NCBI GenBank assembly: GCA_009692425.1
Contig: SHZF01000026.1
Coordinates: 1-53,906 of the forward strand
DNA length: 53,906 nucleotides
Source of the DNA: Myxococcales bacterium
GTDB lineage: Bacteria > Myxococcota_A > UBA9042
Reading direction: 5' to 3'
This document shows, in pieces, positions 1 through 53,906 of the stretch. Made by a program: the position numbers and the translations under genes. The stretch's first letter is position 1, and every line of letters begins with the position of its first letter. The notes under the pieces were generated by a model, which saw nothing but the letters and a program-made list of their open reading frames with translations, did not search any database and had not been told where the DNA came from.

Positions 1-1913
1 TCGACGCGCACGTCGCCCAGACAGGCCTCGCCGCGCACGTCGCCCAGACAGGCCTCGCCGCGCACGTCGCCCAGACAGGCCTCGCCGCGCACGTCGCCCA
101 GACAGGCCTCGCCGCGCACGCTGTCCGCGCCGGTTGCAGTGCGGGCCGAACCCAGCGGCTTGCGCTCTTGGGTGATCAGCACGTCGATGTGGCTGCGCAC
201 ATCGGGCTGCGTATAGAAGTTCTGCTGCACTTCGGCGACCGTCGCGACGTGCTGGACGAGATCGAGCTTTTCGACTTGGTACTGCACGCCATCGTGCAGG
301 TAGACCGCACGCGGATGCGCCTCGCGGTAGACTTGGTAGCGGTCCATCTCGGTGATGGTGCGCTGCGTGCCGCGGTCGACCACCTTGAAGCGGTCGGGAT
401 CGAGCGTGCGCAGGCTGAACTCGCCGGCCGGAAACGGGCCGCCCTGCCAATGCCATGCGCCGTGCACGTCGCGCACTTCGCCACGTTCGGCCAGCACCGG
501 CACCATCTCGCCGAGGTCGGGGAACGTCGCGGCATCGTCAAGGGTCAGCGGCAGTTCGGCCGCCGCCGCGCGCGCGTGCCAGAGTTGGATGGCGAGGTTG
601 TCCGGGTCCACTACGGCACTCTCGGCGGGTTGCCCCACGAGCCAGTCCGGGTTCTGGGCGATGTACTCGTCGATCGGCGAGACGGCCAGCACGACGATGC
701 CATGCGCCACGTTGCCACGCCGCCCAGCCCGGCCCATCTGCTGCCAAAAGGACGCGCGCGAGCCCGGAAAGCCACCTTGCACCACGACTTCGAGCGCGCC
801 GATGTCGATGCCGAGTTCGAGCGCGTTGGTCGTCACGACGCCGAGCAGTCGGCCGTCTTGCAGCGCACGCTCGACCTCGCGCCGTTCGACCGGCGTGTAG
901 CCGCCGCGGTAGCCCGCCAGAAGTGCCGTCTCATCATGGCCGCGGGCATCGCGTGTGCCGTCCGCATCGACGTGGCGCAGCCGATCGCGGGCCTCCTTCA
1001 GCACGATCTCCGTCTCCTTGCGGCTGCGGCAGAACGCGATCGTGCGGTGGCGATGGCGCACGAGCCACGGCACCAGGCGCGCAAGTTCCTCGGTGACGGG
1101 CTTGCGCTGGTCGTCCGACTGCAGCGGCGGCCGCCAGAAGTGGATGACCTTGCCGGCAGACGGCGAGCCGTCCTCATCGAGGAGCCGAAACGGCACCCCG
1201 CACAGGGTCTCGGCGTGCGCCTGGGCATTGGCGATGGTGGCCGACGAACCGAGAAACTGGGGGCGCGAGCCGGCGTGGCGACAAATCCGCAGCAGTCGCC
1301 GCACGACGTTGGCGACATGGGCCCCGAACGCGCCACGATAGCTGTGCAGTTCGTCGATGACGACCCAGCGCACGTGACGGAACAGGTGCGCGTACCCGGG
1401 CCGGCCGTGGTTGGGCAGCAGCGCGGCGTTGAGCATGTCGGGGTTCGTCAGCACGAGTTGGCACCGGTCGCGGATGCGGGTGCGCTCGGCCGGTGGGGTG
1501 TCGCCGTCGTAGACGCCCGCCTCGATGCGGCGCGGCGGACCGTGCCCCGACGTGGCGACGAGGTCGCACAAATCGAGCAGCGCGCGCAGTTGGTCCTGGG
1601 CCAACGCCTTCGTCGGGAACAGCAGGATGGCGCGCACCGTCGGGTCGGTCAGGATCGACTGTAGCAAGGGCAACCAATAGCACAGCGACTTGCCGCTCGC
1701 GGTGCCGGTGGTCACGACGACATTCTGCCGCCCGCCGACTGCCGCGTCGAAGGCCTCGGCCTGGTGGCTGTACAACTGCGCGATGCCGACCGCCCGCAGC
1801 GCGTGGGCCAACGCCGGATGGAGCGCTGGGGGAAAATCGACGACGTGGGCCGGCCGCGCGGGCAGGGTGCGGGTGGCGACGATGCGGTCGGCAAAGGAAC
1901 CGAGGTCGAGCAT
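1..1913 (-). CDS. MrfA/YprA-type DEAD/DEAH-box helicase, partial
   Basis: About 637 codons are visible; the C-terminus lies beyond the left edge. The protein starts at the ATG at 1913 (MLDLGSFADRIVA). The Walker A motif TGTASGKS has its Lys at about residue 75. The DEVH-box variant DELH is at about 187-190, followed by SYRGAFGAHVANVVRRL, which is typical of YprA/MrfA. The C-terminal RecA lobe carries TTNALELGIDIGALE and QQMGRAGRRG. Family members are 3'-5' DNA helicases that usually end in a DUF1998 zinc-binding domain; MrfA acts in repair of mitomycin-type lesions in Bacillus. The DUF1998 part should be outside the window. Near the edge the protein contains at least four copies of a nine-residue repeat (RGEACLGDV). 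It is divergent from the operon at 2213. Family membership is secure; the exact repair role is inferred. Confidence 0.93.
   Translation of the reverse strand, partial: MLDLGSFADRIVATRTLPARPAHVVDFPPALHPALAHALRAVGIAQLYSHQAEAFDAAVGGRQNVVVTTGTASGKSLCYWLPLLQSILTDPTVRAILLFPTKALAQDQLRALLDLCDLVATSGHGPPRRIEAGVYDGDTPPAERTRIRDRCQLVLTNPDMLNAALLPNHGRPGYAHLFRHVRWVVIDELHSYRGAFGAHVANVVRRLLRICRHAGSRPQFLGSSATIANAQAHAETLCGVPFRLLDEDGSPSAGKVIHFWRPPLQSDDQRKPVTEELARLVPWLVRHRHRTIAFCRSRKETEIVLKEARDRLRHVDADGTRDARGHDETALLAGYRGGYTPVERREVERALQDGRLLGVVTTNALELGIDIGALEVVVQGGFPGSRASFWQQMGRAGRRGNVAHGIVVLAVSPIDEYIAQNPDWLVGQPAESAVVDPDNLAIQLWHARAAAAELPLTLDDAATFPDLGEMVPVLAERGEVRDVHGAWHWQGGPFPAGEFSLRTLDPDRFKVVDRGTQRTITEMDRYQVYREAHPRAVYLHDGVQYQVEKLDLVQHVATVAEVQQNFYTQPDVRSHIDVLITQERKPLGSARTATGADSVRGEACLGDVRGEACLGDVRGEACLGDVRGEACLGDVRV
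6..119. repeat. 27-bp tandem repeat inside the helicase gene
   Basis: Four consecutive, apparently identical 27-bp units occupy 6-113, with a partial unit to 119; more may lie beyond the edge. The unit is nine codons long, so the helicase frame is kept. On the minus strand it encodes RGEACLGDV each time. There are no spacers, so this is not a CRISPR array. Confidence 0.95.
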
Positions 1914-1962
1914 GGCGCGCAAGGTACGATGGGACTGAACGGATGTCCAGTGCTTGCGGCGG

Positions 1963-2111
1963 CCAGGATCCACCGGCCAAGCTTCCCCGGCCGCCGAATT
2001 CAGATGCAGTTCTGGGCGACTAGGAGGTTGGCGGTGAAGGCGTACAAAGGGTACGTCGAACCGCCAACCGACGACGGCAACGACGAAATGCGCCGAAGGC
2101 GGCGGATCGGG
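1963..2111 (+). repeat. Dispersed ~149-bp intergenic repeat, copy A
   Basis: This copy aligns without gaps to copy B at 6872-7020, with about 14 differences by eye count. It contains a perfect 9-bp inverted repeat, GGTTGGCGG at 2026-2034 and CCGCCAACC at 2061-2069. Nested in that loop is CGTAC/GTACG (2041-2045 and 2051-2055), and a short GCCG-AAGG-CGGC hairpin lies downstream. It sits between the divergent helicase and lipoprotein genes. The rest of the gap (2112-2212) shows only a short G5/C5 inverted repeat around 2173-2187. No transposase or terminal duplication is visible. It could be a structured RNA, a protein-binding element or a non-autonomous mobile repeat. Confidence 0.85.
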
Positions 2112-2212
2112 GGCGGCCCGTTGGCTCCGCGCCGCCAGACGCGCATACTCCCTCGCGAGCGGAGTCGGTAGGGGGCACGGCCCCCGTGCAACCGGTGCAA
2201 AGGCTGCCTAGA

Positions 2213-4255
2213 ATGATGCGGTGGTTTCCCAAATGCGTCGCGGCGTCTGCTGTATTGCCCACGGCGACAGCATTGTTGGCGATGACCGCGGCGTGCAATC
2301 GGACGCCTGCACCTCCGCCGGAATCAGCCGCCACCGCATCGACCCCATTGACGCCTGCCGGCAGCGCATCCGACGCACGGCCAAGGCCCGTCGCCGGCCA
2401 GCGATCTGCCGGCGCGGGCGCTTCTCGGCCCAACGCCCTGGCCGCGCAGGCCCCTCTGCATCGCGGGCTCGGCGGCGTCGTGCCCGCCTCGGAGACATGG
2501 CCAGACGGGGTGCCTGTCGACGTGCTCCTTCTCGCTGCCGCGCCCGGCCTCGATGCCGCGCAGGCGGACGAGACGATGCGCAGCGTGGTGTCGGCCTTGC
2601 ACGTCCAAGACGGCGTCGAGGCGGTCCTGTCGCGAGCGGCCGGCGGTGAGGTGCGTGTGGCGGTCCGCTTCGCTCCTGGCACGTCGGCCGCGAAGGCGTT
2701 GACCTTGACGACCGAGACGTGGAACGCCGCGCCGCCGCCAGGGTTTGCGGCACCCCGGCTGGAACCGATCGCCCGAGGTGCGCGCGCGCGATCGGCTTGG
2801 TTTGTCGTCGCGCGTGCGGGTCGGCCGGCCGCGACGGCCACGCTCGATCGGCTGCTGCCAGGGTTTGCCGCCGCGCCCCATGGCATCGCTCGCTTTCATC
2901 TCGCCGGCGCCGTGCGGCCGATGCTGACGCTCGAACTGCAGCCGCCACCGATGCGCGACGCGGGCGTTGGGCTCCACGCGGTGCGCGAGGCCATCGACCG
3001 CCTGCTGACCACGAAAGCGGCAATGGGAGGTGTGCTCAATGGGGTCGCGTCGGCCGCTGCGCTGCGCATAGTGACGACGAATACTTCGGCGGAGCGGGTG
3101 ACGCGCGCCTATGCCGGGAAACTGCCGCCTGCCTCGCTCGGCTTGCTGGTTGCCGTACTCGAGGGCAGCGGCGAGCCCACCCGGGAAGCGCGCAATGGCC
3201 ACTTGCCGGTCACGGTGTTGCTGGCCGACGCGGGCACGGCGACGCCACCGGCGGAAGTGACGGCGTTCGAGCAGGCGGTGCGCAGCCATCCCGACGTGGT
3301 GCAGGCGGCCGGTGCAGGCGACCAGTGGCTGCCGGCCGCCGTCGGTTCCGCGTATCGGTTTGCAGTGGCGGCGCGCAGCGGAGCGCAGCCGGAGCCCCTC
3401 GACGCGTGGAGCCGCAGGTTGCAGGCCGTGCGTGAAGTCGAAGGTCTCACTGGCATGTTGGCCATGCAGGGCGCCGACGGTGTGCCGGAGTCGCTGGACG
3501 TCGATGCAGCCCACGGGCGCCTCTGGACCGTGTGGGTGATGGCATCGGGCCCGGGCCTCGACGTGACGTTGCGCGATGTGCAGGCCAAGCTGTCAGAGGG
3601 CCCGTGGCAGGCCACGGCGCTGTCCGCCGAGTGGGATACGGGCCTGGGCTGGGTGCTCGGCGCAGTCGGCACTCTCGGCCTGGTGGTGGCGGCGCCGGAC
3701 GGCACGCAATTGGCCGCTGCCGTCCAGTCCGCCGGTTCGACGCTGAAGCGCGTGGCGGCCGTGGCGTCGGTCGAGGCCGGCCCGGCGCGGTTGGCGTCGC
3801 CTGCGCGCCTGACGCGCCTCGAGCGCAAGGCGACGGCAGAGTCGGCCGTGGCGGCCGCGGACTTCAGCGACGCGCTGGACCTGCTCGAAGGGCCGCAGCG
3901 CGTGGGGACGTTCGCGGGCGTCCCCGTCTGGCTTGCCCTGCCGCACGGGGAGCGTGCCGTCGGTCGTGCGGCCCTGCCGCTCGGGTGGCGCGACGTCGAG
4001 AACGAGGACTCCGCGGAACTCAAGGCCTGGACGCTCGGCGACTTCGAGCGCCTGCCCGACCCCACACCGACGCTCGATCGCGTGCGGTTGGACGCCCATC
4101 CGGCGCTGTGGCTCGTGGCAGCGGGGCGTGGCGAGTCGCCCGACGCGTTTGCGGCAAGCGCGTGGCAGGCGGTGGAACGAGCCGTCGCGCTGCAGGGCGG
4201 CATGGTCGTGCACCCCCTGGTGCTGGGCCTGCGCACGTTGGGCAAGGCGCCGTGA
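2213..4255 (+). CDS. Envelope lipoprotein with RND-porter-like region
   Basis: The ATG at 2213 opens a signal peptide ending in a lipobox (LLAMTAAC), giving about 680 residues. After a Pro/Ala/Ser linker, roughly residues 95-200 read like the periplasmic porter repeat of RND pumps. The pattern is APGLDAAQADETM, a strand, GVEAVLS, VAVRFAPGTSAAKAL, then PPPGFAAPRLEPI. No transmembrane helices follow, so it is not a pump by itself. Its stop overlaps the GTG of the next lipoprotein, and a FadL-like barrel follows, so an envelope complex is likely. I do not recognise a named family. The RND resemblance is my reading of sequence pattern and is not proven; lipoprotein export is the firmest part. Confidence 0.7.
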   Translation: MMRWFPKCVAASAVLPTATALLAMTAACNRTPAPPPESAATASTPLTPAGSASDARPRPVAGQRSAGAGASRPNALAAQAPLHRGLGGVVPASETWPDGVPVDVLLLAAAPGLDAAQADETMRSVVSALHVQDGVEAVLSRAAGGEVRVAVRFAPGTSAAKALTLTTETWNAAPPPGFAAPRLEPIARGARARSAWFVVARAGRPAATATLDRLLPGFAAAPHGIARFHLAGAVRPMLTLELQPPPMRDAGVGLHAVREAIDRLLTTKAAMGGVLNGVASAAALRIVTTNTSAERVTRAYAGKLPPASLGLLVAVLEGSGEPTREARNGHLPVTVLLADAGTATPPAEVTAFEQAVRSHPDVVQAAGAGDQWLPAAVGSAYRFAVAARSGAQPEPLDAWSRRLQAVREVEGLTGMLAMQGADGVPESLDVDAAHGRLWTVWVMASGPGLDVTLRDVQAKLSEGPWQATALSAEWDTGLGWVLGAVGTLGLVVAAPDGTQLAAAVQSAGSTLKRVAAVASVEAGPARLASPARLTRLERKATAESAVAAADFSDALDLLEGPQRVGTFAGVPVWLALPHGERAVGRAALPLGWRDVENEDSAELKAWTLGDFERLPDPTPTLDRVRLDAHPALWLVAAGRGESPDAFAASAWQAVERAVALQGGMVVHPLVLGLRTLGKAP

Positions 4256-5418
4256 TCGGCCCGACGAGCCCGTTGCGTCGTACCTGCGCTGCCACACGGC
4301 AGGTTGCCCGACCCGCGCTACTGCTCGCACTGCTCGGCAGCCTGGGCCAGATCTGCGCCTGTGGAGCGCTCGACGAATCCGCACCGCAGCGGCCGGGGCG
4401 CGGCGCGACTTGCGTGACGATCGAGGCGAGGCTCGCGCCGCTCGTCGCGCTGGCCGAAGCCGGCAAGCTGAAGACGATCGCTCACATCGTTTCGCACGAC
4501 CTCGATACCGCGAGCCAGAGTGCCGTGCTGCGCCTGGCGCTCGACATCGGCCGCGCGCTCCCACCGGGCACCGTGCAGAAGTTGCCTGCGCTTGCGGCCG
4601 GGCCCAACACGGCAGCCCTCGTGCCGTTGGTCGTGGCGGTGTTGGCGCCCTTGCCCGGCAACGCGCTGGCGGTCCCGCCCATCGCCCCGAAGAAAGCGGA
4701 GCTGGCGTCATTCTCGGCGATCGCCTCCTCCTGTCTGACCCAGGACCTGTTCTCCTGGCTCACCGGCCTGTTGCGTCACTCGGCCACCGCTCCGGCACTC
4801 GACACCTTGCTGCGCGGCGGCACGGCGACGCTTCAACAGATACAGAAGGCGGCACAGGAGTCTGGCGTCGAAGGACGCACGGGGTTCGTGGTGCTGTTTC
4901 GCAACCTTGCTACGACGCTAGCGAATCCAGACTTCGACCCGCGCCCGCTACTCGCCACGTTGGGCGCGCTGCGCGATCCGGCCGTGCCCGGTGCGCTCGA
5001 CGCCGTACACGCCCTGTTGGCCGCCGCGACGGTCGATGCCAGCGGCGCGCCCGACCCCAAGAAAGTGGGCCCACTGACGCGTTTCATGGCGTGCGCCCGC
5101 CGACTCGACCCCGACGCACGCTTGCCGGGTCACTGGTATGACGTGTTTGTCGCGGTGCCCCTGCCTGCGCCGCCAACGGGGACCGCGAGTTCGACGACGG
5201 ACGTTCTGGCGCTGGCCGCCTTTGCCACGCAGGTGCTGGCCGACAGTGAGGGCGACCGCGACGCATTGGCGCAGGTGTTGGGCCTGCTGCTGGAACCCGA
5301 TCGCGCGACGGCCGGCATTCCGGAGCTTGTCGGCTTGCTGCAGTCCGACGCGCTGGCCGGCGTCGTCCAGTTGCTCGGCGACCTGCTACTGCAGCCGTGC
5401 CGGACGCCTGCCGGATGA
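4252..5418 (+). CDS. Hypothetical lipoprotein
   Basis: The start is a GTG at 4252 that overlaps the TGA of the preceding gene. The N-terminus is basic, then hydrophobic (ALLLALLGSLGQICAC), with lipobox-like cysteines, which predicts a lipoprotein of about 388 residues. The mature part is rich in Leu/Ala helices without recognisable motifs (for example VLALAAFATQVLADSEGD and VLGLLLEPD), possibly an alpha-solenoid. Its TGA overlaps the ATG of the outer-membrane gene downstream (ATGA). It is therefore translationally coupled on both sides and probably works with those two proteins. Function unknown. Confidence 0.75.
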   Translation: MIGPTSPLRRTCAATRQVARPALLLALLGSLGQICACGALDESAPQRPGRGATCVTIEARLAPLVALAEAGKLKTIAHIVSHDLDTASQSAVLRLALDIGRALPPGTVQKLPALAAGPNTAALVPLVVAVLAPLPGNALAVPPIAPKKAELASFSAIASSCLTQDLFSWLTGLLRHSATAPALDTLLRGGTATLQQIQKAAQESGVEGRTGFVVLFRNLATTLANPDFDPRPLLATLGALRDPAVPGALDAVHALLAAATVDASGAPDPKKVGPLTRFMACARRLDPDARLPGHWYDVFVAVPLPAPPTGTASSTTDVLALAAFATQVLADSEGDRDALAQVLGLLLEPDRATAGIPELVGLLQSDALAGVVQLLGDLLLQPCRTPAG

Positions 5419-6824
5419 AGCGCGCGGTCGCCCTCGCGCTGGCCACCTGGGCGACGGCAACGGCCGCCAGGGCAGAAGCGAGCGTCTTCGACATGTTCGG
5501 CGCGAGCCCGCGAGCGGTCGCTCTTGCGGGCACGGGCGCGGCAGCGGCGCGGGGCGGCGAGGCGGCGTTCCACAACCCGGCGCTGCTGGCCGCTTCGCCG
5601 GTCGCCGGGGCTTGGGGCGGCGCGACGTGGACCCGGTCGGCACTGTCGATCCAGTTGCAGCGGCCGGTGTGCGAGGACCGTTGGCAGAAGTGTCATGCCC
5701 TGCACCCCGCCGGCTTTTCCACGCGGGCACCGCAATTGCCGCGCGACTCATCGGGCTTCGCATTCGGCTGGCACTACCCGGTGGGCGGCGTGTTTCGCGA
5801 CCGCATCACGCTCGGCGCGCAGTTGGCGTTGCCGCACGCCAACCTGCTGCGGATCTCGGGACCGGACCCGCAATCGCCGAATTTCCTGCTGTACGAGGGC
5901 ATGCCCGACCGCTTTGCGCTGCTGATCGGCGGCGCCGTGCGGGTGACCGACTGGTGGTGGGTCGGCATCGGGACGCAGGTGCTCGCCGTGCTCGACGCGC
6001 GCATCGACCTGTCGCTCGATCCGACGAATCACGACACGGAGAAGGCGGCGATCGCGATTGGGCTGCGGCCTCGGGCCAGCCTCACGGCGGGCACGGCCTT
6101 GCATCCGATGCCGGGCCTGTGGCTGGGCATCGGCTGGCGGCAGCGGGTGTCGCTCGCGTACCAGATTCCTACGGCGATCGACACGGGTCAGGCGTTCGAC
6201 GTCGCCCTCGCCCTCGGCCACGAGACGCTCTTCACGCCCGACACGCTGCAGACTGGATTCGCGTGGCGTTCGCCGGCGGGCGCGTGGCTCGTGGCGGCGG
6301 ATCTCGCGCTGCAGTTGTGGTCCGGGCATCCGGACCCGTCCCTGCAGGTCGCGCTCGATGTCGGTGGGCCGGCGGTGCGTGCGCTTGGGGCCGATCACCT
6401 GCTCGACGTCGGGCGCGAAACGGCGCCGATCCGCCTGGGTTTTCGCGACACCTGGAGCCCGGCTGTCGCGGTCGAGTGGCGTCCGATCGAAGGCGTGACG
6501 CTGCGCACCGGCTATCGCGTCCGGCCCTCGCCAGCTCCGTATGCCACCGGACCGACCAGCTATCTCGACAACGATGTGCACGCCATTGGCGCGGGTGTCG
6601 GCTGGGGATTCGGCACTCCGTTGCGCAGCATGCCGGCCCGCCTCGCGCGCCGCGCCGTGGATCCGGGCGAGGCGCCGTGGCCGCTACAGATCGACCTCGG
6701 CGTGCAAGGGTTGTGGCTGCCGCGGCGCACGGTGTGGAAGGACGACGCGCACGATCCGGTTGGCCCGCTGTCGCACGGCGGCTTCGTGTGGCATGTGGCC
6801 GCGGCATTCGGAGGCGCGTTCTGA
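5415..6824 (+). CDS. FadL/OmpP1-like outer-membrane beta-barrel protein
   Basis: The ATG at 5415 overlaps the previous stop. The signal peptide ends near ATAARA. The mature N-terminus SVFDMFGASPRAVALAGTG, followed by GGEAAFHNPALLA, is the typical plug/N-terminal signature of FadL/TodX (OMPP1) channels and related PorV-like barrels. The remaining ~400 residues alternate as beta strands (RVTDWWWVGIG, LGIGWRQRVSLAYQIPT) and the chain ends in Phe (AAFGGAF), as barrels often do. These proteins move hydrophobic molecules across the outer membrane; the substrate here is unknown. As the last gene of the three-gene operon, it suggests the two lipoproteins service this barrel or its ligand. Confidence 0.82.
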   Translation: MKRAVALALATWATATAARAEASVFDMFGASPRAVALAGTGAAAARGGEAAFHNPALLAASPVAGAWGGATWTRSALSIQLQRPVCEDRWQKCHALHPAGFSTRAPQLPRDSSGFAFGWHYPVGGVFRDRITLGAQLALPHANLLRISGPDPQSPNFLLYEGMPDRFALLIGGAVRVTDWWWVGIGTQVLAVLDARIDLSLDPTNHDTEKAAIAIGLRPRASLTAGTALHPMPGLWLGIGWRQRVSLAYQIPTAIDTGQAFDVALALGHETLFTPDTLQTGFAWRSPAGAWLVAADLALQLWSGHPDPSLQVALDVGGPAVRALGADHLLDVGRETAPIRLGFRDTWSPAVAVEWRPIEGVTLRTGYRVRPSPAPYATGPTSYLDNDVHAIGAGVGWGFGTPLRSMPARLARRAVDPGEAPWPLQIDLGVQGLWLPRRTVWKDDAHDPVGPLSHGGFVWHVAAAFGGAF

Positions 6825-6871
6825 TCGACCGACCCGGGCCAGTTGCGGTGTTCCGTCGCGGCTGCGTTCGC

Positions 6872-7020
6872 CCAGGATCCACCAGGCAACCTTCCCCGAC
6901 CGCCGAATTCGGATGCAGTTCTAGGTGCCTAGGAGGTTGACAGTGAAGGCGTACACCGGGCACGTCGAACCGCCAACCGACGACGGCAACGACGAAATGC
7001 GCCGAAGGCGGCAGATCGGG
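6872..7020 (+). repeat. Dispersed ~149-bp intergenic repeat, copy B
   Basis: A gapless match to copy A at about 90% by eye, in the same orientation, lying between the FadL-like gene and the Cys-rich lipoprotein gene. The outer stem keeps 7 of 9 pairs and the inner stem 4 of 5, so the hairpin is partly retained. A and B therefore bracket the 2213-6824 operon as direct repeats. The remaining intergenic bases (6825-6871 and 7021-7104) show no further feature. Confidence 0.85.
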
Positions 7021-7104
7021 TGTCGCTGTCCGGGCATTTATCGACCCGCGCGATGGTGGTAGAAGGCGGTTGGCTGCGCAGGGGCGTCGCTGGCGGAGAT
7101 TCGT

Positions 7105-7977
7105 GTGAATCGACAACCTCGTTCAGTCGCGGCACTGTCCGCGGTGTGTGGCAGGGCCCTCACCGTGGCCTGCGGACTCACCGTGGCCTGCGGACTCACC
7201 GTGGCCTGCACTGCGCCGCCGCTCCCATCGACCCCGGCCGCGACGGACGGAATCGCCATCGCCGCCGACGCCGCAGCGGGTGACGCCGCGTCCTCTGCCG
7301 ACAGTGCAGGAGCGGCCTCGGCCGGCGACAGCGCGGCAAGTGCGACGGCAGACGGCGCCGCCAAAGCCGACGCTCCAACACCGGACGGCGCGGCCCCGGC
7401 GCCCTGCAAGCCTTGGGTCCAGCCCGACTCGTGTGCGGCCGGTACGCACTGCGGGTATGACGAGATCGACGTGATGGCTTGCATCGCCGACGGGCCGCAC
7501 GGCGCTGGCGAAGACTGCGGGGACAACAAGGGGTGCAGCATCGGCATGTGCATCACCGACACCGACTCGGGCGCCCAGCGTTGCGCGCCGCACTGTGCGA
7601 CGGACGTCCACTGCGACTCGAACCAATGTGGCACGGTGACCGGAAAGAAGTACAAGGTGTGCTCGCTCCCCAAGGTGGCGGTGCCGACGTGCAACCCGTT
7701 CACGCAGAACTGCACGGACAAGACGAAGGCGTGCGTCGTGAAGCAGGATTTTCCCAATGGCGGCTGCATCAGCAAGGGCGGGACGGCGGAAAAGGGCGAC
7801 GCCTGCGAGCAATCGGGCAACTGCAAGCCGCTGTTGTACTGTGCCGGAGCGGCTGCTGGCGGCTCGGGCGTGTGCCGGACGTTGTGCAAAACTGCCGGCG
7901 CTTCAGGGTGCGAGCCGGTCACGGTACAGTGCGTGCCGGTCCAGAAGGGCGGGGCGTACGGCTACTGCGATGGCTAG
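7105..7977 (+). CDS. Cys-rich lipoprotein with triplicated LTVAC segment
   Basis: This is a secreted protein of 290 residues. The N-terminal signal region runs into three copies of LTVACG, so three alternative lipobox-like cysteines occur six residues apart. An Ala/Asp/Ser linker of about 60 residues follows, then a region with about 22 cysteines in patterns such as CAAGTHCGY, CGDNKGCSIGMC and CDSNQCG. Such disulfide-rich extracellular lipoproteins are common in myxobacterial genomes and have no assigned function. It sits 30 bp ahead of the PilZ-like gene and may head that run. The start at 7105 is a GTG. I cannot name a family. Confidence 0.75.
   Translation: MNRQPRSVAALSAVCGRALTVACGLTVACGLTVACTAPPLPSTPAATDGIAIAADAAAGDAASSADSAGAASAGDSAASATADGAAKADAPTPDGAAPAPCKPWVQPDSCAAGTHCGYDEIDVMACIADGPHGAGEDCGDNKGCSIGMCITDTDSGAQRCAPHCATDVHCDSNQCGTVTGKKYKVCSLPKVAVPTCNPFTQNCTDKTKACVVKQDFPNGGCISKGGTAEKGDACEQSGNCKPLLYCAGAAAGGSGVCRTLCKTAGASGCEPVTVQCVPVQKGGAYGYCDG
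7159..7209 (+). repeat. 18-bp tandem repeat duplicating the lipobox
   Basis: Units lie at 7159-7176 and 7177-7194, with a 15-bp partial unit to 7209. The copies are identical and encode LTVACG-LTVACG-LTVAC at the end of the signal peptide. The unit length is a multiple of three, so the frame is kept. Confidence 0.95.
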
Positions 7978-8007
7978 GGCGCGGGGTAGCATGGGGCTGG
8001 ACTTGTC

Positions 8008-9909
8008 GTGAACGTACTGGACACCATCGATACGACCGTTACCGTCGAGTGGGGCTCGACGCGGACGATTGGCACCTTGGTGCAATTGGGCGGGCACACC
8101 GCTCTCGTCACGGCCCTGCGCGCCCCGGACGAGGGTACGCCGGTCTTCTTCCGCATCGAGGGCGACGCGCAAAACGACAGCATCGCGGTCGATGGCGTGT
8201 GCGTGGCAATTTCTGACAGCGACTGGGGCGAGCAGCAGATCGATGTGACCATCCAGCGAGTGGGGACGACGTCGGGCGCGACCGCACTGCGTGATTTCAT
8301 CGAGCGCCATGGGCTCAACAGGGGCGGCTCGGTCTCGGTGGGCAGGAGCCGTGACAATCCGGACCTGCGCCGCTTCGTGTATACAATGCCCGGCGTCGGC
8401 GCCGCGCCGGGTGCTGGATCCGCCAGCACGACCGGAGCGCCTTCCACTCCCCCTGCTTCCGCGGAGCCCGCACGGGCGCGGCCTGCGTCGGCGCCACGGG
8501 TGGCACAACGCGCATCGGCGAGCCAGAGTCCAAAGCCGGCAGCGGGTCCTGCCTCTCCTGCTAGCCAGGCGCGGGACGCCTGGACCGAGGCCCACGCCGA
8601 CGACACCCCAGCGGAACCGTCGTCAGTCCCCGACTGGGACCGAGACGAGAGCGGAGCGATGGACAGCGTCGGCTTCGACCTCGACGGCGAACTGCCACTG
8701 CTCGCCCCGCGGTTGCTGCCTCCCGCCAGCGAGTCGACGCGCGTCCCGGGCGCGCGGGCCGCCGAACCCGCTCCCGTGGTCGCCCCGGGGCTCGCCGCTG
8801 CCCTCGAAGGCGCCCCGACGCCCACCCATGTGGCGCGCCCGCAGTTCGCGCCTGCAGGTCGCACGACTCCAGTCGATCGCGCCCGCTCCGCCCAAGCGGA
8901 GCCGCTTGTCGACGCCGACGAGGCCGACCTTGGCGGCGCCATGGCCGACGCTGCCGCCTTCCTCGCGCAGTTTGAGCTAGGTGGCACGAACCCTGTGAGC
9001 ACCGCAGCGCCGGCCGCGCCGGCCAAGGCTGTCGAAGCGCCGGTCCCCGCGGTGGCGCCGCAAACGGTGGCGACGGCCTCGCGCGCGCTGCGGGTGCCGC
9101 CCAGCAACATCGCGCCGCCAGCCAGCCTGGTGCGCGAGAGTCGCGCCGCGCCCGTTGCGGTCCCCGTCGAGACGCGGCAGATGAAGGCCGTGACTGCCCT
9201 GCCGCCGCCCGCCGCGGAGTCAGCGGAATCTTTCGACACCGACATGTCTGAGCCAATTCTCGTCAACACCGTCGACATGGCCAGCTCGATTCCCGCGCCG
9301 GTCGACACGGGGGGGGCGGACAAAACGGAGTCCGCGTCTTCGCTCGTGCGTCGGCTGTTTTCGAGCATCAAGGGCGGAGAGAAAAAAGCGCCGGCACGTC
9401 CGGCCCCGATCGCCAGTGCCTCGACAGTGACTGGAGTGCCGGCCGGCTTCGACGAGCCTGCGGCTGGAGCAGCGCATTCGCAGGGCCTCGCGCGGCTGGA
9501 CCGTGTCATCGCACCACACCGGCACTCGGTCTCCAGCGGTCTGATGGCCGTGCAGAAGCTGTTCGCGGTCGATACGGCGATCCGGTCTGAACTCCCGATC
9601 CAATTCGAGTCTGGCAAGAAAAAGCACGACGGCGTCCTGCAGCGCGTGGCTGAGAGCAAGCTCCGCATCCGGTCGACGCACCTGCCACAACTCTACGAGC
9701 GCCTCGTCGTGCTGCTGCCGGGTCCACTCGGGGTCAAGGACGTCCTGCCGCTGCGCTGCGAGGTCACGCGCGTACGTCCCGCGGGCGAGGGCGTCGACTC
9801 GTCGTTCGACGTGCGGACGGCCGGTGGCAATCCGCCCGCCGTGATGGAGCGTCTGCGGCAGATGATCGCGACGACCGACGGCAGCGACGGCTCCACCGTC
9901 CCCGGCTGA
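8008..9909 (+). CDS. Two-ended PilZ-like protein with long disordered middle
   Basis: A GTG start at 8008 gives 633 residues. The N-terminal ~110 residues (TVTVEWGSTRTIGTLVQL, VFFRIEGDA) and the C-terminal ~110 (RSELPIQFES, KLRIRST, VLPLRCEVTRVRP, SSFDVRT) both resemble the six-stranded PilZ barrel. Between them is about 400 residues of Ala/Pro-rich, probably disordered sequence. PilZ domains often bind c-di-GMP through RxxxR and (D/N)xSxxG; I do not see clean copies of either, so these may be non-binding PilZ-like domains. No signal peptide, so cytoplasmic. It ends 7 bp before the next gene and shares the run with a two-component pair. Confidence 0.55.
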   Translation: MNVLDTIDTTVTVEWGSTRTIGTLVQLGGHTALVTALRAPDEGTPVFFRIEGDAQNDSIAVDGVCVAISDSDWGEQQIDVTIQRVGTTSGATALRDFIERHGLNRGGSVSVGRSRDNPDLRRFVYTMPGVGAAPGAGSASTTGAPSTPPASAEPARARPASAPRVAQRASASQSPKPAAGPASPASQARDAWTEAHADDTPAEPSSVPDWDRDESGAMDSVGFDLDGELPLLAPRLLPPASESTRVPGARAAEPAPVVAPGLAAALEGAPTPTHVARPQFAPAGRTTPVDRARSAQAEPLVDADEADLGGAMADAAAFLAQFELGGTNPVSTAAPAAPAKAVEAPVPAVAPQTVATASRALRVPPSNIAPPASLVRESRAAPVAVPVETRQMKAVTALPPPAAESAESFDTDMSEPILVNTVDMASSIPAPVDTGGADKTESASSLVRRLFSSIKGGEKKAPARPAPIASASTVTGVPAGFDEPAAGAAHSQGLARLDRVIAPHRHSVSSGLMAVQKLFAVDTAIRSELPIQFESGKKKHDGVLQRVAESKLRIRSTHLPQLYERLVVLLPGPLGVKDVLPLRCEVTRVRPAGEGVDSSFDVRTAGGNPPAVMERLRQMIATTDGSDGSTVPG

Positions 9910-9916
9910 TTGCGGC

Positions 9917-10612
9917 GTGCGCATCGCCCTGGGTCAGGCGGCCTTGCTCGCTGGACTTCTCCTTCCCCGCCATGTGCTGGCCGACGTGGCCACACGGACA
10001 GGCGCCGGGTCGGTGGCGTCCGCCGAGCTCCCCGGCGCCGCATCGCCGCCCGCTTGGATGCAGTGGCTCGGTTGGAGCGACGACGGCACCCGTTTGGCGT
10101 GGCGTGAGGGAGGTCCAGATGCCACGGCGGCACCGGGGCAGCCTGCCGAGGTGGCGCGTCTCGACGAGTGGGGCGCGATCACAAGCCGCCTGCACCTCAC
10201 CGGACGCATCGGGTGGTCGCTGGCGCGTCGCACGATTCGCGTGCGTGCACCGGCACAGCAGTCGCGTGCGGCGGCGGCCGACGTGCTGGTGCGCGCAGAT
10301 TCGGGCCCGGGATTCGCCGTGGTGGCGCGGCGAGTGCCCCCGGAACTGGCTGTGCTGCGCAGCATCGAGGGCAAGGGCTATCAGCCCGTGGCGCGCGTGC
10401 CGGTGCGGACGCCGGCGCTGCCGCTCGATGTCGCCGCCTTTCCCGACCCGACGGGCCGCCTGATGGCAATCATCGCCCATACCGGAGCGGGTCGGCTGCG
10501 CCAGGCGACGCTCCTCGTCGTTCCGCTGCGTTCCGCTACTGAGACCCGCCCCATGGACGGCCTGCCCGCGGCGGACGTACCCTCGCCGGTGACGAACGGA
10601 ACCCAGCCATGA
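9917..10612 (+). CDS. Secreted hypothetical protein upstream of two-component genes
   Basis: The start is a GTG at 9917. The first 22 residues (MRIALGQAALLAGLLLPRHVLA) form a signal peptide, so the ~208-residue mature protein should be periplasmic. It has predicted beta-rich stretches (WLGWSDDGTRLAWRE, FAVVARRVP, MAIIAHTG) resembling a partial propeller or TolB-like blade, but no diagnostic motif. Its TGA overlaps the ATG of the response regulator (ATGA), tying its expression to the signalling pair. It could be an input or output partner of that system. Function unknown. Confidence 0.65.
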   Translation: MRIALGQAALLAGLLLPRHVLADVATRTGAGSVASAELPGAASPPAWMQWLGWSDDGTRLAWREGGPDATAAPGQPAEVARLDEWGAITSRLHLTGRIGWSLARRTIRVRAPAQQSRAAAADVLVRADSGPGFAVVARRVPPELAVLRSIEGKGYQPVARVPVRTPALPLDVAAFPDPTGRLMAIIAHTGAGRLRQATLLVVPLRSATETRPMDGLPAADVPSPVTNGTQP

Positions 10613-11316
10613 CCACCGTACTCATCGTGGAGGATCAGCCCGACCTGCGCGACCTCGTCGTCCACCACATCGAGGCCGCGGGGTGGACGGTGGTGGCATG
10701 CGGCATGGGCCACGAAGCCGTGCAACTGGCACGCCAACGCCAGCCCGACCTGGTCGTGCTCGACGTCATGCTGCCCGACATGAGCGGCATCGAGGTGTGC
10801 CGGCGTCTGCGCGCCGAAGTCGCGACCAGCGACGTGGCAGTCATTATGCTCACCGCGCGGGGCGCCGAATCCGACCGCGTGGCGGGATTCGAGGCGGGAG
10901 CCGACGACTATGTGCCCAAGCCATTCTCGACGCGCGAACTCATGCTGCGCGTGCGTGCGGTGCTGCGACGGCGCGGTCTCGGCCCGCCGCCAGCCCCGAC
11001 CCCTGCGCCCGGGCTGTTGCACAGTGCCGGCATCTCCGTGGATCGCGCGCGGCACCGCGTCGAGATCGACGGTCACGAAGTGCGCGTGACGGCTCTCGAA
11101 TTCCGCCTGCTCGTCGCCCTACTCGAGCGGCCCGGCGAGGTGCTGACGCGACCGCACCTGCTGGCACAGGTCTGGGGCGTGTCGCCGCACCTGCAGACAC
11201 GCACCGTCGACACCCACGTCAAGCGACTGCGCGAGCGCCTGGGCCACCGCGGCGAGGCCATTTCGACGGTGCGCGGTGTGGGCTACCGCTTCGACATCGC
11301 GGCGGTCGGGTCGTGA
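10609..11316 (+). CDS. OmpR/PhoB-family response regulator
   Basis: A 235-residue DNA-binding regulator. The receiver domain covers residues 1-120, with the acidic pair E8/D9, phosphoacceptor Asp52 in VVLDVML, Thr82 and Lys104 in PKPF all present. The C-terminal winged helix (about 135-230) has VRVTALEFRLLVALLERPGEVLTR and RTVDTHVKRLRERLG, typical of the PhoB subgroup. It overlaps both neighbours by four bases, and the next gene is its obvious kinase partner. PhoB-like by sequence, but no phosphate-uptake genes are nearby, so I do not assign the Pho regulon. Confidence 0.95.
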   Translation: MTTVLIVEDQPDLRDLVVHHIEAAGWTVVACGMGHEAVQLARQRQPDLVVLDVMLPDMSGIEVCRRLRAEVATSDVAVIMLTARGAESDRVAGFEAGADDYVPKPFSTRELMLRVRAVLRRRGLGPPPAPTPAPGLLHSAGISVDRARHRVEIDGHEVRVTALEFRLLVALLERPGEVLTRPHLLAQVWGVSPHLQTRTVDTHVKRLRERLGHRGEAISTVRGVGYRFDIAAVGS

Positions 11317-12395
11317 CGAACACCGCCGATGCGCCGCTTCTGCCGCGCCCGCCGCGCAAGGAGCCGCGCGCCAACCTGTTCTCGACGGTGCTTGACGCCA
11401 TGGCCGATGGCGTGCTGGTCGTCGATGATCAGGTCAATGTCGTGGTGACGAACCGGGCACTGCGCGACCTGCTCGTGCTGCCGCCCGCCACTCATGGGCG
11501 ACCGCTCGCGTCCGTGCTCCCTGAGCCGCGTCTGCGTGCGGCCTACGTCCGTGCGCTTCACGCCGGCGAGGCGAGCCGAGTCGAGTTCGAACACCGTGGG
11601 ATGCAGAGCCGGGTACTCGACGTTGCGGTCGTGCCGCTGCCCGATCACGCGTATTGGGGCCATCGCGCGCTGGGGGTGTTTCGCGACGTCACGACGCAGC
11701 GGGCGCTCGACCGGATGCTGATGGACTTCATCGCCAACGCGAGCCACGAACTGCGCACGCCGGTCAGCGCGATCCTGGGTTGGTCTGAGACGCTCGTCGA
11801 TGCCCCGCCGCAGCGCGCCGAGGCCTTGCAGCGGGTGCACGCGACGATCCACCGCAACGCGGTCCACCTGTCCGACCTGGTGGCCCACCTGCTCGATCTG
11901 CGCCGCCTCGATGCGGCGGAGTGGCACCTGGAGACCACCGCCGTCGATGTGCGCGACGTTTTCAACCTGGCCGTGGCGCAGCACGCCGCAGCCGCCGCGG
12001 AAGCCGGGCTGTCTGTGAAGATCACGCTCCCCGCCACTCTGCCGCCGGTCAAGGCCGATCGTGCGGCGCTGGATGTCGTCGTCGGCAACCTCGTCCAGAA
12101 CGCGATCCGGTACACGCCGGCTGGCGGCCGCATCGAGTTGCGGGCGCGCGTGGAGCCGGGGCGCCGGGTGCGCGTCCTGGTGACGGACAGCGGCATTGGC
12201 ATCGCTGAGGCGGACCAGACACGCGTGTTCGAGAGGTTCTACCGGGTCGATCCGGGGCGCAGCCGACACACGGGCGGCGTCGGCCTCGGGCTGTCGATCG
12301 TCAAGGCGCTGGTCGATCGGCTGGGCGGTGAGTTGGAACTGTCGAGCCGGGTGGGCAAGGGCAGCACATTTGCCGTGGTGCTGACGCGAGCGTGA
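11313..12395 (+). CDS. Soluble PAS-domain sensor histidine kinase
   Basis: The GTG at 11313 overlaps the regulator's stop; 360 residues. No transmembrane helix is visible. A PAS domain (about 22-130, VLDAMADGVLVVDDQ) precedes the HisKA box with His145 in NASHELRTPVSAILG. The ATPase domain carries the N box NLVQNAIRYTP, G1 DSGIGI, the F box FERFYRVD and G2 GVGLGLSIVK. This is the PhoR core layout without the membrane part, so the signal is probably cytoplasmic or relayed by a partner. It should phosphorylate Asp52 of the overlapping regulator. Confidence 0.95.
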   Translation: MTNTADAPLLPRPPRKEPRANLFSTVLDAMADGVLVVDDQVNVVVTNRALRDLLVLPPATHGRPLASVLPEPRLRAAYVRALHAGEASRVEFEHRGMQSRVLDVAVVPLPDHAYWGHRALGVFRDVTTQRALDRMLMDFIANASHELRTPVSAILGWSETLVDAPPQRAEALQRVHATIHRNAVHLSDLVAHLLDLRRLDAAEWHLETTAVDVRDVFNLAVAQHAAAAAEAGLSVKITLPATLPPVKADRAALDVVVGNLVQNAIRYTPAGGRIELRARVEPGRRVRVLVTDSGIGIAEADQTRVFERFYRVDPGRSRHTGGVGLGLSIVKALVDRLGGELELSSRVGKGSTFAVVLTRA

Positions 12396-12428
12396 CGTGC
12401 AGGCGCCTTGCGGACGGCCGACAAGCGC

Positions 12429-13055
12429 CTACGCGTCGGCAAATCGCCGCGCCAGGTACTCTTTCGACACGCGAACCCCGTTGATCACCGTGGCGATGTG
12501 CACGTCGCGCCGATCGAAGTCCGCCTCGAGCGCCGCCATGATCGCGTCGCCCTGCTCGTCGGAAATGGTCGCGATGGCTTCCACATCCTCATTGATCTTC
12601 TTGACTTCTTTCTGCAGCGCCGCGTACAGCTTCCACTCCGCCTCGTCCCAGTTGTAGATGACCAGTTGGGCGAGCAAGCCGTTGGCGCGCTCGAAGACTT
12701 CCTTGCGCAGCACGCGGTCGAGGTGCTGGGCGTCGATTTTCTGCGGCCGGTAGCCTTTGAAATTGCGAAAGTACACGGCGCGATCGATTTTTTCGAGCTC
12801 CATCATGAACGTGCGCAGGGGGATGCGCCGGCACAACCGGCCCCACGCCTTGGCCGACAGCGACCGGAGCGCCTCGATCGCCTCCCCGTCGTCGTCGCGC
12901 GTTGGCTTTTCGCCGTCCGCATGGCCCGGTTCGACCGCAGCGGCATCGGCGGAAGCGACTTCGCCGGCTGCGACATCGACGGGCGCGACATCGACAGGCG
13001 CGACATCGACGGGCGTAGGCGCGGCATCGGCAGGGGCGTTTTCGAGTTCGGACAT
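12429..13055 (-). CDS. Hypothetical helical protein with PVDVA repeats
   Basis: A 208-residue protein, convergent with the kinase gene (33-bp gap) and divergent from 13163. The first ~55 residues are acidic and Ala/Pro-rich and include three tandem VDVAP-type units. The remaining ~150 are charged helices without Cys or known motifs (RIPLRTFMMELEKIDRAVYFRNFKGYRPQKID, then a coiled-coil-like LYAALQKEVKKINEDVEAI). No signal peptide, so cytoplasmic. I do not recognise the family. The well-behaved, lysine-containing C-terminal part argues for a real protein. Confidence 0.7.
   Translation of the reverse strand: MSELENAPADAAPTPVDVAPVDVAPVDVAAGEVASADAAAVEPGHADGEKPTRDDDGEAIEALRSLSAKAWGRLCRRIPLRTFMMELEKIDRAVYFRNFKGYRPQKIDAQHLDRVLRKEVFERANGLLAQLVIYNWDEAEWKLYAALQKEVKKINEDVEAIATISDEQGDAIMAALEADFDRRDVHIATVINGVRVSKEYLARRFADA
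12970..13018 (-). repeat. 15-bp tandem repeat coding for VDVAP units
   Basis: About three 15-bp units with one or two differences lie in the 5' part of the hypothetical gene and encode VDVAP-VDVAP-VDVA. The unit is five codons, so frame is preserved. Confidence 0.8.
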
Positions 13056-13162
13056 GGCGAGCCTTGGCGCCGGCGCAAGCCGGAGGGCCGCAGAGTGTAA
13101 GGTGCGGCCGGGGTGGATTCAAGCAGGCGATCCGCTCTACGCTGCGGCCCCGCGAGGAGAAC

Positions 13163-14122
13163 ATGGGCAACTTCCGCTTTGACACCGCCTCCAGCACGCC
13201 CCCCGCCGTCCAGGCGCTGTGGCCGCGCGCATTGTTGCGCAGGCGTGGCACGTCCCTTTCTACCGGGCTGGGGATTGCGTTGCTCATCGCCTTGCCTACC
13301 GCCTGTAGGCCGGGCCTGGATGCCGACCCGGCCCTCGTCGGCGTGCCCGCGTCTCTTCCGGCTCTCGAGGTGGAGCCGAAGTCGCGCGATACAATGCTGC
13401 GGGCCCTCGAACTGGCACGCGAGGGTGATGCTTTGGTCGTGGCCGGCAACCTGAAGGCCGCCATCCCGAAACTGACGGAGGCGGTCGCTGCGGACCCGAG
13501 CCTGGGCATCGCCCGGCTGGCGTTGGCCCGGGCATTTGCGCGGGCCGGACGCGCTTCGGTGGCGCTGGCCCTGTTTGAACCGGCGCTGGAGCGCGCGAAG
13601 ACCTGCGGCATGTGCGTTGAACTCCTGCACACCGCCGCGGCCCACGAAGACTTCGCCCACTTGCGGGCCACGGCCCAGGGCCAGGCCTTTTTCGCGCGCG
13701 TGCCCACCGAGCCGTTGCCGTGGCAAGAGTGGGCATTGCGCGTGGCCGACGCCTTGCAGAAGGCCGATGGCGCCGCGCTCGCGCCGTACGCCCACCCCAC
13801 GCTGCCGTTCGACTTCGTCCGCGCGTGCCCGTCGTGTGCCAACGAGGCGGTGCGCTCGCCGCAGCGACGCACATTGACTGGCGCGCCTGCCATCGCCAAG
13901 GTGGCGGGGCGCTTCGACACGAAGGACCCGAATCACTTGGGCGTTGCGCTGCGCGTGACAGGCGAGCCGGCGTGTGCCGACGCCTGTTGCGTGTGGACCG
14001 TGCCTGAACCGGTGCCGGTCGGCACGGCGGCGCTGGCCCGCGTCTGCCTGCGCGCCGCGACCCCCATTACGGCTCACCTGACCGAGGTGGCGGTGACGTG
14101 GGGAGCGCCAGTGGAGCCTTGA
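13163..14122 (+). CDS. TPR-like lipoprotein, hypothetical
   Basis: The ATG at 13163 is chosen because GAGGAG lies six bases upstream; 319 residues. An unusually long N-terminal extension precedes the hydrophobic segment and lipobox (GIALLIALPTAC). Residues ~75-165 look like tetratricopeptide helices (LELAREGDALVVAGNLKAAIPKLTEAVAADPSLGIARLALARAFARAG). The C-terminal half has paired cysteines (CPSCAN, CADACCVW) and no known motif. TPR lipoproteins usually act as scaffolds in envelope assemblies; no partner is evident here. It converges on mogA. Confidence 0.7.
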   Translation: MGNFRFDTASSTPPAVQALWPRALLRRRGTSLSTGLGIALLIALPTACRPGLDADPALVGVPASLPALEVEPKSRDTMLRALELAREGDALVVAGNLKAAIPKLTEAVAADPSLGIARLALARAFARAGRASVALALFEPALERAKTCGMCVELLHTAAAHEDFAHLRATAQGQAFFARVPTEPLPWQEWALRVADALQKADGAALAPYAHPTLPFDFVRACPSCANEAVRSPQRRTLTGAPAIAKVAGRFDTKDPNHLGVALRVTGEPACADACCVWTVPEPVPVGTAALARVCLRAATPITAHLTEVAVTWGAPVEP

Positions 14123-14156
14123 CCACCGGCCGGATCCGTGGGGCCTTGTGGCTGCG

Positions 14157-14720
14157 CTAGCCACCCGGCCGGAACGCGACGCACACCTCGGGACGTGTCG
14201 TCAGCCAGGCCCCGCCGATCAAGTCGATGCAATACGGCACGGCCGGAAACACGGCACCCAGGCAATCACCGATCGCGCGCGGCTTGCCTGGCAGATTGAT
14301 CAGCAGCGTGCGGCCCCGCGTGCCCGCCACCTGGCGGCTCAGGATCGCGGTCGGCACCTTGCGCAGCGACACCGTTCGCATCGCTTCGCCAAAGCCGTCG
14401 AGCAGCTTGTCGCACACGGCGACGGTGGCTTCGGGCGTGACATCGCGCGCTGCCGGGCCCGTGCCGCCCGTGGTGACGACGAGGCAGCAGCCTTCGGTAT
14501 CGCACAGGTCCTTCAGCGTGCGTTCGATCAGGGGCTGTTCGTCGGGGATCACGCGCACCAGCGGCTGCCACGCGCAGTCCAGTGCCGCAGTCAGCCAAGC
14601 CTGAATGGCCGGACCGCCCAAGTCTTCGTATTCGCCGCGGCTGGCGCGATCGCTGATGGTGACGATGCCGATGCGCGGCGTCGGCTTGGCGGGCGCGGGT
14701 TCAACTGCGGGCGTCGTCAT
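14157..14720 (-). CDS. mogA: MogA/MoaB-type molybdopterin adenylyltransferase
   Basis: A 187-residue protein from the ATG at 14720. TTGGTGPAARDVTPEA (residues 83-98) is the canonical molybdopterin-binding signature and LPGKPRAI (143-150) the second family motif. The N-terminal fold starts IGIVTISDRASRGEYED as in MogA. The enzyme adenylylates molybdopterin before Mo insertion. A rhodanese-MoeB fusion is 2.3 kb away and a Mo-bisMGD oxidoreductase at 39997-41961 is a possible client. MoaB and MogA are hard to separate by eye; MogA is preferred because the C-terminal extension (PYCIDLIGGAWL) is present. Confidence 0.9.
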   Translation of the reverse strand: MTTPAVEPAPAKPTPRIGIVTISDRASRGEYEDLGGPAIQAWLTAALDCAWQPLVRVIPDEQPLIERTLKDLCDTEGCCLVVTTGGTGPAARDVTPEATVAVCDKLLDGFGEAMRTVSLRKVPTAILSRQVAGTRGRTLLINLPGKPRAIGDCLGAVFPAVPYCIDLIGGAWLTTRPEVCVAFRPGG

Positions 14721-14839
14721 GGGGGCGGCCTCCGGGGCGGCACAGTAGCCCCTTCGGGGATTTGGGGGAAACGGCACTGCGCGGGGTCGCAAGGGCTTGC
14801 CCATTCGCACCAGCCCGCGCCTGTGGCACGCTCTTGTGC

Positions 14840-16879
14840 ATGAGCCGCCGCCTGCTGCCCGCCGTACTCTGCCTGACCTGCCTAGCCTCCTGCGCCGAGA
14901 CTGCGCCAAGCGTGCCTGACGCCGTCGCCGATCTGGCCCGCGCGGTCGATGCGCCTGCCGCCGAGGCCCAAGATGCCACCCCCGATGCAGGGGCCGGCGC
15001 CGGCGATGCGGCGGCCGATGCAGACACCGCCGCCGCGCTGCCAGCGTGCGTCACGGTCCCCACCGCCGCGCTGCCGCCCCTGGTCCCGCAGCGCAAGAAG
15101 TTCGGCCTCGCCTTGTTCCACTACAACGTCGAATACGTGATCGGCGGCCTCGAAGCGACCGGGCCCGACGGCAAGCCGATGTGGTTCATGGACAACCCCA
15201 AGAACGCCGGCTGGACTGACGCCAAGACCGAAGACTACATCGTCCGCGAAACGCTGCTGCCGATCCTGCAGTTGTACGACAAGCACCCGGGCTGGGGCGT
15301 CAACATCGAACTGCAGTCGTACCTCGTCGAAGTGATGGCGGCGCGCCACCCCGCCACGTTGGCGCTGCTGCGCACGCTCGCCCAGCGGGGGCAGGTCGAG
15401 ATCGTCAGCTTTCACCACAATGCCCAGTTTTTCCTAGCCTTTCCGCGCGACGACCTCGACCGCTCGATCGTGCGCGTCAAGGAGGTGTTCGCCCAACACT
15501 GTCTGCCCCTGTCGGGCGCGGTCTTCAACCAGGAGGGCCAAGCGGGAGAAGGGCGCCAGCGCGCGCTGCTTGATCACGGGTACAGCGTGGGTGTGTTTCC
15601 GAAGAACCTCTGGCGCTACGTGCACAAGCAGGCGGATTCGTTCTGGCCCCTGTACACGTCCGAGGCTGGCGACCTGATCGTCGGTGCGGGCGGTGTCGAT
15701 CCGGCGGCGGGGGTCGATGTGGCGTGGACCTTCCTCGACGACGGCGAACTGCGCGCGGTGACCGACAAGCCGTTCCAGATGAACCCCTATTTCGCCCCGC
15801 GTGCACCGCACGCCCCTGAACGCGTGGCCGAGTTCGAGGCCCAGCTCGCGGCGCTGGAGGCGGCGGGCTACGTTCACCTCGGCATCACCGACTACGTGCG
15901 CCACCTGAAAGCGCGCGGCGTGCAGCCCAAGCCGGCGCCGCCCCTGCTCGACGGGACCTGGCAGGCGCCGAGCACGAAAAGCGTGCGGCAGTGGATGGGC
16001 GGCCAGGGGCTCTGGTTCACGACCGAGGCCGACAACCGGGTGCGCACCGGCAACGCGGAGGCGCGCATGTGGGTGGCGACGCTGCAAGTGCTGCACGACC
16101 TGGCGCTGGCGGCGGGCAAGGCGGGCACCAGTGCGGGGCCGCTGCGCAAGGCGCGTGAGTTGCTGTGGCGCGCCCAGGTCAGCGATACGTCGGGCATCAA
16201 CCCGTGGGCGGGCGAGGTGGCGTTCGGCATCGCGGCCAACGAGCAGGCGCGGGCGATCGCGCAAGTGGAGGCCAACGCGCTGGCGCAGACGCTGGGCAAG
16301 GTGGGTGGGCACGTGGACCTGAATGCGCGCACGCTGGTGTTCGGCCCGGCGCCGCTGGAGGCCAAGTTCCGTGGCGAGCCGAAGCCGCCGCTCGCGTTGA
16401 CCGTCACCGCCCCCGGCCGCGACGTCGCAGTGCAGTGGACCCGCGCCGACAGTGCTGCGACGGGGGAGCGCTGGCGCGTGACCGTCGAAGGCAAGCCGAA
16501 GTGCGCCGACTGCGCGGACCGCCTCGTCGAAGTGGCCTTCCCGCGCACCGCCGCGACGCTGGCATACAGCCCGGCGCTGCTCGATGCCGAAGTTCGCACG
16601 TACCCGTTGGCTGCGTTCGAGTTCAGTCAGGGCGAGGCGTGGCTGCCGCTGGCAAACGGGCTGATCGGACTCGGCGACGACTGGTGGGTCATCAAGCACG
16701 TGCGCTCGGTGCACGTGGCGGCGCGCGTCGCCCCGGACAGCCCCTTCATCACGTTCCACGACGGCACCGCACCTGACACCCAGACGACCGTGTGGACGTT
16801 CGAAATCGTGCACGGCAGCGCCGCAGTGGCGCTCGCGGTGGCCAACCGCTTGAACGTCTGGCCGATCGTGCAGCTGTAG
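14840..16879 (+). CDS. GH57/GH38-like (beta/alpha)-barrel lipoprotein
   Basis: The ATG at 14840 begins a lipoprotein signal (LPAVLCLTCLASC); 679 residues. An Ala/Asp linker of ~60 residues leads to a catalytic-type barrel beginning KFGLALFHYNVEYVIGG. Later motifs are GWGVNIELQSYLVEVMA, QVEIVSFHHNAQFF, GAVFNQEGQ and LLWRAQVSDTSGINPWAGE, in the order expected for the polysaccharide-deacetylase-like barrel of families GH57/GH38. The C-terminal ~200 residues are beta-rich. A surface role in glycan processing is likely. I see the barrel style but cannot confirm the catalytic pair, so it may be an inactive or new subfamily. Confidence 0.65.
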   Translation: MSRRLLPAVLCLTCLASCAETAPSVPDAVADLARAVDAPAAEAQDATPDAGAGAGDAAADADTAAALPACVTVPTAALPPLVPQRKKFGLALFHYNVEYVIGGLEATGPDGKPMWFMDNPKNAGWTDAKTEDYIVRETLLPILQLYDKHPGWGVNIELQSYLVEVMAARHPATLALLRTLAQRGQVEIVSFHHNAQFFLAFPRDDLDRSIVRVKEVFAQHCLPLSGAVFNQEGQAGEGRQRALLDHGYSVGVFPKNLWRYVHKQADSFWPLYTSEAGDLIVGAGGVDPAAGVDVAWTFLDDGELRAVTDKPFQMNPYFAPRAPHAPERVAEFEAQLAALEAAGYVHLGITDYVRHLKARGVQPKPAPPLLDGTWQAPSTKSVRQWMGGQGLWFTTEADNRVRTGNAEARMWVATLQVLHDLALAAGKAGTSAGPLRKARELLWRAQVSDTSGINPWAGEVAFGIAANEQARAIAQVEANALAQTLGKVGGHVDLNARTLVFGPAPLEAKFRGEPKPPLALTVTAPGRDVAVQWTRADSAATGERWRVTVEGKPKCADCADRLVEVAFPRTAATLAYSPALLDAEVRTYPLAAFEFSQGEAWLPLANGLIGLGDDWWVIKHVRSVHVAARVAPDSPFITFHDGTAPDTQTTVWTFEIVHGSAAVALAVANRLNVWPIVQL

Positions 16880-16989
16880 TTTTGGTTGCTTGTGAACCTG
16901 CCATTCCCAAGGTCCGACCCTTGCCGGCGCGCCCGCAGCTGCCTACCTTGCCGGTCCCCGCCGCGCCCGTGGCTGCGGCCCGAGGTTCC

Positions 16990-18153
16990 ATGCCGTCGTT
17001 CCAAGACCACTTGAGCTCTGTCAAGTCCAGCGTGCGCGAAGTGCAGCCCGAAGCGGTGCGCGATCGCATCGCCGCGAAGGCGCCGATGGTGCTGGTCGAT
17101 GTCCGCGAGCGCGACGAGATGGAGAACGGCTTTGTCCCCACCGCGCACCTGCTCGGCCGTGGGCACCTCGAGGCGCGCATCGGCAAGGTGGCGCCCGAGT
17201 CGGATGCGCCGATCACGTTGTACTGCGCGGGCGGCGTGCGCTCCGCCCTGGCGGCGTGGACGCTGCAGCAGATGGGCTATACAAATGTCGAGTCGATGGC
17301 CGGCGGATTCGGGCGCTGGGCCCAGCACGGGTTGCCGGTCGAGACGCGCAAGTCGCTGACGAAGGAGCAGATCGCGCGCTACAGCCGCCACATTCTCATG
17401 CCCGAGGTCGGCGAAGAGGGCCAACTCAAGCTGCTCGCTGCCAAAGTGCTGCTCGTGGGCGCAGGTGGCCTCGGCAGTCCGGCGGCCCTGTATCTGGCGG
17501 CCGCCGGCGTCGGCACGCTCGGCATCGTCGATGCCGACACCGTGGACCTGTCGAACCTGCAGCGCCAGGTGCTGCACACTGAGGATCGCGTCGGCACGCC
17601 CAAGGTTGACAGCGCGCGCAAGACGCTGAGCGGCATCAATTCCGACATTAAGATAAACACTTACGAAACGCGCGTCGACAGCAGCAACGTGATGGAGCTG
17701 TTTGCCCAGTACGACATCATTGTCGATGGGTGCGACAATTTCCCGACGCGCTACCTGGTCAACGACGCGTGCTTCTTCCTGAAGAAGGTCAACGTCCACG
17801 GCTCGATCTTCCGGTTTGACGGACAGGTGACGGTGTTCCGTCCGGGCGTGGGGCCGTGCTACCGCTGCCTGTACCCTGAGCCGCCGCCGCCGGGCATGGC
17901 GCCGTCGTGCGCCGAGGCGGGCGTGCTGGGCATCCTGCCTGGGATCGTGGGCGTGGCCCAGGCCATCGAGACGGTCAAGATCGTCTTGGGAATCGGCCAC
18001 ACGCTTGAGGGCCGCCTGCTGACGTTCGACGCGCTGCAGATGAAGTTCCGCGAACTGCGCACGCGCCGCGACCCGACTTGCCCGCTGTGCGGCCCGAACC
18101 CGACGGTGACGGGCCTCATCGACTATGAACAGTTCTGCTCGATGGAGAGGTAG
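16990..18153 (+). CDS. Rhodanese-MoeB/ThiF fusion, sulfur carrier adenylyl/sulfurtransferase
   Basis: 387 residues from the ATG at 16990. A rhodanese domain comes first (about 20-118) with active-site loop CAGGVRS (Cys79). An E1-like ThiF/MoeB domain follows, with nucleotide site GAGGLGSP (157-164), DGCDNFPTRYLVND, and zinc pairs CYRC (290-293) and CPLC (364-367). Cys307 in SCAEAG may be the catalytic cysteine. The enzyme activates the C-terminal glycine of MoaD/ThiS-like carriers and the rhodanese supplies sulfur. Most MoeZ-type fusions place rhodanese at the C-terminus; here it is N-terminal. It converges on murB with 12 bp between stops. Confidence 0.92.
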   Translation: MPSFQDHLSSVKSSVREVQPEAVRDRIAAKAPMVLVDVRERDEMENGFVPTAHLLGRGHLEARIGKVAPESDAPITLYCAGGVRSALAAWTLQQMGYTNVESMAGGFGRWAQHGLPVETRKSLTKEQIARYSRHILMPEVGEEGQLKLLAAKVLLVGAGGLGSPAALYLAAAGVGTLGIVDADTVDLSNLQRQVLHTEDRVGTPKVDSARKTLSGINSDIKINTYETRVDSSNVMELFAQYDIIVDGCDNFPTRYLVNDACFFLKKVNVHGSIFRFDGQVTVFRPGVGPCYRCLYPEPPPPGMAPSCAEAGVLGILPGIVGVAQAIETVKIVLGIGHTLEGRLLTFDALQMKFRELRTRRDPTCPLCGPNPTVTGLIDYEQFCSMER

Positions 18154-18165
18154 TCGTTTGTCAGT

Positions 18166-19302
18166 TTACGTTTGGATATATTCTGATGGCGCGCCGTCCG
18201 ATCCGGTGCCCAGCACGACCGGTTCGCGCCGCAGCCGGACCCCGCACGCCGCAACGACGCGCCGGACGACGTGATCGGCAAAAGCCAGCACTTGGGCCGC
18301 CGTCGCGCCGCCCCGGTTGACGATGGCCAGCGTATGCTTGCTCGACAGCCCGACCGGGCCAACGCCGTCGCCGCACTGCATGCCTGACAGTTGGATGAGC
18401 CACGCGGCCGAAAGCTTGACGTGGGCACCATCGGGCTCTGGCCACCACGGCACGCCGGGGGTGGCGGGCACGTGGCCCAGGGCCCTCACAGCGGTGGCTG
18501 CTGTTTCCGCGGCGAGGACGGGATTCTCAAAAAACGACCCGCAGCTGCGTGAGTCCGGGTCTGCCGCGTCGATGACCATGCCCTTGGCCTGGCGCAGCGC
18601 GAGCACCGCGGCGCGCACGGCCTGCAGGCCCGCCACTCCGCTCGGCAACGAGTCCGGGTCGCAGCCACCGTGTGCCAGGTTTTCGCGCAGTTGGCCGTAG
18701 TGGGCGACCGGCGCCGCGTCCTGGTCCAGCCGCAGCACAACCGAGAGCACCAGCCAGCGCTGCGGGTCCTGCTTCAGGGCGCTCGTCCGGTAGCCGAATG
18801 CGCACGCGGCATGGGGCAGCGCGCTCGCCACCAAGGTGCGGCGGTCGAGGACGCGCACCGATTCGAGCCGGGTGGCCACCTCGGCCCCGTAGGCGCCGAT
18901 ATTCTGGATGGGTGCGGCGCCGACCAGGCCCGGGATGCCCGACAGGCACTCCAGGCCTTGCAGCCCCCGCGCGACGGTCCACTGCACGAGGTCGTCCCAC
19001 ACGCAACCGGCATCGACGCGCAGGCACGTCTCGCTTCCTGAACGCGCGAGTACGCTGCGGCCTTGCCCGGCGGGCACTACCACGAGGCCGTCGAGCCCCG
19101 CGTCGTCGACCACCACGTTGCTGCCGCCGCCCAGCACCCAGGTCGGCATTCCACAGGTCGCGGCCCACTGAAACGCGGCCAGCGCGGCGGCCTCGTCCGG
19201 TACCAGGGCCAACCATTGCGCGCGCCCACCGACGCCCATCGTCGTGCGCGGCGCCAATTCGACGTCGCGGTTCACGTCGAGGCCTCGAGGCGGCGCCAGC
19301 AT
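18166..19302 (-). CDS. murB: UDP-N-acetylenolpyruvylglucosamine reductase (MurB)
   Basis: 378 residues; FAD enzyme of peptidoglycan precursor synthesis. NTTMGVGG-type start (RTTMGVGGRAQWL), the FAD-binding LGGGSNVVVDD, SGIPGLVGAAPIQNIGAYG and the catalytic serine segment SCGSFFENPV are all present. SSKHTLAIVNRG and RREPVVLG near the C-terminus match the E. coli-like type I enzyme. It starts 3 bp after the recQ stop on the same strand, so the two are probably co-transcribed. It is not within a division/cell-wall cluster here. Confidence 0.95.
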   Translation of the reverse strand: MLAPPRGLDVNRDVELAPRTTMGVGGRAQWLALVPDEAAALAAFQWAATCGMPTWVLGGGSNVVVDDAGLDGLVVVPAGQGRSVLARSGSETCLRVDAGCVWDDLVQWTVARGLQGLECLSGIPGLVGAAPIQNIGAYGAEVATRLESVRVLDRRTLVASALPHAACAFGYRTSALKQDPQRWLVLSVVLRLDQDAAPVAHYGQLRENLAHGGCDPDSLPSGVAGLQAVRAAVLALRQAKGMVIDAADPDSRSCGSFFENPVLAAETAATAVRALGHVPATPGVPWWPEPDGAHVKLSAAWLIQLSGMQCGDGVGPVGLSSKHTLAIVNRGGATAAQVLAFADHVVRRVVAACGVRLRREPVVLGTGSDGAPSEYIQT

Positions 19303-19305
19303 GGG

Positions 19306-21420
19306 CTAGCGATTGACCTCGGCGAGCAGGTCGGCGCCGTAGTTGCTGGCCTTGCGCGGCCCGATGCCGGGCAGTTGCATGAGTTCGGTCAAGGACGTCG
19401 GGCGGTGCACCGCGATGGTCAGCAGGGTCTGGTCGGTGAGGACGTGGTAGGGGAGCTTGCCCTCCTCACGCGCCTTGGCGACGCGCCACGCCTTGAGGTT
19501 GCGCACGAGTTCGGGGTCGGCATCTTGCGACGAGGCTTTGGCGCGTGCCGCAGCCTTGTCGGCCTTGGCGCGGGTCGCTTTCGTGACCGGTGCGGGCCCG
19601 GCGTCTTCGATGAGTACGTCGACCAGCCAGGCGCGGCCTGATGGCGCCGACGCGCTAGACAACTTTATGTTCTGGAATCGGATTTCTTCTCCGTCCTTGA
19701 CGAACGTGCGGTCTTCGACGGCGACCAGCCCCGCCCGCTCAAGCGCACCCACGATGCGGTCGGCCTGGCGGCGGTCGGCCGTGGGCCCCAGCACATCGCG
19801 CTGGATGCGCCCCAACGCCAGGCCCCGGCTGCCGCGCAGGGCCTCGACCACCGCCAGCAGTTGCCCAGACTCGGCGGCGCTGGGCGCGCGCACATGCCGC
19901 GTCAGCCCACTGTCGGGCAGGCACTGGTCGCACTGGCCGCACGCCCGGTCGTCGCGGTCGCCAAAGTAGCGCACGAGCCGCGTCACCCGGCAGCCACGCC
20001 CGCGCGCCAGTTCGAACACGTCGTCGAACTGCCCGGATCGGTGAATCCGCGTGCGGCGGTAGCTGTCGAGCCAGCCCGGCGCCGCTGCCGACGCATCGTG
20101 CACGGTGTCGTCCCACTCGATCGCCACGGCACCGTGGCCCCACAGCTTGTCGACGGCGGCGCCGCCCACGTCCAGACCGAGACCCGACGTCGCAATCAAC
20201 GCGTCGCGCGCGATGCCGCCCGCAGGCACCAGCGCGTGCACGTGCGCCAGGTGTGCAGCCTCGGGCCAGTCGTTTTGGAAGAAGCGCTCGTGCATGCGCC
20301 GATCGCCAAACGAGAAAAGCGTCACAGCGTGGGCACCGCGCCCGTCGCGCCCGGCTCGCCCGATCTCCTGATACCAACTCTCGACCGAGCCGGGCAGCCC
20401 CAGGTGCAGCACGGTGCGGATGTCGGACTTGTCGATACCCATCCCGAACGCGACGGTCGCCACCACCACGTCGAGGTCGCCGCGCTGGAAGGCGTCTTGC
20501 ACGCGCGCTCGCTCGCCGCCGTCCATGCCCGCGTGGTAGCCGGCGCAGCGGAAGTCCGCCCGGAATTCGCTGGCCAGCGCATCAACCTGCTTGCGGCTCA
20601 GGGCGTAGATGACAGCCGGGCGGCGCGCCGGGTCCGCCAGCACCTTGCGCGCCACGCCGGTCTGTTGGGCGGCCGAGCACTCCTGCATCTCGACCCGCAG
20701 ATCGTCGCGGCGGAATCCACGGATGAAGCGGCGCGCCTCGGGCATCTGCAACCGCTGGACGATGTCGTCTTGGACACGCACGGTCGCTGTCGCAGTCATC
20801 GCAACGACTGGGGCGCCGCCCGCGCGCAGTTCGGGCAGGCGCTCGCCGAGCAGGCGGTAGTCGGGGCGAAAATCGTGGCCCCACTGGCTGATGCAGTGCG
20901 CCTCGTCGACCGCCACCAGTGTTGGCTGGCGCTGGGCGAGGCGGGTGGCGAAGCCGGGCACTCGCAGCCGTTCCGGCGCGATCAGCAGATAGTCCAGCGT
21001 GCCATCGAGCCACGCCCGCAGCGCCGCCTGGCTCTCGGCGCGGGGTCGGTGCGAATGAATGCGTTCGACGCGCAGGCCGAGCGCGGCGAGTTTGGCGACC
21101 TGATCTTCCATGAGCGCGATGAGCGGGCTCACGACGAGCGCGGGTCCCTGCCGCACCAGCGTCGGCAACTGGTAGCACAGGGACTTGCCTCCGCCGGTCG
21201 GCATGACGACCAGCGCGTCAGTGCCGGCCACGACGGCTTCGCACACCTCGCGCTGACCGGGCCGGAACGCGTCGAGGCGGAACTTCTGCCGCAGCGTACG
21301 CAACAGGTCGTCGTCGGCCGGCGAACGCGGGCGGGCGGTGACGGGGCGCGATGCGAACAGGTCAGCCATGGCAGAGGTAGCGAAGCACCCTTCGGGAAGA
21401 CTCGCAAGGGTAACCGTCAT
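19306..21420 (-). CDS. recQ: ATP-dependent DNA helicase RecQ
   Basis: 704 residues. The ATG at 21420 is preferred over 21369 because AGGAG lies eight bases upstream. Walker A GGGKS is at 76-80, DEAH at 172-175 with the RecQ aromatic loop AHCISQWGHDFRP, and motif VI QEIGRAGRDG around 351-360. Zinc cysteines are 477, 494, 497 and 500 (CGQCDQC). An RQC winged helix follows, then a C-terminal HRDC domain (about 635-700, LMQLPGIGPRKASNYG). RecQ unwinds 3'-5' in recombination and fork repair. It is divergent from the GNAT gene and forms a two-gene run with murB. Confidence 0.96.
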   Translation of the reverse strand: MTVTLASLPEGCFATSAMADLFASRPVTARPRSPADDDLLRTLRQKFRLDAFRPGQREVCEAVVAGTDALVVMPTGGGKSLCYQLPTLVRQGPALVVSPLIALMEDQVAKLAALGLRVERIHSHRPRAESQAALRAWLDGTLDYLLIAPERLRVPGFATRLAQRQPTLVAVDEAHCISQWGHDFRPDYRLLGERLPELRAGGAPVVAMTATATVRVQDDIVQRLQMPEARRFIRGFRRDDLRVEMQECSAAQQTGVARKVLADPARRPAVIYALSRKQVDALASEFRADFRCAGYHAGMDGGERARVQDAFQRGDLDVVVATVAFGMGIDKSDIRTVLHLGLPGSVESWYQEIGRAGRDGRGAHAVTLFSFGDRRMHERFFQNDWPEAAHLAHVHALVPAGGIARDALIATSGLGLDVGGAAVDKLWGHGAVAIEWDDTVHDASAAAPGWLDSYRRTRIHRSGQFDDVFELARGRGCRVTRLVRYFGDRDDRACGQCDQCLPDSGLTRHVRAPSAAESGQLLAVVEALRGSRGLALGRIQRDVLGPTADRRQADRIVGALERAGLVAVEDRTFVKDGEEIRFQNIKLSSASAPSGRAWLVDVLIEDAGPAPVTKATRAKADKAAARAKASSQDADPELVRNLKAWRVAKAREEGKLPYHVLTDQTLLTIAVHRPTSLTELMQLPGIGPRKASNYGADLLAEVNR

Positions 21421-21575
21421 CGAGTGTCTCCTGCGGTCGGTCGCGGTGCGCGCAGGTCGACCCGCTCTGCCCGCCAGAAGGTTCGCTCCGGCGGGCAGGT
21501 TGGCGCGCTTGCCGGGACTCGCCGGGGTGGCCAGACTCCAGCGCCGGCCGGCCTCGATCGTTCCGGTGACGAAGC

Positions 21576-22190
21576 ATGACGCTGAACCTCCAAAGCGTGG
21601 ACCCGTCGGGACCGTGCCCGCACTGGCTGCACCCGGCCGAAACCAGCGCGTTCGTCGAACACGTGCGGCGCCACCTGCGCGGCAACGGCGCCCACGGTGT
21701 GGTGTATGCGCCCGTCGAGGCCTGGGAACTGGACGAACCGGAGCGCGTGCACCGGCGGCGCGTGCAGGCGTGGCGGCGCGCGCTGAAGACCCCGCTGCAC
21801 CGGACGAATTGGCGGCGTGCACTCGTCGTACGCGACCCGGGCCTGTTGCTCGCTGAAGCACAGGCGCGGCCAGATGGCGGGTTGGTCGGTCACCTCGACC
21901 TGCGCGGCGGAGAGACGCCCGCAGACCTGCACCGCTGCACGCTGGCGATGGGCCTGGAGCCCGCGTTCCGGGGGCGCGGGCTCGGCCGGTTGCTGCTCCT
22001 TGAGGCCGTGCGCTGGGCGCGGGCGCAGCCGGGCCTGGCATGGGTCGATCTCAGCGTGTTTTCGCACAACCATGCCGCGCTGCACCTGTACCGGCGCGCC
22101 GGGTTCGTCGAGGTGGGGCGCGTAGCGGATCGGTTTCGCGTGTTGGGGGCGGAGATCGACGACGTGGGGATGGTGCTGCGACTGCGCTGA
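21576..22190 (+). CDS. GNAT-family N-acetyltransferase
   Basis: 204 residues. The acetyl-CoA site is RGRGLGRLLLLEAV in motif A (about residues 132-145), preceded by the strand CTLAMGLEPAF. Motif B follows in VDLSVFSHNHAALHLYRRAGFVEVGR, the usual GNAT ending. The first ~80 residues (ETSAFVEHVRRHL, HRRRVQAWRRAL) are helical and less typical. Substrate unknown. It is transcribed away from recQ, 155 bp apart. No signal peptide, so cytoplasmic. Confidence 0.88.
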   Translation: MTLNLQSVDPSGPCPHWLHPAETSAFVEHVRRHLRGNGAHGVVYAPVEAWELDEPERVHRRRVQAWRRALKTPLHRTNWRRALVVRDPGLLLAEAQARPDGGLVGHLDLRGGETPADLHRCTLAMGLEPAFRGRGLGRLLLLEAVRWARAQPGLAWVDLSVFSHNHAALHLYRRAGFVEVGRVADRFRVLGAEIDDVGMVLRLR

Positions 22191-22198
22191 CGAGGTGT

Positions 22199-22420
22199 TT
22201 AGGACGCGGCCTCGGCCAACACCGTGGCAGGCACGCCAATGGAGGGTGCCGCTGCGAGCGCCTCGAGCAGGCGCTGGTGTCCCGGCTCGCGCACGAGTTG
22301 CAATCGCGCCTTGCGTTCAACCAAAGCCTTTCGAATCGCCTCGGTCTTGGTCTCGTGCGCCATCGCAGCGACTTCCGTGGCCAGCGCCTCGACTTCGCGG
22401 TTCTTCAGATTCAACGCCGT
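22199..22420 (-). pseudogene. Remnant of a VapB-type (Rv0623/PSK) antitoxin
   Basis: The frame ALNLKNREVEALATEVAAMA followed by HETKTEAIRKALVERKARL matches the N-terminal DNA-binding half of VapB antitoxins. The codon expected to be the start is ACG (22418-22420) with GAGG nine bases upstream, so a start-codon mutation looks likely; the next possible start is a TTG two codons on. The C-terminal half, which normally wraps the toxin, is replaced by unrelated residues, and no VapC PIN-domain gene lies next to it. I read it as a decayed orphan antitoxin. Confidence 0.6.
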
Positions 22421-22514
22421 GGGGAATCGACCTCGCGAACCAAGCCACCCCGCTTCGCCGTTGCCCTCCCGCCGTGTATTCTCCGCGCTGCCTCCGCCAT
22501 CTCGGTGGCCCGCG

Positions 22515-23060
22515 ATGCTGTCCATGCGAGTTCCACCTCTCCCGATCGCCGCCGTACTCGCCGTCGTAGCCGTTTCTGTTGCCTGGGGCGTGCCCGCCCT
22601 GATGCGGCGACACCAAGCGACGCAGGCCGTGCACGAACTGGGCCGCATCCTGCGCGCGGCTTCGGCCTACTACGTCAAGCCGCGCGTGACTGCGGACGGC
22701 GCCCGGATGGCCTGCCAGTTCCCGCCCGGCGCGATCCGGACGACCTTGGCGCCCTCATGCTGTGATGCCCGCGTCAACGACGGCGACGGCAATTGCGACC
22801 CCGGCCGCATCGAGTGGAACCGGGGGCTTTGGAACGCGATGCGCTTCGAGGTGCGCGAACCGCAGCCGTTCGTGTACGAATACGAGGGCGGCGGGACATT
22901 TGGCGCGGCCCGGATGACAGCAACGGCCTACGGCGATCTCGACTGCGACGGCATCCGCTCCACTTTTCGCTTTCGCCTGAAAGGGGACGCGCGTGCCAGG
23001 CCCGACGATTGCGTGCTCGACGTCGAGCCGGAATTCGAAGCGACGGGAGTGGGCGAATGA
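22515..23060 (+). CDS. Type IV pilin-like membrane-anchored protein
   Basis: 181 residues from the ATG at 22515. One N-terminal membrane helix (PIAAVLAVVAVSVAWGVPALMRR) is followed by QATQAVHELGRILRAASAYYVKPR, the long amphipathic pilin helix, and a globular part with CCDARVNDGDGNCDPG and YGDLDCDGIRSTFRFR. That Asp-rich loop recurs in deltaproteobacterial pilin-like proteins. There is no canonical G-F-x-x-x-E prepilin cleavage site, so assembly into a fibre is doubtful. It is the first of four tightly coupled genes and its stop overlaps the next start (ATGA). Confidence 0.65.
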   Translation: MLSMRVPPLPIAAVLAVVAVSVAWGVPALMRRHQATQAVHELGRILRAASAYYVKPRVTADGARMACQFPPGAIRTTLAPSCCDARVNDGDGNCDPGRIEWNRGLWNAMRFEVREPQPFVYEYEGGGTFGAARMTATAYGDLDCDGIRSTFRFRLKGDARARPDDCVLDVEPEFEATGVGE

Positions 23061-24115
23061 GCGATCGGGCCCCAGACAACGCGGGCATGGCACGCCAAGG
23101 CACAAGGAACGGGCGCGTGGCACGCCACGGCACTGCTGTCGCTGGCGTCGGCTGGCGCACCCGGTGGCTCGCTGTGGCACTGGCGGCTCTCGCGACCCAC
23201 GGCGGGTTGTGGGCAGCGAGCGCGCCGGTGCAGGCCGAGCCCCCATCGGTGCGGGTCGAGCTGCTTGTCGATGCGGCGATGGACCTCCACTACGCCCGGC
23301 GTTGGGCCGACGCGGCTGCGCGGCTGCGCCAGGCGCAAGCACTGTTGCCTGAACTGCCCGCTGGGCAGGAGCGGACGCGCTCGCTCACGATCCACATCGC
23401 GTACAATCTGGGGTGCGCGCTGGCGTTGGGCGGCGACAACACCGCCGCAATCGCTGCGCTCGAGCAGGCCCTCGGGGAAGGTTTCGGGGACCTCGACCAC
23501 ATCGAGGGCGACCGCGACCTCGACGGCCTGCGCGCGACGGCGGGCTACAAGGATCTCCTCAAGCGGGCACGGCTGCGCGAGGAGGCGGCCCTGCTTTTCG
23601 AACTCGACCGGCAGAAGATGCGGTCGGCGGACGCGCTGTCGAAGGGCGCCCTGTTCCCCTTCGACTTCGCCGCGCCCGCCACCGATGGCCGCGCTGTGCG
23701 GCTGCGCGACCTGCGCGGCAAGGTCGTCTTGGTCGACTTGTGGGCGACGTGGTGCGCGCCGTGCCGATCGGCGATCCCCGGGCTGGTGCGCCTGCAGGAC
23801 ATGCGGCGGGCGCGCGGGCTGCAGGTGGTGGGACTCGCGGCCGAGCATGGCAGCGGGCCGGACGTGACCGAGGGTCTACAGGCGTTCGCCCGCGAGTTCC
23901 GCATCAACTATCCGGTCGCCGCCATCGACAGTACGCTGCTCGAACAGGTGCCCAACCTCGAAGGCCTGCCGACCGTGCTGCTGCTCGATCGAACCGGCAA
24001 GGTGCGCTGGCGTTCGACCGAGCACACCACGGCCGCGGGCCTGCTCGACCTCGTCGATCGCCTGCTCGATGAGGGCAAATCGGTGGGATCGCGTGGCGCG
24101 CCGAGGGACAAATGA
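23057..24115 (+). CDS. TPR-TlpA/ResA-like thioredoxin fusion
   Basis: 352 residues; the ATG at 23057 overlaps the preceding stop. A signal or anchor segment (WLAVALAALATHGGLWAASAPVQA) ends near residue 60. Residues ~65-190 hold TPR-like helices (ALALGGDNTAAIAALEQALGEGF). A thioredoxin domain then starts FDFAAPATDGRAVRLRDLRGKVVLVDLWATWCAPC, with active-site CAPC at 233-236 and the cis-Pro region GLPTVLLLDR. TlpA/ResA proteins reduce disulfides outside the cytoplasm. The neighbouring pilin-like protein contains disulfide-prone cysteines, so it is a plausible client. Confidence 0.88.
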   Translation: MSDRAPDNAGMARQGTRNGRVARHGTAVAGVGWRTRWLAVALAALATHGGLWAASAPVQAEPPSVRVELLVDAAMDLHYARRWADAAARLRQAQALLPELPAGQERTRSLTIHIAYNLGCALALGGDNTAAIAALEQALGEGFGDLDHIEGDRDLDGLRATAGYKDLLKRARLREEAALLFELDRQKMRSADALSKGALFPFDFAAPATDGRAVRLRDLRGKVVLVDLWATWCAPCRSAIPGLVRLQDMRRARGLQVVGLAAEHGSGPDVTEGLQAFAREFRINYPVAAIDSTLLEQVPNLEGLPTVLLLDRTGKVRWRSTEHTTAAGLLDLVDRLLDEGKSVGSRGAPRDK

Positions 24116-25887
24116 TGCGGGCGGCGCCATGCCGGCGACAGCGCGAACGGCGGCCTCGCACCGTAGCTGGCGTCACCTTCGCCGCAACCGTGGCGCTGAC
24201 GTGCGGGTGTGGCGGCGCGACGGCAGGGTCCGCCGAAGATGCGGCGGCAGCAGGCCCTGCCGTGGCAGCGGCTGGGCGTGGGCAGGCCCGCATGGCAACG
24301 CGGAGCGATGGCAGTGCAGGAACCAACGCAGGGCCGCTGCCCGCGCATGTCCTGTCGCCGTGCCCGAGCCCAAGTTCCGACATCGATGCCGACCTGTGCA
24401 CGGTGCCGGTGCCCCCGAGCCGCGGCTGGACGCCCGACGACCCGGTCGAGTGGGGCGTCCCGCAGCACGGCGCCCCCTGGCACGGCCGGCTCGAATGCCC
24501 CAACGGCGCCGAGCCACGCTGGACACGCACGGGCCCGGCGGGACCCGTGCGCACCCCGAGCGTCGCGCCGCCCAGTGGGTTGCCCCGCAGCGCAGACGTC
24601 GATGAACTGGACGTCTGGCTCGTCGCTTGCCCAGGCGACGCCACGGCACGCCGCCTGCACCTGAACCCGTTCCGCTGCGGCGACCCCTGTCCACCGCGCG
24701 GTTGGCGGCTGCTGTCCGCGCGCGCCGCAGCCGCGGTCGTCGCGTCCCAGTCGCAGACAGAGCCGGCGGCCGCACTCGAATGGGGGCGCCGCGCAGTGCA
24801 GTGGGCGCCATCGAGCGCGCGGGCGCTGCAAGCGTGGGCGGCGGCGGCCATGGCGGCGCGCGAACCGGCGGAGGCGCGCGTGGCCTTCGAGCAGTTGCTG
24901 CGGGTCGACCCGCGCAGCGCCATCGTGCGCCTCGACGGAGCGTTTGCGACGCTCGCCGCAACCGCAGCAGGCCGCGACGCGCCACGGAGCGCCATCGTGC
25001 CCCGCGACGTGCACGTGGTGGAGCCCGCGCCGAGCCCTGCGGCGGCATTGCGCTACGTGCGCCTGACCGATGCCGATGTCGCAGCGCTGGACGCCCTCGG
25101 CGCGCGCCGGGGCAGCGCGGCCATCGACACCGACGACCTGCGCGCTCCCGTGCCTGCGCTGCCCGGCATCGACCAGGATGGCGGTTGGCTCGGCAGGACG
25201 TTGCGGCGGCCCGAACAGTGGGAGCAGTTGCGACTCGTCGCCCGCTCCGGCGAGCGCCGCGACCACACATGGCTCGCGGTGGCGCTCGACGGCGACGGCG
25301 CCCTGGCCGACGTCCAACGCTTTCGCCATCCGGAGGGCTTTGCCCGCCTGTTGCTGCGCGACCCGCTCGCAGCACTGGTCGCGATCGAGCGCGACCTGCG
25401 GTCGCACGTCGCCGGGCTGGACCCGAGTTGGACACTGGAGCGCGTGCGCGGCGAACTCTGTGCCGCGCAATTCGTCGGGGCGGCGCGCGCGCTTTTCGAA
25501 GCGCAGCGCGAAGGCGAAGACCTCACGATCGATCAGACTGCCGTCCTGGCCCGCGACCGCATCGCGCCCCTGTACTTCGAGACCGTCAACGTCGTGCGCA
25601 TGGTGCGCCTGCTGGGCGACGCCGACCCGGTAGTGCGGCTGCACGCTTGGCGCTTTCTCGACCGCTTGCACTCCCACGCTGAAGCAGTGCTGCCCTGGTT
25701 CGACGCCGCGCGATCCGCGGCCCCGTTCGGCTCCACCGACGCCGCAAATGCTGAGGACGCCGCGCACGACGCGCCCGCAGCCTTCGCTGCCCTCGCCGTG
25801 TTGCGGGCCGTGGCCGATGTCACCCGACGCGCCTTGGCCGAAGTGGGCTCGGCGACCCATGCAGCCCACGCAGACGTGGGGCCGTGA
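24112..25887 (+). CDS. Large lipoprotein with TPR-like middle, hypothetical
   Basis: 591 residues; ATG at 24112 overlapping the thioredoxin stop. The lipobox region is TVALTCGCGG. After a long linker come motifs with paired cysteines (LECPNGAEP, LVACPGD, NPFRCGDPCPPRGW). Then come TPR-like helices (ALEWGRRAVQWAPSSARALQAWAAAAMAAREPAEARVAFEQLLRVDP) and a long helical C-terminal region including HTWLAVALDGDGALADVQRF. Not a family I can name. It is coupled to the thioredoxin gene and ends two bases before the kinase-fusion ATG, so all three are probably made together. Confidence 0.7.
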   Translation: MMRAAPCRRQRERRPRTVAGVTFAATVALTCGCGGATAGSAEDAAAAGPAVAAAGRGQARMATRSDGSAGTNAGPLPAHVLSPCPSPSSDIDADLCTVPVPPSRGWTPDDPVEWGVPQHGAPWHGRLECPNGAEPRWTRTGPAGPVRTPSVAPPSGLPRSADVDELDVWLVACPGDATARRLHLNPFRCGDPCPPRGWRLLSARAAAAVVASQSQTEPAAALEWGRRAVQWAPSSARALQAWAAAAMAAREPAEARVAFEQLLRVDPRSAIVRLDGAFATLAATAAGRDAPRSAIVPRDVHVVEPAPSPAAALRYVRLTDADVAALDALGARRGSAAIDTDDLRAPVPALPGIDQDGGWLGRTLRRPEQWEQLRLVARSGERRDHTWLAVALDGDGALADVQRFRHPEGFARLLLRDPLAALVAIERDLRSHVAGLDPSWTLERVRGELCAAQFVGAARALFEAQREGEDLTIDQTAVLARDRIAPLYFETVNVVRMVRLLGDADPVVRLHAWRFLDRLHSHAEAVLPWFDAARSAAPFGSTDAANAEDAAHDAPAAFAALAVLRAVADVTRRALAEVGSATHAAHADVGP

Positions 25888-25888
25888 C

Positions 25889-28585
25889 ATGACCGCGAGC
25901 GTTCGCCGCGAGTTCCGCTTCACCACGCAGGCCAGCGCCGAAGCCACATGGCGCGCGCTGTCGGACACGGACCGGATCAACCGGGTCTCCGGGTTCGGCA
26001 TGCGCTTCGCACTGGAACGGTCCGCCGACGGCACGCTGGAGCGGCGCGGCACGTTGCGACGCTACGGCCTGACCCTGCGTTGGCTCGAACTGCAGGCGAT
26101 CTACGACGCGCCGCACCAGTTCCGCATCGAGCGACAGGTAGACAATGGTCCCGTGCGCTCGATGGTGACGTCGTGCACGATCACGCCACGACCGGGTGGA
26201 CCCGACGCGGGCACCGACATCGAGTACGTGCTCGAAGTCGAGCCGCGCTCTGCCTTGCTGCGGCCGCTGGTCGAAATCGACATTGGTGGCACGCTGGCGC
26301 GCCGACTCAGGCAGACGCTCGCGAACGTGGTGCGCGCGCTGGATCAAGGCCTCGACCCACCGGATCAGACGCCGCCAGCCTTGGGTGAAGCGGCGTTGGC
26401 CCGCCTCGATGCGGGCCTCGAGTCGGTGCGACCGCGCCGCGTGGGCGAAGAACTGCGGGCGCTGGTGCTCGATGCGCCGTTGATCGCGCAGGATCGGATC
26501 CAGCCCCTGCGGCTCGCACGACAGTGGGGTGTGACCGACGACGAGGCACTGCGCGGGATGCTCGGGGCAGTGCACGCGGGCGTGCTCGTGATGCAGTGGG
26601 AACTCCTGTGCCCCTCGTGCCGGCTGCCCACGGATCGGTCGGCGCGCCAGTTGCCCGCGCCCGGCCAGCGCCATTGTCTGTCGTGCGACGTGGCGTTCGA
26701 TGCGACCTTCCCCGATGCGGTCGCCGTCACGTTTCGGCTCGCACCCGCCATTCGCACGTTCGATGTGCCGATCGACTGCCTGTCGAGCCCGGCCCGGGTG
26801 CCGCACCTCGTCGCGCAGGCCGTCGTGGCGCCGGGTGCAGAGTTGGATTGGCGCCTGGCGTTGCTCGACGGCACGTATCGCATTCGCTCCTGGCCGGCCT
26901 TGGAGCCGGCGAGCCTTGTCGTGCGCCGCGACCTGACAGCGCAGTCGCTGACCGTGACGGCAGGCCCGCACGCCATCCACCCGCCCGTGCTGCGCTCGGC
27001 GCCGGGCTCGGTCGCGCTCGTGGTCGTGAACCGGCTCGAGCGGCCGCTGCGTGTGGTGGTCGAGCGACGCTGGCTGCCGGCCTGGACCCTGACGGCGGCG
27101 CGCCTGCTCGAGTTGCCAGAAGCCGCCGAACTGCTGCCAGTCGAGGCGTTGGCGGTCGGCACCCAGGTCGCTTCCGGCGTGTACGCCGTGCTGGCGGTGC
27201 AAATCTTGCGCGGCGGTGTGGCCGCCGAACACGCCGTACGGGCCGCGCTGCAAGACAACGGTGCCCTGCGCACGCAGGTTGGCAACGGGGCGCTCGTCGC
27301 GACCTATGCTGGCCCCGACGCGGCGCTGGCGGCGGCAGCCAGCCTGCAGGGCGCGCTGTTCCTCACTGGGGCCGTCGGCAGCGGCGTCGTCATCGAGACC
27401 CAGACCCCCGGTGGCTTCGCGCTCGGCGGCGCGGCCCTCGAACGGACGCTGCGCGAAGCCCGCGCCGGCGAGCCGGGCGACATCAGCGTGGTCGCGGGAG
27501 TGCAACTCGACCCCGCCGTGGCCCGCGCCGAAGCCGCCGGCACCGTGCGCACCTGGCCCCCGCTGCGCCCGGAATGCGGGGTGCGCCTGGAGTTCGTTGG
27601 GCGGTCGTCCGAGGTCGTGCGCTTGCCTTGCATGCCACCTGGCGAGCCGCGGGCGGGCGAGGTGGTCGATGCGCGCTACGAACTCGGCGAGCGGTTGGGG
27701 CGCGGCGCGTACGGCTTGGTGCACGACGCGCGCGACCGACGGACCGGGGGAGCGGTCGTCCTCAAGTTGCTCCACCCGGACCTGGCGGATGACCCGGCGC
27801 AGGTGCAGCGCTTCTTCAACGAAGGCCGCCTGCTGGCGCGGCTCGACCATCCCAACGTCGTGCGTGTGTTGAACTGGGGGCTCGGCGACGACGGACGCTT
27901 GTACGTCGCGCTGGAAAGGCTGCGGGGCCGCGAACTGACGGTGCTCCTGCGCGAAGAGGGCGTGCTCGACCCGGTGCGAACGCTGCGCCTGGCCGATGGC
28001 GTCCTGCGCGGGCTCGAGGCGGCCCACCAGGCGGGCGTCGTGCACCGCGACGTCAAGCCATCGAACCTGTTCCTGGTGCAGGAACCCGGCGGCGAACTCT
28101 TGAAATTGCTCGACTTCGGCATCGCGGTCGATGACAGTGGGCGCACGATTCAGGCGGACGAGGGCGCCGCCATCATCGGCACGCCGTGGTACATGGCGCC
28201 CGAGCAGGTCGAGGGCAAGCCCGTCGATGGCCGGACTGACCTGTATGCGCTGGCGCTCGTGCTGTACGAGTGCCTGAGCGGCCGGCTCCCCTTCGAGGCC
28301 GCGACGCCCGTCGCCGTGCTGTTCGCGCGCACGTATACAGAGCCGGCGGCGCTGGGCGAATCGATCGACGCAACGCTCTTGCCGGCCGGGCTGGAGGTCG
28401 CACTGATGCAGGCGCTCGCAATGGACCCGGACCGGCGCTGGGCGGGCGCCGCGGCGATGCGCGCCGCGCTGCGGGAAGTGCTCGATGCGTGCCGCCCCCG
28501 CGAGGACGAACTGCGTCGCGCTTGGTCCCAGTTGCGGCCCGCTGCGGCGGCAAAGCAGCGCCACGTCAAGACGGTGACCGGCTGA
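25889..28585 (+). CDS. SRPBCC - zinc ribbon - pseudo-cyclase - Ser/Thr kinase fusion
   Basis: 898 residues. Residues 1 to ~150 have a START/polyketide-cyclase-like (SRPBCC) pattern (REFRFTTQASAEATWRALSDTDRINRV). A zinc ribbon follows with CPSC at 241-244 and CLSC at 263-266. This pair of parts resembles the N-terminus of some DUF5939 adenylate cyclases. About 425-560 looks like a class III cyclase fold (GVYAVLAVQILRGG, GNGALVATYAG, ALGGAALERTLREA). The two catalytic metal aspartates are missing, however, so it should be inactive as a cyclase. The C-terminus is a complete Hanks kinase: G-loop LGRGAYGLVHDA, Lys626, HRDVKPSN with Asp721, DFG Asp742, APE. No membrane helix. The architecture is unusual; the target is unknown. 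Confidence 0.85.
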   Translation: MTASVRREFRFTTQASAEATWRALSDTDRINRVSGFGMRFALERSADGTLERRGTLRRYGLTLRWLELQAIYDAPHQFRIERQVDNGPVRSMVTSCTITPRPGGPDAGTDIEYVLEVEPRSALLRPLVEIDIGGTLARRLRQTLANVVRALDQGLDPPDQTPPALGEAALARLDAGLESVRPRRVGEELRALVLDAPLIAQDRIQPLRLARQWGVTDDEALRGMLGAVHAGVLVMQWELLCPSCRLPTDRSARQLPAPGQRHCLSCDVAFDATFPDAVAVTFRLAPAIRTFDVPIDCLSSPARVPHLVAQAVVAPGAELDWRLALLDGTYRIRSWPALEPASLVVRRDLTAQSLTVTAGPHAIHPPVLRSAPGSVALVVVNRLERPLRVVVERRWLPAWTLTAARLLELPEAAELLPVEALAVGTQVASGVYAVLAVQILRGGVAAEHAVRAALQDNGALRTQVGNGALVATYAGPDAALAAAASLQGALFLTGAVGSGVVIETQTPGGFALGGAALERTLREARAGEPGDISVVAGVQLDPAVARAEAAGTVRTWPPLRPECGVRLEFVGRSSEVVRLPCMPPGEPRAGEVVDARYELGERLGRGAYGLVHDARDRRTGGAVVLKLLHPDLADDPAQVQRFFNEGRLLARLDHPNVVRVLNWGLGDDGRLYVALERLRGRELTVLLREEGVLDPVRTLRLADGVLRGLEAAHQAGVVHRDVKPSNLFLVQEPGGELLKLLDFGIAVDDSGRTIQADEGAAIIGTPWYMAPEQVEGKPVDGRTDLYALALVLYECLSGRLPFEAATPVAVLFARTYTEPAALGESIDATLLPAGLEVALMQALAMDPDRRWAGAAAMRAALREVLDACRPREDELRRAWSQLRPAAAAKQRHVKTVTG

Positions 28586-28620
28586 GCGCGCTGGTGCCTT
28601 GCTGCGCAGCGAGCGGGCCG

Positions 28621-29526
28621 ATGCAGGTTCCCGCGGCAGTTCCGGCGTTGCGCGACGATCCGGAGCGACGCGGGCGTGAGCAGCGCCGGCGGGCCGCTGG
28701 ACTCCTGGCCGGCGTGACGGACGCTCACGTGCACCTGTTTCCGCTTGCGTTCTATCGGGCCCTGTGGCGCTGGTTCGACGCCCACGCATGGCACATCGCC
28801 TTTCGTGGCGACGCGGAGGCCACGCTCGGCGTGCTGCGGGACCACGGCACGGCGCGTGTCGTGGCGTCGGTATTTGCCCACAAGCCAGGTGCGGCGCGGC
28901 CCCTGAACGCGTTCCTGGCGGGCCTCGTGCGGGCGGAGACGGGTGTGGTCGGGCTCGGCACCGTGCTGCCGGGCGAACCGGACGCGCGCGCCATCGTGCG
29001 CGAGGCGGTGGGCCCGCTGGGGTTGCGCGGCATCAAGCTGCACTGCCATGTCCAGAAGGTCGCGATCGACGACCCGGCCACGCTCCACGTGCTCGAACTG
29101 TGCCAGGAACTGGGGGTGCCCGCCGTCGTGCACGCGGGCCGCGAACCGGCCTCGCAGGCCTACGGAATCGATTGCCGCGCGCTATGCAACGTCGCGCGCA
29201 CGGAGCGGGTCCTGCAGCGCCTGCCGCGCTTGCGCCTCGTCGTGCCGCACATCGGCGCCGACGAGTTCGCCGGCTATTTCGGCCTGCTCGCCCAGCACGA
29301 GCACCTCTACCTCGACACCGCGATGGCGTGCGCCGAGTACTTCGACCCCCAGCCGGCCTGGTCCGACCTGGCGCGCTGGGCCGGGCGGGTGATGTACGGG
29401 ACGGACTTCCCCGTCATCCCGTATGAAGTGGATCGTGAACTGCACGCGCTGGCCCGCAACATCGACGACGACGGCGCGTTCGAGGCGCTGGTGCGCGGGA
29501 CGGCGGCGCGGGTGTTCGGGACGTAG
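28621..29526 (+). CDS. Amidohydrolase-2 family metal-dependent hydrolase
   Basis: 301 residues from ATG 28621. The TIM-barrel metal site is seen in VTDAHVHLF (first His pair), LRGIKLHCHVQKV with the lysine/His strand, VPAVVHAGREP, LVVPHIGADEFAGYF and the closing Asp in VMYGTDFPVIPYEV. This is the Amidohydro_2 pattern (decarboxylases and hydrolases of small aromatic or acyl compounds). No signal peptide. It lies 35 bp after the kinase-fusion gene in the same direction and may be its last operon partner. Substrate unknown. Confidence 0.88.
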   Translation: MQVPAAVPALRDDPERRGREQRRRAAGLLAGVTDAHVHLFPLAFYRALWRWFDAHAWHIAFRGDAEATLGVLRDHGTARVVASVFAHKPGAARPLNAFLAGLVRAETGVVGLGTVLPGEPDARAIVREAVGPLGLRGIKLHCHVQKVAIDDPATLHVLELCQELGVPAVVHAGREPASQAYGIDCRALCNVARTERVLQRLPRLRLVVPHIGADEFAGYFGLLAQHEHLYLDTAMACAEYFDPQPAWSDLARWAGRVMYGTDFPVIPYEVDRELHALARNIDDDGAFEALVRGTAARVFGT

Positions 29527-29620
29527 CGCGGATGCCGCACTGGTCTGACACGCGGGCGGTCCGTGGCATCAGGGAGAACAGGGGGCGCCGGCGCCGTGCG
29601 GGCACTTGGGAGACAGGCGG

Positions 29621-30184
29621 GTGGATGCGGCGTTGGGCGAGGAGGTCCGTCTGGTCGAGGCCGCGCGCCGCGGCGATGGCCGGGCGTTTGCCAGCCTCGT
29701 CGCGCCCCACCTGGAGCGGGCATTTCGCGTCGCGGCGCGCGCCACCGGCAGCCCCGCGCTGGCCGAAGATGTCGTGCAGGAGGCCCTCGTCGTGCTACAC
29801 CGCGACCTGCACCGCTACCAGCCAGGCACGTCGCTGCGCGCGTTCCTGTTGGGCATCACGCTGCGGGCGGCCGTCACATGGCGGCGGTCGGAACGCCGCC
29901 GCACGGCCCGGGAACTCGCCACGCACCTCGACGACCCGTTTGCGTCGCCGGATCAGGCGGTCGAGGCGCGTGAACTCGCGGCTCAACTCCAGGTGGCGCT
30001 CGACGCGTTGCCGGAACGAAGACGGCAGGCCGCGTTGCTGCGCTTCGACGGAGGCCTGGACCATGCCGACATCGCCGCCGCACTCGGCACCACCGAACAG
30101 GCCGCGCGGCAACTCGTCTACGAAGCGACGAAGGCCCTGCGCGCAGCGCTGGGGCCACCGACTGAGATGAGCCATGTCCACTGA
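29621..30184 (+). CDS. ECF-type RNA polymerase sigma factor
   Basis: 187 residues from GTG 29621; GGGAG at 29608-29612 gives proper spacing (an upstream TTG at 29606 is the alternative). The sigma2 region is FASLVAPHLERAFRVAARATGSPALAEDVVQEALVVLHRD. Sigma4 is LPERRRQAALLRFDGGLDHADIAAALGTTEQAARQLVYEATKALR, a clear helix-turn-helix. It overlaps the next gene by 11 bases, and that product has one membrane helix, the classic sigma/anti-sigma arrangement. The sigma should direct an envelope-stress-type regulon including its own operon. Confidence 0.93.
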   Translation: MDAALGEEVRLVEAARRGDGRAFASLVAPHLERAFRVAARATGSPALAEDVVQEALVVLHRDLHRYQPGTSLRAFLLGITLRAAVTWRRSERRRTARELATHLDDPFASPDQAVEARELAAQLQVALDALPERRRQAALLRFDGGLDHADIAAALGTTEQAARQLVYEATKALRAALGPPTEMSHVH

Positions 30185-30848
30185 TCGTGACATCGAGACA
30201 GCGTTCGAGCTGTCGACTCCTCGCGCGGGCCCGGCCGTCGAGCGACTGGGCCGCTTCGCTGCTGCGCTGGGGTCTTCACGGTCGGCCGCCGCAGGCATCG
30301 TGAATCTGGACGCCGAGGTCGCCGCCTGGTTCGAGGCGACGGCAGTGTGCGCGAGTTCGGCCACCCTTGCGCGGCTGGAGTCTGGAGCGAGCCTGCCCGC
30401 GGGCATCGGCGCCCCACGCCGTCTTGTGCGGTGGCCGTGGGCGCTCGGAGCGGGCGCCAGCGCGCTGCTGATCGCGGTGTGGCTGACGGTTCCTGCAAGC
30501 GCGCCAACTCCGGCGGTGGCCAGCGCAGAGCGTGTCGATCCACAGGTCGCCGCGCCCCTACTGGCGGTGGCCGCCGACGGCGTCCGCTCGAACGCCGCCG
30601 CGTGGATGCCGTTCGGCGCCTTGGTCGCGTACGACGACGTGCTCAATCCGGGCGCACTGCCGGGCGACGAAGGCGGCCCGACTGGCGAGGCGGGCGCGAC
30701 GGGTGCCGACGGGTTGGCGGACTCCGAAGAGTTGCTGGGCTCCGAAGAGTTGCTGGGCTCCGAAGAAACGTCGGTCGCGGCGGCCATCGGCCTCGCGCTC
30801 CTGCACGGCGAAGAGATCGACACGAACCCCACCCTGGCACTGCCCTGA
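30174..30848 (+). CDS. Probable membrane anti-sigma factor
   Basis: 224 residues, ATG at 30174 inside the end of the sigma gene. A cytoplasmic segment of ~85 residues (VERLGRFAAALGSS, DAEVAAWFEATAVCASSATLARLES) is followed by a single transmembrane helix (WPWALGAGASALLIAVWLTVPA) and a periplasmic, acidic tail. No zinc-binding HxxxCxxC motif is seen, so it is not the ZAS type; assignment rests on layout and position. The tail contains a duplicated ELLGSE motif from an 18-bp tandem repeat at about 30726-30767. Confidence 0.75.
   Translation: MSTDRDIETAFELSTPRAGPAVERLGRFAAALGSSRSAAAGIVNLDAEVAAWFEATAVCASSATLARLESGASLPAGIGAPRRLVRWPWALGAGASALLIAVWLTVPASAPTPAVASAERVDPQVAAPLLAVAADGVRSNAAAWMPFGALVAYDDVLNPGALPGDEGGPTGEAGATGADGLADSEELLGSEELLGSEETSVAAAIGLALLHGEEIDTNPTLALP
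30726..30767 (+). repeat. 18-bp tandem repeat in the anti-sigma tail
   Basis: Two full identical units and a partial third encode EELLGSEELLGSEE in the periplasmic tail. The unit is six codons, so the frame is preserved. Confidence 0.85.
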
Positions 30849-30920
30849 CAGGCGGCGGTCGCGTGGCATTCAGTATGTGACAAACATTGCGCCAACCGTC
30901 GGCGCCTCAAGGAGAGTTCC

Positions 30921-31550
30921 GTGACCACGACAATCCATCGCATTGCGCTCGCTGCGGCACTGTGCGCGCTCGCCGCGCCGGCATTCGCCCAACCCGCCCC
31001 GCCACCGAGACCCCCGCCGGGCATGGACGCCGGGCCCGACGGGCACCACCCCGCGTTCTTTCAGCGCATGAAGCAGACGCGCAGCCAGCTCCTGCGCAAG
31101 GAAGCGGGCCTCGACGAGGCGGGCGCGGCGCGGGCTGAGACGGTCGTCACGCGCTTCGATCAAGATCGCCAGAAACTCCAGCGTGGGGTCGGCGAGGCGA
31201 CGCGCGCGTTGCGGGAACTCGTGAGGGCCGACAGCAAGGAGGACAAGGCCTACCGCGACGGCCTCGATGCGCTCGTGAATGCCCATCGCGCCATGCACGA
31301 CCTGCGCAGTCGTGAACTCGACGAACTGCGCAAGGTGCTCACGCCCAAGGAGTGCGCCAAGGTCGTGATCGCGCTGGAGCGGATGCACAAGCACATGCGC
31401 GGCGAGATGCGGTCGGCCAAGCGTGAATGGCTCAAGGAGCAGCTGCGCAGGATGGACGACGGCGACGACGAGGACGGACCGCCCGTGCCGCCGGCACCAC
31501 CTGGGCGCGGACGGCAAATGCCGCCGGCAGAGGGACGTCCGGCCCGCTGA
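30921..31550 (+). CDS. Spy/CpxP-like periplasmic protein
   Basis: 209 residues from GTG 30921, with GGAGAG at 30911-30916. The signal peptide ends at AFAQ. The mature part is helical and charged (FFQRMKQTRSQLLRKEAGLDEAGAARAETVVTRFDQDRQKLQRG, ELDELRKVLTPKECAKVVIALERMHKHMRGEM). Its shape, including the LTPKE-type helix start, is that of Spy/CpxP/CnrX periplasmic metal- or folding-stress proteins. It ends in a Pro-rich tail. Placed directly behind the ECF sigma and its anti-sigma, it is a likely periplasmic sensor or chaperone for that switch, as CnrX is in the Cnr system. Confidence 0.78.
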   Translation: MTTTIHRIALAAALCALAAPAFAQPAPPPRPPPGMDAGPDGHHPAFFQRMKQTRSQLLRKEAGLDEAGAARAETVVTRFDQDRQKLQRGVGEATRALRELVRADSKEDKAYRDGLDALVNAHRAMHDLRSRELDELRKVLTPKECAKVVIALERMHKHMRGEMRSAKREWLKEQLRRMDDGDDEDGPPVPPAPPGRGRQMPPAEGRPAR

Positions 31551-31551
31551 G

Positions 31552-32044
31552 CTGCTGGCACCACGTCGGGCGGCTGGAGTGGACCGACCGTGACGTCGTC
31601 ATCCAAGCCGGCCCGGTCGTGGGTCGGATTCTCGCGGCAGGCACACTGCGCCGCGGCGTCGGGCAGTTCAAGGTCGCCGGCACCGCGACCAGCACGCCGT
31701 TCGCCGTCGGGAACTCGCCGCCTGCGGGCCAGAAGCTGTACCTGCGCTTCCAGGCGTTTCTCGACATCGAGCCGTGCACGGCGTGGGACAAACTGACGGT
31801 CGAAGTCTCGGACCACGGCTTTGCGACGCCGGCCAATGTGAGCGTGGCCGTATCGAAGGCGTCGCTGGGTGCGTGGGCCAAACAGCAAGTGGCTGTCACC
31901 ACCGTGGCCGGCAAGCCCGCCGTGCAGGTGCGCTTCGTGTTCGACAGCGGCGACTGCGCGGTCAATACGGGCAAGGGCGTGTTCCTCGACGATGTGGTGG
32001 TGCAGGCTGCGGTGGTGCCGGTGGTGGGGCCGGTGGCGCTATGA
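31552..32044 (+). pseudogene. Headless C-terminal fragment of a secreted jelly-roll protein
   Basis: Right behind the Spy-like stop a frame opens without a start codon of its own. It reads as a beta-rich C-terminal domain (CWHHVGRLEW, YLRFQAFLDIEPCTAWDKL, VEVSDHG, VQVRFVFDSGDC, GVFLDDVVVQA). That pattern is the end of large extracellular proteins with MAM/jelly-roll domains. No N-terminal part or signal peptide exists upstream. It looks like a gene cut by a rearrangement that placed the sigma/anti-sigma/Spy unit beside it. A GTG at about 31619 is the only in-frame start and seems too late. Confidence 0.55.
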
Positions 32045-32185
32045 AGGCGCGGCACCCGAGCCGATAGATTCCTCAGACGCGACTGCACGGCGCGCGGACG
32101 CGGGGCGGACGACCTGCGCCTTCGCGCCTTGCCTCGCTCGCTGCGTCCGTCGCGAGCCCTCGACCCGATTCGGCGTGCTTTCGGA

Positions 32186-33283
32186 TTACAAGTCTACCCT
32201 CACCCGCGCCAACAGATGCTGCAGCATGGCATCCCGAAACGCGTCATTGAACAGCGGCACGTGCAGGGCGCCGTCGACCTGCCACGCTTCGACGTCCGTG
32301 CCCTGCTGGCACGGCTGCCAGCGGGTGCGGTGGGTCTCCTTGCCGAACAGCAAGTCTTCGAAGTTCACATCGGTCAGCTTCTCGCCCTGCGCCGGACAGC
32401 CGTTGCGCTGCACCCAGCCCGCGACCGTGACCGCCGCACTTGGGTATGGGTTGCCGACGATGGCCCCGCCGCCGAACTGGATCACGTTGTCGAGCGTGCC
32501 GTGAATCGCCAGCAGCGACACCGGCTGCGCGGGCTTGCACGCCGTCGCATCCATGTCCGCCGCCCCCGCCAGCGTAGCGATGGCAGTGAGCTTCGGCGCG
32601 ATCTGGCACGCCAGCCGCAGGGCCATGAAGCCGCCGTTGCTGTGGCCGACGAGGTAGACGCGGGTGGGGTCGACGCGGAGCTTCGCGATGGCCTCGTCGA
32701 TGAGTCCCGTCACGTAGGCGACGTCGTCGACCGGGTTCTGGGCGAAGTTGCAGCAAGCCTTCGTCGCATTCCAGAACTGCAGCCCGACCTTGTCTTTCGT
32801 GCCCTCGGGGACGACGGCGACGAAGCCGAGCGTGGTGGCGCGCGCGCTGATGCCGAGGTACCAGTCCTGCTGGGCGCCCGTCGCGCCGAAGCCGTGCAGC
32901 AGCAGCACGAGCGGCCACTTGCTCTGCTGGTCCCAGGCGTGAGGCACCGTGACCTTGGCCGGGCGGGCGCCACCGATCGTCGCGGTGGCGGCGCCAGGCA
33001 GCGGCGCGGGGGCATCTGCAGCGCCAAACCCGTCGGGCAGCACGACGACGGGCGCACCCGCATCGACTCCCATCGCGATGTCGGTGGGCGTCACGACGGC
33101 GGCCGTCGCATCGGTCGCGTCGGCGATGTCCGATTGGGTGCCGGCATCGAGCCCGGCATCGGCCTGGGCGGTCTTGGCACGCGCGGTCACGCCGACCGCC
33201 TCCTTGAGGGGTCGGTCGTCGCAAGCTACCGCGCACGTCGCGAGCAACATCCACGGGCCGAGCCTGGCTTGGCTTCGTCGCAT
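32186..33283 (-). CDS. Secreted polyhydroxybutyrate depolymerase/feruloyl-esterase-like lipoprotein
   Basis: 365 residues from ATG 33283. Lipobox TCAVAC with Cys21, then an Ala/Asp-rich linker. The alpha/beta-hydrolase part begins WPLVLLLHGFGATG; the nucleophile is Ser215 in GHSNGG. VSLLAIHGTLDNVI holds the acid and HVPLFNDAFRDAMLQHL is near the catalytic His. This is the LpqC/CE1 group (PHB depolymerase, acetylxylan or feruloyl esterase). CCNF and paired cysteines suggest disulfides outside the cell. Exact ester unknown. A PhaC-like gene lies elsewhere in the window but no operon link exists. Confidence 0.87.
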   Translation of the reverse strand: MRRSQARLGPWMLLATCAVACDDRPLKEAVGVTARAKTAQADAGLDAGTQSDIADATDATAAVVTPTDIAMGVDAGAPVVVLPDGFGAADAPAPLPGAATATIGGARPAKVTVPHAWDQQSKWPLVLLLHGFGATGAQQDWYLGISARATTLGFVAVVPEGTKDKVGLQFWNATKACCNFAQNPVDDVAYVTGLIDEAIAKLRVDPTRVYLVGHSNGGFMALRLACQIAPKLTAIATLAGAADMDATACKPAQPVSLLAIHGTLDNVIQFGGGAIVGNPYPSAAVTVAGWVQRNGCPAQGEKLTDVNFEDLLFGKETHRTRWQPCQQGTDVEAWQVDGALHVPLFNDAFRDAMLQHLLARVRVDL

Positions 33284-33326
33284 GGGGGCAGCGTAGGGGC
33301 GGGAGGACGGGCCGGCAAGCGGATCT

Positions 33327-33363
33327 GGCGTCCCGGGAAGGTCTTGGGGTGGTGGATTTGGGG
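33327..33363 (-). repeat. Partial dispersed repeat, copy E (inverted)
   Basis: 37 bases on the minus strand match 34408-34444 of copy C with one difference. Only the left box of the element is present. It lies between the esterase and HEAT-lipoprotein genes and is in inverted orientation relative to C. Confidence 0.8.
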
Positions 33364-33431
33364 CGGGCGTGCCAACGCGCGGGCAGGGACCCGCCACGGC
33401 ACCTGCGGCTTCCTTGACCGGCGACCCCAGC

Positions 33432-34319
33432 TTACCGGAGCCGCCCCAAGGCCTCCCGGGCGTTCTCGCGCACCAGCTTGTTCGGGTCCTTCGTCGCCGA
33501 CAGCACCGCCCCGCGCGCCGCCGCGTCGCCGATCTTGCCGAGCGCCTTGACCGACCGCAGCCGCACCCACGTCTCCTTGTCGCGCGTTGCCTTGATGAGC
33601 GCCGGCAGCGCCGCCTTATTTTTCAGCAGCCCGAGCGCATAGGCGGCGAAGCTGCGGGCATTGGCGTCGCCATCCTTCTCGAGCACTTCGAGCAAGGCGC
33701 CGGCTGTGGCGGGCACGTTGTAGTCCGTGAGCGCTGCCGCGACGTTGGCGCGTACCGACGGCACGGCTTCGTACAGCAGCGAGCGGTTGAAGGCGGCGCC
33801 CACTTCCGGCGTGATCGGCGGCTCCAGCGTGGCGAGCAGGGTCGGCGCGTGGCTGCGCACGTTGGTATTGTCGGTCCACATCGCCTTGAGCAGCGCCGGC
33901 CCGGCTGCCGCGGCGTGCGCCTTGACGCGGTCGGCGATCTGCTTGGTCGGCCCGCCGCGCCGCAATTCGTCGAGCACCGCCTTGACGTCGGGGTCGTCGG
34001 TCAGGGCTGCGAACGCAAGGTACGGGTCCGCCTCCTGGCCGGTGCGAACGGCGCCGCTGCCTGCAGGCACCAGGTTGTCGCCATAGGGCGAGCCAACTGG
34101 GGCGGCGACGGGCTCGGGTACCGGCGTGGCAGGCGCGGCCAGTGCGGGCGTCGGCGCTGGGGCGGGTGGCGCGGCCGGGGCGGACACAGGTGGCGTTGCA
34201 GGGCTCTCCGCGGACACCGGCGCGGACTTCTTTTCACAGCCAGCCAGCGCGAGCGCGGCCAACAGGACGGCCCCTTGAACGGAGGCGGCGGGGCAAAACC
34301 GGGACGTGCGTGCGCTCAT
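33432..34319 (-). CDS. HEAT-repeat lipoprotein
   Basis: 295 residues from ATG 34319, with GGAGG six bases upstream. Signal and lipobox LLAALALAGC, then a ~70-residue Ala/Pro linker. The C-terminal half consists of HEAT/PBS-type helical repeats (SVRANVAAALTDYN, NARSFAAYALGLLKNKAALPALIKATRD, WVRLRSVKALGKIGDAAARGAVLSATKDPNKLVRENAREALGRL). Such lipoproteins act as protein-binding scaffolds. The gene is flanked by copies E and C of the dispersed repeat in opposite orientations. Confidence 0.88.
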   Translation of the reverse strand: MSARTSRFCPAASVQGAVLLAALALAGCEKKSAPVSAESPATPPVSAPAAPPAPAPTPALAAPATPVPEPVAAPVGSPYGDNLVPAGSGAVRTGQEADPYLAFAALTDDPDVKAVLDELRRGGPTKQIADRVKAHAAAAGPALLKAMWTDNTNVRSHAPTLLATLEPPITPEVGAAFNRSLLYEAVPSVRANVAAALTDYNVPATAGALLEVLEKDGDANARSFAAYALGLLKNKAALPALIKATRDKETWVRLRSVKALGKIGDAAARGAVLSATKDPNKLVRENAREALGRLR

Positions 34320-34407
34320 GGAGCCCTCCAAGCAGGCGCGCAAGGGTAGCCCTCGGCCGGGCACACGCAAGGGCCCGGGCGAACGGCTGGCCCGGTCCGG
34401 TTCGCGG

Positions 34408-34563
34408 CCCCAAATCCACGACCCCAAGACCTTCCCGGGACGCCGAATTGGGTCCAGATGCTAGGCGGAGCAAGGCATTGGGGCGAAGACGTACTTGGGT
34501 ACGTTGAGCACCAACGCCGCCGCGACAACAACGCAGATGGGCCCAAGGCGGCGGATCCGGGCG
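34408..34563 (+). repeat. Dispersed repeat, diverged copy C
   Basis: Roughly two-thirds similar to copy A by eye over the core, with small gaps. The inner hairpin CGTAC/GTACG and a TTGG/CCAA part of the outer stem are still present, although surrounding bases changed. It lies between the divergent HEAT-lipoprotein and EEP genes. The rest of the 34320-34601 gap shows nothing else. Confidence 0.7.
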
Positions 34564-34601
34564 GCCCTTGACACTGGGCGCCGCGGCGGCAGTCTGCTGG
34601 C

Positions 34602-35789
34602 ATGAGAACTCCCCGCCCGCTCGCTTTGCACCGCACGGCCCGGTTCACGCTGCTCGCGGCCGCGCTGGGTCTGGCATCCCAGTGCGCGCCGCTCGCCGAC
34701 GATCAGGACTTCACACGCGAAGAAGTCGTCGTGTTCCGCCGCTCCAAGCTGGCACTCGCCCCTGTTCCCGGCGCGCCGACCCAACTCAAGGTGGTCGCCT
34801 GGAACGTGAAATACGGCGCCGGCCGCATTCCCTTCTGGTTCGACTGCTGGGGCGACCGCGTCCAGATGACGAAGGCCGAGGTCGAAGCGAACTTGGCGGG
34901 GCTCCATGGCTTTCTCAACGAGGTCAAGCCCGACGTGTTCATGGCCGAAGAAATCGAAGTGAACTCGAAACGTTCAGCTTGGATCGACATGGTGCGCTCC
35001 ATCCTCGAAAAGACCGACTTGAACTATGCGGCGTTCTACGAGACGTGGGACTCGCGCTACATCGCATCCGAGGGCGTCGGCCGCATCACGCTGGGCAACG
35101 CCATCTTCTCGCGCTACCCGATCAAGCTGGCCGAGCGCATCCGCCAGCAGGACCGCACCGACCAGGACGCGCTCACGACGCGGTTCTACATCAAGCGCGC
35201 CGTGGGTCGCGCCGAAATCGAGCCGAAGCCCGGCCAGATCGTCGTGGCCTATGTCGTGCATACCGAGGCGTACGACAACGACGGCACCAAGCAGGCGCAA
35301 ATCAAGCAGATTCATGGCCTGCTGAAGGCGGAGACGAAGCCGTGGGTCATGGGTGGCGACTTGAACGAACTGCCGCCGACCGCGGTGCGGGTCAAGGGCT
35401 TCCCCGACGAGCGCGAGACCGCCGTATGCAGCGAAGACTTCACGCAACCGCCGTACACGCCCGAGGTGCTCAAGCCGTTCTATGACGACTTCGTGCCGTT
35501 CCTCACGCTCGACCAGTTGGGCAAGACGGAGGCCGAGCAGAAGCGCTACTTCACGCATTCGGTGCTCGGCCCCGACGAGAAGAACGAGAAAGGCGAGGCA
35601 GGCGATTGGAACCGCACGCTCGACTACCTGTTCGTGCGCAAGGCCGACCGCTGGGTACCCGGCACGACCGACGTCGCACAGCGCAAGGACCAGAAGCTCG
35701 GCGGTGCGGCGGGCCTTGTGCTGAAGTCGGACCCGGTGCGGCTGTCGGATCACGCGCCCGTCGTCGGTACGTGGGAGGTGGCGCCATGA
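34602..35789 (+). CDS. Endonuclease/exonuclease/phosphatase-family exported protein
   Basis: 395 residues. A signal region (FTLLAAALGLASQC, possible lipobox) precedes the EEP fold. Core motifs are LKVVAWNVKYG, DVFMAEEIEV (metal Glu), NAIFSRYPI, VAYVVHTEAY, WVMGGDLNELP (catalytic Asp/Asn) and LSDHAPVVGTWE at the end. All are intact, so a metal-dependent phosphoesterase or nuclease is expected, acting outside the cytoplasm. Possible roles include extracellular nuclease or sphingomyelinase-like activity; sequence alone does not decide. Its stop overlaps the start of the barrel gene. Confidence 0.9.
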   Translation: MRTPRPLALHRTARFTLLAAALGLASQCAPLADDQDFTREEVVVFRRSKLALAPVPGAPTQLKVVAWNVKYGAGRIPFWFDCWGDRVQMTKAEVEANLAGLHGFLNEVKPDVFMAEEIEVNSKRSAWIDMVRSILEKTDLNYAAFYETWDSRYIASEGVGRITLGNAIFSRYPIKLAERIRQQDRTDQDALTTRFYIKRAVGRAEIEPKPGQIVVAYVVHTEAYDNDGTKQAQIKQIHGLLKAETKPWVMGGDLNELPPTAVRVKGFPDERETAVCSEDFTQPPYTPEVLKPFYDDFVPFLTLDQLGKTEAEQKRYFTHSVLGPDEKNEKGEAGDWNRTLDYLFVRKADRWVPGTTDVAQRKDQKLGGAAGLVLKSDPVRLSDHAPVVGTWEVAP

Positions 35790-36862
35790 TGGGGGCCTCG
35801 CGCGGAAACGTCCGCCCCTTTCTTGCCAGCCAACAGTGCGTGGCGGCCGGCATCGCTATCGCCTTGGGTCTGGCCGCGAGCGTCAGCCTGCCCGCGTACG
35901 CGTGGGCGCAGTCAGAGCCCCCGTCACCACCGCCGCCCTATCCTGACGACCGCGCGGCGCCCGTCGCGCCAAGAGCAACGAGGCCGGGTCCTGCGGTCAC
36001 TGCACCTGCATCGACCGGCGCCGCAGCAACCGAGACCGTGTTGCCGGCCGCTCCGTTCCGCGCCCGGGAAACGGCGGATGTCGGACCGCGCGGGTCGTGG
36101 TCGGTCGGCGTCTTCAATCCCGTGCGGGTGACCGTCGCGGACGGCGTCGAGGTCGAGTTGCACCCGCTCGTCGCGCTGACGGCGCCCCACCTCATGCTGC
36201 GGTTCGCGCACGTGCGGCGCCCCGGCTTGCGGGTGACGGGCGAGTATGGCGTGGGCGTGCCGACGTTGGCGTTCCGGCTCGGCAAGCCCCTGGGCCTGCG
36301 CGGCGATCTGGTGCCCTCGTGCAAGGTGACGGCAGCCGACGCGGCCCTGGAGCAATGGTGCACGCAGTTGGGCGTGGTCGTGGTGCCGCGGGTGGCCGTC
36401 GCGGTCTCGGGCGGCGCACCGGCGTGGGGCGAGGCGGGGCACACGTGGACCGTGCGGGCCGAGGTCGCCAAGGGCATCGCCGCGACCGGTGAAGCGATGG
36501 CACCGCTGGAGGCATGGGCGCCGGTCGATGCGGCCCTGCACCCGTCGATGGGCCACCTGCGCGGCACGCTCACGGCCCGGTGGGACTATGCGGCCACGGC
36601 CAGGCTGCGCCTGCGGGCCGAAGGCGACGTCGTGTATGCCCAGCAGCCCGCCGCCAGCGACCGTTCGCCGTGGCTGATGGCGGGGTACGCCGGTGTGGAT
36701 GTACGGACGTCGGCGCGGACGCGGGTGACGCTGGGCGGCTACCTGTGGAACCAGGACCAGCACGAGGTGGCGGTGACGAAGGGGGTGGATGGCTACGGCG
36801 TGGTCGAGCGGGTGCGCACGCTGGAGGGGTGGCCGACGGTGGATTTCGTGTGGACGCACTGA
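35786..36862 (+). CDS. Outer-membrane beta-barrel-like hypothetical protein
   Basis: 358 residues; ATG 35786 overlaps the EEP stop (ATGA). The signal peptide ends at AYAWAQ, followed by a Pro-rich linker. The rest alternates as amphipathic strands (GSWSVGVFNPVRVTVADGVEVEL, LRVTGEYGVGVPTLAF, TLTARWDYAATARLRLRAEGDVVYAQ, RTRVTLGGYLWNQDQHEVAV), consistent with a small barrel. VEVELHPLVALTAPHLMLRF recurs in uncharacterised myxobacterial barrels. Co-translation suggests it may display or export the EEP protein. No named family. Confidence 0.68.
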   Translation: MMGASRGNVRPFLASQQCVAAGIAIALGLAASVSLPAYAWAQSEPPSPPPPYPDDRAAPVAPRATRPGPAVTAPASTGAAATETVLPAAPFRARETADVGPRGSWSVGVFNPVRVTVADGVEVELHPLVALTAPHLMLRFAHVRRPGLRVTGEYGVGVPTLAFRLGKPLGLRGDLVPSCKVTAADAALEQWCTQLGVVVVPRVAVAVSGGAPAWGEAGHTWTVRAEVAKGIAATGEAMAPLEAWAPVDAALHPSMGHLRGTLTARWDYAATARLRLRAEGDVVYAQQPAASDRSPWLMAGYAGVDVRTSARTRVTLGGYLWNQDQHEVAVTKGVDGYGVVERVRTLEGWPTVDFVWTH

Positions 36863-36881
36863 GCGCTCGAGCCGTGTCGCG

Positions 36882-37331
36882 CTACGGCCGGAACACGGGG
36901 CAGCCCAACTCGTGCATGGGCAACGAACGAATCGTCACGGTCCACTTTGCAGGTGCCGGGCCGCTGAACGTGGCGCCGGGCTTGCCTGTCGCACCCACCA
37001 TGCCCGGTGCTAGGGCGATGTCGAGCGGCATGTCCGGATTCCAGTCCGCACACCGGACGCGCAGGAAGGCTCCCTTCGAGCCCTGGTCGGTGCAGCCAAG
37101 GTCTTTGCCGGCCTGCCGAACCTGGATGGGTGAGGCGACGGCCGTTACCTCCTCGGAGAGTTCGGCGTAGACGACGGCCACGCCGCCGGACTTTTGGCAC
37201 TGCAGGACTTCGCGCACCACCGGGTGGGAATCGGGCCGAAACCGGGAGACGAGCGCGCCACTCGGCAGCCAGAGCCAGTTCATGCCGTGTTCGTTGGCTT
37301 CCTTGAAGTTGGGAGGAAGGTCCGACACCAC
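36882..37331 (-). CDS. Hypothetical protein, possibly 5'-truncated
   Basis: A 149-residue frame (GTG start at 37331, VVSDLPPNFKEANEHGMNWLWLPSGALVSRF) with three spaced cysteines and a beta-rich end (AKWTVTIRSLPMHELGCPVF). The frame stays open upstream without a good start. A second minus-strand frame overlapping it (to about 37435) reads VKLPATNTYVEATPTTGADFVLSV. Two coherent pieces in different frames suggest a frameshift or decay. No motif recognised. Confidence 0.4.
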   Translation of the reverse strand: MVSDLPPNFKEANEHGMNWLWLPSGALVSRFRPDSHPVVREVLQCQKSGGVAVVYAELSEEVTAVASPIQVRQAGKDLGCTDQGSKGAFLRVRCADWNPDMPLDIALAPGMVGATGKPGATFSGPAPAKWTVTIRSLPMHELGCPVFRP

Positions 37332-38160
37332 GACCGCGGCGGCAATGGGGCAGTCGGCGTAACGCTCAAGACGAAGTCTGCACCGGTCGTCGGCGTGGCC
37401 TCGACGTACGTATTCGTCGCGGGGAGTTTGACCCGCTCAGGGCAAGGAAAGATAGACAGACGCGAAATGACAAGAGAATGCCCCCGCCGCCGGCACAACG
37501 CACCGGCGAGGCGTTCGGCGGGGCCCCTGCGAACCGTCCCGCGGCGATCGCCGGTGAGACGGGTTCGAACTGCCGGACATGGGCTTGAGCGCTCCCGATC
37601 GGCGTCTCACCTTGAGCCGCTGGACGCGAGTGAGACGGCGTGGATGGGGCGGTGAGACGGTGGCAGCTGGGGCGAAGGCGCGTGATTTCAGGGCTTCGGG
37701 AATTGGCACGGATCCTGCATGTTGGTTTCCCGCCGCGCGGACCGACGTGCGGTGGCTGCCAGCGGACGCGCGCTCCGGAGGTGGTCGGGTTGCTGCCGGG
37801 CGCGGGGGTCGAGAGGCTCCCGGGCCGAAGGAAGGGCGGGCTCGGCGAAAGCCGAGAGGTCCCGCAAAGGTGGTGATCCGTCTGGAGCAATCTGGACGGT
37901 CGGCGGGGAGGGCTTTGCAGATGGGGCAGGAGGGCCCCGTCGAGGGGCGGACTGCGGCTCATCGGGCCTTGCCTCGAACGCCGAATTCGGATGCAGTTCT
38001 CTGCGTTCAGGAGGTTGGCGCTCAACGCGTACACTGGGTCCGTCGAACCACCAACCGGCGACACCAACGACGAAATGCGCCGAAGGCGGCGGAACGGGGG
38101 CAAACCCTCCCGTGAACGTGGCGTGGCCACCCGCCATCGCCCCCGGCACCGAACGGGCAG
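37332..38160. other. Gene-poor stretch with no convincing coding sequence
   Basis: More than 800 bases in which no frame on either strand has family-like sequence. Several overlapping open frames exist but look like GC-driven artefacts. The only recognisable content is copy D of the dispersed repeat at 37979-38098. Confidence 0.6.
37979..38098 (+). repeat. Dispersed repeat, copy D
   Basis: Gapless match of about 120 bases to the right four-fifths of copy B, with roughly 20 differences by eye. The left box is replaced by unrelated sequence. The outer and inner stems are partly kept. It sits just downstream (on the minus strand) of the fasciclin remnant. Confidence 0.85.
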
Positions 38161-38303
38161 CTAATTCGGCAGGATCACCGAGTCCACCACGTGAATGATC
38201 CCGTTCGACGCCGGCACCGACGCAATGATGTTCGGACCATCGACCGACACCTTGCCGTCCTTCTTGCTGAACGTGACCCGCTTGCCGTCCGCCATCGCCA
38301 GCG
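38161..38303 (-). pseudogene. C-terminal remnant of a fasciclin (FAS1) domain
   Basis: The frame ending at 38161 reads ADGKRVTFSKKDGKVSVDG, then PNIIASVPASNGIIHVVDSVILPN and a stop. This is the characteristic last third of a FAS1 adhesion domain (the H2 motif NGIIHVVD). Everything upstream is missing: the sequence turns into AT-rich DNA within about 40 bases. A truncated, non-functional copy. Confidence 0.75.
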
Positions 38304-38339
38304 GGCGGCGCGGTTGGGGGAACGTAGGATACCCGGGGC

Positions 38340-38450
38340 GCCGCGTAAATAGATATCGTGGTATGTTGAGTAAGACAACAATCGACTAGCCTATTTATCT
38401 TTATAAAGAACTATAGAATTATCTACCACTCCTGACATCGATTGAACGAA
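38340..38450. other. AT-rich island
   Basis: About 110 bases are strikingly AT-rich in an otherwise very GC-rich window. They include a perfect CTTTATAAAG palindrome near 38399-38408. No gene or promoter can be assigned. It directly abuts the cut end of the FAS1 remnant, which marks a likely insertion or deletion scar. Confidence 0.6.
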
Positions 38451-38516
38451 TTGCGCCCCGCACCTTGCACGGAACACGCCAGCCCGCTCAGGACATCGAT
38501 GCGGCAGCGTCGACGC

Positions 38517-38690
38517 CTACCACGCCAGCACCGCCGACGCGTTCGTGCACGTCGGCCCGCACGCGGGCCCGTTCGGCTGCGAGGTCTGGCACTTCGGCTG
38601 GAAGGTCTTTTCGGCTACCTTCGCGCCGTCGCGCATCACGGTGACGGCGACGTCTGCTGGTGTATCCGCGAGGTGGATGTCCGAGACACG
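38517..38690 (-). pseudogene. C-terminal fragment of a small secreted protein
   Basis: The frame reads VSDIHLADTPADVAVTVMRD, then GAKVAEKTFQPKCQTSQPNG and PACGPTCTNASAVLAW. This is a beta-strand plus Cys-rich ending like those of secreted deltaproteobacterial proteins. A hydrophobic signal-like sequence (WLHLLAGAACWVAPCLG) lies just upstream in a different frame, so a frameshift may have separated the two. No family is named. From 38770 to 38891 I see nothing further. Confidence 0.4.
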
Positions 38691-38891
38691 GTGCCACCCA
38701 ACATGCGGCACCCGCCAAGAGGTGCAGCCAGCGTGCCAACGGTCGCAGCCAGCGGACCAACGTGAGCACAATCGGCTATCTGGTGTAGTTTTGAGCCGTT
38801 ACGTTGCATGCGACGGGCCGGAAGTAAGGAGTTGCCGGCAGGCCAGGTTGCAGACATTTTCTTCATGTTTGCATCTTCTGCGATCGCGCAT

Positions 38892-39992
38892 TCAGCCCCG
38901 CAGCCCGTCCGGATCCGCGACCGGGCGCTCGCCACCCGCAAGGTTCGCCACCACCTGGGCCGCGCCATCGCCGACGACGTAGACGTGCTCGATGTTGCGC
39001 ACCCGCCCGACCGTGCCCACCTTGACGCCGCGGGGGTTGTAGATGCCGATCTGGGCACCCACGTAGCGTTTGAAATCTCGCGCGACCACGGCAACTTCAC
39101 CCCGGTGCGCCAGCATCGCCTCCAGTTCGGTGCGGCTGAAATAGCCCTCGTCACTGAACGACACCACCAGCCAGCGCGCCCGCGCCCCCTCGATGACGGC
39201 CGCCAATGCCGCCGCAGCTCCCCGGCGCTGGTTGAAGGCGCTCTGGCGCGAGCGGCAGTCCACACGCTTGCAGGCGATGCCGTAGACCTCGGGGCGGTCC
39301 CACAACACCAGCGACTCCCAGATGTGATAGTTCCCTAGGTATTTGTGTTGGTTGTAGGGCGGATCGAGGTAGACCACGTCGGCGGGGAAGCGGGCGACGG
39401 CTGCGACGGCGTCCAGTTGCGAGGCGCTCCCCTTACCGGCGGCGGCACGCGGCAGCAGGTCCGGCACCCGCAGTTCGAGGTCGCGCGATGCTCGTGCAGC
39501 CCATTGCTTGAGGTAGGCCATCTGTACGCCGGTGGTCGAATCGACGCGGTCCGCGGCCTCCATCAGCGCGACGAGCAGCACGGCCTCGAGTTCCGGCGGC
39601 AGGCCTTTGGCGGCGATGGCGTCGCGGATGGCGTCGACCCGGGCGCCGTTGTGGGGCTGAAAGAAGCGACTGCGCTCACAAAACGTGTGCGTGAACCAGC
39701 CCGGCGCGCCCGCCAGCCGGTTGAACTCTGCGACGAGGCGCTCCGCGTCCGCGCCCACGTCGTCGCGGTCGGCGGCCACATAGCAGCGGCCGAGCGCGGC
39801 CGCGTAGGCGTTGTGGTCATTGGCATGGACACGCAGGCCGCTGCGCTTCAGCGCGTGGCCGACGCGCGACGTTCCAGCGAACAGGTCGAGCACGGAGCGC
39901 AGCGAGCCCGGCCCACCGACACAACCCAGGCCCGTGACCACGCGCTCCAACAGCGGCACCAGCGTGCGCTTCGACCCGAGGTATTTGATCAT
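38892..39992 (-). CDS. D12-class (Dam-like) DNA adenine methyltransferase
   Basis: 366 residues from ATG 39992. MIKYLGSKRTL is the usual D12 opening, DLFAGTSRVG (36-45) binds SAM, and DPPYN (210-214) is the catalytic motif. KYLGNYHIWESLV after DPPYN fits the group. The product should methylate adenine N6 at an unknown site. No restriction gene is near, so it is an orphan or regulatory methylase. Its ATG lies four bases after the oxidoreductase stop, so it is the last gene of the exporter-oxidoreductase run, an odd association. Confidence 0.92.
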   Translation of the reverse strand: MIKYLGSKRTLVPLLERVVTGLGCVGGPGSLRSVLDLFAGTSRVGHALKRSGLRVHANDHNAYAAALGRCYVAADRDDVGADAERLVAEFNRLAGAPGWFTHTFCERSRFFQPHNGARVDAIRDAIAAKGLPPELEAVLLVALMEAADRVDSTTGVQMAYLKQWAARASRDLELRVPDLLPRAAAGKGSASQLDAVAAVARFPADVVYLDPPYNQHKYLGNYHIWESLVLWDRPEVYGIACKRVDCRSRQSAFNQRRGAAAALAAVIEGARARWLVVSFSDEGYFSRTELEAMLAHRGEVAVVARDFKRYVGAQIGIYNPRGVKVGTVGRVRNIEHVYVVGDGAAQVVANLAGGERPVADPDGLRG

Positions 39993-39996
39993 CGCA

Positions 39997-41961
39997 TCAG
40001 GCAGCCTCGACCGAGACGCGCGCATCGTTGTAGCAGGCGCCCCCGCCACGCTCGTCGACGTGGTCGGGGACCAGCGCGTTGCCCGTGAAGTTGTCGAGCG
40101 TCGAGCGGCGCCACAGCCCCTTGGGAATCATGGCAACGCCGGGCCGCAGGGTGCTGTCGATCCGCACCGCCAGGCGGGCCTCACCGACGTCGTTCCACAC
40201 GCGCGCGGCAGTTCCGTCGGCGATGCCATGGCGGGCCGCGTCGGCCGGATGCAGGCAGAGCCGGGCCTCGCCCGGGCCCAGCGTCTCGAACAGAGTCGAC
40301 GTGATGCCGCGCGCCGAAGCCGGCGAGATCACGATGAGCGGCCGGTCGGCGTCGGCAGGCGGCTCGCGGTAGCGCGGGGGATCGTCGCCGTGCAGGCGGA
40401 TCGGCCGGGCCGGCCACACGTCGAAGAACTGCACGAACGAGGGCAGCGCCACGAACCGGTCCCGCTGCAGGCGATCCCAGGCATCGGCCGGCGCGGTCGG
40501 CAGCGCACGCAGCACGGTCTGGGCAAGGTCGGCTTCGCTGGCGCGCAGGCCCGCGTCCGCGACGCCCATGCGTTCAGCCAGTTCGGCAAACACTGCGTGA
40601 TTCGGGCGCGCCTCGCCGACTGGCACGATGGCGGCCTCGGCCCATTGCAGGTGGTAGCCACCGTAGCTGCGGGTGAGGTCGCGGTGTTCGAGAAACGTCG
40701 TCGCCGGCAGCACCACGTCGGCCCAGTCGCACGTGTCTGTCCAAACCTGCTCGTGAACGACGGTGAACAGGTCCGCCCGCGCCAGGCCGGCGAGCACCGC
40801 GCGCTGATCGGGCACCGTGGCCACCGGGTTGCAATCGTAGACATACAGCCCGCGCACCGGCGGCGCCGCGGCCGTGAGGATGCGCCCCAACTGGGCCATG
40901 TTGAAGCTGCGACCCGCGTGCGGCGGCACCACCTGGCTGCGGTCCAGGCGGTAGCCGGCCGACGTCGACATCGCGTAGCCGCCGCCGCGGGGACCGAACT
41001 TGCCGTACACGGCGGGCAGCCCGACGATGGCGCGGATCGCGTCGGTGCCGTTGCGCGTGCGTTCGACGCCCCAGCCGCAGCGGATCATGGCGGGCGCCGC
41101 CCCGGCATACAGTTCGGCCAACGCCTCGATGTCGCGCGCGGGCACGTCGGCAATGGCGGCGGCGCGCGTGGGCGTCCAGTCGGCGACGAGGGCCTCGAAG
41201 CGATCGGCGTCGGCACAGTGCTGGCCGAGAAACGCCCGATCCACGAACCCGCGTGCAAACGCCACGTGGCTCAGTGCCAGCGCGACGGCCACATCGGTGC
41301 CCGGCAGCGGCCGCAGGTGCAGCGTCGCCTTGGCCGCAAACGGGGTCGCGCGCGGGTCCACGACGACGACGGCGCCGCCCGCCTCGCGCATCCGCTGCAC
41401 CGCGGGCACGAGGTGAACTCCGGATGCGTGCGGGTTCACGCCCCACAGCACGGCCAGGCGGGCGTGCTCGATGTCGTGGGGGTCGGCGCCGGGCAGGTCT
41501 CCGTAGACGCTGGTCACGGCGGCACCAGCGTTGGCCGCACACAACGTGCGCTCGATTCTCGAGGTGCCGAGCGCCGCCCACAGCCGCGCGTCGAGCCCGC
41601 CGCCGGTCAGGTACCCGTTCGAGCCGCCGTACCAGTACGGCAGGAGGGCCTCGCCCCCGCTCTCGGCGCGGATGCGGGCGAAGCGATCGGCGACCAGGCC
41701 CAGCGCCGCATCCCACGTGACCGGCTCCCACGTGCTGCCCGGACCCTTGGGCCCCGTGCGCACCAGCGGCCCCGCGATGCGCTCGGGCCCGTACACGCGC
41801 CGCCCGAACCGTGCCACCTTGCCGCAGATGTAGCCTTCCGTCCGCGGATTGCGGCGCGAACCCGCGATCGCCACGGCGCGGCCTTCTGCGACCGTCACGT
41901 CAAGCGAGCAGTGGTCGGGGCAATCGAGCGGGCACACCGACGGCACGGTCGTCTGGCTCAT
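39997..41961 (-). CDS. Mo-bisMGD oxidoreductase with N-terminal [4Fe-4S] site
   Basis: 654 residues from ATG 41961. The cluster motif is Cys10-x3-Cys14-x3-Cys18-x27-Cys46. The Mo-domain signatures AVLWGVNPHASG, VVVDPRATPFAAKATLHLRPLPGTDVAVALAL, GVERTRNGTDAIRAI and DTCDWADVVLPATTFLEH follow. The C-terminal MGD-binding domain ends ALVPDHVDERGGGACYNDARVSVE. Cys140 may be the metal ligand (inferred by position). No Tat signal is seen, so it is probably cytoplasmic. Substrate unknown. The ATG overlaps the exporter stop. Confidence 0.92.
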   Translation of the reverse strand: MSQTTVPSVCPLDCPDHCSLDVTVAEGRAVAIAGSRRNPRTEGYICGKVARFGRRVYGPERIAGPLVRTGPKGPGSTWEPVTWDAALGLVADRFARIRAESGGEALLPYWYGGSNGYLTGGGLDARLWAALGTSRIERTLCAANAGAAVTSVYGDLPGADPHDIEHARLAVLWGVNPHASGVHLVPAVQRMREAGGAVVVVDPRATPFAAKATLHLRPLPGTDVAVALALSHVAFARGFVDRAFLGQHCADADRFEALVADWTPTRAAAIADVPARDIEALAELYAGAAPAMIRCGWGVERTRNGTDAIRAIVGLPAVYGKFGPRGGGYAMSTSAGYRLDRSQVVPPHAGRSFNMAQLGRILTAAAPPVRGLYVYDCNPVATVPDQRAVLAGLARADLFTVVHEQVWTDTCDWADVVLPATTFLEHRDLTRSYGGYHLQWAEAAIVPVGEARPNHAVFAELAERMGVADAGLRASEADLAQTVLRALPTAPADAWDRLQRDRFVALPSFVQFFDVWPARPIRLHGDDPPRYREPPADADRPLIVISPASARGITSTLFETLGPGEARLCLHPADAARHGIADGTAARVWNDVGEARLAVRIDSTLRPGVAMIPKGLWRRSTLDNFTGNALVPDHVDERGGGACYNDARVSVEAA

Positions 41962-44558
41962 GGGGACCTCGGACGCCGTGGCGGAATCACGGTCAGCATC
42001 ACGCCCGCGAGGATGTTGCCCAGCAGGCACACCGACACCAAGCCAAGCGTCGCCATCTTCGCGATCGACTGCATGCCGACGTTGTCCTGAAACAGCAGGA
42101 CGCCAAAACCCACGGCCGTCGTCACCAAGGCGATCCAAGCCGCGCCGCCGACCTGCTGCAAGATACCTTTGATGTCTGCGCCTTTGCCCTCGTGGACCCA
42201 GCGATGCAGGATGTGGGTCGTGCCGTCGATGCCGATACCCAGCACGCCAGGCAAGGTCGTGATCGAGAACAGGTTCAGTTCCAGGCCCAGCCCACGCGCG
42301 ATGCCGAGGAAGATGAGGAATGCCAGCCCCAATGGCACGAAGCTGTACAGCGCCAACGCCACGTTGCGAAAGTGCCAGATGAGCACGAGCAGCACGGCCA
42401 GCGCCGCCAGCAACACCGCCAGCGGCCCCTCCCGGTACACGATGGCATCGGCCTCGACGAGGATGAAATACGCCGCCGTCGACTTGTACACCCGCTCACC
42501 GACCTTGAACTGGCCGATCTGGTCGATGATGCCCTGGATCGACTTTGGTTCCAGTGGGTTGCCATTGGAGAACATCAGCACGTAGCGGCCGATGGTGCCG
42601 TCTACGTCGAGAAAACGGTTGCGCACGAAGGCCGGCAGGTCATAGGCCGTGAAGGCGTCGGCTTGCAGGAACGTCAGCGCCCGGTCCGCCTCAGCCCGGT
42701 CGGTGCCGTGCAGCGCATCGATCTTCGCGGCGAGCTTGGCACGCAACCGCTGCACGATGGCCGCCTTCTCCTTCTGGTGCGGCGGCACGAAGGTGTGGAT
42801 CGAGACGAAGTGTTTGAGCCGGTCGAGGTGTGGCTTGCGGCGCTCCAGGTCGCGGTGGATGGCCTCGGCGTCGGCGAGGTTGTCGGCCACCACCACGATC
42901 GGCGATCCGTAGCGCCCCGCGGCGTTGTCGCTGTACTCGATCTGGAGCGCGCGCTCCTTGGTGACCTGCGCCCTGCCCGGCGCCGGCGCCCGCGTCGACT
43001 GCCCCATGCGGCGAAAGTCCGTGCCGAACGGGTAGTCCTTGGCCGCCACGAGCCCCGCCGTCGCCGCCGCCACGAGACCGACCAGCGCCACCTTGGCGAT
43101 GCGCGGGTTGGCGAACCAGCCCATCCAGCGCGCGCCCTGGGCCTGGCGGATCGAGACGTCGCGGTCCGGCGCGAAGCGGTGCAGCGCCATGACGAGGGGC
43201 GTGAAAAGCAGCATCGTCGAGAGCAGCGCCATCTCGACGCCTACGCCCGCCAGCAGGCCGAATTGGGAGAATCCCCGAAAATCGAGCACGACCAGCGCGA
43301 AAAACGCCACCGACGTCGTCAGCGCGGCCTGGTGCAGCGCGCCGATCATGCGCGTGGTCGTCTCGATCGCGGCCTCGCGCGGAGCCCGACCGGCGGCGCG
43401 CTCCTCGAGGTAGCGGCTCAGCGTGTACACGTTGAAGTCGTTGCCCATGCCGAACAGCATCGAGAAGATGAACGCGGTGATGACGTTGAGGTAGCCGAAC
43501 GCCAACTGGGCAAATGCGAGCGTGAGCAGGGAGTTGACCACCAGCGGCACACTCATCAGCACGACGGAGCGGAAGCGGCGGAAGTGCAGGATCTGGATCA
43601 GCGCGATGACCAGCAGTGCGATCGCCGAGGTGACGAACAGCCCCGATCGGATCGAATCGACCTGTTCCGACATCTCGCTGTAGTCTCCAGCCATCGCGAT
43701 GGTCATCGCCGGGTGGTAGTTCTTCTGCGGGCTGAGTTCGTCGAGCGTCGCGTGCAGGCGCCGCACGAATGCCGCAGACAGGTCGACGTCCAGAGCGGGC
43801 ACGGTCGGGAACAGGGTGATGCCGAGCGCGGTGCCCGACGGATTCTCCTTCCACTCGCGGATGTCGTCGGCTTGCAGGCGCTTTTTCCACTCGGTCTCGG
43901 TCGGCACGTTCCATTGCGGCGCCGGCGTCTCGGCAGCGCCGGGCACGGGATCGGCGGCGCCGGGCGCGCCAGACGGGGGCGGCGGGTCGTCGATTCCCTC
44001 GGTCAGGGCGTCGTCGACGAGTTCGCGCTCCGTGGCGCGGCGCAGTGCGGTGTCGGCGTGCCTCTCGATGTCCGCCAACTCCTCGACGCTGAGGAACATT
44101 GCTGCATTCTTGCGAAAAAACGACAGGTCGCTTCGGCACTCGACCGCCGCCATCTCGGGCCATGGCTCGACGCGCGCGCAGAAGTCCGTGGCCAGCCGCC
44201 GGTTTGCGGCGCGGTCGGGGCTGCCGAACATCACGGTCAGTTGCGCGGTGGACTTCAGGGTGGCCCGCGCCTGCTTGGCGACCACGACCGCGGGCGTCGA
44301 GTCGGGAAACAGATCTTCCATGTTCGTGCGAATGTGGATGCCCGACCCCAGCCAGCCGGCCACCACCAGCACGGGAACGAAAAGCCCCAGCGTGACGAGT
44401 GGCCGGTCCGCAGCCCAGGTGGCATAGCGGTGGGCCCAGCGCTCGACGAGCGTGACCGGCGCGACAGGCGCAGGCGGCTGCGGTCCGTTGGGCGCCTGCG
44501 GTCCGTTGGGCGCCTGCTGTGTTGGCAGTGGGGACGAAATCGACATCGGCAGGGGCAA
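41958..44558 (-). CDS. MMPL/RND-superfamily membrane exporter
   Basis: 866 residues with two halves of one plus five membrane helices. A first helix (LVTLGLFVPVLVVAGWLG) is followed by the periplasmic loop and then a helix bundle (FVTSAIALLVIALIQIL, VVLMSVPLVVNSLLTLAFAQLAFGYLNV). FSMLFGMGNDFNVYTLSRYLEE and GVLGIGIDGTTHILHRW are the paired TM4-type signatures of the HpnN/MMPL group. These proteins move lipids or hydrophobic molecules to the outer envelope. The N-terminus has a six-residue tandem duplication (APNGPQ). Its stop overlaps the oxidoreductase start. Confidence 0.92.
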   Translation of the reverse strand: MPLPMSISSPLPTQQAPNGPQAPNGPQPPAPVAPVTLVERWAHRYATWAADRPLVTLGLFVPVLVVAGWLGSGIHIRTNMEDLFPDSTPAVVVAKQARATLKSTAQLTVMFGSPDRAANRRLATDFCARVEPWPEMAAVECRSDLSFFRKNAAMFLSVEELADIERHADTALRRATERELVDDALTEGIDDPPPPSGAPGAADPVPGAAETPAPQWNVPTETEWKKRLQADDIREWKENPSGTALGITLFPTVPALDVDLSAAFVRRLHATLDELSPQKNYHPAMTIAMAGDYSEMSEQVDSIRSGLFVTSAIALLVIALIQILHFRRFRSVVLMSVPLVVNSLLTLAFAQLAFGYLNVITAFIFSMLFGMGNDFNVYTLSRYLEERAAGRAPREAAIETTTRMIGALHQAALTTSVAFFALVVLDFRGFSQFGLLAGVGVEMALLSTMLLFTPLVMALHRFAPDRDVSIRQAQGARWMGWFANPRIAKVALVGLVAAATAGLVAAKDYPFGTDFRRMGQSTRAPAPGRAQVTKERALQIEYSDNAAGRYGSPIVVVADNLADAEAIHRDLERRKPHLDRLKHFVSIHTFVPPHQKEKAAIVQRLRAKLAAKIDALHGTDRAEADRALTFLQADAFTAYDLPAFVRNRFLDVDGTIGRYVLMFSNGNPLEPKSIQGIIDQIGQFKVGERVYKSTAAYFILVEADAIVYREGPLAVLLAALAVLLVLIWHFRNVALALYSFVPLGLAFLIFLGIARGLGLELNLFSITTLPGVLGIGIDGTTHILHRWVHEGKGADIKGILQQVGGAAWIALVTTAVGFGVLLFQDNVGMQSIAKMATLGLVSVCLLGNILAGVMLTVIPPRRPRSP
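44475..44519 (-). repeat. 18-bp tandem repeat coding for APNGPQ
   Basis: Two full 18-bp units and a partial third occur at the 5' end of the exporter gene and encode QQAPNGPQAPNGPQ in the predicted cytoplasmic tail. The copies are identical and keep frame. Confidence 0.85.
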
Positions 44559-44567
44559 CCAACGCGG

Positions 44568-44801
44568 TCAGGGTGGGATGGATTCAACCGGCCGGCACGG
44601 ACGTGCGGTCGGGCGCGAGTACTTCGACGCGGCGGGCGAGGCATCGAGCAGGTCGACGTGCTCGAAACGGTCCTTCAGGTGCGCCGCCAGGTGGCCTTCG
44701 CCTGCGCCGACATCGAGCACGCGCGTACGCGGCGCAGCCCGGGGCGGTGCGGGCGCGTCGGCTGCGGCACTAGCGGGGTCCGATGGCGAGGAGTGCGACA
44801 C
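44568..44801 (-). pseudogene. Truncated SAM-dependent methyltransferase
   Basis: A 77-codon frame from GTG 44801. Only the first beta-alpha unit of a Rossmann methyltransferase is present: RVLDVGAGEGHLAAHLKD, then RFEHVDLLDAS, which holds motif I and the acidic end of beta2. After that the sequence becomes low-complexity and stops. The remaining ~150 residues of the fold are absent. It lies nine bases before the exporter start and may still be transcribed with it. Confidence 0.6.
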
Positions 44802-44968
44802 GGGCTCTGGGGTGCGCGGGCCGGTGGAAGCCGGTCCACGGCAGCCGGGGCAGCGTGCGCTCGCGGCTTCGATGGGTCAACCGGGTTTCGTGCAGCAGCA
44901 GGACTCGCTGCTAGCCAGGCCCGCTTGCCATGCGTGCAACCGGTCCCGTTCCGTGGTTCGATAGCACC

Positions 44969-46072
44969 ATGCCGCGCCGCCAGCCTCTGCAGAAGTCCCT
45001 CGTCCGCGCCGTCCAGGGCTTCGTCAACGGCGTCGAGTGGTGGCTGCGCGACCCGGTCGACGTGGTAGACCGCACTCCCTTCGACATCGTGTTGCGCGAC
45101 GCCAAGCTGAGTGTGCGCCGCTACCGGCCCCTGTCCGAAGACGAGGTGTGGCAGCTTGGCACGACGACGTTCGAGGTGCGCGCGCCGCGCCGCGGGCTGC
45201 CGGTGCTGCTCGTACCGCCGCTGATGGTGCCGCCGTTCATCTTCGACCTGACCCACCAGCGCTCCCTGGTACGCACGTTGCTCAAGCGCGGCTTCGACGT
45301 GTTCCTTGTCGACTTCGGCCAGCCCGACAGCGCCGACGAAGGGGTGACGCTCGACCGCTACATCCTCGACTGGATGCCGCAGGCCGTCGACGCGGTGCTC
45401 CAGGCCTCGGGCCAGCCCCAACTCGCACTGTTCGGCTACTGCATGGGCGGCCTGTTCGCGCTGATGCACACGTCGGTGCACGACGACCGCCGCGTCAAGG
45501 CGCTCGTCACGATCGGTGCGCCCGTGGATGCCCACAAGATGGGCCTGCTGACGTGGATCGTGCGGATGGGTCACAAGGAGATCGACTTCCTCTCGAAAAA
45601 GCTCGGCAACGTGCCCGGGCCGGTGTCGGCGACGGCCTTCAAGCTGACGAACCCGTGGCGGAGCGTGACCCGCTATTCGGACCTGTTCCTGAACCTGTGG
45701 AACGACGAGTACGTGGCCGGCTTCGACGCAGTCAGTGCGTGGACGGACCACTTCGTCGACTACCCCGGCGACGCGTTCCGGCAGTTGATGAACGATTTCA
45801 TGAAGGACAACAAGCTCAAAGACGGCCGCATGGTGTTTGGTGACAAGGTGGCGGACCTGCGCCGCATCACGTGCCCGGTGCTGGCGTTCGCGGGGCGCAC
45901 GGACAAGATCGTGCCGGTGGCGGCGGCGCGCGAGGTGTTGGACGTGGTGGGCAGCGAGGATCGGACGTTTGTCGTGGCGCCGGGCGGGCACATGGGCGTC
46001 TTTGCCGGGCGGGAGGCGCCGGCGCAGGTGTGGGAGGTGGCGGCGGCGTGGCTGGAGGCGAAGGGGGCATAG
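44969..46072 (+). CDS. PhaC-like polyhydroxyalkanoate synthase / acyltransferase
   Basis: 366 residues from ATG 44969 (an upstream ATG at 44930 adds 13). The lipase-like box GYCMGG has Cys158 as nucleophile, which is diagnostic of PHA synthases rather than ordinary hydrolases. FAGRTDKIVPVAAAREV carries the Asp and APGGHMGVFAGREA the His. The length and the LVPPLMVPPFIFDL start fit class III PhaC. No phaE, phaA or phaB is next to it, and class III PhaC normally needs PhaE, so a different acyl transfer is possible. Confidence 0.82.
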   Translation: MPRRQPLQKSLVRAVQGFVNGVEWWLRDPVDVVDRTPFDIVLRDAKLSVRRYRPLSEDEVWQLGTTTFEVRAPRRGLPVLLVPPLMVPPFIFDLTHQRSLVRTLLKRGFDVFLVDFGQPDSADEGVTLDRYILDWMPQAVDAVLQASGQPQLALFGYCMGGLFALMHTSVHDDRRVKALVTIGAPVDAHKMGLLTWIVRMGHKEIDFLSKKLGNVPGPVSATAFKLTNPWRSVTRYSDLFLNLWNDEYVAGFDAVSAWTDHFVDYPGDAFRQLMNDFMKDNKLKDGRMVFGDKVADLRRITCPVLAFAGRTDKIVPVAAAREVLDVVGSEDRTFVVAPGGHMGVFAGREAPAQVWEVAAAWLEAKGA

Positions 46073-46095
46073 ATGATTGAAAACAAATGGACAAG

Positions 46096-46454
46096 TGGAG
46101 GCGCCGGGAGTCGAACCCGGGTCCGAAAACGCTCAGCGTGACCGTCTACGTGCGTATCCGCCCAGTTTCAGACGCTTCCCAGCCGCCTGGACGGCGGGCT
46201 GCACAGGAGCGCGCCCGGAATTGTCTCGCCCGCGACCGTCCGGACGGCAGTCGCGAGCCAGCCCACCTGAATGACGGGATTCGGGCGCAGCAGGCGCCGC
46301 CCGGTCCCGTCGCTGGTTACTTTTTGGAGTTACGCAGCGAGAGCAAGTTCAACGTTGTCGTTGGCACTTGAGGATTGCCCATTTTTGACGCGGCCATGGG
46401 CGCCGCGGCACGCAAGCCGCGCGTTGCTGTCCCCGTCGAAGCCGTTTCGCCCCC
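46096..46454 (-). ncRNA. ssrA: Transfer-messenger RNA (tmRNA)
   Basis: The 5' end GGGGGCG at 46454 pairs with CGCCTCC at 46097-46103 to form the tRNA-like acceptor. The T-arm TTCGACTCCCGG lies before it and CCA is not encoded. GGCTTCGACGGGGA near the 5' end is the conserved tmRNA opening. The tag frame at 46365-46330 reads ANDNVELALAA followed by TAA, matching the family ending ALAA that ClpXP recognises. tmRNA rescues stalled ribosomes and tags the nascent chains. The length is about 359 nucleotides, single-piece form. Confidence 0.96.
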
Positions 46455-46515
46455 GTCGGGTCGCTGGCCGGTTCGCCCTGGCCTGCAACGTCCCTGCGCG
46501 CAGCAGGATGGAGCC

Positions 46516-46543
46516 AGCATAGGGCGCGCGCCCGCGCCGTCAA
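46516..46543 (-). promoter_or_regulatory. Putative sigma70-type promoter of ssrA
   Basis: On the minus strand TTGACG (46543-46538) and TATGCT (46521-46516) are separated by 16 bases, upstream of the tmRNA. Transcription would start around 46509 and leave a ~55-nucleotide leader to be trimmed by RNase P. The -35 overlaps the end of the methyltransferase gene upstream. Confidence 0.45.
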
Positions 46544-47397
46544 TGGTCCTTGGCGTCGAGAGCGCGCAGCAGACCCATGTCCAGCGGTGGCAGCACCGCG
46601 CGCAGGCCGTCGAGTTGGCGGCGCGCCAGCGCATTGCCACGCTGCGTCTTGCGTCCGAGGATCAACTCGTTCTTCGCCGAATGCTCCCAGCCGACCAGTT
46701 CTGTCACCGCCACCTCGTAGCCGTGCGCCTCCAACGTGAGCGCCCGCAGCACGTTCGTCAGGTGGGCGGCAAACTCGCGACGGTGCAGGCCGTGGCGCCA
46801 CAGGCTGCCGACGCCCGCCCGCAGCGCGTCGGCGCCGGACAATTGGCGGGCCACTTCGGCCTGGCAGCACGGCACCACCGCGATCACGGCGGCCTCGGCC
46901 CGGATGCCCAGCACGAGCGCATCGTCCGTCGCCGTGTCGCACGCGTGCAGGGCGACGACCGCATCGACGCGGCGCCCCTCGACCTCCAGCGTGCCCGGCG
47001 CCGGCCACAGATCGGCCACGCGCCGCGGCAGGAACCGCATGCGCTCGCTGCCCAGCCGCGCACTGCGGGCTTCGGATTGGGCCACAAGCTCTGGCCGCGC
47101 TTCTACGCTCCACAGTTCGCCGCGCCCGAGCGGACCCAGCCACAATTCGTACAGCACGAAGCCCAGGTACGCATTGCCGGCGCCCGCGTCGATGGCGAGC
47201 GGCACGTGTCCGTCGCGGCCAAGGGCGTCGAGCGCGGGCTGCAACAAGCCAAAAAAATGATTGATCTGCTTGAGCTTGCGGCGCGCGTCAGCATTGAGGT
47301 CGCCGGTCCGCGTCAGCAGGTGCAGTTCTTGCAGGAGGGCGGCCGACTGGCCCGGCAGCAGTTCGCGGCGCACGTGCCGCGCGGCGACCGCCTTCAT
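46540..47397 (-). CDS. SAM-dependent methyltransferase-like protein
   Basis: 285 residues from ATG 47397 (an in-frame GTG at 47421 adds eight). LAIDAGAGNAYLGFVLYE is a SAM-binding motif I. VVALHACDTATDDALVLG and AVIAVVPCCQAEV match the Methyltransf_32 / RRNAD1-METTL25-like group, in which the HACD and PCC motifs are conserved. The N-terminal ~70 residues are helical (INHFFGLLQPAL). Substrate unknown, possibly rRNA. It starts 40 bp after the transporter stop on the same strand. Confidence 0.78.
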   Translation of the reverse strand: MKAVAARHVRRELLPGQSAALLQELHLLTRTGDLNADARRKLKQINHFFGLLQPALDALGRDGHVPLAIDAGAGNAYLGFVLYELWLGPLGRGELWSVEARPELVAQSEARSARLGSERMRFLPRRVADLWPAPGTLEVEGRRVDAVVALHACDTATDDALVLGIRAEAAVIAVVPCCQAEVARQLSGADALRAGVGSLWRHGLHRREFAAHLTNVLRALTLEAHGYEVAVTELVGWEHSAKNELILGRKTQRGNALARRQLDGLRAVLPPLDMGLLRALDAKDH

Positions 47398-47436
47398 GAG
47401 TTCAGCCCCAGGACCAACCACCGACCCCGAGTTGCC

Positions 47437-50400
47437 TCAGCCATGCTTGTTGTCGGCGGACTGTGTCTGCGCGCGCAACCGCTGCGTCAACACCCGGATC
47501 ACGCCGCGCGCCAGTGCCGGGTGCATGTCGAGCAGGTCCTGGAAGTCGTCACGCGAAATCACCAGCACCCGCGCCGTGCGCCGGGCGCGGACGCTGGCAG
47601 AGCGCGGCGAAGAGTCGAGCAGCGCCATCTCGCCAAAGCACTCGTTCATGCCGAGCGTCGCAACGCGCACCCCGCCCTTGAGGACGTCGACCTCCCCTTC
47701 TTCGATCACGTACAGGTGGTCGCCCGGGTCACCTTCCTGGAAGATGAGGTCGCCGGGCTCGAACGTGCGGTCCTGCACGATGTCCGACACGGGCAGCAGT
47801 TGCTCGCCGGAGAGGTCCGACAGCAGCGGCACGTTCTTCAGCGTGAACACCCGCTGCATGGGATCGCGCGCCATGCTGCCTCCCCCGTCTGGGCCGTCGC
47901 CGCTCGCCCCGGCCCGCGCAACGACCGGGAACACGCCGGTGCTGGGCGGCTGCACCCACGACCAGACGCGCGCCAGCCACGGCTCGTCCTGCCGCAGGAT
48001 ACGGGTGAGTTCGGCTCCCGTCGAGTCGCCCCCGGCGCCGTCGATGACGGAGATGTTGGTGCCGGTACCGCCCCCTTCGGAGCGCTCGACCAGGGCGACG
48101 AACGCCTTGACGTCGGGCTCGACCAGGTGCTGGTCCAACAGTTCGACGGCCGTCGAGCGGACACGGGCCGCGGGACTGCGGTAGTGCAAGAAGGCGCGGT
48201 GCATCGCCGCACGCGGGTAGATGAGGCCCAGCAGCCGAAACGTGCGCCGCTCGGACTGGCTGCGCAACGCGTTGAGTTCGCCAAGGAAAAACACATGGCG
48301 GCGGCTCATCCCGCTCGCCAGCGCTTCAATCAACTGGTAGCGCTTCAAGCGCTCCAATTCGATCAACACGCGCTCGCGCACCCACTGCCGCGACGGCCGC
48401 GGCCGCTCCGGTTCGCGCGCCATGCGCCACAGCGACTGGATGGCATTGTTGCCTACCACCGAGGTCTTGGCCTCGGCCCGCGCGATGAGGAAGTCGACCG
48501 CCTCGCGCGTGCCCACTTTTTCGACGACCCGCAACAACCGAAGCTGGATCGCGACGTTGTACGACGTCGACGCCAGTTGGCGCTGGATGGCGCCGACGAG
48601 CCGGGTGCCGTAGCGCTGCAACGCATTCGACGCGGCTGGCACGAGGTCGGCGCGGCCCATCGCCCGGATCAGCGGGTCGACGAACTCCGGGCTGCCGATC
48701 TGGCCCATCGACTGCACGGCGTTCAGCCGCACCTCCGGCGACGGGTCTTCGACCAGCCGGCTGAGGTCGAACCCCCCTTCGAGCGCAAAACCGCCAGAGA
48801 TAAAGGCTGCGCGCGCCCGCCGTTCCGCCACCGCGCTCTTGAGGTCGTTGAGCAGGTCCGCGTCGAGCTGGGCAGTCTGATCGTCTGCGCCGACCAGCTT
48901 GAGCCACATCACGGCCAGCCGCGCAACGCCGACATCGGCGTGGTGGACGAACTGGGTGACGAGTGGCATCAGGCCCATGTCGGGAAAGGCGGTCAGCAGC
49001 CGCAGCACTTCCCGCAGCACGGCCGGGTGGCGGTCCTTGGTCAGCAGTTCGAGCAACAGGGCACGGTCGGGCTTGAGGCTGAGGTCATTCATCACCTCGA
49101 GCGCGTGGCGGGCCACTTCGGGGTCCTCATGGCGCGCGACCGGGGCGAGGTCCTCGATCACGACGGGCAGCATCGACTCTTCGACGATTTCGAGGGCCTG
49201 CGAAATCTCCTTCGGGTTGCCCGACGCGAGCTTCTGTCGCACCTCGCCGATTGCGGTCCGGATCAGCAGTTCGCGCGTCTGCGGGTCGGCGTCGGAATCC
49301 ACCCGGCGCGCGCGCAGGCCCTCGAACAAAGCCCTCCGGTAGTGAGGATTGACCGACAGCCCGAGCGCAACTGCGCCGATGCACGCCAAGATGGCCGCCG
49401 GAGCCAACCAACCCAGCGTGGCCTGGGTCGGTGCAATCGCGAGCAGGCACAGCGAGACGAGCGCGGTCGCGACCCGGTATACGACGCCATCGATCAGGGT
49501 CTTGGCCCGCTCGCCCTTTTTCGCATCAAGGGGCGCCACCAGCATCTGCATGGCGTTGCGGGTCAGCGCGAACTGGCCGAGGCGCTCGAAAAACGACGCC
49601 GCGACGATGGCATAGAAGGCGCCGTGCCCCCCCGCCGTCGCGAGCACGAAATACACGCCGCTGCCGATGGCGACGAAGACGGCGCTGGCGGAGATCGACA
49701 TGCCAATGCCGACGAGGCGCACGATGCGGCCGGTCGCAAACAGGGCGATGCAGAATGCGACGATGTTTGCGATGCCGTAGTACGTGCCGAGGAAGCTGGC
49801 GATCTCGTCGCGTTTGAACTTGAGTTTGAGCTCGGTCGAGAACTGGAAGTCCAGGATCAGCGACGCCACCTGGAGCAGGAACACCAGTCCCGCGAGCCGG
49901 ATGAGCAAAGGGGTCTCCCAGATGTTGCGAAACCCTCGAACGATTTCATTGCCTTCCGAGTTCTTGGCCGTCTTGGCAGCCGCACTCGTTACGGCCTGCG
50001 CCTGCATCGTGTCTTCGGGGCCATCGGCGAGAATGTGTTTGAGGTCGTGCATGATCGACTTCATGCGCGCCAGCGGGTAGGCCAGCAGCGCGAGCACGAC
50101 CAGCATGAGGCTGTGCGAATCGGTGACCTTGAGCAGCAAGCTGACGAGCCAACCGCCGACCGCGGCACCCAGGGTCGAGACCGCAGCCAGCACGGGAAAA
50201 AGGCGCTTGCCTTGGCGGGCGGGCACCAGCGCCGACATCATGTTCCAGGTTTGCATCAGCACGATCTGGCTGAGCCCTGTGCACCAGATGAGCTGGATGA
50301 GCGAAAATACCATTGGATTCAATGGATACAGCAGGTGCAGGCCGAGAAACGACACCTCGCACACGACGATCAGGCCGAGGGCGCGCCACGTCAGCGACGC

Positions 50401-50694
50401 GCGCTCGACGAGCGCCACATAGCCGACGCTCGCGACCGCCGTGAACAGCGACGACCCGAGAAACATCGCCGGCAACGTCTTGATGTCGTGCTCGCTCAGG
50501 AACACGGACTTCGTGAATGTCGCCACCATCACCGACGATGCCGTCACGATGGCGAAGAGCGGCGCGACCAGCACCAGCACAGCGCGGTCCAAGCGCTTCA
50601 GGCCGAAGACATGCAACAACCACTGCTCGAAGGTGCGCGCGGCGCGCCCATCGCTGCGGGCGGGTTCCGGAGAGGTGGCTGCATTTGCGCTCAT
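47437..50694 (-). CDS. NTT/MFS transporter - HEAT repeats - cyclic-nucleotide-binding fusion
   Basis: 1085 residues from ATG 50694 (an in-frame GTG at 50706 adds four). Residues ~25-420 hold about 10-12 membrane helices resembling the ATP/ADP-translocase (TLC/NTT) branch (FTKSVFLSEHDIKTLPAMFLGSSLFTAV). About 440-880 is a HEAT-type solenoid (VEDPSPEVRLNAVQSMGQIGSPEFVDPLIRAM). The C-terminal ~135 residues are a cNMP-binding domain with a full phosphate-binding cassette (FGEMALLDSSPRSASVRA). A transport or membrane-sensing function gated by cAMP/cGMP-type ligand is inferred. Substrate unknown; it may be signalling rather than transport. Confidence 0.87.
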   Translation of the reverse strand: MSANAATSPEPARSDGRAARTFEQWLLHVFGLKRLDRAVLVLVAPLFAIVTASSVMVATFTKSVFLSEHDIKTLPAMFLGSSLFTAVASVGYVALVERASLTWRALGLIVVCEVSFLGLHLLYPLNPMVFSLIQLIWCTGLSQIVLMQTWNMMSALVPARQGKRLFPVLAAVSTLGAAVGGWLVSLLLKVTDSHSLMLVVLALLAYPLARMKSIMHDLKHILADGPEDTMQAQAVTSAAAKTAKNSEGNEIVRGFRNIWETPLLIRLAGLVFLLQVASLILDFQFSTELKLKFKRDEIASFLGTYYGIANIVAFCIALFATGRIVRLVGIGMSISASAVFVAIGSGVYFVLATAGGHGAFYAIVAASFFERLGQFALTRNAMQMLVAPLDAKKGERAKTLIDGVVYRVATALVSLCLLAIAPTQATLGWLAPAAILACIGAVALGLSVNPHYRRALFEGLRARRVDSDADPQTRELLIRTAIGEVRQKLASGNPKEISQALEIVEESMLPVVIEDLAPVARHEDPEVARHALEVMNDLSLKPDRALLLELLTKDRHPAVLREVLRLLTAFPDMGLMPLVTQFVHHADVGVARLAVMWLKLVGADDQTAQLDADLLNDLKSAVAERRARAAFISGGFALEGGFDLSRLVEDPSPEVRLNAVQSMGQIGSPEFVDPLIRAMGRADLVPAASNALQRYGTRLVGAIQRQLASTSYNVAIQLRLLRVVEKVGTREAVDFLIARAEAKTSVVGNNAIQSLWRMAREPERPRPSRQWVRERVLIELERLKRYQLIEALASGMSRRHVFFLGELNALRSQSERRTFRLLGLIYPRAAMHRAFLHYRSPAARVRSTAVELLDQHLVEPDVKAFVALVERSEGGGTGTNISVIDGAGGDSTGAELTRILRQDEPWLARVWSWVQPPSTGVFPVVARAGASGDGPDGGGSMARDPMQRVFTLKNVPLLSDLSGEQLLPVSDIVQDRTFEPGDLIFQEGDPGDHLYVIEEGEVDVLKGGVRVATLGMNECFGEMALLDSSPRSASVRARRTARVLVISRDDFQDLLDMHPALARGVIRVLTQRLRAQTQSADNKHG

Positions 50695-50797
50695 GCCGGA
50701 CGGCACCTCGACGAAGGCGTGGGTGCCCGACGCAGGGCCCCGTAGCGACCAACGGCATTCTTACGGGAGTCGAGCAGATTTTGGTAGGGGGGGCCGC

Positions 50798-51883
50798 TCA
50801 GCCGGCAGCAGAGTCGAACGCGAGCCGCCGCCAGCGCCCGCGGTCGGCGGGGCCGCGACAGGCCCAGGCTTCGCGCCGCGCGGGCACGCAAATCACGACG
50901 GCGTTGGTCGCAGTGCCCTGCCCGTCTTCGGCGTAGCGCGAGATGCTGTCCGCGCCGTCGCGGCGATCCGCGAAAAGGGCTCGCAGCGTCGCGGGTGTCA
51001 GCGACTTCTCGGTGGCGACGAACTGGTCCAGGCGGGCGAGGCGGGCGCGGCTCGATGCCGTTGGGGCTTCGGCGTCGGCGTGCCCGGCAGCGAGGCAGTG
51101 ATTCGTGCGCGTCAGGGGCCGTTGCGTGGCGTCGCGTCGCACCACGCTGCCGGGCGTGGTTTCCCACTCGGCCAGGCGCGTCGCGTCGGCCAGCCAGTAG
51201 GTGTGTGCTGCGGCCCGCGGTGCTGTCGCGCAACTCGCTGCGGCAGCATCGAAAGTGGGCGCCGCCAACATCTTGTGCAGCACGCCCATGTAGCCGACGC
51301 CGGCGCGCGCGCCCGCCGTCTTGATGTTCGTGGTGCCAACCGCGAGTCCGACGTCGCTGAACCCAACGAGTGTCAGGCAGCCCGCGCACGTCACGCTCCA
51401 GGTGGCCGGGCCGCGCGCGGGGCGGCGCTCGATCGCGACGACGAAGTCGACGTCCTGGGGGTTGAGATCCCACGTCTGCGCCGCCATCACCGCGCCGTCA
51501 GCGCTCCACCCGTGCGGAACCAGCACGGCGGAGCACCCCTCGCCGTCTGCCGGTCCACCATAGGCGAGCACGTCGCGCAGATCGGTCATGTTGGCTGCGG
51601 CGTACAATTGGACTGCATCGACACCGGCGCCGCGGGCGATGCCGAGGTGCTCGGCGTGGCCGTCAGGGTCCCAGGCGGCGTGCACGGCCAGACAGCGCCG
51701 GGCCACGTCGACGATGGCGTCGGTGCCATGCAGTCCATAGGCGCGCAGGTGGGCGAGCGTGGCCTCGAAGCGCATCGGCACGAACGCGGCAATGGCCGCC
51801 CGCAAGGCCTCGCCGTGCTGCTCACCGAGTTGGCTCGGCGTGCCATGGACGGTCAGCGTGGGCAGTTCGAGCAACGCCGTCAT
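50798..51883 (-). CDS. C45-family acyltransferase/peptidase-like protein
   Basis: 361 residues from ATG 51883. Cys117 in GEGCSAVLVPHGW is the Ntn-hydrolase nucleophile of the C45 (isopenicillin N acyltransferase-like) family. AAQTWDLNPQDVDFVVAIERRP and VTCAGCLTLVGFSDVGLAVGTTNIKT follow in family order, and RTNHCLA is the later conserved box. Members self-cleave before the Cys and hydrolyse amides or peptides. No signal peptide. The ATG overlaps the stop of the PHP lipoprotein gene upstream in the operon. Confidence 0.88.
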   Translation of the reverse strand: MTALLELPTLTVHGTPSQLGEQHGEALRAAIAAFVPMRFEATLAHLRAYGLHGTDAIVDVARRCLAVHAAWDPDGHAEHLGIARGAGVDAVQLYAAANMTDLRDVLAYGGPADGEGCSAVLVPHGWSADGAVMAAQTWDLNPQDVDFVVAIERRPARGPATWSVTCAGCLTLVGFSDVGLAVGTTNIKTAGARAGVGYMGVLHKMLAAPTFDAAAASCATAPRAAAHTYWLADATRLAEWETTPGSVVRRDATQRPLTRTNHCLAAGHADAEAPTASSRARLARLDQFVATEKSLTPATLRALFADRRDGADSISRYAEDGQGTATNAVVICVPARREAWACRGPADRGRWRRLAFDSAAG

Positions 51884-53562
51884 GGGTCGACCTGAATCGG
51901 GTTCGAAACGGCCCAGCGCTGCTCGACGTCGGCGTACTTCGCGATCGCCTTCAGCGGCCCCTTCAAGTGGCGCGGCACCAGCCGGAACTCGACGTGATAG
52001 CGTCCCGCCGCCGCCGGCACGTATTCCAGCGGCGCTCCCCAACCTGACACGTCGAGCACCTTCACTGCGGCCGCCGCTCCCGGCGCGATGTGCCACATGA
52101 TCGTGCGCAGCGCCGACTCCTGGGTGTCCGCGACGGCAAAGGGAGACCACGGCCACGGTTGCGGGCGGCCCGGGCGCGACACGACGAACCGCCCGCCTTG
52201 GGGCAGCGTGCCACCCATCTCGGTCACGCCGGCCCCGGCAACTCCGCGAAAATCGACCCCGTCCGGCCGCCCCAGCAGGTCGTACACCACCCAGCCGCGG
52301 CCGGCCTTCAGCGCGGTCTTCATCGCGGTCGCGCGGTCGGCGGGCTTCGTGTCCTTGGGCAGCAGCGCGTGCCACGAAATCCAACGCAGCAGGCGCGTGT
52401 AGTCGTCGAGGCGTTTGCCGTCGGCGAGGATCAGCTTGCCGCCCTTGAGCAGCAGGCTGGCGAGCTTCGGATAGTCCTCTTCGAGCGCGTCGCACAGCCC
52501 TTCGAGCATCTGGCCCTTGGCACAGTAGGGCTCCAGTACCACGTTCTGGTGCACGTCGTTGCCGATCACGCCGGTGATGTGGCGAAACGCCAGGGTCCGC
52601 TGCCACTTCGTGAAGGCGGCCTCAGGCTGGATGTCTAGCATGATCATCAGGCTCAGGTCCGGATGCGGTGAGGTCTCCTTGGGTCCGAGGAAAAGCTCCA
52701 GGTGGAAGATGCGCGACAAGTCCGACTTCGCGCCTTTCGTCGACACGCCCATGATCGTCTTGAAGTTGGCGTGCGTGTTGTAGATTTCCATGGCGTCGAT
52801 GCCGCTCGCGACGAGGCGCTCGGCAGAGATGTCGTCCTCTTCGCTGTGCGCGTTGCACACCACGGCTCCGACGGCGTGCGCATGATCGACGGCGGCTTGC
52901 GCCTTGGCCAACGGCACCTCGTCGCTGATCGTCTCCCCCTCGAACTCCGTCTGCGTGAAGTGGCCGAACAGGCCGACCGGCATCGTGTGCGTCGCCTCGA
53001 AGCCGACGGTCAACACCACGTCGTGCGAGGGCAGCTCCGCCGTGGCCGGGCACGTCACGACGTTCGCCCACGGACCGCCCAGGGGGCCGGCCACCAGCAC
53101 GTCGCCAGCCGTGGCTTGGAACAACAGCAGGTCTTCGAATTTCTGCTGCTTCATGTGCGACGGGTGGTCGGTCAGGAAGGCAACACCGAGGCCGGAATTG
53201 CACAGCGCCTGGCGCAACTGTTGCAGGCACTCGGGGTTGGCCTTGCCGGTCTTGTCGATCTCGCCGTCGCAGGCGTCGTGCGACCAGGCGCTGTGGATGT
53301 GGACGACCGTGCGCGACCACGCCCAGCCGCGAGCGGACGGGTCGGCGTAGCCCGGCGTGTGGATGTCGGCGGCGGCGCTGTCTCCGGAGCCAGCCCCATC
53401 GGCAGCGGTGCCGACGTCGGTGCCGGCGCTGTCGGCCGTTGCGTCCGCGCTCGCGTCCGAGTTGGCCCCTTTTTGTTCGGCGCTGCCGCATGCCGCGCAC
53501 ACTGCGGCCGAGACGACCAGGGCGGCGAGAAGGGTGACGAGGGATGGATAGGGTCGAAGCAT
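51880..53562 (-). CDS. PHP-domain metallophosphoesterase-like lipoprotein
   Basis: 560 residues from ATG 53562. Signal and lipobox ALVVSAAVCAACGS, then an Asp/Ala/Ser linker to about residue 75. The PHP metal motifs appear in order: VVHIHSAWSHD, VAFLTDHPSHMKQQ, AVVCNAHSEEDDI, MEIYNTHANF and GVIGNDVHQN. The last ~120 residues are beta-rich. It is probably a surface-exposed hydrolase. It overlaps the C45 gene by four bases, so the two are translationally coupled; a joint substrate is plausible but unproven. Confidence 0.88.
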   Translation of the reverse strand: MLRPYPSLVTLLAALVVSAAVCAACGSAEQKGANSDASADATADSAGTDVGTAADGAGSGDSAAADIHTPGYADPSARGWAWSRTVVHIHSAWSHDACDGEIDKTGKANPECLQQLRQALCNSGLGVAFLTDHPSHMKQQKFEDLLLFQATAGDVLVAGPLGGPWANVVTCPATAELPSHDVVLTVGFEATHTMPVGLFGHFTQTEFEGETISDEVPLAKAQAAVDHAHAVGAVVCNAHSEEDDISAERLVASGIDAMEIYNTHANFKTIMGVSTKGAKSDLSRIFHLELFLGPKETSPHPDLSLMIMLDIQPEAAFTKWQRTLAFRHITGVIGNDVHQNVVLEPYCAKGQMLEGLCDALEEDYPKLASLLLKGGKLILADGKRLDDYTRLLRWISWHALLPKDTKPADRATAMKTALKAGRGWVVYDLLGRPDGVDFRGVAGAGVTEMGGTLPQGGRFVVSRPGRPQPWPWSPFAVADTQESALRTIMWHIAPGAAAAVKVLDVSGWGAPLEYVPAAAGRYHVEFRLVPRHLKGPLKAIAKYADVEQRWAVSNPIQVDP

Positions 53563-53635
53563 GGGCGCAAGATGCGCTGGGGCGCGCGCCGGATCAAGCC
53601 GGAACCAGCGGACGCGCCCGCCGGAGAACGCCACG

Positions 53636-53906
53636 GTGATCCTGTTGCTGCACGGCTCTGCGGATACTCCCCAGGCGTGGTCCGCGGTTGCCCAACGGCT
53701 CGGGCCGAGCGTCGCCGTGGTGGCTCCCGCGCTGCCGCCGATCCAGACGCCGCTCGCGCTCGACACGGACCTGCCGTGGCTCACCGAGGTCATGGCGACG
53801 ACCGGCGCACGCACGCTCGGCGGGCACTCGTACGGCGCGCTCCTTGCGCTGCGCTGGGCCTTGGCTCACCCGGGGCAGCTGGACCGACTCGTGCTCGCGG
53901 AGCCGA
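53636..53906 (+). CDS. Alpha/beta hydrolase, partial
   Basis: Starts at GTG 53636, with GGAGAA about eight bases upstream, and runs off the right edge (90 codons). VILLLHGSADTPQAWSAVA is the oxyanion strand, and GGHSYGALLALRWALAHP carries the nucleophile Ser. Too short to say which ester or amide it cleaves. It is divergent from the PHP lipoprotein gene, with 73 bp between starts. Confidence 0.8.
   Translation, partial: MILLLHGSADTPQAWSAVAQRLGPSVAVVAPALPPIQTPLALDTDLPWLTEVMATTGARTLGGHSYGALLALRWALAHPGQLDRLVLAEP

Follow-up and report, generated by a model that had tools for sequence, protein, structure and literature searches.

The window analyzed in this study, a 53,906-nt stretch of a single contig, harbors copies of a 150-bp intergenic element that we interpret as a MITE of an IS1380-family transposon, mobilized in trans and placed by promoters in a fixed register. 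On the sequence evidence, we assign this reading a probability of about 0.8. Its observed basis comprises sharp element ends, target duplications, empty sites, ends in common with an insertion sequence (IS), a conserved hairpin, and a constant register at pre-existing promoters. The original prediction had described a 149-bp element of no known class. The repeat is real, with a true length of 150 bp owing to one extra G at the 3′ end. Taken together, its 4-bp duplications, its inverted ends, their match to those of an IS1380-type transposon, and the existence of empty sites identify it as a MITE derived from this family.

Pairwise alignment of the copies in the window yielded 90.6% identity between A and B over 149 bp and 83.3% between B and D over 120 bp, the former gap-free, close to the ungapped values of about 90% and 83% given beforehand. 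Copy C, rightly described as diverged, shows 72.5% identity to A in a 142-column alignment that contains 12 gap positions. E had also been listed as a diverged copy; it is indeed related to the repeat, but represents a left-end remnant only, i.e., an inverted piece of approximately 36 to 38 nt from the start of a C-type copy, 97% complementary to the beginning of C. E and C each correspond to a copy positioned upstream of a promoter. The possibility that they form the paired ends of a single transposon was rejected, as the ends face away from each other and are separated by a HEAT-repeat gene. Since the −35 box starts 4 bp past the duplication in copy A and 2 bp past it in copy C, the window copies are not the clearest examples of the 9-bp rule found across the genomes. 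The coordinates of all features are listed in Table 1. In addition, a 27-bp tandem repeat was noted at the contig start (window positions 1 to 135), within a gene at positions 3 to 1913 (minus strand) that matches DEAD/DEAH helicases.

Table 1. Element copies and associated features in the window (positions in the 53,906-nt stretch)
Feature	Position	Strand	Remark
Copy A, full-length (150 bp), main subfamily	1963..2112	+	Ends common to >30 copies; model score 183.8 bits
Left target-site duplication of A, GCGG	1959..1962	+	Equals 2113-2116
Right target-site duplication of A, GCGG	2113..2116	+	Read from sequence
Promoter-like TTGGCT-N17-CATACT, downstream of A	2121..2149	+	−35 starts 4 bp past duplication, not the usual 9
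Left terminal repeat of A, CCAGGATCCACC	1963..1974	+	Pattern CCMRRATYCACC: 72 matches in the genome (G000), 0 for the reversed-pattern control
Right terminal repeat of A, reverse complement CCCCGATCCGCC	2101..2112	-	Equivalent end in G017 is the IS end CCGCGATCCCCC
Apical stem-loop of A	2027..2069	+	Compensatory changes between subfamilies
Copy B, full length	6872..7021	+	Possible duplication TCGC (6868-6871 / 7023-7026); weak promoter
Copy D	37952..38098	+	Left part degenerate; neither clear promoter nor duplication
Copy C, diverged subfamily	34409..34561	+	CGGC on either side; −35 TTGACA nearby at 34568
E, solo left-end remnant (36 nt)	33327..33362	-	Immediately before a promoter
Promoter-like TTGCCG-N17-TACGCT beside E	33290..33318	-	Leads to ATG at 33283 of an esterase-like gene on the minus strand

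A BLAST search with the 149-bp copy A detected 42 places in the genome to which the window belongs (G000; 4.94 Mb, 137 contigs, 96% complete), including 30 at ≥83% identity, and a covariance model search of the same genome returned about 90 to 100 copies. The dispersal proposed originally is thus supported genome-wide and far exceeds chance, with some 90 copies, those in the window included, and sharp boundaries common to them. With this copy number, these boundaries, and the strong covariation described below, the refuting outcome named in the original prediction did not occur. By covariance model, 92 copies were counted in G000, 126 or more in G017 (a “Myxococcales bacterium” MAG of the same family from deep Lake Baikal), 35 in G009, 12 in G006, and 0 to 6 in other family members. 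Outside the family, only 1 of 30 genomes of the same class gave matches, three in number and all weak. The element thus appears to be essentially confined to one family of the Myxococcota.

Several features of the copies are signs of mobility. The element is bounded sharply by CCMRRATYCACC…GGATCGGGG, with imperfect terminal inverted repeats; copies start with CCAGGATCCACC and end with GGCGGATCGGGG, and their flanks are unrelated. A 4-bp duplication was found in 12 of 32 G000 copies, compared to 0.16 expected from mismatched flank pairs, in 34 of 60 copies across three sets, and in 83 of 116 G017 copies, mostly with the same left terminus. Furthermore, for seven G009 insertions the two flanks were joined and searched for in congeners, and at three loci (L145, L144, and L135) the congeners align through the junction without the element. 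The same promoter is present at these empty sites, a few bases downstream, which indicates that it predates the insertion. Tandem copies with one target duplication between them also occur, e.g., element-ACGT-element-ACGT-CTTCAGCCC-TTGCCC. Solo left ends just before promoters are common (L153, L157, L160, L166, L168, and E in the window); the hairpin would make copies prone to deletion, and such remnants would follow from loss of the long palindrome. Integron attC arrays were considered and rejected, since the copies are dispersed, occur in both orientations, and carry target duplications. As a separate observation, two element 3′ ends separated by 153 bp are located close to a contig end in another genome (G003:C64, 77441 to 77641), which suggests tandem copies breaking the assembly.

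The right flank of the element repeatedly carries a sigma70-type promoter directed away from it, while control regions (the left flank or sequence 300 bp further on) are flat or nearly so. To describe the target, 113 insertions with exact duplications were aligned (22 from G000, 10 from G009, and 81 from G017), with promoters called by consensus match. Strong signals after the duplication are limited to TTG(A/C)C at positions +9 to +13 and TA...T at +32 to +37; G is weakly preferred within the duplication, and the other flank positions are near background. A TTG starts at +9 in 50 of the 113 sites, at +8 and +10 in five each, and at about 2 per position elsewhere (50 versus 2.1 per position; binomial P of about 1e-55). 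The peak is present in each of four subsets, and by genome it comprises 10 of 22 sites in G000, 5 of 10 in G009, and 35 of 81 in G017. The spacer between −35 and −10 at the targets measures 17 bp in 30 cases, 18 bp in 10, and 16 bp in 6, and about half of the sites lack a recognizable −35 box at +9. In G017, the right end is on the promoter side in approximately 56 copies and the left end in approximately 10, the latter little above chance. Of 101 copies, 83 have a co-oriented downstream gene, the orientation of the upstream gene is mixed, and no shared function was found among the downstream genes sampled. The promoter lies outside the element and is kept at empty sites; hence, this is not a promoter-bringing MITE of the Correia type. 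As the element is located upstream of promoters, a small RNA read together with the downstream gene is not supported.

A divergent IS1380-family transposase is intact in the relative G014 (526 amino acids in the frame used), with scores of 197.6 bits against NF033539 (cutoff, 180) and 96.7 bits against PF13701; G012 has a broken version of it and G017 has it in pieces. On the transposase-proximal side, the G017 IS ends in CCGCGATCCCCC, which corresponds to the MITE right end in exact reverse complement; its distal end, CCAAGATTCC..., belongs to the MITE left type. A MITE copy is located next to the IS of G014. The IS1380-family transposon of these relatives is the likely mobilizer of the MITE. 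No intact transposase was detected in G000 (96% complete, E ≤ 0.001) or in G009, with only remnants of about 250 bp in G000, which would be compatible with MITE status if the copies are old. Three loci in G000 are IS derived and have the left end CCCAAATCCACC (L162, L163, and L170, in G000:C52, C57, and C85); L162 and L163, each about 250 bp long, have a common segment that resembles the transposase promoter region of the IS. These three loci and the G017 IS show a 4-bp duplication followed by 9 bp to the −35 box, and the G014 IS shows a register of 4 plus 10. The end facing the promoter is opposite in the two forms, being the right end in the MITE and the left-type end in the IS. Two ordinary IS1380 elements from the same bacterial family, L350 (G015:C854) and L349 (G016:C36), have ends of CCCGGAT...TCAC and CTAG duplications (one copy each). 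About 700 kb of G017 contained no long element bounded by MITE ends, and a comparison with solved structures gave no convincing relative of the transposase.

Folding predicts one long hairpin of approximately 127 nt that begins near nt 26 and extends to the 3′ end; when consensus sequences are folded singly, the energies are −76 to −86 kcal/mol. The nested stem-loop noticed at the outset, in copy A a 9-bp stem (GGTTGGCGGT/ACCGCCAACC) enclosing the 5-bp stem CGTAC/GTACG, exists exactly as described but is merely the tip of this hairpin. Five subfamilies that were co-aligned and then folded separately gave the same architecture. When 44 copies representing three genera were aligned, the structure comprised 44 pairs with 90.6% of cells paired and contained 293 double (compensatory) changes, compared to 98 ± 7 after shuffling and at most 70 in slid controls. 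The apical stem sequence differs entirely between subfamilies while the hairpin shape is retained across genera, so that the selection on structure suspected originally is supported at the level of structural conservation. Because the element is mobile, this conservation may reflect selection for an RNA, but equally for a DNA hairpin or for pairing of the ends. The hairpin probably helps to bring both ends together.

A second mobile sequence, unrelated to the element, is located inside the hairpin loop of L065 (approximately 1576 to 1728, G000:C45) and L179 (G000:C13, approximately 101.5 to 101.75 kb), and the two inserts have 116 bp in common at 95% identity. In G017, the apex is replaced by another palindromic repeat, ...CTCAACTGTCC...GCTCCTAGG, in L191, L203, L221, L230, L247, and L252, and other copies, e.g., L219, L249, and L259, contain TGTCGCTCGC decamers in tandem that give rise to length variants of the element.

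In the proposed mechanism, an IS1380-type transposase supplied in trans would recognize the terminal sequences, presented jointly by the hairpin, and would cut the target with a 4-bp stagger. The promoter would position the transposition complex such that the duplication comes to lie 9 bp upstream of the −35 box, at about −46 to −49. Since −35 and −10 appear to be read together across a spacer of 16 to 18 bp, RNA polymerase bound to the promoter is the likeliest reader, and it may act as a tether for the complex via sigma region 4 or the alpha-CTD, a hypothesis that would be comparable to the tethering of Ty1 to Pol III. Tentatively, and at close to even odds, we picture a transposon lineage, present mainly as hairpin MITEs, that targets its insertions via the promoter-bound holoenzyme 9 bp upstream of −35 and would parallel Ty1/Ty3 targeting in bacteria. 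That MITE and IS turn opposite ends to the promoter is not accounted for by a simple tether.

The main competing explanation, which we consider unlikely but well ahead of the others, is that the transposase itself reads the −35 and −10 hexamers in the DNA without RNA polymerase. The conserved target features are sequences, and the two ordinary IS1380 relatives with CTAG duplications illustrate that enzymes of this family can read sequence; however, the transposase would need to recognize boxes as far as 41 bp from its cut across a spacer that varies by 2 to 3 bp, a task performed by the sigma70 holoenzyme. It is improbable that the register arose by random or intergenic insertion followed by selection, with copies at about −50 surviving because they help or spare the promoter. 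An element upstream of promoters might act on them, genic copies would be purged, and about half of the copies show no promoter at +9, yet tolerance alone predicts a broad upstream range and not a peak one base wide. Moreover, the register is the same for IS and MITE with different ends turned toward the promoter, and second insertions occur in tandem.

A further alternative, a cis-regulatory module or enhancer that serves a regulon and was duplicated and kept for its function at a fixed distance from promoters, would accord with that distance, the orientation bias, and the conserved dyad. We regard it as very improbable given the target duplications, the congeners with empty sites, the range from 0 to more than 126 copies among relatives, and the unrelated downstream genes. 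The least credible reading, to which we give hardly any weight, takes the repeat for a REPIN-like sequence mobilized by a Y1 (RAYT) transposase or for a structured RNA gene that stands alone. Both would share the hairpin shape and intergenic position, and REPINs are likewise hairpins dispersed between genes, but they depend on a different enzyme that is not expected to generate 4-bp duplications, and no Y1 transposase was found in the copy-bearing genomes G009, G013, G016, and G017. As for an RNA gene, the Rfam search of the window matched only the tmRNA gene (46093 to 46454, minus strand) and not the element.

The MITE reading agrees with the IS1380 family (ISEcp1 and ISPme1; NF033539/PF13701) in the transposase match, ends beginning with CC, and a 4-bp duplication. 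It differs in that the two ordinary IS1380 elements found here duplicate CTAG, whereas in the MITE/IS lineage the duplicated 4-mers are nearly random and their distance to the promoter is fixed. ISEcp1 and ISPme1 are known for one-ended mobilization and outward promoters, not for promoter targeting (PMC9330008). Palindromic bacterial MITEs, including ERIC, Correia/NEMIS, RUP, and the Rickettsia palindromic elements, have been reviewed, with no mention of IS1380-derived MITEs (PMC10969869). They are likewise intergenic, hairpin forming, nonautonomous, and about 100 to 190 bp long, and Correia elements lie mostly just upstream of genes. However, Correia and several others carry their own promoters, whereas here a pre-existing promoter sets the insertion point to the base.

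The nearest parallel in behavior is that of yeast Ty1 with Pol III (PMC10050235). Ty1 and Ty3 also have a set place of insertion upstream of promoters, which is attributed to contact with the transcription machinery. They are eukaryotic retrotransposons acting via Pol III or its factors, whereas the element described here is a DNA transposon at bacterial promoters and the contact is hypothetical. A literature search found no description of base-precise promoter targeting by a bacterial transposon; it covered subscription journals only to a small extent and is weak evidence of novelty.

For yeast retrotransposons, it is established that start regions are targeted via the transcription machinery. 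If such targeting is confirmed for the lineage described here, it would constitute a natural system that inserts DNA base-precisely beside promoters without a guide RNA. It would also represent a route by which a transposon reaches high copy number with little harm and, in uncultured Myxococcota, would provide a genome-wide marker of real promoters.
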